Part shown: in pieces, positions 1-64,000 of the stretch
Numbering within the stretch: position 1 is the stretch's first letter
How the letters are laid out: every line of letters begins with the position of its first letter
Source of the DNA: Natronolimnohabitans sp. A-GB9
GTDB taxonomy: Archaea > Halobacteriota > Halobacteria > Halobacteriales > Natrialbaceae
DNA length: 64,000 nt
Direction of reading: 5' to 3'
Assembly: GCF_030848565.1 (NCBI RefSeq)
Contig: NZ_JAVDDV010000006.1
Span: 1 to 64,000, forward strand
Translations under genes and position numbers: made by a program
Notes under the pieces: generated by a model
The model's input: only the letters and a program-made list of their open reading frames with translations
What the model was told of the DNA's origin: nothing
The model's database searches: none

Positions 1-99
1 CTCGAGAGACAATACGTATGCTCGAAATCATGTCCTCTCGGCCGATAACTGTACGCAGAGACACCAACCGAACTTCGAAATCAGACGGCGGAAAAGGAA

Positions 100-173
100 T
101 GGGCCAACTCGGATTTGAACCGAGAGCCTCCACCTTATCAGAGTGGCGCTCAACCTAATTGAGCTATTGGCCC
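100..173 (-). tRNA. tRNA-Ile (GAT)
   Basis: Read on the minus strand this forms a full cloverleaf. The 7-bp acceptor stem GGGCCAA/TTGGCCC is followed by discriminator A. The anticodon loop CTGATAA gives anticodon GAT, and the T-arm carries TTCAAAT. CCA is not encoded. It decodes AUC/AUU isoleucine codons. No intron is visible. Confidence 0.95.
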
Positions 174-250
174 GCGCTTCGGCGCTTCGCACTCATTGAT
201 TGGTGGGAGGGATGTTTAAGGGTTTCTTTCTGATCCCGCTGTGAGAACTG

Positions 251-859
251 CTATCGGGCGGAGGGGTCGTCGGAGTCGTCCAGTTCGTCGCTGGCGTCGG
301 ACGTGCGTTCGTCGCCGAAGTCGATCGTGTACCCGTCTCCATCGCGTCCGTCGTCGACTGTGTAGTCGTCGGCACCGAGATCGTAGGTTCCAGCATCGGT
401 CGAGTCGGTCCGTCCGTCTCGAGCCGTCTCCTGATCGGGGAACCCGAACGTCCAGACTTTGCCGCTGGCGAAGCCACCCGTCTTCTTATCGGCGTAGGGG
501 ACGATCACGAAGCGTTTGATGGCGGCTCGGATCGGGATCCGGGTCACTGGGACGACGAGCAGGAACCCGACGGCGTCGGTCACCAGACCCGGAGTGAGCA
601 GAAAGGCTCCGGCGGCGATCAGGAGGCCACCGTCGAGCAGTTGATTGGTCGGTGGCTCTCCCTGGGCCAGCGACCGTTGCATCTTCCGGACGGTTCGACG
701 ACCCTCGGCACGGACGAGAAGCATGCCGACGAGTCCGGTCAGAACGACGAGTAGCACCATCCCGACCCAGCCGAGATAGGTCGTCTGACTAACGACGACC
801 GCGAGGATCACGGCATCGAGAAACGGGATGAGCAACAAAGCGGCAATCCACCGGAGCAT
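251..859 (-). CDS. FxsA family membrane protein
   Basis: A 202-residue FxsA-family protein. The N-terminal half has the family layout: a hydrophobic segment from residue 1, a second around 20-50 ending in a basic turn (VRAEGRRTVRK), then a third segment containing GGLLIAAGAFLLTPGLVTD, the FxsA hallmark. After about residue 110 it becomes a soluble, very acidic tail rich in D, typical of haloarchaeal versions. E. coli FxsA modulates phage T7 exclusion, but the archaeal role is unknown. It is divergent from the DUF255 gene. The ATG start directly begins the first hydrophobic segment. Confidence 0.85.
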   Translation of the reverse strand: MLRWIAALLLIPFLDAVILAVVVSQTTYLGWVGMVLLVVLTGLVGMLLVRAEGRRTVRKMQRSLAQGEPPTNQLLDGGLLIAAGAFLLTPGLVTDAVGFLLVVPVTRIPIRAAIKRFVIVPYADKKTGGFASGKVWTFGFPDQETARDGRTDSTDAGTYDLGADDYTVDDGRDGDGYTIDFGDERTSDASDELDDSDDPSAR

Positions 860-1015
860 GCCTCGACATAGCTGGTGGAGGGTGAAAACGCTTTACGCTC
901 TTGTCTCGCTGAATGTGCCGGTCGATTTCGAAATCGGCGAGCTCCCGGGAGTGGAGCGAAACGGGCTGTCGGGTGGGAACGAAGGGCTTACCCCCACGAC
1001 AGACGAGACTCCGGT

Positions 1016-2665
1016 ATGGACGACCCAACACGTGTCGAGTGGCGCGAGTGGGGACAAGCGGCCTTCGACGAGGCGACTGAGGCCGACAGTCCCGTCTTGC
1101 TCTCGCTCACTGCGACGTGGTGTGATCATTGCCACGAGATGGACGAGGAGACCTACGCAGAGCCACGCATCGCGGCAAACATCAACGATAGCTTTGTCCC
1201 GATTCGAGTCGATGTCGACCGGCATCCGCGCGTGCGTGATCGATACAACATGGGCGGATTCCCGTCGACCGTCTTTCTGGCGCCCGACGGCTCGGTACTG
1301 ACCGGTGCGGGCTATCTCGGACCGGACGGAATGCGCCAGGTCCTGGATAGCGTCCGGACCATGTGGCAGACGAAAGGAAGCGGCGCTGGACGAGTGCCGC
1401 GACCGCTCCGAGAGGACAACCCGCCAGCGGGTGACCTCACGGTCGACGTCGAGTCGGCGATGCTCGGCCAACTGAGCGAGACGTACGACGAGGTCGCAGG
1501 TGGCTGGGGTGGAAGTCCGAAGTTCCCTCTTCCGGATGCCCTCGAGTTCGCACTCAAGCGCGATCGGGAGATGGCCCTGCGCTCGTACGATGCAGTCAGT
1601 GCGAACCTGTTAGACGAGTACGACGGCGGCTTCTATCGCTTCGCGGCCGAGCGGGACTGGTCCGGGCTACAACACGAGAAACTACTGGACTCCAACGGCG
1701 CGCTCGTACGCGCGTTCGCGAACGCTTACCTGGTGACGGGGAAAGACGAGTACCGCGATCCCGCCGAGCGGACGATCGACTACCTCACGACGACGCTGTG
1801 GAACGACGACGTCGACGCGTTCGCGAACAGCCAGGCGCCCGGCGAGGACGAGGCCCACGGTCTCGACGCGACCGATCGTGCCACGGCCGATAAGCCACCA
1901 GTCGATGAGGGTGTCTTCGCCGGACCGAACGGGCTGGCGATCGAAGGGCTGTTGACCTACTATGCGTACACCGACGACGAGCGGGCCCGGCGATACGCCG
2001 AGCGTGCACTCGAGACGCTCCGGGACGAACTACTCGTCGACGGTGTCGTGGCTCACGTCGTCGAAAACGGATCCAACGGCGGTGAAGCCAACGAGCCGAT
2101 CCCACTGCTGGCGAACCAGGCCCGCGTCCTAGCAGCCCTGACGACGGCTGCGAGCACGCTCGAGACGGACGTCCTCGACGACGCCATGGCAATTGCAGAC
2201 GCAACGATCGAACGGCTCCACGACGGAGCGTCGTTCCACGATGGGCCTGCGGCAGGTGCCGGTCTGCTCGAGCGACCGCTCCGACCGCTCGACACCAACG
2301 TCGCCATCGCGGATGCATTGCTCGAACTCGCGGTCCTGACGGGCGAGGAGCAGTACCGCGAGGTCACACGGGAGACGCTCGAAGCATTCGCGGGTGCGAG
2401 CGATCGCTTCGGCGTCCAGATGGCCCGCTACGCGACGGCCGTCTCACGGCTGCTCGAGGGGCCGCTGGTGATTCGTGTCGCCACCGAGCCCGGAACCGAT
2501 CTCCACCGTGCAGCGCTCCGACTCGCCGATCACGAGAAAGTCGTCGTCCCCAATGCCGACGGCCTCGAGTCGGGGACAGCACGTGTCGAACGCGACGACC
2601 AGACGTCGGAGGTCGCCGAAACCCCTGACGAGTTGAGTAATCGCGTCCAGTCGATCCTCGAGTAG
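1016..2665 (+). CDS. DUF255 / YyaL-type thioredoxin-fold protein
   Basis: A 549-residue protein of the YyaL/SPATA20 family. The N-terminal domain (about 1-115) is thioredoxin-like, with a redox-type CDHC motif at residues 36-39 (ATWCDHCHEMDEETY). An all-alpha (alpha/alpha)6-barrel-like region resembling N-acylglucosamine epimerases fills the rest. The reading frame stays open upstream to 875, but the family begins at MDDPTRVEW, so the ATG at 1016 is chosen. Haloarchaeal members are usually 540-720 residues and this one is on the short side. The substrate is unknown. Confidence 0.85.
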   Translation: MDDPTRVEWREWGQAAFDEATEADSPVLLSLTATWCDHCHEMDEETYAEPRIAANINDSFVPIRVDVDRHPRVRDRYNMGGFPSTVFLAPDGSVLTGAGYLGPDGMRQVLDSVRTMWQTKGSGAGRVPRPLREDNPPAGDLTVDVESAMLGQLSETYDEVAGGWGGSPKFPLPDALEFALKRDREMALRSYDAVSANLLDEYDGGFYRFAAERDWSGLQHEKLLDSNGALVRAFANAYLVTGKDEYRDPAERTIDYLTTTLWNDDVDAFANSQAPGEDEAHGLDATDRATADKPPVDEGVFAGPNGLAIEGLLTYYAYTDDERARRYAERALETLRDELLVDGVVAHVVENGSNGGEANEPIPLLANQARVLAALTTAASTLETDVLDDAMAIADATIERLHDGASFHDGPAAGAGLLERPLRPLDTNVAIADALLELAVLTGEEQYREVTRETLEAFAGASDRFGVQMARYATAVSRLLEGPLVIRVATEPGTDLHRAALRLADHEKVVVPNADGLESGTARVERDDQTSEVAETPDELSNRVQSILE

Positions 2666-2750
2666 CACCGCCAGCAGGGCCGACGCGTCGAATCACTCGC
2701 CTATCAAACCACCACAGCGTTTATGTTTCTCCGGTCGATTCCCTCATCAT

Positions 2751-3554
2751 ATGGCCAGTCTCAGGGATCTCGGGCTCTCGGAATACGAAGCTCGAGCGTA
2801 CCGCGCATTGCTCAATACCGGTCCGACAACAGCTAAAGAGTTGTCACGTGCGAGCGACGTACCGATGGGGCGGATCTACGACGTCTTGAATAGCATCGAG
2901 CAGTACAACCTCGTCCGAAGCCAGACGGCGAGTCGGCCGAAGAAGTACGTCGCCGTCGAACCGTCGACGGCGCTGGATCGCCTCCTCGAGGATAAGAAAC
3001 GCGAACTCGAGGAAAAGGCCGACCAGTACGAGTCGATCGTCGACGAGTTGGCCGACGAACTCGACGCCGCCGAACCGGTCGAGGATCAGTTCTGGACCGC
3101 CGCAGTCGGACCCGAGGAGACGATCGATCTGCTGCTCGAACGGCTCGCGGCCGCCGACGACCACATCGTGATGGTCTCTGCCGACCCGGCACCCCAGTGG
3201 GACCTCGAAACGGTAAGCGAAGCGGTAAGCGCCCAACTCGAGGACGCCCTCGATCGGGGCGTGTCGGTCGATCTCCTGATGACTCGCGAGCTGGTTGGCT
3301 CGCTCTCTGCTGACGTCGGCCAGCGCTACCGGGATACCCTACAGCAACGCGACGACTTCGACGTCAGGACGAACGACGACATCTCCGGCTCGTTCAACAT
3401 CATCGACGGCGTCGAGGTCTGTATTCAGGTCCCCAATCCCCTCTCCTCGGGCGAGGCGTTCGGAATGATCGATCTCAAGGATCCGGAGTTCGCTGCGAAC
3501 GTCCACGACGAGTTCGTTCCGCGGTGGAAGGAAGCCGAACCGCTCGAGTTCTGA
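2751..3554 (+). CDS. TrmB family transcriptional regulator
   Basis: A 267-residue protein with an N-terminal winged helix (about 1-75: LGLSEYEARAYRALL, then a recognition-helix region VPMGRIYDVL), a coiled-coil spacer (about 80-110) and a C-terminal sensor domain. This is the TrmB architecture, which in archaea controls sugar metabolism or gluconeogenesis by ligand-modulated DNA binding. TTTATG about 30 bp upstream of the ATG is a plausible TATA box for a short-leader transcript. The regulon cannot be read from the sequence. Confidence 0.88.
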   Translation: MASLRDLGLSEYEARAYRALLNTGPTTAKELSRASDVPMGRIYDVLNSIEQYNLVRSQTASRPKKYVAVEPSTALDRLLEDKKRELEEKADQYESIVDELADELDAAEPVEDQFWTAAVGPEETIDLLLERLAAADDHIVMVSADPAPQWDLETVSEAVSAQLEDALDRGVSVDLLMTRELVGSLSADVGQRYRDTLQQRDDFDVRTNDDISGSFNIIDGVEVCIQVPNPLSSGEAFGMIDLKDPEFAANVHDEFVPRWKEAEPLEF

Positions 3555-3652
3555 CGCCGTCAGTAACCGTACTGCCACGACCGCAAGCCGCCGTAGGATG
3601 GCACACCCCAGACGGGTTGGGGCGGGCCGGCGCTGACGGACGGTGACTCTTA

Positions 3653-4402
3653 TCAGGTCTCGTCGAGGACGACTGGGACGCCCCTGGCCGCGACGTCGGC
3701 CGCGAACGCCCGAGAATCGGCCTCGAGTTCGGGGAACGTATTGTAGTGGATCGGACAGACGAGATCGGGGTCGATCGCTTCGGCCAGCGACGCGGCCTCG
3801 GTCCGGTCCATCGTGTAGTTCTTCCCGATCGGCGGCAAGAACAGTGAGACCGAGCGGTCGGCGTGAGAGTCGAGTACGTCGGAGTCACCGGGCCAGAACA
3901 CGCTCGTACCGTCGACCTCGAAGCGGTAGCCACAGCCGAACCCCTCGGGATGGATGGGGTCGCCCTCCGTGTCGACGTTTCGCCCGTCGGCGTGGTTGTA
4001 TGCGGGACGGACCTCGAGGTCGACGCCGCTGACCGTCAGTTCGTCGCCGTATTCCACCCGAGTCACGTCGTAGGGAAGTGACTCGAGGTCGTCGACGTCG
4101 CGGCCACCCTGCCGGATCGACTCGGCGTCGACGGCTTCGTAGGCGACGACGGTGGCGTCGTCGTTTGCGACTCGACGAACGCCATCGGAGTCGTAGTGGT
4201 GGTCGTGAGTCACCAAGACGAGGTCGCCGTCCCGTGTATCGTACTCCCGACCAGGGGGATGGGAGACGTCACCGTCCCAGTCGCCGGTGAGCGTCCCGTA
4301 TCGGCCGGGATCGAGGTAAACGACCGTGCCGTCGTCGGACTCGATTCTGACCGTGGCGTAGCCCAGCCACGAGACCGTCAGATCGTCGTGTCGTACCGTC
4401 AC
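3653..4402 (-). CDS. MBL-fold metallo-hydrolase
   Basis: A metallo-beta-lactamase-fold protein of about 249 residues. The metal-binding signature appears as LVTHDHHYDSDG, with later conserved points at YNHADGRN, VFWPGDSDV and CPIHYNTFPE, the histidine and aspartate positions of UlaG-like MBL proteins. The GTG at 4402 (VTVRHDDLTVSWLGY) is preferred as start because the fold begins there; an in-frame extension to 4498 reads unlike a protein N-terminus. The substrate is unknown. It converges on TrmB across about 100 bp. Confidence 0.83.
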   Translation of the reverse strand: MTVRHDDLTVSWLGYATVRIESDDGTVVYLDPGRYGTLTGDWDGDVSHPPGREYDTRDGDLVLVTHDHHYDSDGVRRVANDDATVVAYEAVDAESIRQGGRDVDDLESLPYDVTRVEYGDELTVSGVDLEVRPAYNHADGRNVDTEGDPIHPEGFGCGYRFEVDGTSVFWPGDSDVLDSHADRSVSLFLPPIGKNYTMDRTEAASLAEAIDPDLVCPIHYNTFPELEADSRAFAADVAARGVPVVLDET

Positions 4403-4519
4403 GGGAGTGGCTATCCCTGGTTCGCTGATAACGGTTTGGGTCCAAACGAAGGGGTGTCGTACTCGAGAGGAGAAAAAACAAGAGCCGTGGACTGCCACCG
4501 AGCGTCCGAACCGCCGATC

Positions 4520-5452
4520 CTATGCGTTCTCGGAGACTTCCTCGCGCAGCGTTCCCATCTCGACGACTCGTTCGGCGTGGGCGTTGTGCTGGTGGATGGA
4601 CTCGTCGTTGGACTGTTTCATCGTGATCACCGCGTCGTCGGGCAGATGGTCGAACTCGTCGACGACGCCTTCCGCCAGCGCACGGACACAGTCCTCGACG
4701 AACTTCGCGTCCGCGTGGGCCGCGTAAGTCATGTGGTCCTCGTCGGGACGCTTCGCGAGGTTGTAGATCCGGGCACTCATCGCGTCACGCGCGATATCGA
4801 TGATGTCGTTCAGATCGATCTCGGGGTCGCCGTTGGACTCGACGGTCAACGTCGCGTGGCCGCGCTGGGAGTGGCCCGGCTGTGGCACTTGCTCTAGGAA
4901 CTCCGTGATGGTCCCTTCTTCGACGCCGAGATCCTCGAGGGTCTGTTTTGCGCGTGCGGCGGACATCCCCTGCGAGCAGGGACAGACGGTCATCCCGGTG
5001 ACTTCCGCGCCGATCTCCTCGCGAGTGCCCTCCTCCGTAGCCGTGGCGGAAGCGATGATGTCGACGGTGTGTTGGGTTTCACGGTCGCTTGCTGGCGTCT
5101 GCTCGCGGCGCATGAACTCCGCTTCCATCGATACCTTCGCGGTGGAGGTGTAGTCGTGTTTCTCGAGGAGCCGTTCGGCGGCGTCGCCACAGATCTCCTC
5201 GACGCGGTAGGCCTCCTCACGGGTAGCTTTCTCTAAGATCTCGTCGATGACCTCCATGTTGCGGCTCATGTCGGCGCCCTTGCGCCAGGCCGGGAGGTCG
5301 ACGAAGACTTCGAACTCGGCGGTGAGAACGATCGGGCGTTTGCCCTCGCGGGCGATCTTGACGAGTTTGTCGACGCCGGTGACGCCGACCTGACTCAGAC
5401 CGACGGTGACGTCTGGCGACGTTGCCTGCACGTCCGGGAGCTGGTGACTCAT
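4520..5452 (-). CDS. mptA: GTP cyclohydrolase MptA (type IV/FolE2 family)
   Basis: A 310-residue protein matching archaeal MptA, the Fe(II)-dependent GTP cyclohydrolase that makes 7,8-dihydroneopterin 2',3'-cyclic phosphate for methanopterin- or folate-type pterins. Family landmarks are [11 protein letters not shown] near the N-terminus, [32 protein letters not shown] (metal/catalytic cysteine region) and [11 protein letters not shown]. The ATG at 5452 begins MSHQLPDVQ, where the family starts; the upstream extension is out of character. It is transcribed away from the repeat cluster at 5.6-6.1 kb. Confidence 0.93.
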
Positions 5453-5615
5453 TGTCCGTACTCGGGCCAGCGACCGATTATGCCTTTCGGAACCTGCAGT
5501 CGTCGGAGCTCGTGCTCGCAGACTCGATGTGAACCGACGGAAAACGAGACACGGCGCCCCGGAAACTCGAGTCGCGTCGTCCACAGCCAGCGGATCGCGT
5601 CGTGATCGTTCGACG

Positions 5616-6126
5616 CGATCGGTTCTTTAAGTGCCTCTGGTCACAAGGTGTAGATACGACGGACGAACGGTTCTCCTCGAGTCACGTATTCTACAGTCAG
5701 CGGAACGCACAGCGGTTCGACTGACCTATCTCCGCAGAGCAGTTGACTGTCGGCACAAGTCTATCACGAGGCACAAGTCTATCACGAACCCGAGAAGCCA
5801 GTCGTCCTTTAAGTTCCTCTGGTCATAAGGTGGAGATACGACGGGAAATCGTCCTTCTCTCTATCTCACCTCGAGAAGTCACGACGCTGTGGCCGGGGAG
5901 ACACGAGTCGTCTCGAGCCAGTCGCTCTCTAACACAGTATCTCGCTGTGTGTCGTATCGACTCGAGTCCGATCGCTTCTTTAAGTGTCTCTGGTCACAAG
6001 GTGGAGCTATGACGGGAGGACGTCGTTCTTCGCGGTTCTCATCGTAGCGAGTCTCCTCGAGCGGAGGGTATCGCACCCCATCGTCGTTTAAGTGCTTCTG
6101 ATCACAAGGTAGAGCTACGAAGGGCA
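5616..6126 (+). promoter_or_regulatory. Four direct copies of a promoter-like repeat
   Basis: Four direct copies of a roughly 45-bp motif lie in front of the nucleotidyltransferase gene. Each reads TTTAAGT, then CTCTGGTCACAAGGTG or a close variant, then aGnTACGAnGGG. The TTTAAGT boxes start at 5626, 5808, 5979 and 6087; two copies are also preceded by CGATCG. TTTAAGT resembles a haloarchaeal TATA element, and the conserved TACGA lies about 25 bp downstream, where transcription would start. An unrelated 18-bp tandem duplication lies between copies 1 and 2. Tandem promoters are known for haloarchaeal rRNA operons, but calling these promoters is inference. No protein-coding gene is recognised between 5453 and 6160. 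Confidence 0.6.
5752..5787. repeat. 18-bp perfect tandem duplication
   Basis: GGCACAAGTCTATCACGA occurs twice back to back (5752-5769 and 5770-5787), between promoter-like repeat copies 1 and 2. It is exact, so recent. Confidence 0.9.
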
Positions 6127-6160
6127 TTTTGGAGCGACAAACTGCTATTGAGCGATAGCT

Positions 6161-7081
6161 ATGCCATCCGTCCCAGCCTACGTTTTCGACGCTGTCGACG
6201 AGTTACTAACCACGATCGAAGGTGAGTACGACGTCGACATCGCAGTGGCGGCCGCTCGCGGGAGCCACGCTTGGGGCGCGGCGAGTCCGGATAGCGACTA
6301 CGACGTCGGCGCCGTTTTCGTCCCGACCGATCTCCGGCAGTACGCACATCTCGAGGGGCCGACGGACGTCGTCCACGAGACCGACGGCGAGATCGAGGTA
6401 CAGGGCTGGGACGTCCACACGTTCGTGCGTCTGCTCGCCGACTCCAACGACGGCGCGATCGACCTCCTCCGGAGTCCGATCCGGTATCGAGTCGACTACG
6501 AACCGGACGATCTCAGAGACTACATCGAGCGGACGTACAACCCGATGGACCTCTATCACGCGTGGCGCGGCATCGCGACGAGCAACTATCGGAAGTACAT
6601 CTCACACCACTTGGTGCGTACCGACGACGAAACGTTCCCGATCGTCGAGAGTCGCGAGGACGAATACGTGGTCGAAACCGACGACGGAACGACGACCGTC
6701 CCAGCCGACGACGAGCGATTCGAGGAGACACAGACGAAACCAACAGTGAAGCGAAACCTGACGATCGCCCGGGCAGCGATGTCGGCACGCTATCTGAAAG
6801 CGACCGGCGAACGCGGGGGCCACGAGCTGCCGGCACTCGAGTTCGACCGATTCCTGACCGAACAGGCGCCGTCGGTCTTCGACGACGACCGAATCGAACG
6901 GGCCCGTGAACTGCTCGAGCGGAAACGGGCGGGAGAAGGGGCCGCGACCGTCGGCGATGCCGTCGGCCGCGGGTTCGCCCATCCGCCGAAAGCAATCGAC
7001 CCCGAAGTACACGCACGCAGCGGGCCCGATCCCGAACGGTTGGACGAGTTCATCGACGACATCATCGCCGCGGTCCAGTAG
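6161..7081 (+). CDS. RlaP-like nucleotidyltransferase
   Basis: A 306-residue DNA polymerase beta-like nucleotidyltransferase. The active-site strand-turn GSHAWGAASPDSDYDVG (about residues 35-51) has the GS...DSDYD metal-binding pattern, and a third acidic residue is plausible in EIEVQGWDVHTF. The length, the DLLRSPI segment and the SNYRKYISHHL helix match the RlaP/COG3541 group (predicted RNA-repair nucleotidyltransferases). The product is unproven. It follows four promoter-like repeats and is followed by a fifth before rpoeps. Confidence 0.8.
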   Translation: MPSVPAYVFDAVDELLTTIEGEYDVDIAVAAARGSHAWGAASPDSDYDVGAVFVPTDLRQYAHLEGPTDVVHETDGEIEVQGWDVHTFVRLLADSNDGAIDLLRSPIRYRVDYEPDDLRDYIERTYNPMDLYHAWRGIATSNYRKYISHHLVRTDDETFPIVESREDEYVVETDDGTTTVPADDERFEETQTKPTVKRNLTIARAAMSARYLKATGERGGHELPALEFDRFLTEQAPSVFDDDRIERARELLERKRAGEGAATVGDAVGRGFAHPPKAIDPEVHARSGPDPERLDEFIDDIIAAVQ

Positions 7082-7099
7082 CTCGAACGCCGCGCTATC

Positions 7100-7147
7100 G
7101 GATCGTTCTTTAAGTACTTCTGGTCACAAGGTGAAGCTACGAAGGGC
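7100..7147 (+). promoter_or_regulatory. Fifth promoter-like repeat copy, upstream of rpoeps
   Basis: The fifth copy has TTTAAGT at 7109-7115, then ACTTCTGGTCACAAGGTG and AAGCTACGAAGGGC. It matches the four copies at 5.6-6.1 kb, in the same orientation, and lies about 180 bp before the rpoeps ATG. It is followed by a GC-rich palindromic stretch (GAGCGCGAGCGTATCGCTCG). Confidence 0.6.
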
Positions 7148-7288
7148 TTTTCGCGGACGTTGCTTCGAGCGCGAGCGTATCGCTCGTCGCTCGAGTCGAC
7201 TCGATCTGTCATCTCTGCTGTCAGTCGCCGTTTCCGATAGTTTGACGGGAGCGAGCCTTTTTCCGTCTGCCGGTCCGAGAGTGCGATA

Positions 7289-8068
7289 ATGAGAGACGAC
7301 GGTGCTGAACCCGGTCCCGGCCCCGCCGATGCCGCGGCCGTCGGCGACAGCCCGCGACTCGAGGAGGAGGACGATCGCCGCCTGGAGACCCGACCCGGTT
7401 CGGGATCGCTCTCGCGGGCGGACGTCCAGCGCGACTCGACGGTCCGTCAGTGGGGCGTCGTCACGCCGAGTGCGACCGTCATCGGCCGTGCGGAGTCGCC
7501 GGACGCGGACCTCTCCGAGAGCGTGCGTCGCCTCCACGACGAACAGCACGCGGCAACGCCGGGCTACAGCGAGCGTGCCCACCGGCTCGACCGGTTGCGG
7601 ACGACGCAAGCGCTGTGTAACGCACTCGAGATGACGCCGTGGCAACGCGACCTCGCACTCGGCGTCATGGACGAGATCGACCTCACCGAGTTCGGCAGCC
7701 AGCGTGCGATCGAAAAGGTGGCACTGGTGGTCATCCGCCACGTCGTCGACGTCGACCGGCGACAGTACTTCGGGCTCGACGACATCGACGCCCAGGAGCT
7801 TTCGGCCGATCGAATGGAGGAGCTGTTCGGCCAGTATCGAGCCCACGACATCACCGAAGAGGAGACGTTCAAGCGCCTCGCCGCTGACTACGGGCTCGAC
7901 ACGACGAGCTTGAACCGACTCCGTCGCGTCCTCAAAGAACAACTCGACGACGAGCTTCCCGCCTACGGACGCAACCCCTACCGGGACCCGAACTTGCCGA
8001 GCGTGACCGAGCAGACCGAAAGCGGCGAGAGTGGCCTCGCGGCCGGCGAAGACGCCAACGGCGTCTGA
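7289..8068 (+). CDS. rpoeps: Haloarchaeal RNA polymerase subunit epsilon
   Basis: A 259-residue protein matching the family annotated in haloarchaea as DNA-directed RNA polymerase subunit epsilon. It has a disordered acidic/proline N-terminus (about 1-55), a WGVVTPSATVIGRAESP segment, then an all-helical core (about 85-230) including ERAHRLDRLRTTQALCNALEM and QRAIEKVALVVIRHVVDVD. The C-terminal tail is acidic. It is thought to associate with archaeal RNA polymerase; the exact role is not established. A long 5' region carrying the fifth promoter-like repeat suggests its own promoter. Confidence 0.82.
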   Translation: MRDDGAEPGPGPADAAAVGDSPRLEEEDDRRLETRPGSGSLSRADVQRDSTVRQWGVVTPSATVIGRAESPDADLSESVRRLHDEQHAATPGYSERAHRLDRLRTTQALCNALEMTPWQRDLALGVMDEIDLTEFGSQRAIEKVALVVIRHVVDVDRRQYFGLDDIDAQELSADRMEELFGQYRAHDITEEETFKRLAADYGLDTTSLNRLRRVLKEQLDDELPAYGRNPYRDPNLPSVTEQTESGESGLAAGEDANGV

Positions 8069-8178
8069 TCCGACGGGTCACCGAGGACCGATCGCGAATC
8101 CGAGCCGTCGACTCGAGGCGACACCGAACACACCTCCGAGTGCCGTCGACTTTTCCGTCACCGTTGCCTATCGAGGGT

Positions 8179-8835
8179 ATGTCCGAACCGACCGATCGGC
8201 TGTCGCTCTATGCCGACTACGTCTGTCCGTTCTGCTATCTGGGAACGCGATCTCTCGGGCAGTACCGGAAAACACGAGACGCGCCCCTCGAGGTCGACTG
8301 GCAGCCGTTCGATCTCCGAAGTGACAAACGGAATCCGGATGGATCGATCGATCACGACGCCGACGACGGGAAAGACGAGCAGTACTTCGACCGCGCCCGC
8401 CAGAACGTCCGTCGCCTGCGGGCCGAGTACGACGTCGAGATGGCCCAGGAGTTAGCGATCGAGGTCGACTCGCTGCCCGCCCAGCAGGCCTCGTGGTACG
8501 TGAAAGGGGAGTATCCCGCCAGGTGGGCTGCCTTCGACGAGGCGATTTACGACGCGCTCTGGCAGGATGGTCGGGATATCGGCGAGCGCGACGTCTTGAC
8601 GGACCTCGCCGACGACGTCGGACTGCCGGTCGGCGAGATCCGATCGGCGATCGACGACGACGGGCTTCGAACTGAACTCGAGGACCGGTTCACGATGGCC
8701 CAGCGGCGTGGGATCACCGGCGTCCCGACGTTCGTCGCCGGTGATCGGGTCGCCCGTGGTGCCGTTCCGCCGGCCAAACTCGAGCGGCTGCTCGAGGGGA
8801 CGAACGACGACACGAATCCGAACACGCGGCGCTAG
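8179..8835 (+). CDS. DsbA/FrnE-like thioredoxin-fold oxidoreductase
   Basis: A 218-residue DsbA-family protein. The redox motif CPFC lies near the N-terminus (YADYVCPFCYLGTRSL), followed by the helical insertion typical of FrnE and 2-hydroxychromene-2-carboxylate isomerase-like proteins. The cis-proline loop is RGITGVPTFVAGDR. There is no signal peptide, so it is cytoplasmic. The ATG at 8179 (MSEPTDRLSLYADY) is preferred over an upstream ATG at 8140 because the fold begins there. Confidence 0.85.
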   Translation: MSEPTDRLSLYADYVCPFCYLGTRSLGQYRKTRDAPLEVDWQPFDLRSDKRNPDGSIDHDADDGKDEQYFDRARQNVRRLRAEYDVEMAQELAIEVDSLPAQQASWYVKGEYPARWAAFDEAIYDALWQDGRDIGERDVLTDLADDVGLPVGEIRSAIDDDGLRTELEDRFTMAQRRGITGVPTFVAGDRVARGAVPPAKLERLLEGTNDDTNPNTRR

Positions 8836-8846
8836 AGCGATTACCG

Positions 8847-9719
8847 TCAGTCGAGCTTTTCGAGACTCTCTATGAAGTTCCCCTGTGGACCGACGAGTCG
8901 GATCGGCTCGTCCGCAACCGAGAGTGTGACCGTCGTCGGTGGGTCGAGCCGCCGTCGGTTCCGGCCGTCGCTGATCACGTAGGCAGTGTCGGTATCGGAG
9001 ACGGTGATCTCGAGATCGGTCTCCGGATCGACGACCAGCGACGGCATCCCGTCGGCGGTGGCCATCCCCGTGACGACGAGGCCGTCGGCCGAGGGATGGA
9101 CGATCGGTCCCCGTTCGCTCAGGTTGTACGCGGTCGAGCCCGTCGGCGTCGCTACCAGAACGCCGTCGGCGTGACTCGCGGCGTAACAATCGCCGTCGAC
9201 CTGAACCTCGACGGTCGCACCGCCGCCGTGGCCCCGGCGTGGGCCGTGAACGACGATTTCGTTGAGCGCCGGCTCGAGCGTCCAGTCGGCGTCCTGGCTC
9301 GTCGCCTCGAGTCGGGTGAGTTCGCGACCCTCGAGGGAACCGGTCGTCCGTAGCTCGGCGACGAGATCGGTGACGACGTCGACGGCATCGGCGGGCGTGA
9401 CGGCGTTGAGAAAGCCGACTTCACCGAAGTTGACACCGAGGATCGGGGTAGAGCCGACCTCGCGGGCGACGAATAGCAGCGTACCGTCGCCGCCGATACT
9501 AACGACGAAGTCGCGATCGGTCATCTCGCCGACCGGACGGGCCGGCGCGTCGACTGCGTCACCAGTCGCGTTGTCGACGACGACCGACACGGGCGCGCTC
9601 TCGTGGCCGTGTTCGTGTTCACGGTCGTCTTCACGCTCGAGCGCCTCGATCAGCGTCGCAGCGAGTTCTTGGGCGCGCTCGTTACCACGTTGGGCGACGA
9701 TGCCGACGGCGACGTCCAT
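8847..9719 (-). CDS. nadK: NAD kinase
   Basis: A 290-residue ATP-NAD kinase that phosphorylates NAD to NADP. The GGDG phosphate-binding motif is in VSIGGDGTLLFVAREVG and is followed by ILGVNFGEVGFLNAV. The second conserved block is DGVLVATPTGSTAYNLSERGP. An acidic, histidine-rich insertion near residues 25-60 is typical of halophile versions. It converges on the DsbA-like gene with an 11-bp gap. nadE at 15.0 kb supplies its substrate in the same pathway, but the two genes are not clustered. Confidence 0.95.
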   Translation of the reverse strand: MDVAVGIVAQRGNERAQELAATLIEALEREDDREHEHGHESAPVSVVVDNATGDAVDAPARPVGEMTDRDFVVSIGGDGTLLFVAREVGSTPILGVNFGEVGFLNAVTPADAVDVVTDLVAELRTTGSLEGRELTRLEATSQDADWTLEPALNEIVVHGPRRGHGGGATVEVQVDGDCYAASHADGVLVATPTGSTAYNLSERGPIVHPSADGLVVTGMATADGMPSLVVDPETDLEITVSDTDTAYVISDGRNRRRLDPPTTVTLSVADEPIRLVGPQGNFIESLEKLD

Positions 9720-10054
9720 CGGCGGCGGCTACCCGTTCCGGAGTCAAAAAGCCACGCTTCCGCGTCGAGTGCAGGTATTCGGCTGATACGGAAGCTGTAC
9801 CGGTCCTCCGATATTCCCACGTCACGATCGGAGCTGTGGCGATCCACTCTGACAACGGCCATGCGAAACTGGTTGGACATCGACGGTCAGGAGCGACAAC
9901 ACCTTACGACAGAGACACGTGGCGTAAGAACACGTTCAGTAACACGAACTGACTCGAGATCAAGCCCCGTGAATTCTCCGAGACCGCTGGTAAAAACCCG
10001 TTAGGAGCGCGTTCGCTGCCCATACTTTTGCGGCCGTCACCGCCACTGGGCCGT
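9720..10054. other. Intergenic region, 335 bp
   Basis: No gene is recognised. The stretch at about 9784-9806 (TGATACGGAAGCTGTACCGG) resembles the left arm of the palindromic repeat family seen at 57.7, 61.2 and 63.9 kb, so it may be a decayed half copy. The divergent start regions of nadK and the amphi-Trp gene lie at its ends. Confidence 0.4.
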
Positions 10055-10291
10055 ATGGCCGAACGGACGACGTTCGACGACCGACTCCCGCGATCGGAAG
10101 TCGCAGCATATCTGGCGGCTCTCGCAGCGGAGTTCGACGACGAGGACGGAATCGACGTCGAGGTCGGTAACAAGACGATCTCGCTCGATCCGCCCGAAGA
10201 GGTCGACTTCTCGGTCGACGTCGTCGAACGCTCCTCGATGCTACGGGGCAGTCGTGAGACGATCGAACTCGAAGTGAGCTGGAAACCTTGA
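10055..10291 (+). CDS. amphi-Trp domain protein
   Basis: A 78-residue protein covering a whole amphi-Trp domain (MAERTTFDDRLPRSEVAAYL, ending in the amphipathic strand IELEVSWKP). These short domains are common in haloarchaea and have no assigned biochemical role. The ATG at 10055 fits the domain start; the nine upstream codons do not. The next gene, for a small membrane protein, starts 15 bp after the stop, so the two may be co-transcribed. Confidence 0.8.
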   Translation: MAERTTFDDRLPRSEVAAYLAALAAEFDDEDGIDVEVGNKTISLDPPEEVDFSVDVVERSSMLRGSRETIELEVSWKP

Positions 10292-10306
10292 TCTCCGTCC
10301 TAACCG

Positions 10307-10669
10307 ATGTCTGCCATCGACGCAGCCGTCATCTTCGTGCTTAGTCTCCTGATCGGGACGGTCGCGATCGTAGCCGGGGTTCGGGTCGTACTGGACCGGG
10401 ACGCCGGCGTCCCCAACGCCGCATTGACCGCCCTCGTCGGGGCGGCCGCCTGGGCGGTGACGAGCTACGTCGCCGGCTGGCTTCCGCTCGTGGGCGTCCT
10501 GATCATGCTCGTCGTGTGGGTTGGCGTGATCAACTGGCGCTATCCCGGTGGCTGGGCGACGGCGACCGCGATCGGCGTCGTCGCGTGGGTCGTTGCCGTC
10601 GTGATCGTCTACGCGGCCGCACTGGTCGGAATCGTCACGCCGGAGGCGCTTGGTATTCCCGGCGCCTGA
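10307..10669 (+). CDS. Small four-helix membrane protein, unknown function
   Basis: A 120-residue, almost entirely hydrophobic protein with four predicted membrane segments at about 5-28, 38-60, 62-80 and 86-110. A short charged turn (VLDRDAGVPN) follows the first. I do not recognise a named family. It follows the amphi-Trp gene by 15 bp. Its TGA stop lies within the first bases of a 59-bp palindromic repeat. Confidence 0.65.
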   Translation: MSAIDAAVIFVLSLLIGTVAIVAGVRVVLDRDAGVPNAALTALVGAAAWAVTSYVAGWLPLVGVLIMLVVWVGVINWRYPGGWATATAIGVVAWVVAVVIVYAAALVGIVTPEALGIPGA

Positions 10670-10725
10670 TACCGCCGGACAGCAGTCAGTAACCCATCGG
10701 CGCGTCGTGCTGTCCGTCAGTATGA
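10667..10725. repeat. 59-bp palindromic repeat, family A, copy 1
   Basis: The left arm TGATACCGCCGGACAGCA (10667-10684) pairs with the right arm TGCTGTCCGTCAGTATGA (10708-10725) at about 15 of 18 positions, with a 23-base loop. A second copy of identical length lies at 40416-40474. The TGA that opens the repeat is the stop codon of the upstream membrane-protein gene. It could act as a terminator or as a REP-type element. Confidence 0.75.
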
Positions 10726-10890
10726 CTGTTGTCAGGTATACGACCGCCGCGAACCGAGCCGGTAGTGGCCGCCGAGAAGGAGTTTGTCGACCGTTACGAG
10801 GCGAGACGCGGACTCGGGGGGCTATTCCCACGAGCGGAGAACGACGGTAATCGCTTTTTCGCCAGGGACGAGTCTCTCGAGTAGGTCCCG

Positions 10891-11325
10891 ATGTACGATA
10901 CAGTTCTCGTCCCCACTGATGGCAGCGAGCAGGCAGCAGTCGCCGCGACACACGCGATCGACATCGCGGAGACACGATCGGCGGCGGTTCACGTCCTCTC
11001 GGTTGTCGACGATCGAGCCTTTCTGGTCCTCGGCGACGACCGCATCGAGGCGGTTCGCGAGGACTTGCAGGCGAACGCACACGAGGCGGTCGACACCGTC
11101 GCGACCGAGGCCAGTGGGAAGGGTCTCGACGTCGAGACTAAAATCGAGACGGGTCACCCCGCCGAGTGTATCGTCGACTACGCCGGCACACACGACGTCG
11201 ACCTGATCGTAATGGGGACAAGCGGCAACGAGTACGAGCGAAACGTCGTCGGGAGCGTCTCCCAGCGGGTGGTCCGCGAAGCGCCCGTCCCCGTCCTGAC
11301 CGTTGGGCCGGACGTCGACGACTGA
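10891..11325 (+). CDS. Universal stress protein (UspA family)
   Basis: A 144-residue single-domain Usp. It begins MYDTVLVPTDGSEQA (strand 1 and nucleotide-binding aspartate) and carries the ATP-binding-type pattern VMGTSGNEYERNVVGSVSQRVV, ending APVPVLTVGP. Small Usp proteins are cytoplasmic and respond to stress. The stop codon overlaps the start of a partial palindromic repeat. Confidence 0.93.
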   Translation: MYDTVLVPTDGSEQAAVAATHAIDIAETRSAAVHVLSVVDDRAFLVLGDDRIEAVREDLQANAHEAVDTVATEASGKGLDVETKIETGHPAECIVDYAGTHDVDLIVMGTSGNEYERNVVGSVSQRVVREAPVPVLTVGPDVDD

Positions 11326-11351
11326 TACGGACTGCTGTACCGATATCCGGC
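11321..11351. repeat. Half copy of palindromic repeat family B
   Basis: ACTGATACGGACTGCTGTAC followed by CGATATCCGGCA matches the left arm of the family B palindromes at 57726, 61231 and 63903. No matching right arm follows. It contains the usp stop codon. Confidence 0.6.
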
Positions 11352-11414
11352 ACTCGAAACCGACGGGCAACGATCACGTGGATTGATGGACATCCGTTCG
11401 GTATTGGCGGGAGT

Positions 11415-12773
11415 ATGCGTCGGTCGCTCGTGATCGCGGTCGCGTTGGTGGCACTCTCGTTTCTCTTCGTCGGCGGCCCGTCGCTGTTGTTCTCGCCGTC
11501 GACCGACACCATCGACTCCGACGAGACTGAAACGCCCGAGCTGGTCTCGATGGATGGCTCCGAAAGCGAGTTCTGGAAGTACCTCAGCCCACAGGAGCGA
11601 TTTCAAGAGCGGAGTCCGCTCAACGTGATCGTCCGCGGCGACAGCGAGGACATCACGTACGCGATGACCGAGGCTGACGACGGCGACTGGGAGGAGATCG
11701 AGGAGGTCGAAGCCGAGTACGAGGACGACGAAACGCCCCTCCCAGAAGAGCAGTTCCTCGAGGAACACGACCGCCACGCGACGGGGATCGAGTGGGGTGA
11801 CGCCCACGGCACGACCCGCTATGCCTGGATCGACCCTGGCCCCGAGGCGGACGCCTACTGGTCAACCGAGACGGGGCAACTCGAGGAAGGTGACTACTAC
11901 GGCCAACGGTACCACATCCGGCTCTACGAGAGCCCGAACGCCGACGACGAGTGGGTCGCCATGCAGGCACACACCGAACACTTCGACTGGTTTACTCTTC
12001 GCCACCGCGTCGACGGCGTCGAGGCCGCCCAGTCGAAGGTCGAGCGAGACTTCATGGACCACCCCGGAATCGACGTCGAGGAGGACGTCCGCCGGGTCTA
12101 CCTCGGGAACACGAATTCCGCCGACTCCGATGGGTGGGCGACCGTCGTCGATCTCGCCGGACTGATCGTTCTCCCCGCAGGCGTCGGACTCGTGGCCCGC
12201 AGACGCGCCCGGGCAGCAGGCGACGTCGATCGACGAACCGATCCCGAGCAGGTCGCTGATCACACGCCCACAGCCATCGATGATCGCCTGACGGACGTCG
12301 ACCGGCGCCGGATCGCGGCTGCCTACGACCGCCTCGAGGCCGGCCACATCGTCCTCGTCTTTACGATCCTCGCGCTGTTTCTCGGCGTGCGACTCGGTGG
12401 GATCGCCCTCGAGCGCAACGTCGGATTCCTGACGCCACACATGATCGCCGCACTGCTGTATCCGGTGATCGCGGTCGGAATCCCGGTCGCAACCTATCTG
12501 ATCGCCGGCACGCTCACGCGACGACTCGACGCGGCTGTCGTTGCCGCCGGTTCGCTGGCGGTGGCGTTCTGGCTCGACTACGGTCTGTTGGGCGTCGATT
12601 CGCTACCCGTCGACGTCGTCGTTCAGCGAATGCTCGTCGTCATCGCACTGGGGCTGATCGCCGGTGGCGCGGCAAGACGCGCGACTCGGGAATCGCGGTT
12701 CAACGACATGCTGCTTGCAGGTGTCGCGACGTGGATCATCGTTCTTGGCGGGACGTTGTTGGGCTACTTCTAG
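11415..12773 (+). CDS. Multi-pass membrane protein with extracytoplasmic acidic domain
   Basis: A 452-residue protein of unknown function. Residues 1-25 form a signal-anchor (MRRSLVIAVALVALSFLFV), followed by a highly acidic soluble domain of about 210 residues (probably outside the membrane). A transmembrane segment follows (DLAGLIVLPAGVGLVARRR), then a charged cytoplasmic linker, then about five closely packed membrane helices to the C-terminus. The ATG at 11415 starts the signal-anchor; the open frame upstream overlaps usp and is not protein-like. The TAG stop overlaps the first bases of an 86-bp structured repeat. Confidence 0.7.
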   Translation: MRRSLVIAVALVALSFLFVGGPSLLFSPSTDTIDSDETETPELVSMDGSESEFWKYLSPQERFQERSPLNVIVRGDSEDITYAMTEADDGDWEEIEEVEAEYEDDETPLPEEQFLEEHDRHATGIEWGDAHGTTRYAWIDPGPEADAYWSTETGQLEEGDYYGQRYHIRLYESPNADDEWVAMQAHTEHFDWFTLRHRVDGVEAAQSKVERDFMDHPGIDVEEDVRRVYLGNTNSADSDGWATVVDLAGLIVLPAGVGLVARRRARAAGDVDRRTDPEQVADHTPTAIDDRLTDVDRRRIAAAYDRLEAGHIVLVFTILALFLGVRLGGIALERNVGFLTPHMIAALLYPVIAVGIPVATYLIAGTLTRRLDAAVVAAGSLAVAFWLDYGLLGVDSLPVDVVVQRMLVVIALGLIAGGAARRATRESRFNDMLLAGVATWIIVLGGTLLGYF

Positions 12774-12855
12774 TGGCGGTCCACGCCTGCACTGCTGGGT
12801 GAAATCGATGGCTGTCGGCTGCTGTCACCCATCAGTCGACGGTTGGAACGGGACT
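12770..12855. repeat. 86-bp structured repeat, copy 1
   Basis: This starts CTAGTGGCGGTCCACGCC and ends TCGACGGTTGGAACGGGACT. The same element, also 86 bp, is at 61929-62014. Inside is a hairpin: CTGCTGGGTGA (about 12793-12803) pairs with TCACCCATCAG with one mismatch. A weaker outer pairing joins GTCCAC to the GTTGGAAC region. The interior differs between copies but remains pairable. It directly follows (and includes) the stop codon of the membrane-protein gene and precedes tfb. Confidence 0.75.
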
Positions 12856-12983
12856 CGTTTCCCGACCCGATACGGCGGGTCGAATCCGTCGTGCAGAACC
12901 GGTTCGATCCCTGATCGGCTGGTCAGAAGCGATCGGACACGAGGGCGAGACCTAAAAGGCTCGGTCACCAGTATCTAGTCGAA

Positions 12984-13943
12984 ATGACGAGCCCAGCTCG
13001 CCAGCGCGAACGTGATCCCGAGACGACAGACACGAACCAATCAACACGCGAGCGGGCCTGCGACGAGTGTAACGAGGGCCAACTCGTCAAAAGCGAGGAT
13101 CAAGGCGAGCTCGTCTGCGATCACTGTGGCCTGATCGTCGAAGGGACGAACATCGATCACGGGCCGGAGTGGCGCGCGTTCAACCACTCCGAACGCCAGA
13201 ACAAGTCCCGCGTCGGCGCGCCAACGACGAAAACGATGCACGACAAGGGGCTGACGACCTCGATCGACTGGAAGAACCAGGACGCCTACGGGCGATCGCT
13301 CTCCTCGGACAAACGCTCCCAGATGCGCCGCCTGCGAAAGTGGCAAGAGCGCATCCGTACCAAAGACGCCGGCGAGCGGAACTTACAGTTCGCGCTTTCG
13401 GAAACCGACCGTATGGCCTCCTCGCTGGGGATCCCTCGCTCGGTCCGCGAAGTCGCCTGCGTGATGTATCGGCGGGCACTCGACGAGGACCTCATTCGCG
13501 GCCGTTCGATCGAAGGCGTCGCGACCAGCACGCTCTATGCGGCCTGTCGGATGGAGGGGATCCCCCGCTCGCTCGAGGAAGTCGCCGCCGTCTCTCGCGT
13601 CGAGCGCAAGGAGATCGGTCGCACTTACCGATACGTCGCTCAGGAACTCGGCCTCGAGATGGCGCCGGTCGACCCGAAGAAGTACGTCCCGCGATTCTGT
13701 TCCGATCTCGAACTCTCCGAGGAGGTGACGGTCAAGGCAAACGAGATCATCGATACGACAACCGAGAAGGGACTGCTCTCGGGGAAGTCACCGACCGGCT
13801 ACGCCGCCGCGGCGATCTACGCCGCGTCGCTGCTCTGTAACGAGAAGAAGACCCAACGCGAGGTCGCCGACGTCGCGCAGGTGACCGAGGTCACGATCCG
13901 AAACCGGTATCAAGAACAGATCGAAGCGATGGGGATCCACTGA
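12984..13943 (+). CDS. tfb: Transcription initiation factor IIB (TFB)
   Basis: A 319-residue full-length TFB. The N-terminal zinc ribbon is CDECNEG...CDHCG (about residues 28-50). The B-reader/linker region contains [11 protein letters not shown] and the RVGAPTT block. Two cyclin repeats (about 120-215 and 215-315) include the [17 protein letters not shown] and [18 protein letters not shown] helices. It recruits RNA polymerase to TBP-bound promoters. Haloarchaea carry several TFB paralogues and this one has no missing element. CCTAAAAGG about 32 bp upstream is a plausible TATA box. A mobile-element TBP is encoded about 8 kb away. Confidence 0.96.
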
Positions 13944-13958
13944 TAGCGGGGGCAGCGA

Positions 13959-14648
13959 CTACGCGCTGAATATCATCGAGAGCAGTTTCCGTTCGGCCTT
14001 CCGTAAGTGTTCGGCGAACGTCGGGTACGTCACCTCGAGTTCGTCCGCGAGTTCCTCGCCGGTCTTTTTGCGCGGCCACTCGTAGTAGCCGTTCGAGTAG
14101 GCAAACAGGAGAACCTCGTGCTGTCGGGGCGTAAGCAGCCGGGAGACAGCATCGGCGAGTTCCTGACGCTGGAAGAGTGAAACCGGGTAGTCCTTCTGTC
14201 GCCGTGCGATGATCTCCATCGACGGATAAGTCTCCTGAAACCGGTCGATAACGTCCGACGCGGAGTAGATCGACGGGATCTCCGCAGCGATCCGCGCGAC
14301 GCCGTCCGTACTCGCTAGCTCCGTCGGAATCGCACCCGCGTCGGTCAGGCTGATCGTGAAGAACTCACCGCCACCATCGATTCGAAACTCGACGATGGCG
14401 GTGTCGTCACCGTCGCTGACGACCTGTGCCTCGAATCCGTCGTAGTCGCGTGCGAATTCGACGATCCGTTCCGGGGGAGCGTCCGTAACTCGATGGAAGA
14501 CCGTATAGGAACCGTTGCTCCGCGGGAGGATCTGAAGCAGTTCCATCTCACAGCCAGTCTCCGCCGAGAGCGCGACCAACGGGTACTGCGGGTCGGAAAC
14601 CTCGAATTCGACTTCGACGACCGTCTCGGTCCTGTCTGCTGTGGTCAC
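13959..14648 (-). CDS. Bacterio-opsin-activator-type HTH regulator
   Basis: A 229-residue protein. The C-terminal domain (about 175-229) is the HTH_10/Bat-type helix-turn-helix: LTPRQHEVLLFAYSNGYYEW, then KTGEELADELEVTYPTFAEHL. The N-terminal part is the GAF-like/BAT-type sensor region of unknown ligand. The GTG at 14648 (VTTADRTETVVEVEF) is chosen as start; farther upstream the frame does not resemble the family. It converges on tfb with only 15 bp between stops. Confidence 0.83.
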   Translation of the reverse strand: MTTADRTETVVEVEFEVSDPQYPLVALSAETGCEMELLQILPRSNGSYTVFHRVTDAPPERIVEFARDYDGFEAQVVSDGDDTAIVEFRIDGGGEFFTISLTDAGAIPTELASTDGVARIAAEIPSIYSASDVIDRFQETYPSMEIIARRQKDYPVSLFQRQELADAVSRLLTPRQHEVLLFAYSNGYYEWPRKKTGEELADELEVTYPTFAEHLRKAERKLLSMIFSA

Positions 14649-14783
14649 ATATAGGGACAGTACGACATCCGTGTTACGTGTTTCCGTGCCACATGAGCGT
14701 ATGCGATACGGTTCGATATGATTAGGTGTTCGCCACAGTGCTGGAACGGGCAACTATCAGTACCGACCTCGAGAAAACTCGGA

Positions 14784-14854
14784 TGCGCTGGCCGGGAATT
14801 GAACCCGGGCTATGAGCTTGGGAAGCTCATGTCCTACCACTAGACCACCAGCGC
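14784..14854 (-). tRNA. tRNA-Gly (CCC)
   Basis: On the minus strand the acceptor GCGCTGG pairs with CCAGCGC and the discriminator is A. The anticodon stem TGAGC/GCTCA encloses loop TTCCCAA, giving anticodon CCC. The T-arm has GGTTCAATTCC. There is no intron and no encoded CCA. Confidence 0.94.
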
Positions 14855-15001
14855 ACTATACACCGACACGTAGCTGTCGGTCGCACTTCAACGTAGCGCT
14901 CTGCCTCGAGTACCGATAGTCCGAGGATCTAACATTCGTCCACTTTCTTCCCGTGAGGGGGAGTCTATTAGGCCAGCCCACCCGTACGGACGGCCAGACA
15001 C

Positions 15002-15796
15002 ATGCTCGACCTTCGTTTCTCGGATCCGGAACTAGGCCAGCGACGCGATCACATCGTCGAGTTCATCCGGTCACAAGTCGACGCTGCGGGGGCCGACGGC
15101 GCCGTCCTCGGACTCTCCGGAGGCATCGACAGCACGCTTACCGCCTATCTCGCCGTCGATGCGCTCGGCGCCGAGAACGTCCACGGCCTCGTCCTCCCAG
15201 CGACCGTCAGCAGCGACGAACACATGAGCGACGCCGAACGCGTCGCACGGGACCTCGAGATGAGTTACGACGTCATCGAGATCGAGCCGATCGTCGACTC
15301 GCTGCTGTCGGCCTACCCCGACGCCGACGGCGATCACGAGGCTGTCGGCAACGCCCGTGCACGCGTTCGTGCCGTTCTCAACTACCTCGTCGCAAACCAC
15401 GAAGACCGACTGGTGCTTGGAACGGGCAACCGCAGCGAGGCCGCAGTCGGCTACTTCACCAAGTACGGTGACGGCGCGGTCGACTGCCATCCGATCGGCA
15501 ACCTCTACAAGGCACAGGTCCGCCAGCTCGCAGACTACGTCGGCGTTCCCGAGGATCTCGTCACGAAGACACCCACGGCAGAGCTATGGGCCGACCAGAC
15601 CGACGAGGACGAGATGGGACTCAGCTACGAGACGCTCGACTCGATCCTCGCAGCCCACATCGATGGCCCGCTGTCGGTCGCCGCGACCGCACGAGAACTC
15701 GAGGTCGAAGAGGAAACCGTCGAAAACGTTCGAGGCATGTACGAGCGCAGTGCACACAAACGGCAAGTGCCGCCGGCGCCGGCGCCCCTCGACTGA
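15002..15796 (+). CDS. nadE: NAD(+) synthase
   Basis: A 264-residue NadE. The PP-loop SGGIDS lies near residue 40 (VLGLSGGIDSTLTAYLAVD). The later conserved blocks LVLGTGNRSEAAVGYFTKYG and KTPTAELWADQTDEDEMGL bind deamido-NAD and ATP. There is no glutaminase domain, so it is the ammonia-dependent form. It converts nicotinic acid adenine dinucleotide to NAD in the cytoplasm. It converges on the hydratase gene 49 bp downstream. Confidence 0.95.
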   Translation: MLDLRFSDPELGQRRDHIVEFIRSQVDAAGADGAVLGLSGGIDSTLTAYLAVDALGAENVHGLVLPATVSSDEHMSDAERVARDLEMSYDVIEIEPIVDSLLSAYPDADGDHEAVGNARARVRAVLNYLVANHEDRLVLGTGNRSEAAVGYFTKYGDGAVDCHPIGNLYKAQVRQLADYVGVPEDLVTKTPTAELWADQTDEDEMGLSYETLDSILAAHIDGPLSVAATARELEVEEETVENVRGMYERSAHKRQVPPAPAPLD

Positions 15797-15845
15797 TTCG
15801 CTCGATTTCGACCCACATTCTGTCAGACGGGCGAGTCAGTACTGT

Positions 15846-16556
15846 TTACTCGAGAACGGCGTCGACGTCGTCTGCGTGGGCTTCGACGAGCTCGCCGAAC
15901 GCGTGGGCCTCACGTCGTTCCTGGGTGGCCCGCTCGGCGTCGTCGCGCAGCCGCCGTTTCAGGACCGCGAGCGCATCGGTGGCGTTCCCGGCGATTTCGT
16001 CGGCAACCGCCCGTGGCTCGTCTTCGATCCGCGAGATCAGCCCCATCCGCAGCGCTTCCTCGGCGTCGGCGGTTCGTCCCGAGAGCGCGAACTCGAGGGC
16101 GTCGCCCTCACCCAACACGCGGGGCAGACGCACGGTGCCTCCCCAGGCACCGAACAGGCCGAAAGTGACGCCGGGCTCGCCGTACGTCGAGTCGGGCGTC
16201 CCGACGCGAACGTCACAGGCGAGAGCGAGTTCGAGCCCGCCGCCACGTGCAGGGCCGTCGATTCCAGCGACGACGATCGCCGAGGTATCCTCGATCGCCC
16301 GTGCGACGCGTTGACCAAGCCGGGCGAACTCGACAGCGCGGTCGCGGTCGCCGTCGAGGTCGCCGACCGCCTCGAGGTCGGCACCCGCACAGAACGCAGG
16401 GCCGGCCCCGCAGAGATAGATCACGGGCTCGTCGGCGTCGGTGATCGCTGTCTCGAGTGTCTCGAGGCCCTCGGTCGTCAGAGCGTTGCGCGCTGCGGGG
16501 CGGTCGATCGTGACGGTGCGAATCGAACGGTCGGCATCGACGTCTACATCGATCAT
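15846..16556 (-). CDS. Enoyl-CoA hydratase/isomerase family protein
   Basis: A 236-residue crotonase-fold protein. The oxyanion-hole segments are AGPAFCAGADLEAV and IDGPARGGGLELALACDVRV, followed by the glutamate-containing YGEPGVTFGLFGAWGG segment. This suits beta-oxidation-type hydration or isomerisation of acyl-CoA, but the substrate cannot be told. The ATG at 16556 starts MIDVDVDADRSIRTVTIDRP; the open frame farther upstream belongs to the divergent gene. The divergent neighbour starts 62 bp away, so they share a promoter region. Confidence 0.88.
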   Translation of the reverse strand: MIDVDVDADRSIRTVTIDRPAARNALTTEGLETLETAITDADEPVIYLCGAGPAFCAGADLEAVGDLDGDRDRAVEFARLGQRVARAIEDTSAIVVAGIDGPARGGGLELALACDVRVGTPDSTYGEPGVTFGLFGAWGGTVRLPRVLGEGDALEFALSGRTADAEEALRMGLISRIEDEPRAVADEIAGNATDALAVLKRRLRDDAERATQERREAHAFGELVEAHADDVDAVLE

Positions 16557-16617
16557 GTACGCGAATCTACCGGACGTTTCCAAAGGTCTTTGGCTCCTCC
16601 GTCGTAAGGGACCGCCA

Positions 16618-17373
16618 ATGGAACAAGCCGACAGCTGTCGGCGTGCCGCCGCCGAGGCCATCGCGGATATCGAACCACCCGAGTTACACGACCGTATCGA
16701 GACCCTCCTCGAGGACGCGTCGATGGTTCCTGGCGTACTGACCCTCGAAAGCGCTGCAGCGACGGCGGCCGACGGACGTGCCGTTCTCGAGACCGACGAC
16801 AACACAAGAGCACAACACGACGCCGGCGACCTCGCCACGCAGGCGGCCGGCGTTCAACTCATCTACGAAGGACTACGGTTGACCCGCTCGCTGGCCCACG
16901 AGGAGCCCTGGACGGGATCGGGAGACCGAGACAGCGATCGAGGTGACCTCGAGATCCTCGCCGCCGACATTCTCGTCGCCCGTGGGTTCTACCTGCTCGC
17001 TCGCACCGACGCCGCTGGCAAGGCAGTCCGGACGGTCCAGGCGTTCGGGCGGGATCAGACCCGTCGCGACGAAGTCGCCGACGAAACTGCGTCGGGTGTG
17101 GCCGGTACCGATGGCGACGCCGCCGTCGATCCGACATCGATCGACGCCAACCTCGAGCACGACATCCTCGAACTCGCCGTTCTCACCGGTGCCGCCGCCG
17201 TCAGCGACACGCCGTCCCAACGACTGCTCGCGACCGCAGACGAGATCGCCGACCGCGTCGGGACCGCCTTTCCGCCGGCCGCGGAGTGTCTCGACAACTG
17301 CAGGTCGCTCCGGTCAGACCAGTCCCTCGAGGACCACACGACCGATCGAGCGACTTCGGTGACCGACCCGTAG
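16618..17373 (+). CDS. Haloarchaeal conserved all-helical protein (DUF7114-like)
   Basis: A 251-residue acidic, helix-rich protein. It has a conserved-looking block ADILVARGFYLLARTDAAGK followed by AVRTVQAFGRDQTRR, which I associate with the haloarchaeal DUF7114 family; helix packing there recalls polyprenyl synthetase-like folds, without the DDxxD catalytic motifs. No signal peptide or membrane segment is present. Function is unknown. It is divergent from the enoyl-CoA hydratase. Confidence 0.6.
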   Translation: MEQADSCRRAAAEAIADIEPPELHDRIETLLEDASMVPGVLTLESAAATAADGRAVLETDDNTRAQHDAGDLATQAAGVQLIYEGLRLTRSLAHEEPWTGSGDRDSDRGDLEILAADILVARGFYLLARTDAAGKAVRTVQAFGRDQTRRDEVADETASGVAGTDGDAAVDPTSIDANLEHDILELAVLTGAAAVSDTPSQRLLATADEIADRVGTAFPPAAECLDNCRSLRSDQSLEDHTTDRATSVTDP

Positions 17374-17643
17374 TCCCACTGGAACTGTTACTACCGGACG
17401 CCACGATTGAGGCCGACCGTGTCGGCCAGTCACTGATCGTTGTCCACCAGTACGACGACCGACCGTCCTACCGAGACTATCTCCTGTACTGATTTCCCGG
17501 CACAATCACAGATAGATCGCGATCGTGCCGGTATGACAGACAGTGGTCCGTCTGCGGACTGTCTCGAGTGCCTCGATATCTCACCCCACGCCCGGTTGCA
17601 ATCGAAAGCCATAAAGTCGACTCGAGACAACGAATAACTGCGT
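17374..17643. other. Intergenic region before tRNA-Thr
   Basis: 270 bp with no recognised gene. A hairpin at 17497-17531 (CCGGCACAATC pairing with GATCGTGCCGG, 10 of 11) could be a terminator for the upstream gene. A short ATG-started frame at 17533-17637 has a CLEC motif but no other support. Confidence 0.45.
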
Positions 17644-17715
17644 GCCTGGGTAGCTTAGCGGTAAAGCGCGTCCTTGGTAAGGACGAGAGCCCGGGTTCAA
17701 ATCCCGGCCTAGGCT
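17644..17715 (+). tRNA. tRNA-Thr (GGT), integration site
   Basis: The acceptor GCCTGGG pairs with CCTAGGC (one G-T). The anticodon stem CGTCC/GGACG encloses loop TTGGTAA, giving anticodon GGT. The T-arm has GGTTCAAATCC and the discriminator is T. The last 14 bases of the gene (17702-17715) recur at 40262-40275, so the tRNA is the attachment gene of the adjoining element and remains complete. Confidence 0.95.
17702..17715 (+). other. attL core (tRNA-Thr 3' end)
   Basis: The 14-bp core TCCCGGCCTAGGCT inside the tRNA T-arm and acceptor stem is identical to attR at 40262-40275. Flanking bases differ immediately on both sides. Confidence 0.88.
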
Positions 17716-17878
17716 TGATACGACTTCTTCAATTTCTCCCGTAAATGGGGGAAGGCTACCTGAACACTACAGTTTCAACTCTCATAAATTTGGGTGTCGC
17801 GCGAGGCATATCGTCGGCGCGCCGCCCGAGACGACCGCCGGATATGAGGGCCGGCTCTCAATGGAGGAGGTGGTCTAA

Positions 17879-19660
17879 GTGGCCGCCCAGCAGTTCCTCG
17901 AGACCCAGTGCCACGAGTTCGACGCCTACCTCAATTTCGACGAGTACGGGCTGAAGCCGTACTACGGACTCACTACGTTCCGGAAAGAACACGACTGGGT
18001 CAATAACGGAAAGCCGTCGACGACGTTCGAATTCGACGGACAGGAATACGCAGCCGTCCTGGACTACGACGACCAGCCGATTCTCCCATGGTCCGATCCG
18101 TCCTACAAGCTCGAGACAGCGTACCTCTATCGCGTGTACGTCGTCTGCATGGACGAGACGTACGACGACAAGAGCGCCGACTCGAGCCAGCGGGTGAAAG
18201 GCGGTACGTTCACCATCTACCCGCGGTGGCCGGACATGAAGAAACGCGACGATGAGACGGGCGAGATCAGCAAGGTCAACGGCTACATGGATCTGGGTCG
18301 GCCGTATCTCACCGTCCGCGCTCAGGCGTCGAATATCGACTTCGCGAAGTACGTCGATCTCACGGCCGAGGCTTTCGCGGCGTTCGACGTTCCTCGTCGG
18401 TACTTCTCGAACCCGCACGAGTCGAGTAACGTCAACGACGCCGCAGTGTACGTCCGTCCGAAGCGCGACGTGTCCGGGCCGATCTACGCGGCCGACGGAC
18501 CGATCGCGCGCATTCACCAGCTGCTCGAGTCCGATCGATCGGGCTATCGAAAGCACGTCGAGGACAATCGGGAACGTCCCGGCGACCAGGTGACGACGAT
18601 GGTCGACTCCGAGCGCGCGGCGAAGCTCATTCGGGGCCACAAGATCGGAAAGGAGCTGAAGCACTACTACATGCGGAACCCCGACAACTACAATCCCGAT
18701 CAGTTCGGGTGGCATCCCAAACTCGAGGTATCTTTCCAGACCTCGATCACCGACGAGACGGTCTACTGGGACCGCGAAGACGCACTCGACATCGAACAGT
18801 GTCGGCGCGAACTCGAGGAGATGCTGATGAACGTTCTCGACTGGGCCGGTCTCGACGTGACCGGCGGCGACGAGTACCACGAGGACGCGTACTTCGGTCC
18901 AGAGCGTCGAAAGCGGCGTAGCCTGAAGCTCGTTGACTGTCCCCTTCCGGAGATCGAGAGTGAGCAGGAGAACGCCGTGATGCGTCTCTGGGGCGATATG
19001 AACGGAAGCGATCGGGAAGTCACCGAGCTGTTGCTCACGGATGGCGGTGAGATCTCGCCGAAGGACGCAGCCGAGAAGACCGGCTACTCCTACCGGACGA
19101 TCCGGCGAGTGGTCGACCGGCTCGAAGGCTTCGTTCGGCACACCTACGGGAAGCTCGAAGTCGAGAGCGACTTCGCTGCCCAGGAGATGCTCAAGCGCGT
19201 CAGATCGGCCGAGGAGCAGTTCCGGCGAACGATCGGGGCAACGGCCATGCAGGTCGCTGAAGACGCGTCTGGGTTCGAGAGCGGGCCGTTCGATCGCTTC
19301 AAGAACTCCTACGAGGTCGGCGTTCGTGAGACGGACGAGCGCAGCCGGAAGCTCCTGCAGGTTCGATACACGCCGGCCGATCGCGACGAGGGGCTCGAGA
19401 TCGCCCGTGAGGCGGTCACCAGTTACCAGCAGCAGTACGATGATGAACTCGGTATTAGCGGTATCTGGATCCAATTCGAGTATCCTGACGGATCGACCGA
19501 ACGGTTCCATCTCACGAACGTCTTTCAACTGTCGAAGGCTCGCGTGAACGTCAGCCGATCTCGAGAGGATCGTCCTCTCGACAGGACGCGGCGAAAGCTG
19601 CTCGAGGAGCGCGAGAACCTCCCGCGACGGATGAAAAGCCGAAACGCGCTCGGCGGCTGA
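17879..19660 (+). CDS. Large mobile-element protein with C-terminal-half HTH (DUF7845-like)
   Basis: A 593-residue protein next to the tRNA attachment site, resembling the haloarchaeal DUF7845 proteins found in integrative elements. The N-terminal two thirds is a mixed fold rich in aromatic residues (YLNFDEYGLKPYYGLTTF). A helix-turn-helix lies near residue 390 (ISPKDAAEKTGYSYRTIRRV), followed by a helical region and a beta-rich end. Replication initiation or element control is possible but not shown. The start is GTG at 17879; a five-codon frame, ATG at 17861 ending TAA at 17878, sits just before it and may give translational coupling. Confidence 0.6.
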   Translation: MAAQQFLETQCHEFDAYLNFDEYGLKPYYGLTTFRKEHDWVNNGKPSTTFEFDGQEYAAVLDYDDQPILPWSDPSYKLETAYLYRVYVVCMDETYDDKSADSSQRVKGGTFTIYPRWPDMKKRDDETGEISKVNGYMDLGRPYLTVRAQASNIDFAKYVDLTAEAFAAFDVPRRYFSNPHESSNVNDAAVYVRPKRDVSGPIYAADGPIARIHQLLESDRSGYRKHVEDNRERPGDQVTTMVDSERAAKLIRGHKIGKELKHYYMRNPDNYNPDQFGWHPKLEVSFQTSITDETVYWDREDALDIEQCRRELEEMLMNVLDWAGLDVTGGDEYHEDAYFGPERRKRRSLKLVDCPLPEIESEQENAVMRLWGDMNGSDREVTELLLTDGGEISPKDAAEKTGYSYRTIRRVVDRLEGFVRHTYGKLEVESDFAAQEMLKRVRSAEEQFRRTIGATAMQVAEDASGFESGPFDRFKNSYEVGVRETDERSRKLLQVRYTPADRDEGLEIAREAVTSYQQQYDDELGISGIWIQFEYPDGSTERFHLTNVFQLSKARVNVSRSREDRPLDRTRRKLLEERENLPRRMKSRNALGG

Positions 19661-19772
19661 GCGCCGCCTGGTGAGTGGCAACGCTATTTCTTCCCTTAAT
19701 TTCGTCTCTTATCGAGTGATTTTTGCGTAACTTCGCAGCTCGTCAGAGCAATCGCGTCGCTTCGACTCGATC

Positions 19773-19890
19773 GCCTCGGTGAGGCTTGCGTGAGAAACCG
19801 GACGCGTCGCGTCCGGGTCCCCCTTAGGACGTGTGGCTAAGGCCAAAGGACCAAACTAACCGCTACGCCTCCGCACCGCTGGAGTGGAAA
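19773..19890. ncRNA. Candidate structured RNA / hairpin cluster
   Basis: The 385-bp gap 19661-20045 has no gene. It contains four successive hairpins: GCCTCGGTGAGGC (19773-19785), CCGGACGCGTCGCGTCCGG (19798-19816), CCTTAG...CTAAGG (19822-19842), and CTCC...GGAG (about 19869-19884), followed by a run of seven G. Downstream the DNA turns AT-rich (19970-20040) and supplies the promoter of the CoiA-like gene. A structured RNA or an origin-like site is inferred; the strand is not assigned. Confidence 0.35.
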
Positions 19891-20045
19891 CAGAAGGGGG
19901 GGTCTCTACCGCCGAAATGGGCCCGCAAAGAGTCCCGAATTTAGCAGATCTGGACGCTACTATGTTCTATTACACCGAAAAACGTTATTAACATAATTTT
20001 AACCTATAGCAGACACGACACACATCCAACAGAGATTGAACCAGT

Positions 20046-21209
20046 ATGCCATATCTTGGAACCATAAACGGGAAGCGCGTTATTCCACCACAGGTCGAAA
20101 ATAACGCTGAAGTGACGTGCCCAGTTTGTGAGGACCCTATGGGGGTCGTCAAGTCGCACGAACGAGGTGGCGCGTTTATCTCACGTCATTTTCGTCATCA
20201 CGATCGAGAGGATCAGACCGAGTTCACGACCACTCACGGTCAGTCGACATTTGACGATCTTGGGAGCGGCGGAAAGTGTCCAGGTGAGTCGGATGTACAT
20301 CTTAAGATGAAGTCAATTGCTTATGCCCGGCTCAAGCACGATTTTCCCGACGCGACAGTCGAGCTCGAGTCAGGAGTGGACGAGCGAATCGCCGATGTCC
20401 TCCTGACCTTTGACGAGCCGTGTGCCCCCTATGGAAATGGCATCGCGATCGAAGCACAGTACCGGAACGAGGGGAAAGACATCGATGGCGTAACCGAGCA
20501 CTATCTGGAACGAGGATACAGCGTCGCGTGGCTGTACGAAGACGACTTTTCAGGGTACGATGTTGATCTCTCCGGGCTACACACCGTCTGGCCATGTGCG
20601 CTTCCCGATCGATCCGGTCTCGAAGGGTATCCCGATGTCACACGGTGGCTGAGACAAGAGAAGTCACCATCTGTCAAACTCGAGGTCCCAATTCCAGGAG
20701 AGTTCTGGGCATCGTTCGATAAGTCCGGTGAGTGGGTTCAGGTAGCACATCGATACCTCCGTCGAGGACGGTTTTCTCATAGCAGTCGTGCCTGGGTTAC
20801 TATTTCACGATCGCCAACCGGACAGTTGACGATCCAGATCGGAAAGAAAGACTGGGGATTCGGTGGCGATAAGCATCGTGTTACGGTCCAACTCGAACGA
20901 AGCGATTGTGAGGAGCTACGAAGCTTTGCGACCGAACTCGAGCACGAGGGATTTGAGTCGGAGCATCCGTCAGCGGACGAGCGTGAGGAATCGTGGTACG
21001 ATCTCACCACGGCTTGGTTTGTTGGATCTCAGAACGTCACCTCATGGCTCTCAGCATCTCTCTCACCCGATGACGAGATAGTTCTCTCACTCGGTAAGAA
21101 AACCGGGGGAGATACTGATCGCGTGAGTTTGCAAATTGACCAGACCGCAGTTGGTGCGCTTCGGAGTATCGCTGATCTGTTAGAGCAGGCGTTCGAACTG
21201 GAAACGTAG
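20046..21209 (+). CDS. CoiA-like nuclease-domain protein
   Basis: A 387-residue protein. The N-terminal zinc-finger-like CPVCEDPMG (about 26-34) and the HFRHH segment are followed by a PD-(D/E)XK-type core (about 80-170): CPGESDVHLKMKSIAYARL, ERIADVLLTF, AIEAQYRNEGKDI and YLERGYSVAWLYE. This order matches competence protein CoiA-like nucleases. The C-terminal half (about 200-387) is unrecognised and beta-rich, with two similar segments (IQIGKKDWGFGGDKHRVTVQ and LSLGKKTGGDTDRVSLQ). It converges on the TBP gene with 3 bp between stops. A DNA-processing or defence role is inferred. Confidence 0.65.
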   Translation: MPYLGTINGKRVIPPQVENNAEVTCPVCEDPMGVVKSHERGGAFISRHFRHHDREDQTEFTTTHGQSTFDDLGSGGKCPGESDVHLKMKSIAYARLKHDFPDATVELESGVDERIADVLLTFDEPCAPYGNGIAIEAQYRNEGKDIDGVTEHYLERGYSVAWLYEDDFSGYDVDLSGLHTVWPCALPDRSGLEGYPDVTRWLRQEKSPSVKLEVPIPGEFWASFDKSGEWVQVAHRYLRRGRFSHSSRAWVTISRSPTGQLTIQIGKKDWGFGGDKHRVTVQLERSDCEELRSFATELEHEGFESEHPSADEREESWYDLTTAWFVGSQNVTSWLSASLSPDDEIVLSLGKKTGGDTDRVSLQIDQTAVGALRSIADLLEQAFELET

Positions 21210-21212
21210 TCT

Positions 21213-21758
21213 CTAGAGCAGTGAGTTGACTCGAGATCGGAGATGGTCAAACGCATCGGTCGCGACATCGATATTCGGAGCACCAGTGATAACCACTTTG
21301 CCGTTCGCGAATAGCAAGATCACAGCAGCATACTCTTCTGGACGGTAGACAAGTCCTGGAAACTGCTCTGGCTCGTATTCAGTTGACTCAAGGCCGAGAC
21401 CAATCGAGAGTGCATTCAGGTTAACATCTGTTCCAAGTTCTGCAGTACTGACGATGTTCTGGACCGAAAATCCAGTCTCTTCGGGAGTCTCAATCCCGTT
21501 CAACGCGGACAGCTTATCTAGGAACACGTCGTTCGATTCCTCGAGCTGATCGAGACTCGAAGAACCAGTGATGATGTACTTCCCACTTCGGTAGACGGTA
21601 ATCAGCGGCCCGTCTTCCTCTAGCCGAACGTAGAGGCCATGATAATTTTCCGGATTGTACTCCGTATACGGAACGTCGAGATCAGCACCGAGTTGTTCAA
21701 CGTCTAACTCGAGGCCGAGACTACCAGATCCAACAACGTTAGTGATAGTAACCATCAC
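21213..21758 (-). CDS. tbp: TATA-binding protein in a defence-type operon
   Basis: A 181-residue TBP with both direct repeats. The second repeat is canonical: VQNIVSTAELGTDVNLNALS, EYEPEQFPGLVYRPEEYAAV and LFANGKVVITG. The first repeat is diverged: ENYHGLYVRLEE replaces the usual EQFPGLVYR, and TVYRSGKYIITG replaces LIFRSGK, so tyrosines occupy positions where TBP usually has DNA-intercalating phenylalanines. It is the last gene of a minus-strand run; its ATG overlaps the helicase stop by 4 bp. Promoter selectivity may differ from chromosomal TBPs (inference). Confidence 0.9.
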   Translation of the reverse strand: MMVTITNVVGSGSLGLELDVEQLGADLDVPYTEYNPENYHGLYVRLEEDGPLITVYRSGKYIITGSSSLDQLEESNDVFLDKLSALNGIETPEETGFSVQNIVSTAELGTDVNLNALSIGLGLESTEYEPEQFPGLVYRPEEYAAVILLFANGKVVITGAPNIDVATDAFDHLRSRVNSLL

Positions 21759-24718
21759 TCTACCTCGCCGTCTGGAATGACGAACGCAGCGGACACCAAG
21801 TCTGGCTCTTCCGGTGTGACGTGTTTCTCCTCTTCGAGGCGTTCCAGTTCTTTATCACGTTTCCGACGGAGTGATTCGAGTTCTCGTTTCGCGTTTCCGA
21901 TCGGAGCAGACATATCCTTGCCCTCCTCGTCGCGTTGTTGGTACGTCTCGAGTCGGTCCTCCCATTCGCCGATTTCCTCCTCGAAGTATCGCTCTGCATG
22001 CTGGCGCTTGATCGCTATCTCACGTTCACGTTCTTCACGGGCTTCGTCTGCAAACGACTCGACTTGAGTCCATGCTTCCATCTGTGCTTCTTCATGGAGA
22101 TCGTCTACAACCGATGCCAGCCTCTCGAGACTCTGGATAGATGTCGTCTTCTCTGGAGGAAGTGTATCGACTATCTCAGGAGTACTGGTAGTGACCTCGC
22201 CATCGGTAGTGACATACAGCGGCACAAGCTTCTCAGTGACTACATCGCCTGCTCCTGAGACGTAGCCCAGCCGGTAGGTGAAGAGAATCCCTGGTGACGG
22301 CTCGTCTTCGGCAGCGACTTTCACAGCGACCTGTCCCTGTACGTGGTCGGAACTGAGACAGAATTCGATGAGCGACTGGACCAATGGATGATCGAGCGCA
22401 ATGAAGTCGACATCATCCTTGTCCATCGCGATCTGTTTCGTAAAGGTTGCACTGTCGTACTGTCCTGCTACTTGGTCACCGGATAGAACGTCGGGAACGT
22501 CCAGTTGGTAAACGTCACCGCCAGAGCGTGCAGGGCCGGGCCGAACGCCCTTGATCGTCCCGCCGAACTCGTCGAAGAACTCCCGAACGAGAACCTCGAT
22601 GTCGGCTTCGCTCACTTCGCCGTGTTGACTACGTTCGATGACCTCGAGTACCTCCTCGTCCTCGTTCGAGAGGTCGAACCGATCTCGAATGAGAAACTCG
22701 TTCTCAACGGTTTCCAAGGCTTCCTTGCGCTCCTCTATCGTCGATTCGATGTCTGCCACAACCTCGTCTGTCGGCCTTCCTTCGGCAATAGCGGCCATGA
22801 TCGTCTCGTCCAGGTCAACGTCCTCTAGGACGCGCCCCATCACGTCGGAGCGCATCCCGAGATCGGATTCGATCTGGTTAGTCTTCTCAACGAGGAGGTT
22901 GAGAATTTCGCTCTCACGAGTGTCTTTGAAGAAGAGATTACGGATCTCGACCGTGTGTTCCTGCCCGTAGCGGTGGAGTCGGCCCATACGCTGGTCGATA
23001 CGAATCGGATTCCAGGGGAGGTCGTAGTTCACCATGATGTGGGCGAACTGGAGATTGAGCCCCTCCTGGGCTGCGTCGGTCGCGAGCATCAGGTTTGCCT
23101 CTTCCTCGAACTTCTCCATCTCCCGCCGGCGTCGCTCCTGGTCTAAGTCGCCGTATACCTGTGCAATGTCGTGCTCGGGAAACACCTGATCGCGAAGGTA
23201 TTCGAGTGTGTCCGTATACTCGGTGAAGATGAGGATCTTCTCGTCGGGATCCTCATCCAGAATGCGGTCGACGAACTTGCGAAGTAGTTGTGCCTTCGAG
23301 TCAGTTTCTATGGCTTTGGCCTGTTGCCAGAGCTGTTTAACCCGGTCTAGTTCTTCCTGTATTTGCGACTGATTCAGGGTGATTGTAACAGTTTCAAGGG
23401 CCTCTTCGACTCGAGAGCGTTCGGCTTCAGTCAACGTCTCGGGTTCGGTGCTGTACCGCGGGATGAGTTCCTGAACGTCGTCGGGAAGTTCCTCGGCAAC
23501 GCTATCGTTCTGGATCGCCCGCATACGGTTCTCCAAGGATTTTCTGATCGCGTGGACGCTCGAGACCAGCCGCTTTTGGTAGATAACCATCGTGAAACCG
23601 GCGGCTTGGTTCTCCTCCTGCTGAGCCAGGTTGTAGTACTCGCGGATGTACTCGGTGACATCGTCGTAGAGCTGCTCCTCTGCATCGGACATCCCGACGC
23701 CTAAGGCCTCGATATTCTTCTCGGGGAACATCCGCGTCCCATCAGTATCGTACATCTCGTCTTTCAGCCGGCGGATCATCAGATCATCAAGGCCGTCGGG
23801 ATGGATCTGGGACTCGTGGCTGAACCGGTAGGGATCGAGCAGGCTCACGAGGAAGTAGAACTGGTCGGACTTGCCCTTGTGGGGAGTTCCAGTCAGCAAC
23901 AGGAGTGCGTCGGAGTTGTCGGCGACCGCTTCGCCCACCAGATATCGCTGCGTTCGTTCGATTGAGTCGTCACTCGATCTCCGAGCCGTTAGGTGGTGGG
24001 CCTCGTCAAAGACTGCAACATCCCACTCCGGCTCGAGGTTCTCGAGTGCATCGAGCACGGAAACCCTGTCGGCGCTGGGATCGTCGGTCGTCTGCTTCGC
24101 GAAGTCGATCGAGGTAATGATAAGATCCTCTTGTGCCCAGACGTTCTGGTTAGGATGGGACTGGCGATACGTCTCGACGGTTTCACGGTCGTAGATGACG
24201 AAGTTCCGGTCGAACTTCTCGCGCATTTCTTCCTGCCACTGGACGGTCAGCGGCGCAGGCGCGACGATGAGGACTCGATCGGCACGACCTCGAGCGATGA
24301 GCTCCTCGATAACCATACCAGCTTCGATGGTCTTCCCGAGGCCGACCTCGTCACCGATGAGATACCGGTGGTCGTAGGAGTTCAAAATCTCGTAGGCCGC
24401 CTTGACCTGATAGGGCTCGATCTCGATACGGTTGTTCGTCAGCGATAGGAAGCGGTCGTACCGGTAGGCGAGGTTGAGCCGGGTTGCCCGCTCTCGGAGG
24501 TCGTGGTGAACGGGCGAATCGGCCTGTCCGGCGGCGAGTCGGTCAACGAGCGAATCGAGTTTCTCGATATGGGGTAGACCGCTGGGGAGTTTGCGGAGCT
24601 GCCCCTCCGAGGTGTAGACATGGAGGAGGTGACCTCCATTGGGGCGTTTCTCGATTTTCGTAATTTCACCACGCCCGCCGGCGAACTTGACGCGGTTGCC
24701 AACCTCGAAGTCAGTCAT
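21755..24718 (-). CDS. SNF2-family helicase (DrmD-like)
   Basis: A 987-residue SNF2/Swi2-type translocase. A small N-terminal barrel-like domain (FEVGNRVKFAGGRGEITKIE) precedes the helicase core: motif I GDEVGLGKTIEAG (about residues 122-134), DEAH in VAVFDEAHHLT, motif III TGTPHKGKSDQF, and motif VI DQRMGRLHRYGQ. The C-terminal 350 residues contain long charged coiled coils. The size and domain order resemble DrmD of class 1 DISARM. It overlaps the methylase gene by 8 bp upstream and TBP by 4 bp downstream. It likely translocates on DNA for the partner nuclease-methylase. drmA, drmB and drmC are not present nearby. Confidence 0.85.
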   Translation of the reverse strand: MTDFEVGNRVKFAGGRGEITKIEKRPNGGHLLHVYTSEGQLRKLPSGLPHIEKLDSLVDRLAAGQADSPVHHDLRERATRLNLAYRYDRFLSLTNNRIEIEPYQVKAAYEILNSYDHRYLIGDEVGLGKTIEAGMVIEELIARGRADRVLIVAPAPLTVQWQEEMREKFDRNFVIYDRETVETYRQSHPNQNVWAQEDLIITSIDFAKQTTDDPSADRVSVLDALENLEPEWDVAVFDEAHHLTARRSSDDSIERTQRYLVGEAVADNSDALLLLTGTPHKGKSDQFYFLVSLLDPYRFSHESQIHPDGLDDLMIRRLKDEMYDTDGTRMFPEKNIEALGVGMSDAEEQLYDDVTEYIREYYNLAQQEENQAAGFTMVIYQKRLVSSVHAIRKSLENRMRAIQNDSVAEELPDDVQELIPRYSTEPETLTEAERSRVEEALETVTITLNQSQIQEELDRVKQLWQQAKAIETDSKAQLLRKFVDRILDEDPDEKILIFTEYTDTLEYLRDQVFPEHDIAQVYGDLDQERRRREMEKFEEEANLMLATDAAQEGLNLQFAHIMVNYDLPWNPIRIDQRMGRLHRYGQEHTVEIRNLFFKDTRESEILNLLVEKTNQIESDLGMRSDVMGRVLEDVDLDETIMAAIAEGRPTDEVVADIESTIEERKEALETVENEFLIRDRFDLSNEDEEVLEVIERSQHGEVSEADIEVLVREFFDEFGGTIKGVRPGPARSGGDVYQLDVPDVLSGDQVAGQYDSATFTKQIAMDKDDVDFIALDHPLVQSLIEFCLSSDHVQGQVAVKVAAEDEPSPGILFTYRLGYVSGAGDVVTEKLVPLYVTTDGEVTTSTPEIVDTLPPEKTTSIQSLERLASVVDDLHEEAQMEAWTQVESFADEAREEREREIAIKRQHAERYFEEEIGEWEDRLETYQQRDEEGKDMSAPIGNAKRELESLRRKRDKELERLEEEKHVTPEEPDLVSAAFVIPDGEVE

Positions 24719-27700
24719 CTTTTACTGCAGACTCAACGATTTCGATTTCCTCATCAGTTAGCCCGTAGAGATCGTAGACAATTTCGTTGATCTGTTGATC
24801 GACCTTCTCGATTTTCTCTTCCAGTTCGTCGGCGCGCTTGCGGACCTTGGTGTACTGCTCCAGTCCAGTTTGAATCTCGTCGATATCAGGCAGCGTCAGG
24901 TCCTTCAGACGATCCAGCGGCGAGTTCGTCTGGGTTGCGCCCTGACGGAACCCAGCAAAGCCTTCGGCCTTCTCGACGGCGACGGGGACGAACTCACACA
25001 GTAGCGTCTCTTCGGCGTCGGAGAGTCCAATGAAAGCCATCGCCTCGTAGGTCTCGAACTCCGATTCGGTAAGTCTGTCCCATCGGTCAGTCTCACGAGG
25101 GTCGTCTTCCTCTACCTTGTAGCTGATATCCACCGACAGCACCAATCGACCGTTGTCGTCCTTGAAGAAGACGTCCTCAATGCGTAGGCCATCGTACTCA
25201 TCCGTTGTCTTGGTCAGTGGTGTGTTCGCAACGCCCTCGAGTGGCATCTGCAGGTCTGCTAGGGTGCCACCTGTTTTCGACTCGGGCAGTTCGTCAGTTG
25301 GGATTCCAAGGTAGTCGAACAGGTTGAGGTTGAGGTTAGTCCTTTGATTTTTAAGATCGGATATTCTTTTCGCAAGCTCCTGTAGGCTTTCATCAGTTTC
25401 CGAATCTACCTCGCTCAAATTTGGAGCAATAGGCATATCATCAAGACTCTCTTGTGTAGTGTAGCCGGTTCTAGACCGCTGTTCTGTCTGCCAGTACTCG
25501 GATACTCTCGAATTTAATATTGCTGTAAGTCGGTAAAGATCTACTTCTGAATCAAGAGGTTTGAGTAGAGTAATATCACGCCGTTCGTAGTATTCTTGAT
25601 CCTCTACTGCATATGGCTGCCAATCATTTCCCCAGTTAGAATAGACTATCTTGGGTGTCTCGAATAGCTGCTTATTCCGTGGCCACTGCAGACTGTACCA
25701 GCTTATTTTATCATTTTTGACTTCTCTCCTATCCTCTAACTTGGACCTATATCGATTAAGGTGCTTCTCGATTTGCGGATATTGGTCGATGTCTACACTT
25801 GATGTCACATAGAGAACATATAGGTTGTCGGGATAGCCGATATGGTATTTGGATATGTCCGAGTTGCTATATGCTGGCTTAAGCAACTGGTGGTCTTCAC
25901 TAATCCCAATACGTTCTAAGTCATCATCATCTAAGAGAAACACGCCTTCTCCAATTTCAACATCTTCATTTTCGTAGTCTTCGTACGATTGTTTAGTTAC
26001 TTTATCTGGGTTAGGGACGATACCTTGTTTAGATTCAAGAAAATCAGAGAAGGTCTGTCCGGTATCTGGTAATTCTAATGAACCTTTTGCTAGTCCCTTT
26101 ATACCGTACCATTCGCTACCATCAGAAGGTAGATCGAATTCTTCATAATTATATGTCTCTTGGTAAAATAGGTCTTTTTCTCCTAGTAGTGACTCCGCTA
26201 CAGCGTTGTCTCCATACTTGTCTGAACAAATATACGAAAACGTGATATTCTCGGATCCAGAGTTATCGAATTTATAGATGAGGTTTTCCTGACCGGGTGC
26301 CTGATTGAATACTGTGAACCCATCGAACTCAAGAATTTCTCTAATGCTCGTCCTCTTTGCAATTTCATTACGGAGATTTTCTGCGCTATTAGCTTCAGGC
26401 CAATAGGATGTAGTAATCATAGATGACGTTCCAGAGCTATTGGATAGTTTAATACCTAATAATACGAAGAAATATAGCATATCCATCCGTCCTTGATAGC
26501 ATTCCTTGACGATCGAACAGTTCTTTAGAAGCTCAAATGTCTCTTTTCTTTCTTTTTCTCCCACGTACGGTGGATTCCCAATTACCGCGTCGAATCCGCT
26601 TTCCTCTTTGATCTCCCCGTCCTGCTGGTAGAACGCAATCGGGAACTCAAGTTCCCAGTGGAAAAAGTTCTGGTTTTTGGCCATCGCCTGCGCAGAACAA
26701 TACCAGTCCTGATCTTCGATGTCAATCCACGAGTCGTCACGTAGTGCCTCAGCCATGCGCTCGTAAGCGTCGTCTGGAACGTCAAGGCCGGACTGTTCGG
26801 CAGTATGGACATTTGCCATGGCGATGAGATGCTGGTATAGCGGGTCATCGCGCACCTGTTCATAGACTGCCTCCATCTCCTTGATATCGTCCAATGTCTC
26901 GTTGTCGATGGCGAGCAGGTCCTCGAACTGATCGGTGACGTGCTCCAACGCCTGCCGGCGCGTTCGGTCGAACGACTCTTGCAGGGTTAGCTGTCCTTCT
27001 TCGATGTCGGCGTCAGGGTCGCCGTTGTCCAGTACAGTCTCGATGTCGCTGCCCACAAGCGAGTTGCCAGCCTTGAGGTGGTGATCGAGGAACGCGAGCG
27101 GCTGCTCGGCGGCGAGCGTCCGCAGCCAAAGCGATACCTTAGCCAATTCGACAGCGAGCGGGTTCAGATCGACACCGTAGATACAGCGCTGGGCAACCTG
27201 ACGGCGAGCCCAGTTGATATCGTGCTCCTCATCGACCGTCTCGATCCCCTGCTGGGCTGCCTGCTTCTCTTGAGCGTCGATGATCTCGCGAGCCAGATAG
27301 TCGATTGCGCTCGTTAGAAAGTGACCGCTCCCCATTGCCGGGTCAAGAATCTTCAACTCAAAGATACGCTCCGCGAACTCTTCCGCGAACCCGCCCTCGT
27401 CGTATGCGCTTTGGCCAGCGAGATCCATCCGGATATCTTCGACGATCGGCCCCAGCGTGTTCTCAACGATGTACTCGACGACGTACTCTGGTGTATAGTA
27501 CGATCCTGTGGCCTTCCGCTCACCGCTGTCGGTCGTCAGGTATACCTCTCCCTCCTCGACGACAACGTCGTCACCCTCGTCGGGAATCACGTACTCGCCG
27601 TCCTCGAGTGCCAGCGGCTCGTCGGCGACGTTAAGTTGGTACTCGAGCAGCCCCTCGTAGATGCTTCCAAGATGACGCACGTCCAGCGAGGAGTAATCGA

Positions 27701-28952
27701 CGAAGATTTTCCCGCCACCGTTACCGTCCTCGCTGCGCGTCAGGAGATCGATAACCTTCGCGAGATAGGCATCGCCGGCCTTATACTCGGCGAGGAACTG
27801 TGCCTCAGGACTGTCACCGGCGTCCGTATCCGTCCGAAATAGACCACCATTGTACGCTGGGATGTAGAGGTCCTCCTCCGGGATCCCTCGGGACTTACTT
27901 CCCTTGTCGATGAGCTTGAACAGCCCGTCGAGCTGGTCCCAGAGGTTATCCTGCCAATCCCGGTATGTCGGGTTCCCACTATCGAGTTCCTCAGCGACCA
28001 CCTGTTTGAGATTGTTCAGGCTGTACTGCTCCTCGTAGATCTCGTTGTCCGTGTCGAGCAGGTCACGTCCCTCTGCCTCAGCGTACAAGACGAAAATGAG
28101 CCGATACAGGTAGATGAGTGAGGAGTCATGGATTAGCTCGAGATCGTCCTCATTGAGGTCATTCTCCGGATACTGTAGGAACCCCTCAGAAAGAATCTTG
28201 ATCGCCTCGTAAATGTTGTCCTGCAGGTCTTCCCCTAGCTCCTGGGCGAAGACGTTGGACTCGCCGTAGACATCGTCGAGGAAACAGTCGCCGCTTGCGT
28301 CCTTGAGAAACGCCTCGTGGCGGAAGAAGAGGTAGAAATATTTGAAGTCCTCGAGGTCTCCGCTCTCGAGAATCGTCGCCAGATCGACCTCGTAGTAGGA
28401 GTCGAGCCGGTGGCTGGTCGGGCCGTAGTAGAGTCGCCACTTCTTCCCGTCGGTCAGGACGGCCCAGCGTGCGGGCGTCTCCTGCAGATAGACGTGGATC
28501 TGGTAGCTTGGGTTCTCGAAGTCGCGCTCATGCTTACCGCTGCCTCGCGTGTCGAGCGGGCGACCCCACCGTTTGGCGTCGGCGACGGCGACGGCGTTCT
28601 TGTAGAAGTCACCGCCTTCCTCACGGCGTTCGAAGGCATTACGGGCAGCATCATCGGATTCGAAGAAGCCGTAGTCAGGGCGCTTCTGGGTCCGGCTCGT
28701 GCTCTCCTCGACCTCAAAGGGAATCCCGAGCTTCCGGAACATCGGACGGATGAACTTCTCCTCGAGCTGGGACTCATTTCGCTTGGGAGCCGTGCTTTTC
28801 TCGCGCTCCCAGAGGTCCATGATGTCGTCGTAGGCTTCCTCGAGTTCTTCGTCGCTGACCTCATCCCATTCTTCGGTCTCGGGGAGGTGCTCGTCGAGGT
28901 AGTAGTTCGAAAACAGGTCGCGGTTCGTCCGGTAGGTGAGTGCTTGCTGCAT
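24711..28952 (-). CDS. Type IIG-like nuclease-adenine methyltransferase (Eco57I/PglX-like)
   Basis: A 1413-residue protein. The N-terminus carries a PD-(D/E)XK-like nuclease pattern: RPDYGFF (about 91-97), then AVADAKRWG (about 122-130). The middle holds a gamma-class N6-adenine methylase: SAM motif I LDPAMGSGHFL (about 536-546) and the catalytic NPPYVG (about 793-798). Target recognition and coiled coils occupy the C-terminus. From about 26570 to 25330, just after NPPY, the DNA is strikingly AT-rich compared with the rest of the gene, suggesting a swapped recognition domain. It lies 4 bp after the AbrB-like gene and overlaps the helicase gene. It probably forms a two-component restriction system with the helicase. 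Confidence 0.85.
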   Translation of the reverse strand: MQQALTYRTNRDLFSNYYLDEHLPETEEWDEVSDEELEEAYDDIMDLWEREKSTAPKRNESQLEEKFIRPMFRKLGIPFEVEESTSRTQKRPDYGFFESDDAARNAFERREEGGDFYKNAVAVADAKRWGRPLDTRGSGKHERDFENPSYQIHVYLQETPARWAVLTDGKKWRLYYGPTSHRLDSYYEVDLATILESGDLEDFKYFYLFFRHEAFLKDASGDCFLDDVYGESNVFAQELGEDLQDNIYEAIKILSEGFLQYPENDLNEDDLELIHDSSLIYLYRLIFVLYAEAEGRDLLDTDNEIYEEQYSLNNLKQVVAEELDSGNPTYRDWQDNLWDQLDGLFKLIDKGSKSRGIPEEDLYIPAYNGGLFRTDTDAGDSPEAQFLAEYKAGDAYLAKVIDLLTRSEDGNGGGKIFVDYSSLDVRHLGSIYEGLLEYQLNVADEPLALEDGEYVIPDEGDDVVVEEGEVYLTTDSGERKATGSYYTPEYVVEYIVENTLGPIVEDIRMDLAGQSAYDEGGFAEEFAERIFELKILDPAMGSGHFLTSAIDYLAREIIDAQEKQAAQQGIETVDEEHDINWARRQVAQRCIYGVDLNPLAVELAKVSLWLRTLAAEQPLAFLDHHLKAGNSLVGSDIETVLDNGDPDADIEEGQLTLQESFDRTRRQALEHVTDQFEDLLAIDNETLDDIKEMEAVYEQVRDDPLYQHLIAMANVHTAEQSGLDVPDDAYERMAEALRDDSWIDIEDQDWYCSAQAMAKNQNFFHWELEFPIAFYQQDGEIKEESGFDAVIGNPPYVGEKERKETFELLKNCSIVKECYQGRMDMLYFFVLLGIKLSNSSGTSSMITTSYWPEANSAENLRNEIAKRTSIREILEFDGFTVFNQAPGQENLIYKFDNSGSENITFSYICSDKYGDNAVAESLLGEKDLFYQETYNYEEFDLPSDGSEWYGIKGLAKGSLELPDTGQTFSDFLESKQGIVPNPDKVTKQSYEDYENEDVEIGEGVFLLDDDDLERIGISEDHQLLKPAYSNSDISKYHIGYPDNLYVLYVTSSVDIDQYPQIEKHLNRYRSKLEDRREVKNDKISWYSLQWPRNKQLFETPKIVYSNWGNDWQPYAVEDQEYYERRDITLLKPLDSEVDLYRLTAILNSRVSEYWQTEQRSRTGYTTQESLDDMPIAPNLSEVDSETDESLQELAKRISDLKNQRTNLNLNLFDYLGIPTDELPESKTGGTLADLQMPLEGVANTPLTKTTDEYDGLRIEDVFFKDDNGRLVLSVDISYKVEEDDPRETDRWDRLTESEFETYEAMAFIGLSDAEETLLCEFVPVAVEKAEGFAGFRQGATQTNSPLDRLKDLTLPDIDEIQTGLEQYTKVRKRADELEEKIEKVDQQINEIVYDLYGLTDEEIEIVESAVKDD

Positions 28953-28955
28953 GGA

Positions 28956-29147
28956 TTAGGCTGGCGTAACGATGAGAAATTCCTCTGCGTCCTTACTCTC
29001 GATCACAGCTCGGGCGATCGCCTTAGCGTCGACGACCTCGACGTCGACCGCGTCACCGATATCGACGCCGAGTTTCTCCAGTTCGTCCCCGGAGACGTTG
29101 ATCCGTCCGGAGTTCCCGGAATTGCGCCCGATCTGTTTCCGTGTCAT
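28956..29147 (-). CDS. AbrB/SpoVT-like DNA-binding protein
   Basis: A 63-residue swapped-hairpin AbrB-type protein (GRINVSGDELEKLGVDIGDA, VDVEVVDAKAIARAVI). It leads the minus-strand run, 4 bp before the methylase gene, so it is well placed to autoregulate the restriction operon. Antitoxin-like use is possible, but no cognate small toxin is adjacent. Confidence 0.8.
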   Translation of the reverse strand: MTRKQIGRNSGNSGRINVSGDELEKLGVDIGDAVDVEVVDAKAIARAVIESKDAEEFLIVTPA

Positions 29148-29294
29148 CGCGTATGGGCCGCGAAACTCATCGGAGATGTATAGTCTTTACTTCATCTAGG
29201 TCGCTGTCACCTTCCAGCTTTGATCGAAGGGCGGCCCGACCTCAGCTTCTAACCAGGTATTTGTCCTTCCACTGTGAACCGTGGCGTGAATGAT

Positions 29295-30626
29295 ATGACC
29301 GGAATCGTGATTTTTCCTGCTAGTCGCCAAGACGCCCATGATGACTACAAGCGATCGCTCAAGCAGGGCCATCCCCTCGAGGATCTCGAACCGTACCTGC
29401 CCGATGAAGAACTCGAGGACCTTGAGGCGACTTCGGAAGACGGACGAGCACATCTCTGGGGGAGCTCCGTTGCAGGGAAGTGGCAAAACGTCGAGCCGGG
29501 CGACATCGGATTCGTGTACCGCAAGGGAGAATTCGTCTCTCGTGGCCGGGTTCTCCTCTTGAGTGAGAACCACGAATTAGCCGAGTACCTCTGGAAGGAT
29601 GGCGTCGATCACGATCGCTGGGATGCAGAAAAGCCGTGGAAGTACCTCACGTTCCTCACCGACCTCGAGGAGATTGAGGTCGACATCGAGGAGTTCAACA
29701 ACCTCGTCGGCTACGACGAAACCTACCGACCCCAGGGATTCACGAGAGTCTCTGACAGCCGACTCGCTCGTCTCAGAGATGAGTATGAGTCGGTCGAGAC
29801 GGCACTGGCCGAGCTCACCGAAGCCGGTGAGAAAGTCCACCACGTCAATGACACCGACGACGAACAGACGACTGATCTTGCCAGCCGCCTCGAGGCAGCC
29901 AGTACCAACGGGGATGATCCCGACGAGTTCGAAAAACTCGTCGCGAAGGCGTTCACTCGACTGGGGTGTACAACCAACTGGATCGAAGGTGGCGGCGACA
30001 CGGATGTCGAGATCGAAGCGCCGCGCCATATCGTCGTCGAGGCCAAAACTCGAGGCCGTGGGACGCTCAATTCCCTCGAAGTCACCAACGTCGACAAGCA
30101 CCGACGCCAACGTGGAGCCGAGCACGCTATTGTCGTCGCCCCTGGTTTCAGCCCAAAGGTGATCGAGAACGCAACGACGAACGAGTTGACGACGATCGCC
30201 GTCGACGACCTGATCGAGCTCCTGGACCGCAGAGAGCAGTACGCCATTCCGCCCGAGCAGACCCTCGAGTTACTCACCCGGCCGGGGTCCTTCCAAGACG
30301 ACCGACTCGATCTTCTCGACGAGAATATCCAGGATCGGGTCGATGCCGGTGAGACGCTTCTGGCTGTCATCCGAGCCCTCGAACGAGCCGACGGCCTGGT
30401 CGAGACTGCGGCCGACGTCCGGTGGATCGTTGTCGGGATGCAGGACTCGGATGACGTTCCCAGTGAACGGGATGTCAAGAGTGCACTCCAACTCCTGGGC
30501 CATCCGAGCATTGGCGTCGTCGAGCAGACCGAGGAAGGATACCGGACCGTGACGAGTTACGAGAACGCCGTCGCACTCGTCCGCTCGCTCGGTGAGGTCG
30601 TCCAACCACCGAGAGAGGAAAAATAG
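29295..30626 (+). CDS. EVE-like domain fused to restriction-type nuclease
   Basis: A protein of about 443 residues. The N-terminal 150 residues look like an EVE/PUA-type modified-base reader (AHLWGSSVAGKWQNVEPGDI, then GFVYRKGEFVSRGRVLLL). A middle PD-(D/E)XK domain (about 205-300) has FEKLVAKAFTRLGC, GGGDTDVEI and HIVVEAKTRGRG, the Mrr-like D...ExK pattern. The C-terminal region is helical. Fusions of this kind are modification-dependent restriction enzymes (type IV-like). The gene is divergent from the AbrB-methylase operon. The ATG at 29295 is chosen over the in-frame GTG at 29274. Confidence 0.75.
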   Translation: MTGIVIFPASRQDAHDDYKRSLKQGHPLEDLEPYLPDEELEDLEATSEDGRAHLWGSSVAGKWQNVEPGDIGFVYRKGEFVSRGRVLLLSENHELAEYLWKDGVDHDRWDAEKPWKYLTFLTDLEEIEVDIEEFNNLVGYDETYRPQGFTRVSDSRLARLRDEYESVETALAELTEAGEKVHHVNDTDDEQTTDLASRLEAASTNGDDPDEFEKLVAKAFTRLGCTTNWIEGGGDTDVEIEAPRHIVVEAKTRGRGTLNSLEVTNVDKHRRQRGAEHAIVVAPGFSPKVIENATTNELTTIAVDDLIELLDRREQYAIPPEQTLELLTRPGSFQDDRLDLLDENIQDRVDAGETLLAVIRALERADGLVETAADVRWIVVGMQDSDDVPSERDVKSALQLLGHPSIGVVEQTEEGYRTVTSYENAVALVRSLGEVVQPPREEK

Positions 30627-30717
30627 GTCGGGTACTGCCGGCCTGTGCTGCTTATCCCGACCCTATTATATCGGTCTCCCGATCGCACCGAGTAACCGAC
30701 GATCTCTCTACTGATAT

Positions 30718-31625
30718 CCCGACCAACCCGACCGACGCGGGACGTTGGAGATACTGATACCTACCGAACTGAGTTCGGGTGTTTCGGTCGGTGAGAAAGC
30801 CGGTTTTACCGACAACCACCAGTATCGAGAGTGGGTTTCGAGTGGCACTCGAGTAAGCGCCGACCAACTACCGACCCCATCGGGATCATCTCTTACCATT
30901 TCAACCCGGTCTAATTGGTGGTGGTCCGGACTCCTTGTAACTCGAATACGGCGCTCCCGGCGAAAATGACGGTTTAGCCGGTGAAATAGCCGACAGGGCT
31001 CGACGCCGAAGGCAATTTCCGCCGACGTTGGGAAGACCCGACCAACTACCAGAGTCTGTGGACCGGGAGCCGGCTATTTCGACCCGGCCGAATAGGGGAT
31101 AAGTCCGGCTCCCCGAAATCCGAATACAGCCGTTTCGTCCGGCGGGAAAGGCGGTTTAGCCGACAGAAGAGACAACTGCGTTTGACAGCGAAGGCGATCT
31201 CGGCCGGCGTTCGGGGCGTCCCGACCAACTGCCGGTGTGGATGGGATGGTCCCCGACCATTTCTCCTCGGGTCAATAGGGGGCACACACGACTCCCTCAC
31301 AATTCGAATACGGCCATTTCGACCGGCGAAAAAGGCGGTTCTACCGATAGAACGGGGTTATTCGCTGACCCGTTCATCGGGTTCGTGTTGGTGCTGTCCA
31401 GTTACTCGGTGACGCCCGACCAATTCAGCCCGGTGGGCCGGAAAGGATCGCCTCGAGTCCCCCGACCATTGTACCCCGTGTCCCCAACCCGGATTTTACC
31501 GTTTTGGCCGACTGAGAATCCAGTTCTACCGACAGACTGGGTTTCTCCTACCGGGTGAAAGATACCCACCGACGGTTCTCTGGTCTCCCCGACTAACTGC
31601 ACCCGGTCCCAGTTGCCGAGTCACT
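30718..31625. repeat. Array of about 180-bp degenerate direct repeats
   Basis: At least five units, each opening with CCCGACCAACT or a variant (30718, 30859, 31037, 31220, 31415, with a degenerate sixth at 31588). Unit lengths are 142, 178, 183, 195 and 173 bp. Units 2-5 share an inner box near CCATTTCGACCCGG and all five share a second resembling AATTCGAATACGGCC (best in units 2-4) followed by GGCGGTTTTACCGACAG. The boxes keep their order and approximate spacing while the sequence between them varies. The lengths are not a common multiple of three, and stops interrupt every frame of the array, so it is not an intact gene. It lies between the EVE-nuclease and a small recombinase. Confidence 0.72.
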
Positions 31626-31727
31626 ACCTATCCCCAGGTCTCTATCGACTGGCCCCGGTAGAGACACTCGTGAGATAGCCGACCCATTCGACGAGGAGGT
31701 GATGAACGTCGTCGACGAGCCGGTACA

Positions 31728-31967
31728 TTATCTCGGGCCGATCCATCCGTTGCGGGGTCGATCCGGTAATAGATATTCGCTTGGTCCCGGTGCCCTCTGC
31801 TCGGCGGGATTATCCTCGAACGTGTCGTCATCTATGCCGACTCGAGCACTACAATGGAGTCTCCCTGGTCGAGGAGGTCGACCCGACTTCCAATAGCCGG
31901 CAGGCGCGGCGAAGTTGGACCAACTCCTGATGGTCGACACCAACTCCTCCTCGATCGTTTCGGACAC
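31728..31967 (-). CDS. Possible small protein or coding remnant
   Basis: A 79-residue frame (MSETIEEELVSTIRSWSNFA start) in the otherwise unassigned region 31626-32025, upstream of nothing recognisable. The C-terminal half is proline- and arginine-rich and looks less protein-like. In another minus frame at 31642-31746 a 34-residue stretch (MDRPEIMYRLVDDVHHLLVE) looks more natural, so a frameshifted small gene is possible. Support is weak. Confidence 0.3.
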   Translation of the reverse strand: MSETIEEELVSTIRSWSNFAAPAGYWKSGRPPRPGRLHCSARVGIDDDTFEDNPAEQRAPGPSEYLLPDRPRNGWIGPR

Positions 31968-32025
31968 CTGTCGAAGGTGGACGCTCGAGCACGGACAAAC
32001 TTATCCAGCGACGAAGAACGAGCCT

Positions 32026-32619
32026 CTACGTTCGCATAGCTTCACCAATACGCGCTTCAGTTGGCTCTGCCAGATACGGCTCGATAGCGGAGTAATCGGA
32101 CCAGCCGCCGATGCTCATCATGGTCCGAACGTCGACCTGGCGCTCGACGAGATGATAGGTCGCCCAGGACCGGCGGAGATCGTGCGACGAGACCGACTGC
32201 CAACGTTGGTCGCCAGTTTGCTCTGCGATGGTGTGAGCGGCTTCCTTGACCCACCGACGAACGGAGGGAGTGCTGGCGTCAACCCACGGGTCAGACAGAT
32301 CGAGGCTCCGTTCACGGCTGTACTTGTGAATATCGTCGGCAACGTCGTCAGGCATCCACGCGTCGCGTGTTTTCTTTGACCCACCTTTCGTATTCTTCCC
32401 TTGGACCTCGAAGAGCCAGATCTCTCCATCGTCAGAGTACTGCAGGTTGCTATCGCTCGGGTAGCTCACTTCCGACGCCCGGAGCCCGCACCGTCCCATC
32501 AACTGGATCGCCACCTCACGCTCCCACCCGTCTTCTCCAGCTGTTCGCTCAAGTCGGTCCAGCTCATCGGGAGAAAGCCAACACTTCGTCACGTCATCGC
32601 TGTCGTCGATACGAACCAT
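32026..32619 (-). CDS. Catalytic-domain-only tyrosine recombinase
   Basis: A 197-residue tyrosine recombinase without the usual N-terminal core-binding domain. The active-site set is visible: arginine in MGRCGLRASEV, lysine in QGKNTKGGSKK, HDLRRSW (HxxR), GGWSDY (histidine replaced by tryptophan, as in Cre) and tyrosine in AIEPYLAE. Short haloarchaeal enzymes like this are common on plasmids and viruses. It could resolve multimers or act on the adjacent array. The start at 32619 is immediately next to a set of inverted repeats. Confidence 0.85.
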   Translation of the reverse strand: MVRIDDSDDVTKCWLSPDELDRLERTAGEDGWEREVAIQLMGRCGLRASEVSYPSDSNLQYSDDGEIWLFEVQGKNTKGGSKKTRDAWMPDDVADDIHKYSRERSLDLSDPWVDASTPSVRRWVKEAAHTIAEQTGDQRWQSVSSHDLRRSWATYHLVERQVDVRTMMSIGGWSDYSAIEPYLAEPTEARIGEAMRT

Positions 32620-32713
32620 AATCGGATATCACAGTAAACCCGATTATAGCTTAGGTTCTCCCGGGCCAATTTCACCGATCTATGCCGTCCGTTGGACGGC
32701 CCGTAATCGGGTT
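32613..32713. promoter_or_regulatory. Inverted repeats upstream of the small recombinase
   Basis: TAATCGG occurs three times around the recombinase start: TAATCGGAT at about 32619, inverted in AACCCGATTA (32637-32646), and in TAATCGGGTT (32704-32713); the last two are a perfect 10-bp inverted pair. Between them is the perfect hairpin GCCGTCC-GTT-GGACGGC (32684-32700). It may be an operator or the recombinase's own crossover site. The rest of 32714-32953 is AT-rich and without genes. Confidence 0.5.
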
Positions 32714-32953
32714 ATCCAATAAAGCGATTAAGATGTGTGTGCCGAAGTATCGACTGTGCATTATAGAAATGTGGTTTAAACAATACTGATAGATATAACC
32801 ACTTGACTCAATCAGTACAGAATACACACGCACCATGATGAACAACAATATGTATTTGATATGTAAGAAAAATATATGAAGGTGTGGTGGATGTATTCAT
32901 CAAATAAGTCTATGAGAATAGTTATGTATCTTCAAATTTGACACTAGCTCGTT

Positions 32954-33691
32954 ATGTTTAACGACTGGGGGAGGCAAAAGCAGATAGAAATGCTAGACCT
33001 CTGGAAAACGCACTTTTCACATCATCTTTCGGGGTTTGAACTATTCACCAGTCCACTCAGGGAGAGTGCCTCGGCGGTGGTTGTTGGATATAATGCTGGT
33101 GGGGGCGACCGTGACGCTACCGAACTTAATTCGTATATGACTCGTTTCATGGCCGAGAACCCCGATTTTGGCTTACCTGATAGAGGTCACTATGAAGAAG
33201 GAGGGCGCAACTATATCGTCGCCAACAAGATACGGCGGTACTTTTTCGAAGGTAAACGTCACCTTCTTCCAGACGCCATCGAGACAAACCGCTACTTCCT
33301 CCGTACAGAGGGGAAATCGCATCACAAAGATGTTGTCGGCTCGGTTAGTAAAGAGGCTCAGGCGGAATATAGACAGTTCTGTCGCGAAACCATACGAAAT
33401 TTGATTATTCGTAGCTCCCCGTCTGTTGTTCTTGATTTCAGTGGAAAATATACAGCAAGCGAATTCTGTGAAGATCTTCGATTCAAGTACAACTGTGTAG
33501 ACATTCACCAACATCAGGATGGAAAAGATTTCCTAGCGGAAGTGAGCATAGCAAAAATAACAGAGGAACCCGCATCTGCAGTTATATCCGTAAAACCGCA
33601 TCCATCTCATCCATGGCTATCGGATGAGCACTTGGAGTTCTTTAGGAATACTGTTCCTTTATATCTTCCTGAGGATTCTAATTCTCACTAA
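32954..33691 (+). CDS. Unknown protein, uracil-DNA-glycosylase-like motifs
   Basis: A 245-residue protein in AT-rich DNA whose codon use is unlike its neighbours, so it is probably a recent acquisition. SASAVVVGYNAGGGDRDATE near residue 40 and SVKPHPSHPWLS near the C-terminus resemble the first and last conserved motifs of the uracil-DNA-glycosylase superfamily (a GxNPG-like loop and an HPS loop). Without a search this is a weak assignment. No signal peptide. It stands alone between the small recombinase and 33816-34784. Confidence 0.5.
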   Translation: MFNDWGRQKQIEMLDLWKTHFSHHLSGFELFTSPLRESASAVVVGYNAGGGDRDATELNSYMTRFMAENPDFGLPDRGHYEEGGRNYIVANKIRRYFFEGKRHLLPDAIETNRYFLRTEGKSHHKDVVGSVSKEAQAEYRQFCRETIRNLIIRSSPSVVLDFSGKYTASEFCEDLRFKYNCVDIHQHQDGKDFLAEVSIAKITEEPASAVISVKPHPSHPWLSDEHLEFFRNTVPLYLPEDSNSH

Positions 33692-33815
33692 GATACTATT
33701 GAACAGAAGTTTTAGATTACACGCCCAGAATCTTGTATGATGTTTTGAATGCCATTTGGATTTGTTAAAATCCGATCGGTCAATCAGTACTGGTCTGGAG
33801 GTGCTACGGTAGTCG

Positions 33816-34784
33816 TCACTCGTGTACCTCCGATCCCGTCCGGAAACTCGTGAGTTCGTCGATGCGGTCCTCCAAATCCTCGATCTCTTGGCGTAGCTCT
33901 TGGGCTTCTTCGCCTTCTGTCGCTGCGAGTTGGTCTTTGAGACCTTGCAGACGGGTTTCCTTAACCTCCTCATCGACCTCGGCCTTTCGAACGTACTCGC
34001 TTTCGCTGATGTCGTACACGTCGCTCTCGGCCAGCTCTGTCACCTCGAGAGCGTCATCAACCTTGTCGCGGTCCACCCCCATGACGCGCTCAGGATCGAT
34101 TCCAGCATCCTCGAGCGCTGCCAGAACCTCTTCGTCATCCTTGAGGGAACGGTTACGGCGACTCGTCCGTTGGACAGAGCCAAACGGGCCATTGACAGGC
34201 CGATCGTGGTGGAGGCGATTGAGGAGCACATCAGCAACGTCTTGGCGGAAACTGTTGGCATTTCGCTGAACGTCCGAGAGAAGGGTATAGAGATTAACCA
34301 GCACAGCCGTTTCCATGTCCTCCAACGTGGCTACATCGTGGCGTTCGAGTGCATCAACAAGCAAGAGCGCGTCGGCGTACACATCGAGATCGGGCTCCGT
34401 CCGGTCTTCGGTCTCCGGCTCGATCTCGTCCTCGAGCAGCTGTGTCGCTGTCGGCCCATCTGTCTCGACGATCACGCCAGCATCCTCATCGATCTCGAAA
34501 CGAGGATGGAGACTCCACACAGCCGGGAAGGGATCGGCATCAGGCGGGAGCCGGTCGAGTTGGAAGCCATTTGGTGCATCGGTGACCCGTCGGTACAGCG
34601 TCTCGAACTGATCACGCTGCAGTGGTCGCTTCTGATCTTTGTTTTCGAAGTCGATGATGACACGTTGCTCCTGTACGTCGCTGATCCGGAACCGATTATG
34701 CGACAGGGGCGTGACGAGCGTCGCACCATCCGGGAGATCATCGAGTTTCTCGAGGAGCGTGTGCCAACTCACACTGAACGGCAT
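33816..34784 (-). CDS. Haloarchaeal conserved protein with C-terminal coiled coil
   Basis: A 322-residue protein of unknown function. The N-terminal domain (about 1-100) is beta-rich and contains FRISDVQEQRVIIDFEN and LYRRVTDAPNGFQLDRLPPD. The middle is helical, and the C-terminal 50 residues form an acidic coiled coil (LKDQLAATEGEEAQELRQE). The ATG at 34784 is preferred because it begins MPFSVSWHTLLEKL. It is divergent from the next gene, with 112 bp between starts. Confidence 0.65.
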   Translation of the reverse strand: MPFSVSWHTLLEKLDDLPDGATLVTPLSHNRFRISDVQEQRVIIDFENKDQKRPLQRDQFETLYRRVTDAPNGFQLDRLPPDADPFPAVWSLHPRFEIDEDAGVIVETDGPTATQLLEDEIEPETEDRTEPDLDVYADALLLVDALERHDVATLEDMETAVLVNLYTLLSDVQRNANSFRQDVADVLLNRLHHDRPVNGPFGSVQRTSRRNRSLKDDEEVLAALEDAGIDPERVMGVDRDKVDDALEVTELAESDVYDISESEYVRKAEVDEEVKETRLQGLKDQLAATEGEEAQELRQEIEDLEDRIDELTSFRTGSEVHE

Positions 34785-34896
34785 AGTAGATGAGAAGTAA
34801 TCGGAACGCAAAATCGTATGGAATGCGTCCAGACCGATCATTATTGTGGCCTCCAATATGCCGAGTATTATGGACTAGTTGGCCCAATAGATCGAT

Positions 34897-35478
34897 ATGG
34901 AACAACGGTGGGACGAATTTGCGGCTGACATTCGATCAGGTGATTCCGAGCAGGTTACCGAGACGATCGACGAAATTGAGGAGTTAGATCTCGATGAACG
35001 GGTTCAGTTGTTCGAGACCTGCTTTGACGAGTTGACTTCCATCTACGCTCAGAGCGAGGACGGATACGTCCGACAGTCGACCGTCCGGGTTGCAGAACGA
35101 CTGACGCCGGGGATCGCACTGGTGTTCGCCGTCGCTGAGAGCGACCGATCGATTGAGATTGATGTGGACACCGTTCGCGAACAGACGGACGAGGTTGGTG
35201 GATTCCTGCTGGAGGCACTGACGGACGAGGACGGTCGTGTCAGGCAGTCAGCCAAGCGCGGGCTGAAAGATGTGTTCAGAACCTACGATTCCCTCGAGGA
35301 CGAGGAGACGATCGAGGCGTTCGCCGTCGAATTAAACGAGATGGCAACGGAGTACTCGGACAAACGCCGAAAGCATCTCCTCGAGGCGAAAGAGGACGCC
35401 GAGTTTTTCCTCCAATCCGGCTTCGGACGGCTTCTCGAAGGGTTCCAGAAAGAATTCGGCGACTCGCTGGAAAAGTAG
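34897..35478 (+). CDS. All-helical HEAT-like protein
   Basis: A 193-residue acidic, fully helical protein. DGYVRQSTVRVAERL and DGRVRQSAKRGLKDVF are two spaced HEAT-like helices, each with the D-x-VRQS pattern, so a short HEAT-repeat scaffold is likely. The C-terminus is amphipathic (FFLQSGFGRLLEGFQKEFG). Function is unknown. It is divergent from 33816-34784 and convergent with the nucleotidyltransferase gene (9 bp gap). Confidence 0.65.
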   Translation: MEQRWDEFAADIRSGDSEQVTETIDEIEELDLDERVQLFETCFDELTSIYAQSEDGYVRQSTVRVAERLTPGIALVFAVAESDRSIEIDVDTVREQTDEVGGFLLEALTDEDGRVRQSAKRGLKDVFRTYDSLEDEETIEAFAVELNEMATEYSDKRRKHLLEAKEDAEFFLQSGFGRLLEGFQKEFGDSLEK

Positions 35479-35487
35479 GACGAGCTA

Positions 35488-36333
35488 TTAGGACCGCTGA
35501 AATTCGTCGCGCTTCCCAGTATCTCGTATCCCTTCACTGGTCCGTTCGACGAACCCGTACTGCTCGAGATATTCGTATCGACGTTCGATTTCGTCTTCTG
35601 ATACGTCTAACGTCGACGCGAGTTCGCTGACGGATGTTGCGGTGTCCTCGTCCAACTGCAACCGGAGTTCGTACCCGTTCATGTATCGTTGGTAATACTC
35701 CCGGACGACATCGTCGAGTGGTGTTTGAATCCCTTCGTTCTGATCGAGTCGTTCCAGCGATTCGGAGATCACCGTGACAAATTGCTCACCGCCCAAGAGG
35801 TCTACTTGGCGTTCGATTTCTTCTTCGATCACATCGAAATCGAGATCTGTCTGGACGAGTGTCGCCATGTCTCCGATATCGTCCGGACGCTCTGCGACGG
35901 CTTTGAAGAGGAAGATATCCTCGAAGGAGACGAGGCCGACTGAGAAGGACTCGTCCGAAAGAAACGCCTCACTCCGCGCTTGCATTCCATCGCTGAAATA
36001 CAGCTTATCGGCAATCTGTCGATAGAAGACGTCGAACTGACAGCCGGCATCATTTCGAACGCAGTGGCGCGCTCCTAACCGATCGTACTCCTCACCGAGA
36101 TCGGTAACTTCCTCGTAGCCGAGGTCGTCGAGTACCCCTATCAGACGGCGAAGGGCCGCCTCGTCCACGACGACGAGATCGATATCTTTGGTCGTGTCCT
36201 TGAGAGACGGCTCGTGAAGTGACATTGCGCCACCGCCGATGAGATAGGCATCAACGTCCGTCTGGAGGTGATCCGCAATTTCCTGGAGCTCGGCCTCGAT
36301 ATAATTACGACCGAATCGTTCACGAGAACTCAT
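35488..36333 (-). CDS. DUF6036-type nucleotidyltransferase (TA-like toxin candidate)
   Basis: A 281-residue protein. The minimal nucleotidyltransferase core is clear: AYLIGGGAMSLHEPSLKDTT, then KDIDLVVVDE (GG...DxD metal site), and a third acid in GCQFDVFYRQ. The C-terminal part has a winged-helix-like segment (ATSVSELASTLDVSEDEIER). Its ATG overlaps the upstream regulator gene by 4 bp. Nucleotidyltransferase plus HTH pairs such as AbiEii/AbiEi act as type IV toxin-antitoxin or phage-exclusion modules; that role here is inference. Confidence 0.75.
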   Translation of the reverse strand: MSSRERFGRNYIEAELQEIADHLQTDVDAYLIGGGAMSLHEPSLKDTTKDIDLVVVDEAALRRLIGVLDDLGYEEVTDLGEEYDRLGARHCVRNDAGCQFDVFYRQIADKLYFSDGMQARSEAFLSDESFSVGLVSFEDIFLFKAVAERPDDIGDMATLVQTDLDFDVIEEEIERQVDLLGGEQFVTVISESLERLDQNEGIQTPLDDVVREYYQRYMNGYELRLQLDEDTATSVSELASTLDVSEDEIERRYEYLEQYGFVERTSEGIRDTGKRDEFQRS

Positions 36334-37280
36334 ACAGTGATCTCATAGTCTCTGGCCGTTTGTTTGAAGTCTTCCCATTTGGGCAGTAGGTCTGTTGTTT
36401 TGGTTCCGTCCGTCTCTAAGTATTCGATGAGTTCATCGACGATAGCTCGTAGATTGATCCCCGCTTCGGGGAGATAGTGTTCAGCACGCTCCCGTAGTGC
36501 CGTCCGCTCGATCTCCTGTTGTTGAATCAATAAGAGGCAGTACATTCGGTACCGGGGACCGTCATCGATAAGCAGTGTGTGACAGACTAATTCTGCGGGA
36601 GTAATCTCTGAAAGTTGGTCCGTTCGGAAGTAGTGTCGCCGGTCCCGCGTGAGAAGCGGGATATCGAACGCTTCGAACAGGGCAGGGCCGGTTAGGTAAA
36701 ATCCGTCAGCAGTAACCTCACTGTCGCAGGCGAAGAGGAATTCGTCGTGTGTTTCCCAGAGAAAGTTGAGTCCACTCGCGTGTCGCTGTGCTTCACGACG
36801 ATGTTTCTGGTGGAGCAGTCCTCGAGCGATCGGGGCTAACACTGCGAACGGATCATTGAGACGATATTGGGATTTCGATTTCCCAACGACGCCAACGTGC
36901 TGAAAATCATCTAACCGGCGGTATATCGTTGCTTGACTCACACCACTCAATTCGGCCAACTCGGTTGCGGTCCGTCCTCGATCGAGATAATAGAGCACGA
37001 GTAACCCAGCGCCAGCAATGAGATCGGGCAGATCCATGTGGCTATACTCCGTGAAAAGTCCCTCGAGTTGCTGGATTGGTTCGATATCCGTCGGAGAAAC
37101 CAACTTTTTCCGGCCGCTTTGCTTGGTTTGGACGTAGCCGTAGACTTCTAATTCGGAGACGATACGTGAGGTGTGGCCAGCGCTCCAGTCGAGTTGATCA
37201 GCAAGCGTACTGATACCCATTTCCGACCCACTCCCTACTACAAGATGTGATAATAGGCGGAAGTGACTCTTTTCTACCAT
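36330..37280 (-). CDS. Winged-helix protein paired with the nucleotidyltransferase
   Basis: A 316-residue protein with two N-terminal winged helices: about 1-60 (MGISTLADQLDWSAGHTSRI) and about 100-140 (TATELAELSGVSQATIYRRL). A larger C-terminal domain of unknown fold follows (GFYLTGPALFEAFDIPLLTR). Its stop overlaps the nucleotidyltransferase start by 4 bp, so they are translated together. By analogy to AbiEi-type partners it may be antitoxin and autorepressor. Confidence 0.72.
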   Translation of the reverse strand: MVEKSHFRLLSHLVVGSGSEMGISTLADQLDWSAGHTSRIVSELEVYGYVQTKQSGRKKLVSPTDIEPIQQLEGLFTEYSHMDLPDLIAGAGLLVLYYLDRGRTATELAELSGVSQATIYRRLDDFQHVGVVGKSKSQYRLNDPFAVLAPIARGLLHQKHRREAQRHASGLNFLWETHDEFLFACDSEVTADGFYLTGPALFEAFDIPLLTRDRRHYFRTDQLSEITPAELVCHTLLIDDGPRYRMYCLLLIQQQEIERTALRERAEHYLPEAGINLRAIVDELIEYLETDGTKTTDLLPKWEDFKQTARDYEITV

Positions 37281-37464
37281 GTGGTCTCATATTACGCAAG
37301 TGGTTTATAAATCCCTTTCGTGATTTGAGATGATATAACTGAAGTCCAATAAGTAGTGTTCCAAACATTACTGATAGCTAAAGGGATTTGTGATGGAAAC
37401 CACTGACACCAAAGGTAATGTCTCCGACGGTATCGGGGTGTTCGGCCGGGGCGACATGAACCCC

Positions 37465-37905
37465 CTATTTTGTACATTCTTCGATGGTACCAAGAACGAG
37501 GGGCAGAACTCGGAGCGGATGAAACCGATTCTCCGCTGGATGATGAGATGGAGGCGTCAACGTTTGCACGTCGTCTGACCCACTGCGTGATACGTTGATC
37601 TCATCTGCGTCAGGGAGATATGTCCACCGGAGGAATGGAGAGTCCCCGTTCTCACGATCCGTCTGATACGTAATGACGAAATCCCTCGTTTCGTACCATC
37701 GTACCTCGAGAATTCCACATACTGTCGGCGAACCCCGGTCACTAACGGTTGCACGTACCAGACGCGGGTGAGTCCTATATGGCTCGAGGCTGGCATTCTC
37801 GATCGCCTCACGACGACCCAGAAAACGGTGAATCACCCGCAAGGATTCTCTATCCGGGTTGGTGTCCCATCGCTTGATTGTCGGGACGTGGTTCGTGGTA
37901 GTCAT
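37465..37905 (-). CDS. Small haloarchaeal protein downstream of wHTH gene
   Basis: A 146-residue protein with alternating strands (RATVSDRGSPTVCGILEVRW, YETRDFVITYQTD). The N-terminus includes TIKRWDTNPDRESLRVIHRF. I do not recognise a function. The start codon overlaps the stop of the winged-helix gene by 4 bp, so they form an operon. Confidence 0.6.
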   Translation of the reverse strand: MTTTNHVPTIKRWDTNPDRESLRVIHRFLGRREAIENASLEPYRTHPRLVRATVSDRGSPTVCGILEVRWYETRDFVITYQTDRENGDSPFLRWTYLPDADEINVSRSGSDDVQTLTPPSHHPAENRFHPLRVLPLVLGTIEECTK

Positions 37906-38468
37906 TGCGACTCGGACGACACATGGTCGTTGGTGTGGGTCTCAACGAACGCCGATATCAGACGACCATCGTTCTGTTGGAGTTGGCGCGCTGCCTCGTA
38001 GAGGCGGATATCCCGCTGAATACCGTTCCATGTACCGATCGCCTGCATCAGTTCATGTGTTGGACGATCACTATCTGATCTGTATACTGAGGCTGAATCC
38101 GGGCCTTCAACGCCGAACTCTTCTTTGAGGTCGGCTTCTTTCGCTTCCAGATCCCGAACCCGCTCAGCGAGATCTTGGACTGAATGATCTTCCGCGATCT
38201 GGGTTACCTCTCGCCATTCCAGGTACGCGTCGTTCCGGCGGAACATGAGAGGGTTCTCTGGATTGTGGCATTCGACGATACCCATCTGGGTTAGGCGTTT
38301 CAAGTGTTTCTTTGCGGTATTGGGGGCACATTTAGCGACCTCAGAAACCTCATGGTGTCTCACAGGTCCCGGAATGCCCAGAATCGCTTCGTAGACCCTC
38401 CCAAACGCGTCGTTTTCTCCTCCCCAGGAATCCCGGATATCGGTGACAATGTCTTCTGAAGGATTCAT
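37902..38468 (-). CDS. Winged-helix regulator (DUF7342-like)
   Basis: A 188-residue protein. The winged helix is at about 25-75 (GPVRHHEVSEVAKCAPNTAK, then KHLKRLTQMGIVECHNPENP). A coiled coil follows (about 95-120: LAERVRDLEAKEADLKEEF), then a helical C-terminus. This resembles haloarchaeal DUF7342 wHTH proteins, usually paired with a small partner as here. It probably regulates its own operon. Confidence 0.7.
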   Translation of the reverse strand: MNPSEDIVTDIRDSWGGENDAFGRVYEAILGIPGPVRHHEVSEVAKCAPNTAKKHLKRLTQMGIVECHNPENPLMFRRNDAYLEWREVTQIAEDHSVQDLAERVRDLEAKEADLKEEFGVEGPDSASVYRSDSDRPTHELMQAIGTWNGIQRDIRLYEAARQLQQNDGRLISAFVETHTNDHVSSESQ

Positions 38469-38688
38469 ACTCTCTGCTATCCGGCTAGCTCAAACTATTT
38501 TTTGGTTTAGCAACTATCTGATTCACTAATCTATTTTTAGCTATAACCCCTTGTGTTGAGTGTGAAGCACACATCGGCTCTTGAAGGAAACCCACGGTTG
38601 CTGTCCCCCGCATTGAGGGGCAGTAACCCCCCAAACGGAGCCGAGAAACACTCGATGACGTAACCGGCGACACGACAAACTCAAGAAT

Positions 38689-38769
38689 ATGTCTACAGAC
38701 ACGACCAGCATTCGCTCTAGCGAACGCATCGCACGCAAATCGACCGCTCAGACGGAGGGTGCCCAATGA
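38689..38769 (+). CDS. 26-residue upstream ORF coupled to the next gene
   Basis: This encodes MSTDTTSIRSSERIARKSTA plus six residues and ends with a TGA that overlaps the next gene's ATG (ATGA at 38766-38769). The 4-bp overlap and same strand suggest translational coupling. It is too short for a family call. Upstream, 38590-38630 contains the small hairpin TCCCCC...GGGG. Confidence 0.45.
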   Translation: MSTDTTSIRSSERIARKSTAQTEGAQ

Positions 38770-38960
38770 GCAGCCAGGAACCAATCTCCGAAGTGAGCCG
38801 CTACGCGGACCGGAACACAGAGTTCTTGTCCCGAGTTCTCGCTTACGGCGACACGGAGGCGCGAGCGTATGCTCTGGCTCTCCTCTCGAACGGAGCCACG
38901 GCTGAGGACATCGACAAGATACAAGCAGAACTCGATCGGATACGACGGAACCTCAAGTAA
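38766..38960 (+). CDS. Small helical protein next to integrase
   Basis: A 64-residue acidic helical protein (EVSRYADRNTEFLSRVLAYG, EDIDKIQAELDRIRRNL). It converges on the integrase with 5 bp between stops, a position often used by small accessory factors of integrative elements. An excision or regulatory function is a guess; there is no clear DNA-binding motif. Confidence 0.6.
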   Translation: MSSQEPISEVSRYADRNTEFLSRVLAYGDTEARAYALALLSNGATAEDIDKIQAELDRIRRNLK

Positions 38961-38965
38961 TGGCG

Positions 38966-40210
38966 CTACTCGTCCGAGAGGGACTCGGCGAACGCTTGTG
39001 CATCTTCGAGGATATCGGGATTGTCGTCAACGATATCGGAGAACTTTCTCGCTTGCTGGATGTCCTCGAGGAACTCCGGATTTTCCTGTGCGAGCCGGAA
39101 GACCTGGTCCCGGACCTCTTTTTGATCCTCTTCGATCGATTCGATCGCACCGTACTCGAGCGGCTGATTACACCAGACGCATGTTTCCCGATGGCGCGGC
39201 GTGTCCTGCTGACATCGCGGACATTCGACCGGCCCCAGTGGCTCAGAGTCGTCCTCTTCGACTTCGAGCCCGTGCATTTTCGCGTACTCGTTATCGGCTT
39301 CGCCGCCGAACCGTGCGACGTAGTGGGCTGTCGCGTCACTGCCTCGCTTCCGCCCCTGACGATCTTCGATAAACGCCTGGTTCATCCCCTGGCGTGCGAG
39401 ATACGTTGCGTTGGACTTCCGGAAATTGGTCGGCGTCACCGGCTTCTTGACACCGGCTCGTTCAGCCGAGTCGGAAAAGCAGTTGTTGAACTGCCGGTAG
39501 CTGAGTTCCTCGGGTTTCGTCAGTTTCGACCAGAGCGGCGCACTCGAGTTGTCCGGCTCGGGGTGATCGTTCAGCCAGCGCTGGAGGTACGGCACACTCG
39601 GAACCAGCGTGACCGATCGCTGTCCGGTCTTCCCGTCGACGTGGATACTGAGACCGTGCTCGTGGTCGCTCACGTTGCCGATAGTAAGGCCCTGGAGTTC
39701 GCCGCTTCGAGCTCCAGAGTCGAAGGCGACTGCGATGAGGGCCGCGTCACGAGAGTTTCTGGTCTGGTCGATCATCGGAAGAATGTCGTCTTCCCAGCGG
39801 AGCATATCGCCGGGATCGGGAACCGGATCGTGGCTGTTGGACATCCCCGATGGGATCCACTCGATGCTCGTCGGAAGATCGTCGCCCTCCGTCACTCGTC
39901 GGGCGAAGACTCTGAGCGCGGTCCGGTAGTCGTGGTTCGTGTATTCGTTGTCGTAAGTGCGATTGATCCACCGAACGAGATCCTCTGCCGCGTCGCGGTC
40001 CTCAAGGGCGTCCGCGAGGCCACCGACGTTCTCGGCCAGGATAGTGCAGTGGCGGAGCAACTTGTTGTGTCGGTGATCAGTGTACTCCGATTTGAGCAGG
40101 TCAATCCTGTCGGAAAAGTTTATGAGAAGATTCTTATCTCTCTGTTTGATTTCATTAGATTCCTCGATCCTGTCTCGCAGATTTTGTATTTGCTTTCTGT
40201 TGTCTGTCAT
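38966..40210 (-). CDS. Element integrase (tyrosine recombinase) with zinc-finger-like tail
   Basis: A 414-residue integrase. Residues about 1-125 are the helical core-binding domain. The catalytic domain carries the first arginine in FDSGARSGELQGL, lysine in VDGKTGQRSV, TNFRKSNATYLARQG (NxxR in place of HxxR) and the nucleophile region ATAHYVARFGG. After it comes a zinc-ribbon-like CPRCQ...CVWCN tail and a helical end. It lies 51 bp from attR and should catalyse tRNA-Thr integration and excision. Asparagine at the usual histidine position is notable. Confidence 0.9.
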   Translation of the reverse strand: MTDNRKQIQNLRDRIEESNEIKQRDKNLLINFSDRIDLLKSEYTDHRHNKLLRHCTILAENVGGLADALEDRDAAEDLVRWINRTYDNEYTNHDYRTALRVFARRVTEGDDLPTSIEWIPSGMSNSHDPVPDPGDMLRWEDDILPMIDQTRNSRDAALIAVAFDSGARSGELQGLTIGNVSDHEHGLSIHVDGKTGQRSVTLVPSVPYLQRWLNDHPEPDNSSAPLWSKLTKPEELSYRQFNNCFSDSAERAGVKKPVTPTNFRKSNATYLARQGMNQAFIEDRQGRKRGSDATAHYVARFGGEADNEYAKMHGLEVEEDDSEPLGPVECPRCQQDTPRHRETCVWCNQPLEYGAIESIEEDQKEVRDQVFRLAQENPEFLEDIQQARKFSDIVDDNPDILEDAQAFAESLSDE

Positions 40211-40261
40211 TCAGTGAACACCGAGCTTTTATTAGGGGAGACATTGAACCTATCGTTAATG

Positions 40262-40275
40262 TCCCGGCCTAGGCT
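40262..40275. other. attR core
   Basis: TCCCGGCCTAGGCT is identical to the tRNA-Thr 3' end (17702-17715). Bases beyond it (CTTGTTG) differ from those after the tRNA. It marks the right end of the element. Confidence 0.88.
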
Positions 40276-40415
40276 CTTGTTGTTTTGCGATAACCTCGCT
40301 CAGAATCCACTCTCGAGATCGATCTGAACGGGGCTCTGATCGTCCGAGAGTATTCCGAAGCCGTTGTTCAACACGCGGGTTTCGTGGATTGCTGGTATTG
40401 TCGGACAGCAATCAC

Positions 40416-40474
40416 TGATACTGCCGGGCAGCAGTCAGTAACTCGTCGGTGAATCGTGCTGTCCGGCAGTATGA
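40416..40474. repeat. 59-bp palindromic repeat, family A, copy 2
   Basis: TGATACTGCCGGGCAGCA (40416-40433) pairs with TGCTGTCCGGCAGTATGA (40457-40474) at 16 of 18 positions. It has the same length and loop core (GTCAGTAAC) as the copy at 10667. A further arm-like piece, GGTATTGTCGGACAGCA, sits just upstream at 40394-40410. It lies in the 348-bp gap between the integrase and the acidic-protein gene, just outside attR. Confidence 0.75.
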
Positions 40475-40558
40475 AGAGTATTCGCCGGGCGTGAGCGACG
40501 GATTCTCACACTACGGTAGTATATCCACGGTCGAAAAAAGTGAGTCCCGACTCGAGCG

Positions 40559-42010
40559 TTACGTCGCGACCGCTGCTTCGGCGTCGGGTGCGTCGCCGCT
40601 GATCGGCTCGTCAGGGTCCTCCTCTATCGGATCGTCATCCACTGGTTCGTCGACCGGCTCGTCATCCTCGACGTCAGGCTCCTCTTCTATCGGCTCCTCA
40701 TCCACCGGTTCGTCGACGCGCTCGTCGACGTGGTCAACGTAGATGGTGGCCTGTTCGATCGTCACCTCGAGCGTAACGTCGTCAACCGGTTCGTCCTCAA
40801 CTTCTTCGTCATCCATGGTCGGTGCTTCCTCTACATCTTCCTCGTCGAGATCGTTGTCGTCAACACCGGGCTCGTCAGCATCGTCCATCTCGGGTTCATC
40901 ATCGACCGGTGGTGCGTCAACTGGTTCGTCGACACCGTCCGCGAGGACGACGAAGATGGTCGCTTCTTCGATCGCAACGTCAGGAGCAACCTCGTCGTTA
41001 ACGGGATCCTCTAGGTCGTCTTCAGCCTCGAGATCGTCGTCAGCGGTTGGTGGCTCGTCCTCATCGACGTCATCCTCGACTGGGTCGACGTCATTTTCAG
41101 CAGGGTCGTCGACGTCATCTTCGGCTGGATCGTCGACATCATTCTCGACAGGCTCGTCGACGTCATCTTCGGCTGGATCGTCGACATCATTCTCGACAGG
41201 CTCGTCAACGTCATCCTCGACTGGGTCGACGTCATCCTCGACAGGCTCGTCGACGTCATCCTCGAGAACGACGTAGACAGTCGCCTGCTGGAACGTCAGT
41301 TCGTCTTCGTCGTCAATTTCTGGCTCTTCCTCATCGATTTCCGGTTCCTCCTCTAGGTCGTTCTCGTCGACGTCATTCTCGACTGGGTCGTCGACGTCAT
41401 CCTCGAGAACGACGAAGATCGTCGCCTGCTGGAACGTCAGTTCATCTTCGTCGAGTTCGTCGTCAACGTCCGGCTCTTCGTCATCGACTTCGGGGTCTTC
41501 CGCATCGATTTCTGGCTCATCGGCTTCCGGCTCCTCCGCTATGTCGTCCTCGGCGTTGGGTTCGTCGTTAACTTCGGGATCGTCGATTGTCATCTCACCG
41601 ACCTGATCGAGGAGCATGGCCTGTTCGATCGTCACCTCGAGCGTAACGTCGTGCATCACGTGCTCTGCGTCGTCAGCGTCGGGTTCCTCGTCGTCGACGT
41701 CAGGTGCGTCCTCGTCGTCGTCAGCAGGGACCTCCGCTACGTCGTCGTCATCGTTCATTTCGGGTTCTTCGATCGGTTCGTCATCGACTGGATCCTCCAC
41801 TGGATCGTCGAGGCCGATGGCGACGATCGTCGCCTCTTCGATCGTTACGCGTAGTTCACCGTCGTCGACGTCCTCCTCGTCTGGTTCGGGAACGTCTTCG
41901 TCATCGTTTTCGTCGTCTACAGCGGCGCCCGCAGGCGCTACCGCAAATGCGCCCCCGCTTGCGAGCATCATTATCGCTACCGCTACGACGAGTATATGTC
42001 GTGTGCTCAT
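40559..42010 (-). CDS. Extremely acidic secreted repeat protein
   Basis: A 483-residue protein. It starts with a Sec-type signal peptide (HILVVAVAIMMLASGGAFAV, cleavage near APAGA). The rest is D/E-rich (runs such as DDPVENDVDEND) punctuated by six short beta-type repeats: VTIEEATIVAIGL, VTIEQAMLL, LTFQQATIFVVLEDDV, LTFQQATVYVVLEDDV, VAIEEATIFVVLADGV and VTIEQATIYVDHV. The centre has tandem copies of DVDEPVENDVDDPAED. There is no lipobox and no C-terminal anchor. It is an extracellular, cation-binding or structural protein by inference. The acidic tandem tract is prone to length change. Confidence 0.7.
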   Translation of the reverse strand: MSTRHILVVAVAIMMLASGGAFAVAPAGAAVDDENDDEDVPEPDEEDVDDGELRVTIEEATIVAIGLDDPVEDPVDDEPIEEPEMNDDDDVAEVPADDDEDAPDVDDEEPDADDAEHVMHDVTLEVTIEQAMLLDQVGEMTIDDPEVNDEPNAEDDIAEEPEADEPEIDAEDPEVDDEEPDVDDELDEDELTFQQATIFVVLEDDVDDPVENDVDENDLEEEPEIDEEEPEIDDEDELTFQQATVYVVLEDDVDEPVEDDVDPVEDDVDEPVENDVDDPAEDDVDEPVENDVDDPAEDDVDDPAENDVDPVEDDVDEDEPPTADDDLEAEDDLEDPVNDEVAPDVAIEEATIFVVLADGVDEPVDAPPVDDEPEMDDADEPGVDDNDLDEEDVEEAPTMDDEEVEDEPVDDVTLEVTIEQATIYVDHVDERVDEPVDEEPIEEEPDVEDDEPVDEPVDDDPIEEDPDEPISGDAPDAEAAVAT

Positions 42011-42404
42011 GCCTCCACGTCGATGGGTGCCAGCTAAATTCTTAAACCGGTACTATCATTTCGGTTATAAATACTCAGTTCCGATGGAAAGTCATCAGTT
42101 TGTTAAACATATGTCCGATCACAGAACCAGATTCGCCAGCAGACGGGTGTCTCGCAAGGAGTAGAAACTGATCATCAATAGAGATGTTTATCCAGTAATC
42201 AACTGATTACGACCGAAAGAGTCCGACTCCCGATTCGGTGGATTCGTTCCGCTTCGTTTTGCCGCCCGAGGGTTCCGAGGCCGCTACAGTGGACATCGTT
42301 CGACGGCCGTACCGAACGGCAAGAGCGGGGGAGGGATTCAACAGCCGTGGACCTGTAGGGTGGCTCGGACGGACCGAACAGCAACCGCGGCCACCCGTAT
42401 CACA
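42011..42404. other. Divergent intergenic region
   Basis: 394 bp with no recognised gene. AATTCTTAAAC near 42043 and TTATAAATAC near 42065 are AT-rich promoter-like elements suited to the acidic-protein gene on the minus strand. The remainder shows nothing further. Confidence 0.4.
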
Positions 42405-43154
42405 ATGTCTCCTCAGAACACGGAATCGACCGACCGCGAGGCGACGTACAGCACGAGCGAACGCGATCGACGATCCGACTCGAGCGGGCTCCGGTCGAAC
42501 GTCGGCAGATACGCCCAGGACGGAACCGGTGCAGTCCTGGCCGGTGCCGTCCTGCTGGTTGATGCCATCAGGACGATGCGACGCGACCGGCGACGAGCAG
42601 GGATCGACGCAGCCGTCGGCACTACGCTAGTGGGTATCGGTCTCCGTCAGCGCCGCTCGAGTGAGAACGCGACGATGGCGGAAACCGTCGGCGAGCCCGC
42701 ATCGATCGAAATCGGCGAGACGGGTTCAGGCTCCGGGATCGATCGCGATCCCGAGACGAGTTCCAGCACGACCGACGAGTCGGACGTCGGAACGGAGACG
42801 GAACCAGACGAGGGCGAGGTCCAGTTTACGAGCGGTCGAGACGAAGCATCGCCGTCCAGACCTCGGCTCGAGGAGACGGACGCGGACGATCCGCGCCGAT
42901 CCGACGCAAAACAGGGACGCGACGACGATCACGTCTCGGTAGACCTCTCGGAGGCGTCGACAGCCGACGAGGCAAGCGAGGCGACGGGACCGGATCCGGA
43001 ACAGGCGTATCCAGCCCGGGAAGGCACCGATCCCGAACCGACGTCGGCGGACGCACCGCCGCGACGAAATCAGGGTGCCGTCGGGAACAAGACATCCGAC
43101 GAGGAGGGACAGGGGATCGACGATACGGAAGGCGACGACGAATCGACGGAGTGA
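42405..43154 (+). CDS. Haloarchaeal protein with one hydrophobic segment and disordered acidic tail
   Basis: A 249-residue protein. A moderately hydrophobic segment lies at about 40-60 (DGTGAVLAGAVLLVDAIRTM), followed by basic RRDRRRAG and a second short hydrophobic stretch (AAVGTTLVGIGL). From about residue 85 it is a low-complexity tail of D, E, S, T and P. No family is recognised. The ATG at 42405 (MSPQNTESTDRE) fits better than the in-frame upstream ATG at 42360. Confidence 0.55.
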   Translation: MSPQNTESTDREATYSTSERDRRSDSSGLRSNVGRYAQDGTGAVLAGAVLLVDAIRTMRRDRRRAGIDAAVGTTLVGIGLRQRRSSENATMAETVGEPASIEIGETGSGSGIDRDPETSSSTTDESDVGTETEPDEGEVQFTSGRDEASPSRPRLEETDADDPRRSDAKQGRDDDHVSVDLSEASTADEASEATGPDPEQAYPAREGTDPEPTSADAPPRRNQGAVGNKTSDEEGQGIDDTEGDDESTE

Positions 43155-43226
43155 GCGACTCGACGTCCGCGAAACGATCGATCACGAGCCAGCGGAACGG
43201 TAGCGTGACGTACGAACGACGCCTGT

Positions 43227-43868
43227 CTACCGCGGTTCGAAGACGGCCGACGACGGTGGACGGTAGCGTGAGACGGTGTCTTCGTTCCGGGCTAGCAACG
43301 TGACTCGAGGCTCGCCGTCGACGCGATATTCGGCGTAGTAGACGATCGACAGCTCCGAACACGCCGCCAACAGCTCGTTCGGCTCGAACCGATACCGATC
43401 GCCGGGGCCGGACTCCGCGGCCGACGACTCGAGGTAATGTTCGTACCAGAGACAGCCACCGGGAGCCAGCGCGTCGATCAGGGCTGGGAGTCGATCGCGC
43501 GCGTCGAAGAAACTCACCGTCACGAGATCGTACCGGCCCGCTGGGAAACAGTAACTATCGACGTCTGCCAGGATCCAGTCGATAGAAAGCGATCGTTCGG
43601 CCGCCCGCGACCGCGCACGCTCGAGTTGTGACCGCGAGATATCGATGGCCTCGACGGTCCAGCCGTGGGCGGCGAGTGAGATCGCGTTTCGCCCGGTTCC
43701 GGTCGCGACGTCGAGTGCCCGCCCCGACGGACGCTCGTCGGCGACCGATCGCAAGAGCCGTTCGAGGCCGCCCGGCGACTGTGCACCCTCGTTCCGGGCC
43801 CTGGGTACGCTGGTCCGGCGCCGATCTTCGGGATCCGTCACTGGATCGTACTCGTGGGAGCCAGCCAC
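43227..43868 (-). CDS. Class I SAM-dependent methyltransferase
   Basis: A 213-residue methyltransferase. SAM motif I is ALDVATGTGRNAISLAAHGW (about residues 53-72), the acidic ribose-binding end of strand 2 is VEAIDIS, and motif IV is YDLVTVSFFDARDRLPAL. This is a small-molecule-type enzyme resembling TehB/UbiE-like proteins; the substrate is unknown. The N-terminus is basic and may be shorter than annotated. Confidence 0.82.
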   Translation of the reverse strand: MAGSHEYDPVTDPEDRRRTSVPRARNEGAQSPGGLERLLRSVADERPSGRALDVATGTGRNAISLAAHGWTVEAIDISRSQLERARSRAAERSLSIDWILADVDSYCFPAGRYDLVTVSFFDARDRLPALIDALAPGGCLWYEHYLESSAAESGPGDRYRFEPNELLAACSELSIVYYAEYRVDGEPRVTLLARNEDTVSRYRPPSSAVFEPR

Positions 43869-43924
43869 TTATAAACCGACTGCGGAGGATTCGTCCATCG
43901 TACGAGCACGGACGCGTACGGCAG

Positions 43925-44218
43925 CTACGACACGTACAGCGAGTAGGCGATGACGAGAAAGCCGACGAGCATGAGGAGGCTCTCGAGCAAGATTCCCGTC
44001 ATCAGTGCGACGCCGAGCAACTCGTAGAGCAACCCGGCGAGGACGAGTCCGAGCGTGACGAACCCGAATCCGACGGCGAGCAAGCCGAGTGATCGCTGTC
44101 GGGTTCGGCGGTAGGCCTTGAACGCGAGGTACGTGATGAAACTCCCCACGAGCAGGATGAGCGTTTTGACGACGGCGAGCGAGATGGCGATCAACGTCCC
44201 TGCATCGTGGAAACTCAT
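43925..44218 (-). CDS. Three-helix membrane protein (DUF7521-like)
   Basis: A 97-residue protein with membrane segments at about 5-30 (AGTLIAISLAVVKTLILLVG), 44-66 and 70-92. The basic turn KAYRRTRQRS separates the first two. This pattern fits the small haloarchaeal DUF7521 membrane proteins, often found next to transcription regulators. The ATG at 44218 (MSFHDAG) is preferred to an upstream start. Confidence 0.65.
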   Translation of the reverse strand: MSFHDAGTLIAISLAVVKTLILLVGSFITYLAFKAYRRTRQRSLGLLAVGFGFVTLGLVLAGLLYELLGVALMTGILLESLLMLVGFLVIAYSLYVS

Positions 44219-44330
44219 ACTGGTCCGTACGTCGAAATTACGAACAGAAACCAAGTAGCTTGCGTTCACGACGAGTGCGCCACCGTCCGGTCGGCCAGCT
44301 CTTTTTACGACTGCGTGTGAACGACTACCT

Positions 44331-44558
44331 ATGACACGACTGGTCGAACTCGAGGAAACGGGACCGCGGAAACTGGACCCGTCCGATATCGACGACGAGA
44401 AAGGCGACGTCGCGATCTGTCAGTGTGGCCTCTCGGAGTCGTTTCCGTTCTGTGATGGCAGCCACCGCCGGACCGAAGACGAGGATCCGGAGACGACGTA
44501 CGTCTACGAGGATGGTAAGCGACGGGAACTCGAACGTATCGTGACGGCCGACCAGTAG
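44331..44558 (+). CDS. CDGSH iron-sulfur domain protein
   Basis: A 75-residue protein. ICQCGLSESFPFCDGSH holds the three cysteines and one histidine of the CDGSH [2Fe-2S] site (pattern CxC...CDGSH). Small archaeal versions are cytoplasmic redox or Fe-S carriers. Full length for the family. Confidence 0.92.
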   Translation: MTRLVELEETGPRKLDPSDIDDEKGDVAICQCGLSESFPFCDGSHRRTEDEDPETTYVYEDGKRRELERIVTADQ

Positions 44559-44765
44559 TTGAAAGCACGACGGAAATACGGAACTGATTCTGCTCCGTTC
44601 GGACCGGATTCTCGACGAGAACACGATCGGCGTCGAACCTACTTCTGAGAACTGAGTGTTTCGTGATACGACGTCGTGAAATCAGCAACAGCGAACGAAA
44701 AACAGCGACGGAAACGAGTGCTGCAGCTACCGAGTTGGGCCACCCCAGAAGGACGCTACCTGGAG

Positions 44766-46916
44766 TTACCCGTAATCCACACCAGGAAACTCCAGATCAA
44801 CATCAAGGGTTCCGAGGACACGTCGGTCCAGCTCGTCCAGGTAGGAGTTCTGCTTGACCACAATCTCGTCATCGTCTCGATCGGGACTCTGGTCAGCAAC
44901 GGCAGTGTTGAGCATCACCCAGCCGTTATAGATCAGCGTGGACATCATCCAGAGGTAGCGGCGGAAGCCGAGGTCTCGGGACCGCGTCTTGGGCTGGAAC
45001 TGTTCTTTCCGGTCACGGAAGGCGGTCTCTACACCCCACCGGTCCCGGTAGTGCCGACCGATTCCCCAGACCGTCCCTTCGGGGTCATGGCCGACTGGGT
45101 TCTCGTCCGGGTTGATTCCGGTGCCCTGGATGTCCTTGTTCGTGATCATGCAGAAGTAGTCGATCTCCTCATTGTCTTCCTGCGGCTCGTCGATAGCCTG
45201 TCCGATGGTCAGCTGCTTCTCGTCGGTCTCGACTTCATCCTCGTCATCGCTGAAGTCCGAAAGGGTGGTCTCTTCGGTCTCCTCGTCTTCTTCGCCCTCG
45301 TCACTGGCGGATGAGTTCTGATTGCTCTTGAAGTTCTTCTCGACGGCCACCAGCGTCGTGTCGATCTCGTCGAAGCGCCCCTCGCTGATCATTGTCCAGT
45401 TGTTCACCCAGTCGGCCTTGCTTTCGACTTCTTCCTCGATCGTGTCTTTGACCGAGTCGGTAGCGCCCTTACGCAGGATGAAGTCACACCCACGATGGGT
45501 GGCGTAGCGAGTAATATTGACTGTCGCAAACTCAGCGTCAGCTAGAACAGTATCGACGTTCACGAGTTCCTGCGCTCGCTCGATCAGGTATCGGACACAC
45601 TGGAACTGGGTGTTCGTCGGGAGATAGTTGACCGACGCAATCACGAACGCACGTCCGTTGATCTTGATGGTCGCCTGGAGTTCCTTCCAGGCGTAGCCGG
45701 TTTCGAAATGGCTCTGCTTGTGAACGCCGATCGGCGGTCGGCTGTCGGTCGAAGAGTGCCGCGAGTAGTCGTGAGTCGTGTAGTCTATCCGTAGATCGAA
45801 CGACTCGTCCTCGTCGATCACACCCTCGTCGATGAGCCACTGGATCTGCTGTTCGATCCCTTCTTCGGTCCGGCGGTGCCAGACTGATGTTTCGCCTCGT
45901 GGGTTGTGGGGATTGATCGTCCAGGCTTGTTCGAGCGCTTCGCGGAGATCGCCATCGACGGTCTCGGGATCGATCAGCTCGTGAACCGGCTTCCAGTCCG
46001 CGCCGTAATCGTTATCATCCCAGTTGTGGGTGAGTTTCTTGCGCTCAACGTTTCGAACGGCACGACGGTACGTCTGCTGTGTGAACACGTCATCGAGGCC
46101 GTACTCCTCGACAAGCCGGTCAATCCCCTGCTCAGCGTACTCGTTGAGGCGGCACATGTGAGCGGTCGCGTCCGTGATCAGATCAGCGTCGTACTCCGTC
46201 GAATCGTCGCGGTCGTACTCACAGAGGTCTCGAATCAGGTTTGCCTGGAAGGTGTAGGCATCGTCCTTTATCTCTTGCTCCAGCTCACCGATCGGGTCGA
46301 GATCATCGGTATCGTCATCCCGCAGGAAGTCTTCGATCAGGTTCTCGCGGATATTCTCCGCAGTTTCGAGGCCAATATCCTCGGCTCGAACAGCCTTTCG
46401 TGCCGCTTCATACCGCAGATGACGGCGGAACCCTGGTCGAACCCGCGACCACCATTGGGTTCGGAGTGTCTTCTCGCTTGGCGTATCATCTGGGTCGAAC
46501 CCGAGCTTTTCGGCTAACCTCGGATTGGAGTCCAGGCGCCCTTCGAGCTGTTCCCAACTGACGAGCGAGTATCCCTCTGACGGAGCGATTAGACGGTAGG
46601 CCCAGGCGCTAATCATTGGGCCGAAATCATAATGGGAGTTCGGCTTCTGATTGTCTTTGCCCACCCAATCGATCAGAACTGGAGTCAGAAGATCCTCTAC
46701 GCCATCATATCTCTGAGCGAGGAGCTTGTCTACCTTCTCAAGCTTCTCATCCAACGAACTAAGATCGAAATCAGAATCCGAGTATGATCTCTCAGAACGG
46801 GGTTTTGGAACCGTTCGGTCTGGGGTCCAACCATCAATATCAACGTAGAGACCGTCTTGTTCCCGCGCCTCGTTGTCCGAGGGCGAACCGGTTTCGTCCG
46901 GGCGCGGATGCTTCAT
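44766..46916 (-). CDS. Large DDE transposase (IS4-like)
   Basis: A 716-residue transposase. The C-terminal half shows a DDE core: FDLRIDYTTHDYS, VDTVLADAEFATV and the signature YRDRWGVETAFRDRKEQFQP, which satisfies the Y(2)R(3)E(6)K pattern of IS4-type enzymes. An acidic insertion precedes the last acidic motif. The N-terminal 300 residues are helical. It is complete with no frameshift. Terminal inverted repeats could not be identified, so element limits are not given; the 44.56-44.77 kb and 46.92-47.15 kb flanks contain no genes. Confidence 0.82.
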   Translation of the reverse strand: MKHPRPDETGSPSDNEAREQDGLYVDIDGWTPDRTVPKPRSERSYSDSDFDLSSLDEKLEKVDKLLAQRYDGVEDLLTPVLIDWVGKDNQKPNSHYDFGPMISAWAYRLIAPSEGYSLVSWEQLEGRLDSNPRLAEKLGFDPDDTPSEKTLRTQWWSRVRPGFRRHLRYEAARKAVRAEDIGLETAENIRENLIEDFLRDDDTDDLDPIGELEQEIKDDAYTFQANLIRDLCEYDRDDSTEYDADLITDATAHMCRLNEYAEQGIDRLVEEYGLDDVFTQQTYRRAVRNVERKKLTHNWDDNDYGADWKPVHELIDPETVDGDLREALEQAWTINPHNPRGETSVWHRRTEEGIEQQIQWLIDEGVIDEDESFDLRIDYTTHDYSRHSSTDSRPPIGVHKQSHFETGYAWKELQATIKINGRAFVIASVNYLPTNTQFQCVRYLIERAQELVNVDTVLADAEFATVNITRYATHRGCDFILRKGATDSVKDTIEEEVESKADWVNNWTMISEGRFDEIDTTLVAVEKNFKSNQNSSASDEGEEDEETEETTLSDFSDDEDEVETDEKQLTIGQAIDEPQEDNEEIDYFCMITNKDIQGTGINPDENPVGHDPEGTVWGIGRHYRDRWGVETAFRDRKEQFQPKTRSRDLGFRRYLWMMSTLIYNGWVMLNTAVADQSPDRDDDEIVVKQNSYLDELDRRVLGTLDVDLEFPGVDYG

Positions 46917-47151
46917 ACCGAACTAGTAAACGAGCATGGATTAAAAGGCTGAGGTCATTGGAGTGAAAGTAAATGTACTTAGCTTCCATATCTGATGGGA
47001 CAGCGTCTTCTAACGGCTGACTTTGTAGCCCAGGCAAGTCAACGTTGTAGATATTTCGTACAAGAAGCCGAAATGAGGATGGAAGACTGTGACATCGCTG
47101 GTGACGGCGTTGCCTGGGTCCTTTCCCCAGCGGACCAGTGTTATTATCTAA

Positions 47152-47400
47152 TTGATATTAGTGTCCACCCTACATGACGAACTGGAGTTCAATCTCGAGA
47201 TAATCGACCGGCGGCCCTTCGAGCAGTTCGGGATGGCATTTTTGCGCGCTCTCGGATACGAGGTACACGAGAGCGGCGCATCCGGCCCTGACGGTGGGTG
47301 GGACAGACGAGTTAAATTAGGCGAAAGAGAAGGGATTGTCCACATGAGTACGGCAAATCGCTGGAAACAGAAACTCAGAAAGGACGCTGAGAGTGTTAGG
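47152..47400 (+). pseudogene. N-terminal fragment of a restriction-endonuclease-like gene
   Basis: About 83 residues: PFEQFGMAFLRALGYEVHES, then GPDGGWDRRVKLGEREGIVH and KLRKDAESV. The GPDGG...REGI-h pattern is that of small PD-(D/E)XK endonuclease proteins. After about 47400 the plus-strand frame stays open but is only the complement of the minus-strand gene ending at 47317, so this gene is truncated by a junction near 47320-47400. Confidence 0.55.
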
Positions 47401-47657
47401 TTCGATTCGGTACTGCTCGCCCTTCTCTCCGTCATCATTCGATTTGGCAGTCTCGAATACACCAGTTTCCGCATCGTAGATGATAGGTATCTTCTCTTCT
47501 TCATCCGTGGATCCGACAATTTCTGCGATCCCTTTCCTTTCGGGGTTTGTAGCAGTTCGGCATGCCTCGACATCCCCGTCTTCGTAGACGAGGAAGAGGT
47601 CAGTGTTGTCTGGCAGCCCACGGTATTTCTTCGGGGCCCCGCCTTCTATAGTAGGCG

Positions 47658-48149
47658 TTAGAAATAATTACTCACTTTTGGAACGGTAATCTGATCAATA
47701 GCTGTATCAATCGCTGTTGTAAGCTCGTTGAGTGAGTCAAAGAAACGATTGCTAAGTGCCGCTTGGAGCTGTCTCCAGCACTCTTCGACGGGATTAAGCT
47801 CTGGCGAGTACGCCGGCAATGTCACGAAGGCGAGGTCGTCACGGGCCGCTAGGTCCGTGACGGCCGACGCCCGAAAATATAGCGCTCCATCCAACACAAC
47901 AATCAAGTCATCTTCGAACTCGTTACATAACGCAAGAATGAAATGTTTTGCGTGATCTGCGGTAACGTACTCTTCAAACCGAGCGAAAAAGCGATCACCG
48001 TTCTCGGTGATCGCGCCTAAGAGACACGTCCAGTCGCGTTGTCCGGACAGTTCAACAGACGGTCGCGTGCCGCGAGGAAACCACGCGGCACGCGGCTCAA
48101 CTTGGACGGATTTCTTGGTTTGGTCGATACAGACTACTGTGGCGTCCAT
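47658..48149 (-). CDS. IS630 transposase, DDE part
   Basis: A 163-residue DDE domain. The catalytic acids are in VVCIDQTKKSV, VVLDGALYFRA and SPELNPVEECWRQLQ (E), the standard IS630 order. Its start region overlaps the upstream HTH ORF by 16 bp in another frame, so the full enzyme may arise by frameshifting or the two parts act as separate subunits. Confidence 0.9.
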   Translation of the reverse strand: MDATVVCIDQTKKSVQVEPRAAWFPRGTRPSVELSGQRDWTCLLGAITENGDRFFARFEEYVTADHAKHFILALCNEFEDDLIVVLDGALYFRASAVTDLAARDDLAFVTLPAYSPELNPVEECWRQLQAALSNRFFDSLNELTTAIDTAIDQITVPKVSNYF

Positions 48150-48658
48150 TTCCCGTCGCTTTTTTTGAGTTCTTCGCGGAACGCTTCTTGTTCCTCAGCC
48201 TCAGATTCGGCGGCTGTACGGCGTGGTTTTTGATAGCTCAATCCCGCTTCTTTGAGCAACCGCCGGCAACTCGGATAAGAGTACTCGACGCCGTAGGTTT
48301 CGTCGAGATACTGCTGGACGAGCGCCGGCGTCCACGCCGGCGCGTTGATCCCGACTTTCTCGGGAGGTTCGTGAACGGTTTGTTCGAACTCTTTTTGCTG
48401 TTTTCCTGAAAGCTTTCGTTTTCTCCCGGATCGATGAGCATCAGAAACGGCTTGCTCAAGCGGTTCGTCCGTATCGAGTCGCATGAGCCAACTGTAGATT
48501 GTTCTTCGACCAGTGTCGTGCCATTCTGCAAGTTCGGTCTGATTCACGCCGTTCTTGTAGGCAATCGCCGCTAACAACCGTTGTGTCGGCTTAGATCCAT
48601 CAACTCTATCAAGGGCATCTTGGAGTTCTTCGACGGAGATCTCGTCGAGATGGTCCAT
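48134..48658 (-). CDS. IS630 transposase, HTH part
   Basis: A 174-residue DNA-binding part. Helix-turn-helix elements include NGVNQTELAEWHDTGRRTIY and, farther on, a winged-helix region, AWTPALVQQYLDETYGVEYS. It ends in a lysine/glutamate-rich linker overlapping the DDE ORF. Confidence 0.88.
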   Translation of the reverse strand: MDHLDEISVEELQDALDRVDGSKPTQRLLAAIAYKNGVNQTELAEWHDTGRRTIYSWLMRLDTDEPLEQAVSDAHRSGRKRKLSGKQQKEFEQTVHEPPEKVGINAPAWTPALVQQYLDETYGVEYSYPSCRRLLKEAGLSYQKPRRTAAESEAEEQEAFREELKKSDGKWTPQ

Positions 48659-48883
48659 TATCTATAGTAACAATCTACGGGCGGAAAGTTCTAACGGTTA
48701 CTATAGCTCTCCAGTGAGTTCGTCGACTTCGAAGTAGGTTCTGGTCCAGCATCGGAATCGTTGACTTCCGCGTACACGAGGGTCCCGAACTTCGTTTCCT
48801 GCCTTTCCCATGTGAATCCGCAGAAAAATTCCACCCACCTAAACAGAAAAATATATGTTTTTTTAATCCATAATTTCTGATTG

Positions 48884-49858
48884 ATGAGTGAGTCCATCGC
48901 TGAACGCCTTCATCAACCAGAATATACTGGTGAGAATAGATGTGAAGCGTGTACGGTTGTTAACGTAATAATCGCGATAATCCTTGGTGGTATTATCAGC
49001 CGGAAGTCGAAACTTGTTGGAGTTTTCTCTATCGGTATGTCGCTTGTATTGATTTACTTACGTGGATATCTTGTACCAAAGACGCCTACATTAACAAAAC
49101 GATATCTCCCGGCAGCAGTACTTCAATGGTTCGGTAAGGAATCGGAACGTCCGCCCGTACAGAGTGGGCTTGCAGCGACTGAGCCAACAGAGACGGGCAC
49201 CTCTACTGAGAAATCTAATCCGCCTACATCAACTGACTCTCACACAGAAGACGTGGACCCAAATGATGAATTGGAAACGACAGCAACTGAAGCCGTCTCG
49301 CCACCTTCCCCTGAGGAATATTTCCTCGAACAGTTTGTCTTAGAACCGTGTGCAGACGAAGACGATCTTTGTCTTACTGAGGAGTTCACCGAAGAGTGGA
49401 ATGAACAAATAGCGAAAACTGATAGTGAGTCGCTTGATGCAACTGATGCAGCACGTACATTCGGATTTGATACCAGTGAACAACTGGATAGTGAGGACGA
49501 AGACCAGTCTGAACGCACGTATGAGATCGAAGAGTTCGGTGACGCACAAGTCTTAAAACAGGCGGAACGAACGATTGGCCAGTGGCCATCACAGGCTGCG
49601 CTCGTCGCAGATGTCACTGCTGCGCACGTACTCAATAAACGGGACCCGCAGTGGGACGCCTATCCGCCGGAAGCGAAAGGCAGTCTTCTCAACGGATTAC
49701 GGATGTTCCTTGAAACGTGTCCCACAAGTGGTGATGATACGGTGATGAGAACGGAAACCGTCGAATCCTGCTGTCAGTCCCACGAAGTCGTTGCCGTCAC
49801 GTGTGAAGAGACCGGTGAACGGTTGTTCGAACATCCGATCGACGAAATAGAAGCATAA
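48884..49858 (+). CDS. Membrane-anchored protein preceding the halocin-like gene
   Basis: A 324-residue protein. Two hydrophobic segments lie near the N-terminus (about 27-40 VVNVIIAIILGGI and 45-62 VGVFSIGMSLVLIYL). A disordered T/S/E linker follows (about 90-150), then a soluble acidic domain with CADEDDLCLTEEF and the C-terminal CCQSHEVVAVTCEETGERLF. No family is recognised. ATG at 48884 is favoured over TTG at 48881. It is in AT-rich accessory DNA, 93 bp before the halocin-like gene and on the same strand; a processing, export or immunity role is inferred only from position. Confidence 0.55.
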   Translation: MSESIAERLHQPEYTGENRCEACTVVNVIIAIILGGIISRKSKLVGVFSIGMSLVLIYLRGYLVPKTPTLTKRYLPAAVLQWFGKESERPPVQSGLAATEPTETGTSTEKSNPPTSTDSHTEDVDPNDELETTATEAVSPPSPEEYFLEQFVLEPCADEDDLCLTEEFTEEWNEQIAKTDSESLDATDAARTFGFDTSEQLDSEDEDQSERTYEIEEFGDAQVLKQAERTIGQWPSQAALVADVTAAHVLNKRDPQWDAYPPEAKGSLLNGLRMFLETCPTSGDDTVMRTETVESCCQSHEVVAVTCEETGERLFEHPIDEIEA

Positions 49859-49951
49859 ACCGAAGGAAACAGATTATTATAATCTATATATAAATCAGTC
49901 ATTTTCTAATACTATTAGATTTAAGTTATAATAGTAATACCTTCTAAGTGC

Positions 49952-50794
49952 ATGGAAGGCAAAGATGGATTTAGCCGTCGGAATTGCTTAAGAAGCATTG
50001 GCGTTGCAGGAGCGGCTGGGATCGGAGCCGCTGGCCTATCCAGTTCGGTGGTGGCGAATGAATCAGAAGTAGATATAGTCGAACTTGGAGGTCCGGAAAA
50101 AAATAAAGCTGTTGCCAGAGCGAAACGCTCGGACGAATACAAGACCCTCAAGAAAGCCTTGCAGGAGGACGGGAAAGAAATTAGTAAAGAAGAGCGTGCT
50201 GCATTCTCACTGACTCCTGCTGATGGCGAGTCGTTCACCGCGGTAATGTTCTCGTACGATCAAGACAATACCGATCAGTCGGTTGAAATCGGTATTTCCC
50301 TTTCTAGCTCTTGCCCCATTCCGAGCAAGGCAACCGTCATCGAACATGATGATACCAGCGGATTCCCACTTCGCTCCGACGAGCTCGTCGTCGGTATTCC
50401 AGATGACACCGAAAAACAAACAGTTGACGCAGAGGACAACGCCTTCTCTCAATCAACTGAAAAGTTGACCGTGCGGGACGAGACCGTCACAAAACGATCC
50501 ACAGAATTACAACAAAAAGATACTATTGGCATCCAATCTGAGGATTTTGACCCGAACGAATGTGAACTAGACCCAATGCCATGTTGGGCCTGTAAGGACC
50601 TTGTTTCAGCGGCTAACGTAGTTGGATGTGGGACTTATTCGTGGTTGATTTGCGCTGCCGCAGCCATCCCGACTGGTGGAATGGGTGGGCTCGCCTGTGG
50701 TCTTGCCGTTGCCGTCGTCTGTTGGATTATTCTTGAAAAAGGTGTTACAGCTCCCGAACGGGTCTGCTCAATGGAACCGGCCTGCTCCTGCTGA
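49952..50794 (+). CDS. Halocin C8-like bacteriocin precursor
   Basis: A 280-residue preproprotein. The N-terminus has a Tat signal (SRRNCLRSIGVAGAAGIGAA). A soluble acidic pro-region follows, then a C-terminal cysteine-rich domain of about 75 residues with ten cysteines and two hydrophobic helices (SWLICAAAAIPTGGMGGLAC, GLAVAVVCWIILEKG). Halocin C8 has the same plan: a Tat-exported precursor of about 280 residues, a mature Cys-rich peptide of about 76 residues, and an N-terminal portion giving immunity. The sequence differs enough that target range is unknown. It lies in AT-rich accessory DNA. Confidence 0.78.
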   Translation: MEGKDGFSRRNCLRSIGVAGAAGIGAAGLSSSVVANESEVDIVELGGPEKNKAVARAKRSDEYKTLKKALQEDGKEISKEERAAFSLTPADGESFTAVMFSYDQDNTDQSVEIGISLSSSCPIPSKATVIEHDDTSGFPLRSDELVVGIPDDTEKQTVDAEDNAFSQSTEKLTVRDETVTKRSTELQQKDTIGIQSEDFDPNECELDPMPCWACKDLVSAANVVGCGTYSWLICAAAAIPTGGMGGLACGLAVAVVCWIILEKGVTAPERVCSMEPACSC

Positions 50795-50813
50795 CTCTAC
50801 TATTTTGACCTTT

Positions 50814-51005
50814 TCAACGTTTGTCAGATGAGATAATAATAACAGTAAGCATCGCAACCATCCATAGTACTACTGTTACCAACACCCTGTTGATAGGGTC
50901 CTGATGATTCGAGGTGAAAAACGCGAGCAACGCCAATACCGTACTGATGACCAGTGCCAGTTTGAGATCCTGGCTATTGACTATGAGTGGTCCGATCTGG
51001 CTCAT
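50814..51005 (-). CDS. Small two-helix membrane protein
   Basis: A 63-residue protein with membrane segments at about 15-30 (LKLALVISTVLALLAFF) and 40-57 (RVLVTVVLWMVAMLTVIIIS). It converges on the halocin-like gene 20 bp away. Size and position would suit an accessory or immunity peptide, but that is only inference; the reading frame could also be chance in AT-rich DNA. Confidence 0.45.
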   Translation of the reverse strand: MSQIGPLIVNSQDLKLALVISTVLALLAFFTSNHQDPINRVLVTVVLWMVAMLTVIIISSDKR

Positions 51006-51179
51006 TACTGTCTAATTATTGTGAATACTATTAATAGTGCTGTCTTTGAATGGCAGTATTCGTCCGAGAATAACTATTGACACTATTCGTCTGAAAGGTA
51101 TTGGCGGCGTTGCTCAAGCCTTTTCTAGCGGACCGCTGATCGTAGTGCCTCTTCAGTATGTCCATCCGATCGCTTACGA

Positions 51180-51642
51180 TCCGTTCGAGGGTATTCGATT
51201 GAAGATCATGTGTAATCGAACCTCTTCGAACAGGATGTCGACTCAACGCAGATTGGCACTTGTATGCGTACTCTGTCGGACGTACTTCACACTCATTGAT
51301 GCCTCGGTTCGCGCACGCACGGCGTCGCCGAGCATGCGCTTGATCACCGAGATGACGGTCTCAGACAACGCTCTTTGACCATAGGGTCCTATCGATCCGC
51401 GCGTTATGCGCGTGATCGATGGGACGGAACTCTCGATGCTTGATCAGCGGTCTTACGCCCTCTTTCCGGAGTTTAAGCTGAGTTCGAGAGTGAGTACGAT
51501 ACAGGTCGGGGACATCTAGAACCGATTCAACAATCTTGTTGGCAATGGCGAGATCATCTGTCAGGAGCACGCCAACGGGAACATGACCTACTGGTGGACA
51601 GAAGCTGATAGTAAATAGGTATCGAGAGTCAAACAAATTCAT
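51180..51642 (-). pseudogene. IS5-type transposase remnant
   Basis: The minus strand encodes the middle and end of a DDE transposase: GVLLTDDLAIANKIVES, IKHREFRPIDHAHNARID, then after a frameshift near 51370, SETVISVIKRMLGDAVRART. In-frame stops follow. The N-terminal part is missing. This is a decayed IS5-family copy; the surrounding 51006-51180 and 51643-51795 stretches are AT-rich without genes. Confidence 0.72.
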
Positions 51643-51795
51643 ATAATTGCAATATAATAATGTGTTAATTAATTAAATGTATATCGAATAGTAGGATGAG
51701 ACAGAGTTCCGGATTTGATCCGCTTTCAACTACTGGCCGACGACGAGTGACCGGACACATACCGACGGAACTCGAGTCGAGCCGAGAACCCAGGC

Positions 51796-54240
51796 TCACA
51801 GCGACCGCGCGGAGTTGACGACGACGAGGAAACTACTCGCCGCCATCGCGACGGCGGCGAAAAGCGGGTTCAACAGCCCGGTGATCGCAAGCGGGATCGC
51901 GATTGCGTTGTAGACGAACGCCCAGCCGAGGTTCTGTCGTATCCGTCGATGCGTTCCGTTCGCGACGTCGAACGTCTCCGCGACCGACTCGAGGTCGTCG
52001 CCAACGATCACGGCGTCCGCAGCATCGGTCGCCAGTTCCGTCCCGCTGCCCAGCGCGATACCGACGTCGGCAGCCGCAAGCGCCGGTGCGTCGTTGCTGC
52101 CGTCGCCGACCATCGCGACGGTGCCGCGTCCCCGGAGTCGACGGACCGTCTCCGCCTTCGCTTCCGGTGGGACGCCCGCAAAGACCTCGCTAACGCCGTC
52201 GACGTCTCGGAACCGGTCTGCCGCCGGTCCTTCGTCACCGGTGAGGACGACGACCTCCCGGCCGTCCGAAAGCGTCCTAACGGCCTCCTGCCAGCGCTCG
52301 CGGGGTGCATCACCGACGACGATCACGCCGCGGGCACGGCCGTCCCAGCCGACGACGACCGGCACGTCACCGGCAGCCCGTGCCGCCTCGAGTCGGGACT
52401 CGAGACTCTCGGGGATCGATAGACCGTGATCGCGACAGCAGTCGGGGTGGCCGACGACGACGCGTTCCCCGTCGATCTGGGCGCTGACGCCGCGGACGTG
52501 GCGTTCGAACGTCTCGGTGTCGACGATCGCGTCCGCGTCGTCGATCTCTTCGCGATCGCGTGCCGCGTCGACGATCGCGGCTCCGATCGGATGCTCGGAG
52601 AGCGCCTCGACGGCTGCAGCGCGACGGAGCACTGTCCGTTCGGTATCCTCGTCACCGCCGTCGACGTGTAACCCTTCGACGGACATCGCCCCCTCGGTGA
52701 GCGTCCCCGTCTTGTCGAGGACGACGATGTCGACGTCGGGGGCGTCTTCGAAGATCGTCTCCGCGGCGACGACGATCCCGCGTTTCGCCGCGGTCTGGAC
52801 ACCCGAGGCGATCGCCAGCGGCGTCGCGAGCCCGAGCGCACAGGGACAGGAGACGATGACGACGGTCAACCCGATGAGAAACGCCGTCGAGAGGTCCGAG
52901 CCGGTCGCGAGCAAGGTAGCGGTCACGAGAGTCGCGAGCGTGACGACCAGCGGGACGAACACCGTCGCGAGCTTGTCGGCGAGTCGCTGGACGCCCGGGC
53001 GGGCGCTCTGGATCGACCAGAGCAAGGAGACGAGTCGGTCGTGGGTGCTCTCGGCGTCTTCGCCGACGGTGACGACAAGCGGCGCGTCAGTGACGACGGT
53101 CCCACCGCGAACGGGGTCACCAGATTCCTTCTCGACGGGCAATGACTCGCCGGTGATCAGCGATTCGTCGACGGCTGCCTGTCCCTCGTGGACCGTCCCG
53201 TCCAGTGGCACACGTTCGCCCGGTCGGACGAGTAGCCGATCTCCCGGCTCGATCGCGTCGATCGAGACCGTTTCACCGGTCTCGGCGAGTCGAGCCTCGT
53301 CGACCTGGGCTTCGGTGAGGTCGGAGAGGAGTCCGGCGGCACGACGCTTGATCGTCCCCTCGTAGTAGGTACCCCCAGTGACGACCAGCACGATCGCGAC
53401 CGAGACGTCGAAGTAGAGGTCCGTCCGGCCGAGTCCCATCGCAAGCGTGCTGTAGGCGTACGCACCCAGTGCGGCGAGCGAGACGAGCAGGTCCATATTC
53501 GGCATCCCCGCGCGGAGACTCACGTATGCACCGCGCAGGATCGGCCAGCCCGTATAGAAGAGGACGAACGACGTCATCAGCCAGATGTTGACGGCCACGT
53601 AGTAGCCGTCGTAGCTGCCGAACTCCGCCAGCGGCTCGTAGCCAAAGTAGGTCGGATAGAGGAAAACGGCGTACCAGACCATCACCATCATCCCGAACAG
53701 CCCGCCGCCGATGAGGAACTTTACGAGCGCGGCGTCGCGGTGGTCCTCGCCGCGACCGGCATCCCGATCGCGGGCCTCGTACCCGTAGCCCGAGACGATG
53801 TCGGCGAGTTCGTCGTCGTCGACCGTCTCCGGATCGTACGCCAACCGCAGCGTATCCGTCGCGTAGCTCGCCTCGGCACCGAGGATCCCCTCGGTGGAGG
53901 TCGCTCGAGTTTCGAGAAACGCCTCACAGGTCGCACAGTGCATCCCGTCGACCGCGAGAAACGCGTCGTCGCCATCGCAGTCGTCGAGCGTCGACGGGTC
54001 GTCATCGAGTCGGTCGCGAACCGCGTCGGCGTCGGCATCGTCGACGTCGTCGAGTGCCTGGTGGACCTGGAGACAGCCCTGACAGCAGAACTGCCCGTCG
54101 ACGTCGGGGTCGGTGATCGGCTCGGCCGGAACCGGGAACGAACAGAGAGTACAACCGTCGTCGTCCGACTCCGAAGCCGACGACGGATACCCGTCGCTGG
54201 GCTCGGTTTCGGACGTCTCGGATATCGGGCGGCGGCTCAT
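51796..54240 (-). CDS. Copper-type P1B ATPase (CcoI/CopA-like)
   Basis: An 814-residue heavy-metal P-type ATPase. The N-terminus has CTLCSFPVP...FCCQGC (metal-binding, YHS/TRASH-like), then a heavy-metal-associated domain with GMHCATC (about residue 100). It continues with TM helices, ITGESLPVEKES (actuator), CPCALGLATPLA (Cu-binding CPC in TM6), DKTGTLTEG (phosphorylation), and GDGSNDAPALAAADVGIALG. The two-domain N-terminus resembles CcoI/FixI ATPases that supply copper to terminal oxidases, which fits the oxidase genes immediately upstream on the other strand. Confidence 0.93.
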   Translation of the reverse strand: MSRRPISETSETEPSDGYPSSASESDDDGCTLCSFPVPAEPITDPDVDGQFCCQGCLQVHQALDDVDDADADAVRDRLDDDPSTLDDCDGDDAFLAVDGMHCATCEAFLETRATSTEGILGAEASYATDTLRLAYDPETVDDDELADIVSGYGYEARDRDAGRGEDHRDAALVKFLIGGGLFGMMVMVWYAVFLYPTYFGYEPLAEFGSYDGYYVAVNIWLMTSFVLFYTGWPILRGAYVSLRAGMPNMDLLVSLAALGAYAYSTLAMGLGRTDLYFDVSVAIVLVVTGGTYYEGTIKRRAAGLLSDLTEAQVDEARLAETGETVSIDAIEPGDRLLVRPGERVPLDGTVHEGQAAVDESLITGESLPVEKESGDPVRGGTVVTDAPLVVTVGEDAESTHDRLVSLLWSIQSARPGVQRLADKLATVFVPLVVTLATLVTATLLATGSDLSTAFLIGLTVVIVSCPCALGLATPLAIASGVQTAAKRGIVVAAETIFEDAPDVDIVVLDKTGTLTEGAMSVEGLHVDGGDEDTERTVLRRAAAVEALSEHPIGAAIVDAARDREEIDDADAIVDTETFERHVRGVSAQIDGERVVVGHPDCCRDHGLSIPESLESRLEAARAAGDVPVVVGWDGRARGVIVVGDAPRERWQEAVRTLSDGREVVVLTGDEGPAADRFRDVDGVSEVFAGVPPEAKAETVRRLRGRGTVAMVGDGSNDAPALAAADVGIALGSGTELATDAADAVIVGDDLESVAETFDVANGTHRRIRQNLGWAFVYNAIAIPLAITGLLNPLFAAVAMAASSFLVVVNSARSL

Positions 54241-54425
54241 GGAGGGGAGTTAGATCTGACAGTAGCTGAGAGAGTGGTTATCGGTTCGTTACGAACGACT
54301 GGTGTGGCGGTCCGGTTCCGTGGACGGAACTCAGCGGACCGTCGAGTGTGAACGTGTCGTGAACCGAAACGATACCGCGTCGCCTGGGACGATTTGAAAC
54401 TCGTCCCGGGTTCGGTCATCACTTT

Positions 54426-54629
54426 TTACGTCGCCTTGCTCGAGCCGTGTCCGTGCTCGTCGGAGATCGGCGTGAACGCGATGTAGAGTGCAGTGACGAT
54501 GATCAACACGTTGATCGCGGTGACGGCTCCGGCGGAGAGCGAACGCCCCAGCCCGAACCACGCAACCGGCAAAAGCGCCAGTAATGCGATGATGAGCGCA
54601 CCGCGTGGAGAGACGTCTTCGAGATCCAT
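54426..54629 (-). CDS. Small membrane protein of the oxidase locus
   Basis: A 67-residue protein with two membrane segments (GALIIALLALLPVAWFGLG and AVTAINVLIIVTALYIAF) and a histidine-containing tail (SDEHGHGSS). It is between the copper ATPase and the oxidase operon and divergent from the latter. Likely an accessory protein of the cba-type oxidase; no enzyme motif is visible. Confidence 0.65.
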   Translation of the reverse strand: MDLEDVSPRGALIIALLALLPVAWFGLGRSLSAGAVTAINVLIIVTALYIAFTPISDEHGHGSSKAT

Positions 54630-54728
54630 GCTAACAGGTTAGACGCGGAAGCCTATAATACTCTACCCGGTTCCTACCTGCTGGGAATCGATCTAGCGGT
54701 TAACCCTGGACTATCCTTACACCGATCT

Positions 54729-54926
54729 ATGGGTCAGGCGATAGAAAAGCCAGAAGAGAAACGAGAGATCGGTCACGACGAGTACAACCCGGTGGGAACA
54801 CTCGCGTTGATCCTCCTATACTTCGTGTTACTCGTGTTCCTGTGGTTCTTCATGTACTTCGTCGAGTTCCTCGGTAACGATCCGACCGTCGTCGGGACGG
54901 TCGTGGCGTCAGGGGTGGTGGGATGA
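54729..54926 (+). CDS. ba3-oxidase small subunit (IIa/CbaD-like)
   Basis: A 65-residue single-span protein (VGTLALILLYFVLLVFLWFF at about 22-41) with an acidic, basic-rich N-terminus (EKPEEKREIGHDEYNP). It precedes subunit II, overlapping its ATG by 4 bp. Position, size and single span match subunit IIa of ba3-type oxidases. Confidence 0.75.
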   Translation: MGQAIEKPEEKREIGHDEYNPVGTLALILLYFVLLVFLWFFMYFVEFLGNDPTVVGTVVASGVVG

Positions 54927-55720
54927 AAATACACACGTACGAGAAACTGTGGCTGGGTGCAGCGATGGTGCTGATCGTTGCACTCATCGCAACGATCACG
55001 TACGGAGCGGTCGGACTCGGGATCTCGATGGTCGACGACGAAGAGGAGACCATCGATCCCGACGCGCTCGATGAAGACGATCGGTTCAACGATCCGCGCG
55101 TCGAACACGTGGGTGAAAACGAGTACGAAGCCTACGTCGTCGCTCGGACGTTCATGTACCAGCCGGATCCGATCGAAGTACCGGCGAATAGTGAGGTGAC
55201 GTTTTACGTGACGAGTACTGACGTTATTCACAGCTTCAGCGTCGTTGGAACGAACATTAATACGATGGTCATCCCCGGCGAGGTCTCGTCGATGACCGCC
55301 GAGTTCGACGAGCCCGGTGAGTACGGGGTCGTCTGCAACGAATACTGTGGCTCCGGTCATCACACCATGGAAGGCCAGCTCCACGTCGTCCCCGAAGACG
55401 AGTTCGACATGACCGAACTCGAGGTCGAGGGCGACGACGAGGTCGCCGAAGACGACGAGGTAACGCTCAACGTCTCCGTCGAGAACGGCATGCTCGACGA
55501 CCTCGAGACGACGATCGAAGCCGAGATCGGCGAGGAGACGTTCGAAGAGGACGTCACGGTCGAGGGTGACAGTACCTACGAGACGACGATCACCGTCGAC
55601 GCCGCTGACCTCGGCGAGGGCGACCACGACTGGTCTGTCACCGTCGACGACTACGAGGACAGTGGCACCGTGACCGTCGTCGACGACCTCGAGGACGACG
55701 GAGGTGATGACGATGAGTGA
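54923..55720 (+). CDS. cbaB: ba3-type cytochrome oxidase subunit II
   Basis: A 265-residue subunit II. One N-terminal membrane helix (about 10-33) is followed by a cupredoxin domain with the CuA ligands: histidine in STDVIHSFSV and the motif CNEYCGSGHHTM (C-x3-C-x3-H-x2-M). After the cupredoxin domain is an unusual acidic beta-rich extension of about 110 residues (VTLNVSVENGMLDDLETTIE) outside the membrane. It accepts electrons from a copper protein such as halocyanin. It overlaps subunit I by 8 bp. Confidence 0.92.
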   Translation: MKIHTYEKLWLGAAMVLIVALIATITYGAVGLGISMVDDEEETIDPDALDEDDRFNDPRVEHVGENEYEAYVVARTFMYQPDPIEVPANSEVTFYVTSTDVIHSFSVVGTNINTMVIPGEVSSMTAEFDEPGEYGVVCNEYCGSGHHTMEGQLHVVPEDEFDMTELEVEGDDEVAEDDEVTLNVSVENGMLDDLETTIEAEIGEETFEEDVTVEGDSTYETTITVDAADLGEGDHDWSVTVDDYEDSGTVTVVDDLEDDGGDDDE

Positions 55721-57509
55721 AAGCGGTGGGACGTATATCGATAACTTCCCCGCCGAAGCGCGGGTCGTCAGATCGGCCCTGTACAGTTCGTTCCTCGCGC
55801 TCGCACTCGGGGGGCTGTTCGGGATTATCCAGACCCTTCACCGGACCGATATCTATCGGTTCATCGAGTCGGACATGTACTACACCGTCCTCACCGCTCA
55901 CGGGGTCTTCCTGGTCGTTACGTTCACGATCTTCTTCCTCGTGGGCGTGTTTACCTGGGCGGTAACGACGAGTTTAGACCGCGGCGTCGAAGACATCAGG
56001 TTCACCTGGCTCTGGTACGGCCTGATGACGATCGGGACGGTGATGGCCGCAGCAGCGATCCTGGCTGGCTTTACCGACTCGATCGACATGAGCGCGGACG
56101 TGCTCTTTACGTTCTACGCACCACTACAGGCCCACTGGTTGTTCTACCTCGGTCTCGTGGTGTTCGTCGTCGGTACCTGGCTCGCCGGTGCCGACTGGTT
56201 CCGTTCGTGGTGGGCCTGGAAGCAGGAGAACCCCGACGAGCGGATCCCGCTGCCGACGTTTATGGTGTTGACCACCATGCTCATGTGGTACATCGCGACG
56301 ATCGGCATTGCAGTGTCGATCCTCGTGTTCCTGCTGCCGTGGTCGCTCGGGATCATCGACTCGGTGAACCCGACGCTGACCCGGACCCTGTTCTGGTTCT
56401 GGGGCCACCCTGTCGTTTACTTCTGGCTGCTACCGGCGTACATGATGTGGTACGTCATGCTCCCGAAGATTTCGGGTGGCAAACTGTTCAGCGACCCGCT
56501 TGCGCGCGTCGTGTTCATCCTCTTCCTTCTGCTCTCGACTCCCGTCGGGATCCACCACCAGTATCTCGACCCGGGTATCGCTGAAGGATTCAAGTTCATC
56601 GCGATGACGAACACGATGTTCCTGCTGCTGCCGAGCCTGCTGACGGCGTTTACGGTCGTCGCCAGCATGGAACACGGCGCCCGTCAGCGCGGTGGCACAG
56701 GGTATTTCGGCTGGCTCAAGGCCCTCCCGTGGCGTGACCCGGTCTTCGCCGGGATGGCACTTGCCGGCCTGATGTTCGCCGCCGGCGGCTTCTCCGGGAT
56801 GATCAACGCCGGGATGAACATCAACTACCTCGTCCACAACACGCTGTGGGTCCCCGGTCACTTCCACCTCACCGTCGGGACCGCCTCCGCGTTGACGTTC
56901 ATGGCCGCCACCTACTGGCTCCTGCCGCAACTGACCGGCAAGGCGCTGTGGAACCGCTCGGTCGCGCTCGTCCAGGTCGTCCTCTGGTTCCTCGGGATGA
57001 CGTTCATGTCCAACTCGATGCATCGCGCCGGGCTGCTTGGCATTCCGCGTCGCACCGCCGAACCGCAGTATCAGGGCTTCGAGTTCGAGGCTGGCGTCGG
57101 TAGCGTCGCCGAACTCGACTTCCAGCTCGCACTCGGTGGCGCCCTGCTCGCGATTTCGATCGTGCTGTTCCTCGCGAACGTGGTCGGAACGGCGTTCAAC
57201 GGACGGAGCGACGACCTCCCAGCAAACGAGTTCGCCGAGACGCTGTCCGGTCCCGAAGACTCGCCACAGGTCCTCGACAACCTCAAACTCTGGACTGCGA
57301 TCGCGGTCGTTCTCGTGATCCTCGCGTACTCGTTCCCGCTGATGAGCATCGTCGACCGCGGCGGCCTGTACGGTCCCGACATCAGCCCGTTCCCGGTGAG
57401 CATCGAGACGCTGTCGCTGCTCGCGTTCACGCTCGAGCAGTATACGACTGCAGCGATCGCGACCACCGGTGAGTTCGTCCAGACGACGCTTACGGGGGTG
57501 ATCCGATAA
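55713..57509 (+). CDS. cbaA: ba3-type cytochrome oxidase subunit I
   Basis: A 598-residue heme-copper oxidase subunit I with 12 or more membrane helices. Heme ligands appear in LTAHGVFLVVTF and VPGHFHLTVG (HxH), and the CuB histidines in WGHPVVYFW and STPVGIHHQYLD. The lack of the A-type K-channel tyrosine pattern and the operon layout indicate a B-type (ba3/cba) oxidase. Starts at GTG 55704, ATG 55707 and ATG 55713 are possible; GGAGGTGA at 55700-55707 favours 55713. It reduces oxygen to water and pumps protons. Confidence 0.94.
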   Translation: MSESGGTYIDNFPAEARVVRSALYSSFLALALGGLFGIIQTLHRTDIYRFIESDMYYTVLTAHGVFLVVTFTIFFLVGVFTWAVTTSLDRGVEDIRFTWLWYGLMTIGTVMAAAAILAGFTDSIDMSADVLFTFYAPLQAHWLFYLGLVVFVVGTWLAGADWFRSWWAWKQENPDERIPLPTFMVLTTMLMWYIATIGIAVSILVFLLPWSLGIIDSVNPTLTRTLFWFWGHPVVYFWLLPAYMMWYVMLPKISGGKLFSDPLARVVFILFLLLSTPVGIHHQYLDPGIAEGFKFIAMTNTMFLLLPSLLTAFTVVASMEHGARQRGGTGYFGWLKALPWRDPVFAGMALAGLMFAAGGFSGMINAGMNINYLVHNTLWVPGHFHLTVGTASALTFMAATYWLLPQLTGKALWNRSVALVQVVLWFLGMTFMSNSMHRAGLLGIPRRTAEPQYQGFEFEAGVGSVAELDFQLALGGALLAISIVLFLANVVGTAFNGRSDDLPANEFAETLSGPEDSPQVLDNLKLWTAIAVVLVILAYSFPLMSIVDRGGLYGPDISPFPVSIETLSLLAFTLEQYTTAAIATTGEFVQTTLTGVIR

Positions 57510-57730
57510 TGCGAGTCTCCAAAGAAGCCTTGCTCATCATCCTCGCGTTTATCGCGCCGATAATCGTCGAGTTACGGACGGTACTGGCCTGGGCCAACAT
57601 CGAACTCACGGTCCTCGAGTCGGTCGTCCTTGGACTCGCCATCGTCGCGCTCGTCCTCGTCTGGGCGTTCTTCCCGGAAGACGAGTCGAGTAGCGAGACG
57701 CCGGAGAGACAGCTTTCGAACGGCGACTGA
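57509..57730 (+). CDS. Small membrane protein, last gene of the oxidase operon
   Basis: A 73-residue protein with two membrane segments (ALLIILAFIAPIIVELRTVL and VVLGLAIVALVLVWAFF) and an acidic tail. Its ATG overlaps the subunit I stop (TAATG). It belongs to the oxidase operon; function is unknown. Its stop codon lies inside a palindromic repeat. Confidence 0.7.
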   Translation: MRVSKEALLIILAFIAPIIVELRTVLAWANIELTVLESVVLGLAIVALVLVWAFFPEDESSSETPERQLSNGD

Positions 57731-57806
57731 TACGGACCGCTGTCCTGCCGGTCGCCGACCCCGTCCTGGCGATCGGCAGTAACGAGTTACAGCAGTCCGT
57801 ATCAGT
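57726..57806. terminator. Palindromic repeat family B between convergent genes
   Basis: ACTGATACGGACCGCTGT (57726-57743) is inverted as ACAGCAGTCCGTATCAGT (57789-57806), 17 of 18 matching. An inner pairing of GCCGGTCGCC with GGCGATCGGC is also possible. It contains the stop codons of both convergent genes and so could serve as a bidirectional terminator; equally it may be an inserted repeat. Related copies lie at 61231 and 63903, with half copies at 11321 and about 9784. Confidence 0.65.
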
Positions 57807-58119
57807 CGTCCCAGGTCTCGATCCGGCCCGCGCGGACGTCCTCCGCACATCCCTCACAGTCGGGATGTCCCGCCTCGTAACAGGCCGGGCGATACTGGTC
57901 GTCGAGTTTCGCCGCCCGCTGTTCGGCGTGGCGACGGCAGACGATCTTCGCCCGACCGGCCTCGTCCGAGGGGAGGCTCCGGGCATTTTTCGCGATCGTG
58001 TAGGCCTCGCGGGCTTCCTCGAGTTGGTCGCTGGTCGACCCACGAACCTGTTCGTACTGCTCACCGGCCTCCTGGAGCTTCGAGCGCAGGAATCGCTCGA
58101 TCCGACGACGGTCCGTCAT
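57802..58119 (-). CDS. Haloarchaeal conserved cysteine-containing protein (DUF7091-like)
   Basis: A 105-residue protein with a helical N-terminus (RRRIERFLRSKLQEAGEQYE), a basic middle (IVCRRHAEQRAAKLDD) and a C-terminal CYEAGHPDCEGCAEDV. The cysteines suggest zinc binding. It is conserved in haloarchaea without known function. It converges on the oxidase operon. Confidence 0.6.
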   Translation of the reverse strand: MTDRRRIERFLRSKLQEAGEQYEQVRGSTSDQLEEAREAYTIAKNARSLPSDEAGRAKIVCRRHAEQRAAKLDDQYRPACYEAGHPDCEGCAEDVRAGRIETWDD

Positions 58120-58329
58120 ACCCGTTCCGTTGGGTCGCAGACCACATAGTCCCGTCGCTGTGACAGATTCTCGAGGCCAGTCGACGGTCCCGGAACTAAT
58201 ACAGTGTCTGTGGATTCTCTCGAGTCAGCCGACAGAAGACGCCGGCTTCGACGTGGCTGCGTCCTATCGGCCGCCGGTAGTTGCGGAAAGACGTCGTAGA
58301 GCGGCGTCGTCCCCGGTGAAACCATTTCC

Positions 58330-58437
58330 GTGTCCGAACAGTCATAAAGACCAATGGGAGAGGGTTGCAAGAAGAGCAGCGACCGTTGAAAAAGGAGTAC
58401 AAGGAGAACCCGGATACAGCGCAAGTGACGTTGACAC
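58330..58437 (+). pseudogene. Truncated OsmC-family gene
   Basis: A GTG at 58330 opens MSEQS; after one frame slip near 58345 the frame reads IKTNGRGLQEEQRPLKKEYK, then ENPDTAQVTLT, which is the characteristic N-terminus of OsmC-family (peroxide-defence) proteins. Similarity stops near 58437, where the transposon-like sequence begins. The remaining 100 or so residues are missing. So it is broken at both ends. Confidence 0.6.
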
Positions 58438-58868
58438 GTAGCGAGCGGAAGCCCATCCCCTTCAGGGGTGGGTGCAAGCGATAGGCACAGAGAATAAGTC
58501 CACAGGCGACACTCTAGCCGTGATTCCCACGTTACGATTCTTCGGTCGGCCACCAGACGACAGCGCGACTGCCAACTTTCCATCGCTCACCCAATTTCCT
58601 GCAAAGCGTGGTAGATGGCGATGTTGATTTCACTGGAGAAAGGCCGATGGCACGGCCTGTGGACTCGGGTCAGAACGGGCCTGAGAGGGGACACCGCAAG
58701 GTGCCTCGCCTTGAGTGGAACGACCACTGCTGGCGACAGCGTGGTCACGCGACCAAAGAGGAGTCCACAAACCGGAGTACCTGTGAGGGGAATCTTGCCT
58801 CAGAGTCAGGCACGGCCTGAATCACCCACCGAGGAATCCCACGTCCTTCAGCCGTGGGAGGATGTCAA
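58438..58868 (+). mobile_element. IS200/IS605-derived relic (tnpB end / omega-RNA-like)
   Basis: The right end has hairpin CCCACGTCCTTCAGCCGTGGG followed by AGGATGTCAA, typical of haloarchaeal IS1341/TnpB elements. A second hairpin, CCCATCCCCTTCAGGGGTGGG, lies near 58450 at the other end. No intact tnpB remains; a short frame at 58608-58820 may be its decayed C-terminus, a region which in such elements doubles as guide RNA. The arrangement resembles the tnp-less palindrome-associated elements (PATEs) described in haloarchaea. Together with the OsmC fragment it fills the gap before rpa3. Confidence 0.6.
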
Positions 58869-58956
58869 TGCAACCGGAACGGAGCAAAACGACGTCCGAT
58901 CGTGTTACCGACTCCCGCGTCGGACCCGTAGTTCACTTTCGCTCCGGTGCCGGCAG

Positions 58957-58964
58957 TTTAAATA
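58957..58964 (+). promoter_or_regulatory. TATA box of the rpa3 operon
   Basis: TTTAAATA lies 22 bp before the ATG at 58986. This spacing predicts a transcript starting at or next to that ATG, as in leaderless haloarchaeal mRNAs. Confidence 0.65.
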
Positions 58965-58985
58965 CTATCGGGCGCGAAACGCGGT

Positions 58986-59018
58986 ATGCCTCCCAGTGAA
59001 ACGAAAGAGGAGGCGTGA
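58986..59018 (+). CDS. Ten-residue leader ORF before rpa3
   Basis: ATG at 58986 encodes MPPSETKEEA and stops at 59018, 4 nt before the rpa3 ATG. Its codons contain GAGGAGG (59007-59013), a good Shine-Dalgarno sequence for rpa3. The TATA spacing places the mRNA start on its first codon. Translational coupling is inferred. Confidence 0.45.
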   Translation: MPPSETKEEA

Positions 59019-59022
59019 CACC

Positions 59023-59952
59023 ATGAGCGACGTACGACAGCACGCGGACGATATACACGACCAGTTCTCGGAGCACATCGACGTCTCCGTCGACGACGTC
59101 GAGGAGCGCCTGACCACGCTCGTCGACGAGTACAAGGTGCCGATCGACGAAGCACGCCGAAGCGTTACCAACCACTACTTGGAAGAAGCCGGCCTCGAGC
59201 GAGAGGACATCTCGCAGGGCGGCAGCGAAGAGGCAAACGTCGAGGACGTCGACGAGCCCGAACAGTGGATCGACCTCACCGCGAAGGTCATCGAACTCTG
59301 GGACCCCCGAAGTGACTCCGTCGCCCAGGTCGGCCTGCTGGGCGACCCCACGGGGACGATCAAGTTCACCAAGTGGGCGAAATCCGACCTGCCTGCCCTC
59401 GAGGAGGGCGAGGTCTACCGCCTTCGAAACGTCGTCACCGACGAGTACCAGGGCCGGTACTCGGTCAAACTCAACTCGACGACGGTCATCGAGAAGCTCG
59501 ACGAAGACTTAGAGGTCGGCGACGACACCAGCCAGATCGAAGGTGCGCTCGTCGACATGCAAAGCGGCAGCGGACTGATCAAGCGCTGTCCGAAGGAGGG
59601 CTGTACCCGCGTCCTCCAGAACGGCCGCTGTAACGAACACGGCGAGGTCGAAGGCGAGTTCGACCTCCGGATCAAGGCCGTCGTCGACGACGGAATCGAC
59701 GCCCACGAGGTCATCTTCGACAAGGAAGCCACCGAGGAACTCACTGGGATGAGTCTCGAGGAGGCAAAGGAGATGGCGATGGACGCCCTGGACACGACCA
59801 TCGTCGCCGACGAAATCGCGGCCGATATCGTCGGTACCTACTACCGCATCGAGGGGCCGACGTTCGGCCGCTACATCTTAGCCGACGACGTCGAAGAACT
59901 CGACGGGCCAGCGGATCCAGAGGAACTGCTGATCAAAGCGAGGTCGATGTAA
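59023..59952 (+). CDS. rpa3: Replication protein A, RPA3-type
   Basis: A 309-residue single-stranded-DNA-binding protein. A helical N-terminus (about 1-70) precedes OB folds (WIDLTAKVIELWDPR, GTIKFTKWAKSDLPA, YSVKLNSTTVIEKL) and a zinc finger, CPKEGCTRVLQNGRCNEH (about residues 188-205), then a further OB-like fold. The length and single Zn finger fit haloarchaeal RPA3 better than the longer RPA1 or RPA2. It is followed after 1 bp by its partner gene, as in other haloarchaea, and would protect ssDNA in replication and repair. Confidence 0.9.
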   Translation: MSDVRQHADDIHDQFSEHIDVSVDDVEERLTTLVDEYKVPIDEARRSVTNHYLEEAGLEREDISQGGSEEANVEDVDEPEQWIDLTAKVIELWDPRSDSVAQVGLLGDPTGTIKFTKWAKSDLPALEEGEVYRLRNVVTDEYQGRYSVKLNSTTVIEKLDEDLEVGDDTSQIEGALVDMQSGSGLIKRCPKEGCTRVLQNGRCNEHGEVEGEFDLRIKAVVDDGIDAHEVIFDKEATEELTGMSLEEAKEMAMDALDTTIVADEIAADIVGTYYRIEGPTFGRYILADDVEELDGPADPEELLIKARSM

Positions 59953-59953
59953 C

Positions 59954-60595
59954 ATGAGTCAGGCAGAACTCACCCGCGAAGTCGCTCGACGCGCCTTCGC
60001 CTCCGAATTCAACGATTCGACGTACACCTTCAAAGAGAGCGACGACGAGCGCGCACCGAACTACGCGTTGCTCCCGACCGGCGATCGGGCCAACCGCGTG
60101 TTCATCGTCGGGACGCTGACCGAAACGGAAGACGTCGGTGAGGACAGCGAGTACTGGCGTGGCCGCGTCGTCGATCCGACGGGGACCTTCTTCGTCTACG
60201 CTGGCCAGTACCAGCCCGAGGCCGCCTCGGTGCTCCGGGACACCGAACCGCCGGCCTACGTCTCTATCGTCGGCAAACCGCGGACGTACGAGACCGACGA
60301 CGGCACCGTCAACGTCTCCGTCCGACCAGAGTCGATCTCGGTCGTCGACGACGCTACCCGCGACCGCTGGGTCGTCGAAACCGCCGAGCGAACGCTCGAG
60401 CGAATCGAGGCCTTCGAGGAGTGGGAAGCCGAACAGGAGGCCCCCGAAAGCGCCTCGACGGCACCGACAAACGAGTACGCCCAGATGGCCCGCGAGCGCT
60501 ACGACTCGCCGGTCGTCAACTACCGCAACGACGTTATCGCCGCCCTCGAGAGCCTCGAGGACGTCGAAAGCGAGGACGCCGAAGCAACCGTCTAA
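59954..60595 (+). CDS. rpap3: RPA-associated protein (COG3390)
   Basis: A 213-residue OB-fold partner of RPA. Features are AELTREVARRAFASEF at the start, RVFIVGTLTETEDVG, YWRGRVVDPTGTFFVYAGQY and PAYVSIVGKPR. The C-terminal helix region contains YAQMARERYDSPVV. The start lies 1 nt after the rpa3 stop (TAACATG). Haloarchaeal RPA and RPAP proteins form complexes and are co-expressed. Confidence 0.9.
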   Translation: MSQAELTREVARRAFASEFNDSTYTFKESDDERAPNYALLPTGDRANRVFIVGTLTETEDVGEDSEYWRGRVVDPTGTFFVYAGQYQPEAASVLRDTEPPAYVSIVGKPRTYETDDGTVNVSVRPESISVVDDATRDRWVVETAERTLERIEAFEEWEAEQEAPESASTAPTNEYAQMARERYDSPVVNYRNDVIAALESLEDVESEDAEATV

Positions 60596-60734
60596 CCGAC
60601 TCGCCCGGTCCGTTCTTTTTCACAGCCACGGCGGCGAGTGCCAAACACCGAGCGACGCATCGAATACGAGGTGGGTCCCACTGGTGTTGCCAGCACAGCC
60701 GTTACCGTGTCGGGTGTCGAACCGAACGGGTGCG

Positions 60735-61205
60735 ATGACCGAGACAGACGACGACCGAGCGCGCCTCGTCGGCACGAACCACGTCGCCCTCGAGGTCGGC
60801 GACATCGACACAGCCCTCGAGTTCTACGAGTCACTGTTCGAGTTCGGCCTGCGAAACCGCAGCGACACGAAAGCGTTCGTCGATATGGGCGATCAGTTCG
60901 TCGCGCTCGCGGCGACCGACGACGCAGGCGAGACGATCGACGACGCTCGCCACTTCGGACTCGTCGTCGACGACGCCGATCGCGTCGAACGGCGGCTCGC
61001 AGACCTCGAGGTCGACCGCCTCGACGTTCCGGGACTCGAATTTCGCGATCCCTGGGGCAACCGCGTCCAGATCGTCGACTACGAGGAGATCCAGTTTACG
61101 AAAGCCGATCACGTGCTCGACGGGATGGGACTTGCGGACCTCGAGAAACGCGACGCGGCGGTCGCGGAACTCGAAGAGAAGGGACTGACACCGGATACCG
61201 AGTGA
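60735..61205 (+). CDS. VOC (glyoxalase/dioxygenase) family protein
   Basis: A 156-residue VOC-fold protein. The first metal-ligand histidine is in GTNHVALEVGDIDTALEFYE, the second half contains ARHFGLVVDDADRVERRL, and a conserved EFRDPWGNRVQIVDYE closes the domain. A helical extension follows. The substrate is unknown. ATG 60735 is the only start consistent with the fold. Confidence 0.86.
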   Translation: MTETDDDRARLVGTNHVALEVGDIDTALEFYESLFEFGLRNRSDTKAFVDMGDQFVALAATDDAGETIDDARHFGLVVDDADRVERRLADLEVDRLDVPGLEFRDPWGNRVQIVDYEEIQFTKADHVLDGMGLADLEKRDAAVAELEEKGLTPDTE

Positions 61206-61230
61206 TGGTGATCGATCCGACAGTCCGCCA

Positions 61231-61310
61231 GTTACGGACTGCTGTACCGATCGCCCGCCAATCGCCAGGGGGTCGGCGATCGGTGGGCAGTGACGACAGG
61301 AGACCGTAAC
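61231..61310. repeat. 80-bp palindromic repeat, family B
   Basis: The ends are GTTACGGACT at left and AGACCGTAAC at right (9 of 10 inverted), with CTGT/ACAG extending the stem. The inner arms GCCAATCGCC and GGCGATCGG also pair. It lies between the VOC and RHH genes. The consensus is shared with 63903 and 57726. Confidence 0.72.
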
Positions 61311-61397
61311 TGTCCCCGACGGTTTCGTTGCAAAACCGCGCGCCACGACACCTCGTCTGACGAACCGTTAAGTGTCATGGTCGACGAATAGACGCTG

Positions 61398-61814
61398 ATG
61401 GGCAACAAGAACAAGACGATCTCGTTTCGGGTAAACGAGGACGCGTTCGAGGCGCTCCAGGACATCGCCGAAGAACGTGACATCTCGTTGTCCGCCGTTT
61501 TCCGGGACTACGTCGACCAACTCGTCGAACACGACGGACAGGTCGAGGTCGTTCCCGAGGCCGAACTGGCGGCGATGGGGGGCGACAACGAGGGCGAAGA
61601 CGGCGAGCGGACGTTTCCGCCGACCGTCGAAGTACCCAAGAGCTTCATCCGCGAACACGAACGCCTCGAACTCGAGGCCGACCACCTCCGGGAGCAACTC
61701 GACGAGTACAAGGCCTACGTCAACGAGCTACAGGATCGCCTCGAGGACGAAGAAGACGAGGTGCTCTTGCTCGACGATTTAGACGACGGGGACGAATCGT
61801 ACCAGCTTCGGTAG
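61398..61814 (+). CDS. Ribbon-helix-helix regulator with coiled coil
   Basis: A 138-residue protein. The N-terminal 45 residues are RHH-like (KTISFRVNEDAFEALQDIAE, then RDISLSAVFRDYVDQL). A low-complexity linker follows, then a coiled coil at about 85-122 (HERLELEADHLREQLDEYKA) and an acidic C-terminus. It is probably a dimeric DNA-binding protein; targets are unknown. Confidence 0.78.
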   Translation: MGNKNKTISFRVNEDAFEALQDIAEERDISLSAVFRDYVDQLVEHDGQVEVVPEAELAAMGGDNEGEDGERTFPPTVEVPKSFIREHERLELEADHLREQLDEYKAYVNELQDRLEDEEDEVLLLDDLDDGDESYQLR

Positions 61815-61928
61815 CGGCGGGTGATACTGCGATAGCGGGCCGTTCTCTCCGTGGTGGTGCGGGCTCGATGCATTCGAGTGCCGCGAGAATACGGGTGTCG
61901 ACAGCCGATTTCGAGCGTGTCGCAGCGA

Positions 61929-62014
61929 CTAGTGGCGGTCCACGCCTGCACTGCTGGGGCGAATCCTGCGGTGTCGTCCGATTCGACCCAGCAGTCGACG
62001 GGTGGAACGGGACT
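61929..62014. repeat. 86-bp structured repeat, copy 2
   Basis: This is the same element as at 12770-12855. The inner hairpin CTGCTGGGGCGAATC pairs with GATTCGACCCAGCAG at 14 of 15 positions; copy 1 keeps pairing with different bases. The shared outer parts are CTAGTGGCGGTCCACGCCTG and TCGACGG(G/T)TGGAACGGGACT. The last bases overlap the stop codon of the DUF5814 gene. Confidence 0.75.
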
Positions 62015-62468
62015 AGCGAGCCAGGTTCTGCTTTTCGCGTCGGATCTCGTCGTACTTCTCGTCGGCACCCTCGACACGTGCAAGTCCTTCAGCAGCCTCG
62101 AGCGTCCGGACCGCGTCGTCGAGAAACGAGAGGATATCGCCAGGGTAGGCATAGACCATGTAGTCGTCGGTCATCACGTCGACGATCGCGTCCGGGCCGA
62201 GACCCTGTGCCCGGAGCTCGAGCAGATACTGGATGAACTTCCGCTCGGGACAGCCACAGTAGGGGTTGTTATCACAGTCACAGTCGAGAAAGTCCTCCGT
62301 GAAATCGAGGACGCGATCGCGGGTGGCGTCGTCGAGCTTCTCCAAGCCCTCTCCCTGGAAGAGCATATCGAGCGTCGCCCCTTTGAACGCGCCCTTCGGG
62401 ATGTTCGTCTCGAGCTGAGAGCTCAACTGTCGGTGGTTCTTGACGTAGATTTTGTCGGTGATGGCCAC
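62013..62468 (-). CDS. DUF5814-type cysteine-cluster protein
   Basis: A 151-residue protein starting GTG (MAITDKIYVKNHRQLSSQLE). A cysteine cluster CDCDNNPYCGCPERKF lies near residues 63-78 and could hold zinc or an Fe-S cluster. The remainder is helical (YLLELRAQGLGPDAIVDVMT). It resembles the DUF5814 region attached to archaeal SF2 helicases, here free-standing. Function is unknown. Confidence 0.68.
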   Translation of the reverse strand: MAITDKIYVKNHRQLSSQLETNIPKGAFKGATLDMLFQGEGLEKLDDATRDRVLDFTEDFLDCDCDNNPYCGCPERKFIQYLLELRAQGLGPDAIVDVMTDDYMVYAYPGDILSFLDDAVRTLEAAEGLARVEGADEKYDEIRREKQNLAR

Positions 62469-62644
62469 GCGTTGGCGGTACTACCGGCGCTGTGCCGAAA
62501 AACGTCTCGGTCGTGGATCGAAGGCAGCCACCGACGGACCGAGATGGTACGCCGGTAAATCCCGCGGTACTGTCTCGCATAGACGCGTACTCGAGTCGTA
62601 ACGTATTTCAGTCCGACCGCCCCTACCAAATGGTGTAAGCGCGT

Positions 62645-62717
62645 GTCCGGGTTGGGGTAGTGGTTATCCTTCAGCCTTGTGGAGGCTGAGACGCGGGTTC
62701 GATTCTCGCACCCGGAC
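62645..62717 (+). tRNA. tRNA-His (GTG)
   Basis: The encoded G-1 at 62645 pairs with C73 at 62717. The acceptor TCCGGGT/ACCCGGA is fully paired. The anticodon stem CAGCC/GGCTG encloses TTGTGGA, giving anticodon GTG. The T-arm has GGGTTCGATTC. The 3' end is duplicated downstream. Confidence 0.94.
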
Positions 62718-62808
62718 TTTCTAACGACGACTTCACGGAGGAGTCGAAAGTCCGACCGAGATCGAACGAGACGAGACACGCGCAGCGAAGCGAGCACGTC
62801 TCGGCGTT

Positions 62809-62832
62809 GTTCGATTCTCGCACCCGGACTTT
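62809..62832 (+). repeat. Duplicated 3' end of tRNA-His
   Basis: A 24-bp exact copy of the tRNA-His T-arm/acceptor and the three bases after it (first copy 62697-62720; second starting GTTCGATTCTCGCACCCGGA). The copies are 112 bp apart. This is the usual footprint of an integrase attachment event; the small interval has no gene. Confidence 0.75.
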
Positions 62833-62904
62833 TTCACGACGAACAAATCCGTGAGCCGAAGGAGTCGTCGGCGAATCGAACATCAGTCTGACCAACGAGT
62901 CGCG

Positions 62905-63456
62905 CTACTCGAGGCGATCGATGATCGTATCGGTCGTCGTGACGTCTGAGAAGATCGTGTCGTGGACGGCAGCGATGGTGTCGGTGATTTCGGCAGGATC
63001 GTTGTCACCGATGGGGAACGTACTCGTCGCGTCCGTAACGTAGTGGGAGTTGTAGCCGCGGGCGTCGGCCTCGCGAGCGGTAGTGTCGACACAGATTGCC
63101 GACAGGAGGCCGATGCTGACCACGTTTTCGATGCCGTTTCGGACGAGGATGTCGGCGAGACGAGTGTCCTGGAAACAGCTCGGTTTCGTCTTCGTCACGA
63201 GGTACTCGTCGTCTCGAACGTCGACGTCGTCGACGATTTCGGTGTATTCCGAACCCAACGCGAACACGGGAGCGTCTCGGTTGGGCTGGACGTGACGGGC
63301 GTGAACGACGGTCGCACCGCTTTGACGGGCAGTGTCGAGGAGTCGCTGGCAGTTCTCGAGGACGCGCTCGCCGTCGGGAACGTACCACGGCCGATCTTCG
63401 GTGAAATACTCTTTCTGGAGATCGATAACGACGACGGCGGTATTTTCTGCGATCAT
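62905..63456 (-). CDS. Isochorismatase-family cysteine hydrolase
   Basis: A 183-residue hydrolase. The catalytic triad is visible: aspartate in VVVIDLQKEYF, lysine in VTKTKPSCFQDT, and cysteine in GLLSAICVDTTAREA. Related enzymes are nicotinamidases and N-carbamoylsarcosine amidase-like proteins; zinc-binding residues specific to nicotinamidase are not obvious, so the substrate is left open. It starts at 63456 (MIAENTAVVVID). Confidence 0.88.
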   Translation of the reverse strand: MIAENTAVVVIDLQKEYFTEDRPWYVPDGERVLENCQRLLDTARQSGATVVHARHVQPNRDAPVFALGSEYTEIVDDVDVRDDEYLVTKTKPSCFQDTRLADILVRNGIENVVSIGLLSAICVDTTAREADARGYNSHYVTDATSTFPIGDNDPAEITDTIAAVHDTIFSDVTTTDTIIDRLE

Positions 63457-63608
63457 ATATCAGTAATGCATCTAGTCCGTGTTGAATGTTGGCTCCCGTC
63501 TGGATAGCGGGAAACACGCCGACGACCGGGCCGAACTGACGCCGCTTACGACCATAGACGACTGAACCGATCGCACAACCGCCGTGCCATCGGGTGGGCA
63601 TCGGCTCT

Positions 63609-63703
63609 CAGTGGCTACTATAGTAACAACTGCAACGGTTTACACACTGATCGCCGATCCGTCTGGCGATCAGGTGTGCAATGACTTGCAGTGGCTACTA
63701 TAG
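63609..63703. repeat. 95-bp hairpin element with direct terminal repeats
   Basis: CAGTGGCTACTATAG occurs at 63609-63623 and 63689-63703. Between them, ACACACTGATCGCC pairs with GGCGATCAGGTGTGC, a long hairpin with loop GATCCGTCT. The ends share CTATAGTAAC with the right end of the IS630 element at 48.7 kb, so a MITE-like derivative is possible. No gene lies in 63457-63737. Confidence 0.55.
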
Positions 63704-63737
63704 AGACTGAATACCGACGACACCCTCACTCGAATCG

Positions 63738-63905
63738 ATGACAGCGCGTGACGATACAATGACGTGTGCGACCTGCGGAACCGACGTCGACCTCGAGGAC
63801 GCCCGGCGGACGAAGACGATGGGCGGACTGGATCCGACCAAGTGGCAGACGCTTTGCTGTCCCCACTGTGGCTCGCGGCTGAAGACGGTCTACGTCGGCG
63901 AGTGA
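63738..63905 (+). CDS. Small zinc-ribbon protein
   Basis: 55 residues: TCATCGTDVDLEDARRT near the start and LCCPHCGSRLKTVYVGE at the end, giving two CxxC knuckles about 33 residues apart. This is a typical haloarchaeal small zinc finger (CPxCG-related class). Several such proteins influence stress or motility; this one's role is unknown. Its TGA opens a family B repeat. Confidence 0.75.
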   Translation: MTARDDTMTCATCGTDVDLEDARRTKTMGGLDPTKWQTLCCPHCGSRLKTVYVGE

Positions 63906-63982
63906 TACGGTTGCTGTACCGATCTCCCGCCGATCACAGACTCCGTTGGCGATCGGCGGAACGTGACGACAACAGACCGTGT
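63903..63982. repeat. Palindromic repeat family B, copy after zinc-ribbon gene
   Basis: TGATACGGTTGCTGTACCGA at the left and ACGTGACGACAACAGACCGT at the right are inverted counterparts of the 61231 copy's ends. The inner arms CGCCGATC and GATCGGCG also pair. It begins with the stop codon of the zinc-ribbon gene. Confidence 0.65.
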
Positions 63983-64000
63983 GACACATCGTTACCGGGC

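Follow-up and report, generated by a model that had tools for sequence, protein, structure and literature searches.

In the 64,000-nucleotide stretch of Natronolimnohabitans sp. A-GB9 DNA analysed here (the window), a restriction-type operon ends in a gene for a TATA-binding protein (TBP) homologue belonging to a haloarchaeal clade (dTBP) that recurs in other genomes, carries fixed residues, evolves under purifying selection and associates with methylase genes. We infer that dTBP binds TFB, has an altered promoter preference and controls defence genes. More specifically, the window TBP may be a specialised initiation TBP for adenine-methylase-based defence operons, acting like the controller (C) proteins of bacterial restriction-modification (R-M) systems—a reading held with about equal measures of belief and doubt. 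The elements of the operon are as follows:

29176-29200, minus strand: putative operon promoter/operator CTAGATGAAGTAAAGACTATACATC (palindrome conserved in homologues)
28956-29147, minus strand: AbrB-like protein, 63 aa, the first gene (motif resemblance only)
24711-28952, minus strand: type IIG-like nuclease-methylase, 1413 aa (motifs and profile matches)
21755-24718, minus strand: SNF2/RapA-type helicase, 987 aa (profile matches)
21213-21758, minus strand: TBP (dTBP), the last gene (Pfam, AlphaFold model and residue pattern)

The tight minus-strand block of the original prediction is borne out in all its open reading frames and short junctions: a 3-bp gap (28953-28955) separates the AbrB-like and methylase genes, and the methylase and SNF2 genes overlap by 8 bp (24711-24718). 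The TBP has two possible starts, a GTG at 21758 (181 aa) and an ATG at 21755 (180 aa), and overlaps the SNF2 gene by 4 bp (GTGA) with the first or by 1 bp (TGATG) with the second. The TBP in the window is made last and is translationally coupled to the helicase; a promoter of its own, named at the outset as what would speak against this arrangement, is not obvious by eye upstream of the gene.

The methylase carries an N-terminal PD...DxK nuclease motif (RPDYGFF...VADAKRW), followed by an Eco57I/MmeI-type adenine methylase with NPPY and a TaqI_C-like specificity domain; its PADLOC matches are DrmMI and REase_MTase_IIG, and the nuclease motif is kept in 34/34 homologous full-length ORFs, some of which are duplicate loci. 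It is accordingly predicted to be a type IIG enzyme, i.e., a PD-(D/E)xK nuclease fused to an adenine methylase. For the helicase, the closest PADLOC model is BrxHII (583 bits). The small first-gene protein may be AbrB-like, of the swapped-hairpin type, judging from motif resemblance only; its Pfam matches are all sub-threshold (MazE, E=0.17; SymE, E=0.11) and its AlphaFold model (pLDDT 65) is too poor for confirming the fold.

That the last gene encodes a TBP homologue is certain: the Pfam TBP profile matches across two repeats (143.9 bits; cut-off 22.9), and the AlphaFold model (pLDDT 90) has the saddle fold, with archaeal and eukaryotic TBPs as its best PDB matches (TM 0.81-0.91). It is, however, not a canonical TBP, for it has only one of the two intercalating Phe pairs, with Y38 and Y55 at the canonical Phe sites of repeat 1 and F132/F149 intact in repeat 2. 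The divergence of the first repeat, already noted, proves to be a conserved and probably functional change: the Tyr-Tyr pair is present in 52/52 dTBPs, as against F/F in 25/25 canonical TBPs, and 9/11 of the fixed differences between the two groups fall within the N-terminal repeat, ahead of its long helix. The C-terminal stirrup EPEQFPG is 100% conserved among dTBPs, N6 and N100 are also kept, and the convex helices are variable (0.47-0.52). Within the stirrup, E128, E130 and Q131 are invariant in 52/52 dTBPs; these are predicted TFB contacts, judging by the contact positions in TBP-TFIIB complexes. The dN/dS of the clade (0.05-0.16) indicates purifying selection, which makes it unlikely that these are dead genes.

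Becker et al. (2014) defined a TbpC group that has lost the N-terminal Phe pair and kept the C-terminal one, and that they regarded as possibly nonfunctional (PMC4230888); the words restriction, methylase and methyltransferase are absent from their text. The window TBP has precisely this combination, and it clusters in a 22-row tree (96 SH-aLRT) with the TBP of locus L041 on pNRC100 of Halobacterium NRC-1, taken to be tbpC from its Tyr pair. This pNRC100 TBP lies in a homologous operon and has the exact TbpC pattern, the other pNRC100 TBPs being read without the Tyr pair. By its changed N-terminal pair, the haloarchaeal clade of the window TBP appears to match the published group; it differs from TbpC as published in that the Tyr-Tyr pair is invariable, evolves under selection and goes together with methylase-based defence genes. 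Deletion of tbpC in Halobacterium NRC-1 gave no apparent phenotype (PMC2121645). In that strain the methylase gene neighbouring this TBP is interrupted by an ISH element, so that the knock-out is a weak test, and the interruption suggests an explanation for its silence.

TBP genes directly downstream of SNF2/Eco57I pairs, which the original prediction proposed to look for, do recur across other haloarchaea. Among 33 full-length SNF2 homologues (at least 75% identity) within 392 haloarchaeal genomes, the 3' end adjoins an intact TBP in 20/33, a truncated one in 1/33 and a remnant in 1/33, the remaining 11/33 being without a TBP. The SNF2-TBP junctions are mostly of -4 bp, with others of -8, -1 or 0 bp, and the arrangement is well beyond chance since the same junction, usually the 4-bp overlap, is found in many genera. 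An intact cassette is carried, for instance, by pHLAC01 of Halorubrum lacusprofundi, with HLAC_RS16010 as its TBP gene. All TBPs at least 61% identical to that of the window (21/21) adjoin the same SNF2 or its remnant. The TBP slot is refillable: between loci L047 and L055 the methylases are 93% identical and the TBPs just 53%, the L055 TBP belonging to a type I-associated branch.

Related TBPs (50-56% identity) adjoin type I R-M, type IIG and BREX genes; the tie to SNF2-methylase pairs therefore stands as a recurrent arrangement but not as an exclusive one, and the spread over type I, type IIG and BREX contexts makes the adenine methylase the common partner of the clade. Near such TBPs or more divergent relatives, 18/18 large ORFs scanned have methylase or restriction-helicase domains. 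In a sample, an N6 methylase lies at most 7 kb from 11/13 TBPs at 50% identity or more, as against 2/130 at 44-49% (a nominal Fisher p=7e-13, related loci not being independent samples). The orientation of dTBP at the type I, IIG and BREX loci varies—downstream at some, divergent at others, with short gaps too. Co-translation with SNF2 or methylase occurs in many loci, but the TBP is divergently transcribed from the methylase gene at BREX-5 loci and at many type I ones; translational locking to a defence operon thus holds in the window and fails as a general rule. Divergent TBP-methylase pairs are laid out as regulators and their targets usually are, and were counted in favour of a regulatory role. 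A DNA pattern for the Tyr motif, which misses some clade members, was unmatched in viral_contigs, where a viral origin was sought.

At the head of the operon, ~31 nt upstream of the ATG, homologues keep the palindrome TAGTCTAAGTAAAGACTATAT across a TATA-like box (CTATAC at 29178-29183). It is specific to the AbrB-methylase-SNF2 operon and the same whether or not the locus has a TBP, being present in TBP-less loci (Halalkalicoccus L070, L072 and L074; also L077). The TBP is therefore unneeded for the architecture of the AbrB-gene promoter and accessory there. The two-level control by AbrB and TBP that had been envisaged is left unsupported, as is the suggestion that the TBP drives element genes during infection. 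The palindrome is likewise unsupported as a dTBP target, being present in TBP-less loci and unfound at other dTBP loci. No promoter motif common to dTBP loci of different system types was found, and comparison by eye of type I and BREX dTBP promoters gave nothing firm. The AbrB-gene promoter unchanged without dTBP, the 11/33 TBP-less operons and the lack of a cross-system motif were counted against a regulatory role.

Under the specialised-initiation reading, dTBP would keep the saddle half and the C-terminal stirrup with which a TBP binds TFB and the TATA box on its upstream side, and its N-terminal half would be re-specified: besides the Tyr-Tyr pair, that repeat holds seven more fixed changes. 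RNA polymerase and TFB would still be recruited, either to promoters with a different downstream TATA half or with a changed strength. In this way dTBP would govern how strongly or when its companion defence genes are expressed—an archaeal functional counterpart of the bacterial C proteins, derived from a general transcription factor. A broader and more tentative proposal is that the clade might supply a basal initiation factor used only for immunity (R-M, BREX and SNF2-methylase systems), with its own promoter class or acting inside methylase complexes.

By analogy, dTBP might be a working part of the defence machinery instead of a transcription factor, bending DNA or sensing lesions together with the methylase, SNF2, HsdR or BREX complex. 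The TOTE/TALON systems are described as including TBP domains (PMC12458937), and both the tracking of methylase genes through several system types and the frequent co-translation would suit such a role. We nevertheless consider it improbable: dTBP is dispensable, the 11/33 close operons without it disfavouring an obligatory subunit; its partners differ widely; it can be swapped beneath a 93% identical methylase; and with a fully conserved TFB-side stirrup and variable convex helices no new docking surface is evident. Somewhat less probable still is that dTBP, through a weak N-terminal half, competes with canonical TBP/TFB at the TATA box of its own operon or at viral promoters, resulting in negative feedback or the silencing of invaders. 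The last-gene position suits feedback, loci that have dTBP and those that lack it share one operon promoter, the grip on DNA is altered in one half and the intact TFB surface could sequester TFB; however, the invariant Tyr-Tyr pair and the further fixed changes point to re-specification more than loss. That dTBP is a decaying or selfish paralogue gathering in plasmids and defence islands with no defence role is the least probable and largely rejected, for although many copies are on plasmids, some near methylases are degenerate and TbpC was thought possibly nonfunctional, the purifying selection, invariant residues, recurrent start-stop overlaps and methylase enrichment all stand against it.

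The multiplicity of TBPs in haloarchaea has long called for an explanation, and the TbpC-type ones have been suspected to be dead from the missing Phe pair and the knock-out without apparent phenotype; the data instead point to a conserved, selected and defence-linked factor. If the specialised-initiation reading is true, archaeal immunity employs its own general transcription factor, and TBP clades could be used as markers for new defence systems.

Several known systems invite comparison. Some haloarchaeal BREX type 5 and type I R-M loci have dTBP or a relative within or beside pglX/hsdM; the annotations of these systems that were examined do not name TBP as a component, the archaeal R-M and immunity surveys examined leave it unmentioned, and a search of the open-access literature found nothing that connects TBP with haloarchaeal R-M. 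Genuine BREX loci carrying dTBP occur elsewhere; the window operon is not one, pglZ and brxC/pglY being unmatched in it or in the scanned flanks. With DISARM class 1 and ARMADA cores it shares the pairing of a RapA/BrxHII-like helicase with a PglX/DrmMI-like methylase (PMC12458937), and differs from them in its extra AbrB-like and TBP genes. It belongs to neither: the SNF2 protein scores 446.5 bits against NCBIfam DrmD, below the curated cut-off of 610, drmA, drmB and drmC were not found in the operon or in the larger ORFs scanned (17.8-54 kb), and no YprA-like helicase was found beside the operon. TOTE/TALON likewise have TBP-domain genes in defence operons, TALON being largely limited to Chloroflexota and accompanied by TPR-CSD and NERD genes (PMC12458937). 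In contrast, the window-type TBPs are full archaeal TBPs, placed in R-M/BREX contexts and 45-47% identical to the canonical haloarchaeal TBP. Bacterial C proteins are helix-turn-helix proteins, whereas here the regulator would be a TBP, its control of timing or level being proposed by analogy. The parallel is that a small regulator is encoded alongside R-M genes (PMC6237814, PMC8053105).

The four minus-strand genes originally predicted to form a restriction-type operon closed by a TATA-binding protein (TBP) are all present, in the order AbrB-like, nuclease-methylase, SNF2 helicase, TBP, and they sit inside a lower-GC stretch of about 20–52 kb:

28956–29147, minus strand, AbrB-like gene
24711–28952, minus strand, nuclease-methylase gene
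21755–24718, minus strand, SNF2 gene
21213–21758, minus strand, TBP gene (alternative start ATG 21755)
32026–32619, integrase gene, within the lower-GC stretch
17644–17715, tRNA-Thr gene, near the lower-GC stretch

The stretch, with its integrase gene and nearby tRNA-Thr, is likely an integrated element, and a haloarchaeal origin is evident from relatives. The AbrB-like and methylase genes are separated by 3 bp, methylase and SNF2 overlap by 8 bp, and SNF2 and TBP overlap by 4 bp (GTGA), or by 1 bp if the TBP starts at ATG 21755. Inspection by eye agrees with a TBP that lacks its own promoter: no TATA-like stretch was seen within ~90 bases 5′ of its start, and the sole promoter-like element seen for the operon lies at 29176–29200, ahead of the AbrB-like gene. 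A Mrr_cat restriction endonuclease gene (29274–30626) is divergent from the latter.

The expectation that TBP genes recur directly downstream of SNF2-methylase pairs in other archaea is borne out for haloarchaea. In a class-wide search of 392 genomes with SNF2 as query, the homologues fall into close (at least 75% identity), middle (51–61%) and distant (~37%) groups. An intact TBP lies directly 3′ of SNF2 in 20 of the 33 full-length close loci examined; the remaining 13 have a truncated TBP (L071), a remnant (L051) or none (11). Where measured, the SNF2-TBP junctions are mostly −4, else −8, −1 or 0. No TBP is directly 3′ of SNF2 in any middle or distant locus examined, and some of these (L081, L083, L103) have one near the methylase. 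The full four-gene set occurs on plasmids of Halobacterium (pNRC100), Halorubrum lacusprofundi (pHLAC01), Halolamina and Halorientalis; in Halalkalicoccus the set stops after its third gene, with no TBP.

The suspected divergence of the first TBP repeat, with tyrosines at phenylalanine sites, proved to be fixed across this haloarchaeal clade of defence-associated TBPs (dTBPs), which matches the published TbpC group in its changed N-terminal pair: positions 38/55 are Y/Y in 52/52 dTBPs, whereas they are F/F in 25/25 canonical haloarchaeal TBPs. Eleven positions differ fixedly between the two sets, nine of them in the N-terminal repeat ahead of its long helix (11, 13, 38, 42, 51, 52, 53, 55 and 61). 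The C-stirrup segment 128–134 is 100% identical in both, N6 and N100, which contact the TATA centre in TBP-DNA structures, are retained, and the convex helices are variable (0.47–0.52). Going by archaeal complexes of TBP, TFB and DNA (e.g., 1ais), TFB and the upstream element would lie on the side of the C-terminal stirrup, and the N-terminal pair would insert at the TATA box's downstream end. The pairwise dN/dS of dTBPs (0.05–0.16) and the fixed residues speak against an earlier proposal of a defunct TbpC (PMC4230888). Knocking out tbpC in NRC-1 gave no apparent phenotype (PMC2121645); in the homologous pNRC100 operon, whose TBP we take as tbpC from its Tyr pair, an ISH3-like element splits the methylase beside TBP (L041:6426-12004), so the knock-out may not have probed an intact system, and this insertion may explain its silence.

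All 21 TBPs at least 61% identical to that of the window adjoin this SNF2 or its remnants, and the next tier (50–56%) neighbours other methylase systems; these and more distant BREX-5 relatives are arranged as follows:

L156: pglX-TBP-pglZ-brxL gene order (50–56% tier)
L144, L161, L178, L180: type I R-M, TBP divergent from hsdM (50–56% tier)
L140, L141, L149, L154, L170: type I R-M, TBP downstream of hsdR/hsdM (50–56% tier)
L138, L139, L152: type IIG methylases, TBP junction overlapping or near (50–56% tier)
L159, L160, L171: BREX-5, TBP relative (45–46%) divergent from pglX

Among the TBPs listed for 79 sampled genomes, an N6 methylase lies ≤7 kb away from 11 of 13 at ≥50% identity versus 2 of 130 at 44–49%, the latter covering those among the matches listed at the low identity end (nominal p = 7e-13, with related loci as non-independent samples); three methylase positions of the window-operon type, absent from the N6_Mtase profile list, were added by hand. 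Scanning 84,980 species genomes with a DNA pattern that encodes the Tyr motif gave 35 stretches, all in haloarchaeal records, and the pattern had no match in viral contigs; it misses roughly at least one-tenth of known clade members, so that absence outside haloarchaea is not proof.

Several variants were also seen. In the window's own genome, a 971-aa methylase has a divergent TBP relative next to it (C3, L167:4087-4638), and a methylase of roughly 1260 aa is directly followed by a TBP (C38, L166:1-273). Salinigranum salinum (L213:1-6872) has pglX-pglZ-brxL BREX genes, after which come SNF2 remnants and then a dTBP match of full length; L136 and L137 likewise retain TBP with SNF2 remnants. 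A 274-aa ORF beside a dTBP and hsdR (L164:5133-5957) is a possible fusion: its TBP domain is preceded by an N-terminal extension of about 90 residues. Second TBPs between methylase and SNF2 (L066:6452-7009, L069:2821-3366, L039:3782-4213) keep the N-terminal Phe pair; those of L066 and L069 have lost the C-terminal pair (S/P), a mirror image of the Tyr-Tyr/Phe-Phe TBP downstream in the same operon, and the copy in L039 is truncated.

In a tree of 75 TBPs, built by a quick method with many weak forks, 22 SNF2-downstream TBPs cluster together (SH-aLRT 96), and those of L055 and L155 nest within a type I-associated branch; thus, the slot downstream of SNF2 has been filled at least twice. Between L047 and L055, identity is 93% for methylase, 84% for SNF2 and 53% for TBP; between the window and L047, it is 93% for SNF2, 91% for TBP and only 53% for methylase. 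Judging from such comparisons, the methylase is swapped independently of the SNF2-TBP pair.

Ahead of the AbrB-like gene, over the TATA region, nearly all homologues (including L042-L077) have the palindrome TAGTCTAAGTAAAGACTATAT at a roughly constant distance from the ATG. The left arm of the window copy (29176–29200) is degenerate, CTAGATGAAGTAAAGACTATACATC, and in L041 the right arm is partly kept and the rest gone. On the simplest reading it is probably an autoregulatory operator of the AbrB-like protein; it is found in loci with and without a TBP gene, and dependence of this promoter on TBP, though possible, is not supported.

The model we prefer, at about evenly balanced confidence, is that dTBP would act as a specialised initiation TBP serving methylase-based defence operons. 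This would account for the conservation of the TFB side alongside re-specification of the N-terminal half, and for why gene pairs are divergent and differing partner systems are tolerated; it leaves unexplained the third of close operons without TBP, and no common target motif for dTBP was found. Alternatively, dTBP might belong physically to the defence complex as a subunit, act as a dampener by competition, or be a passenger. Three surveys of archaeal R-M or immunity make no mention of TBP, and a literature search of limited coverage found no prior report of a TBP-defence association as such. A parallel might be struck with the TALON and TOTE systems, in which TBP domains occur (PMC12458937): TBP-domain genes are common to these and the window operon.
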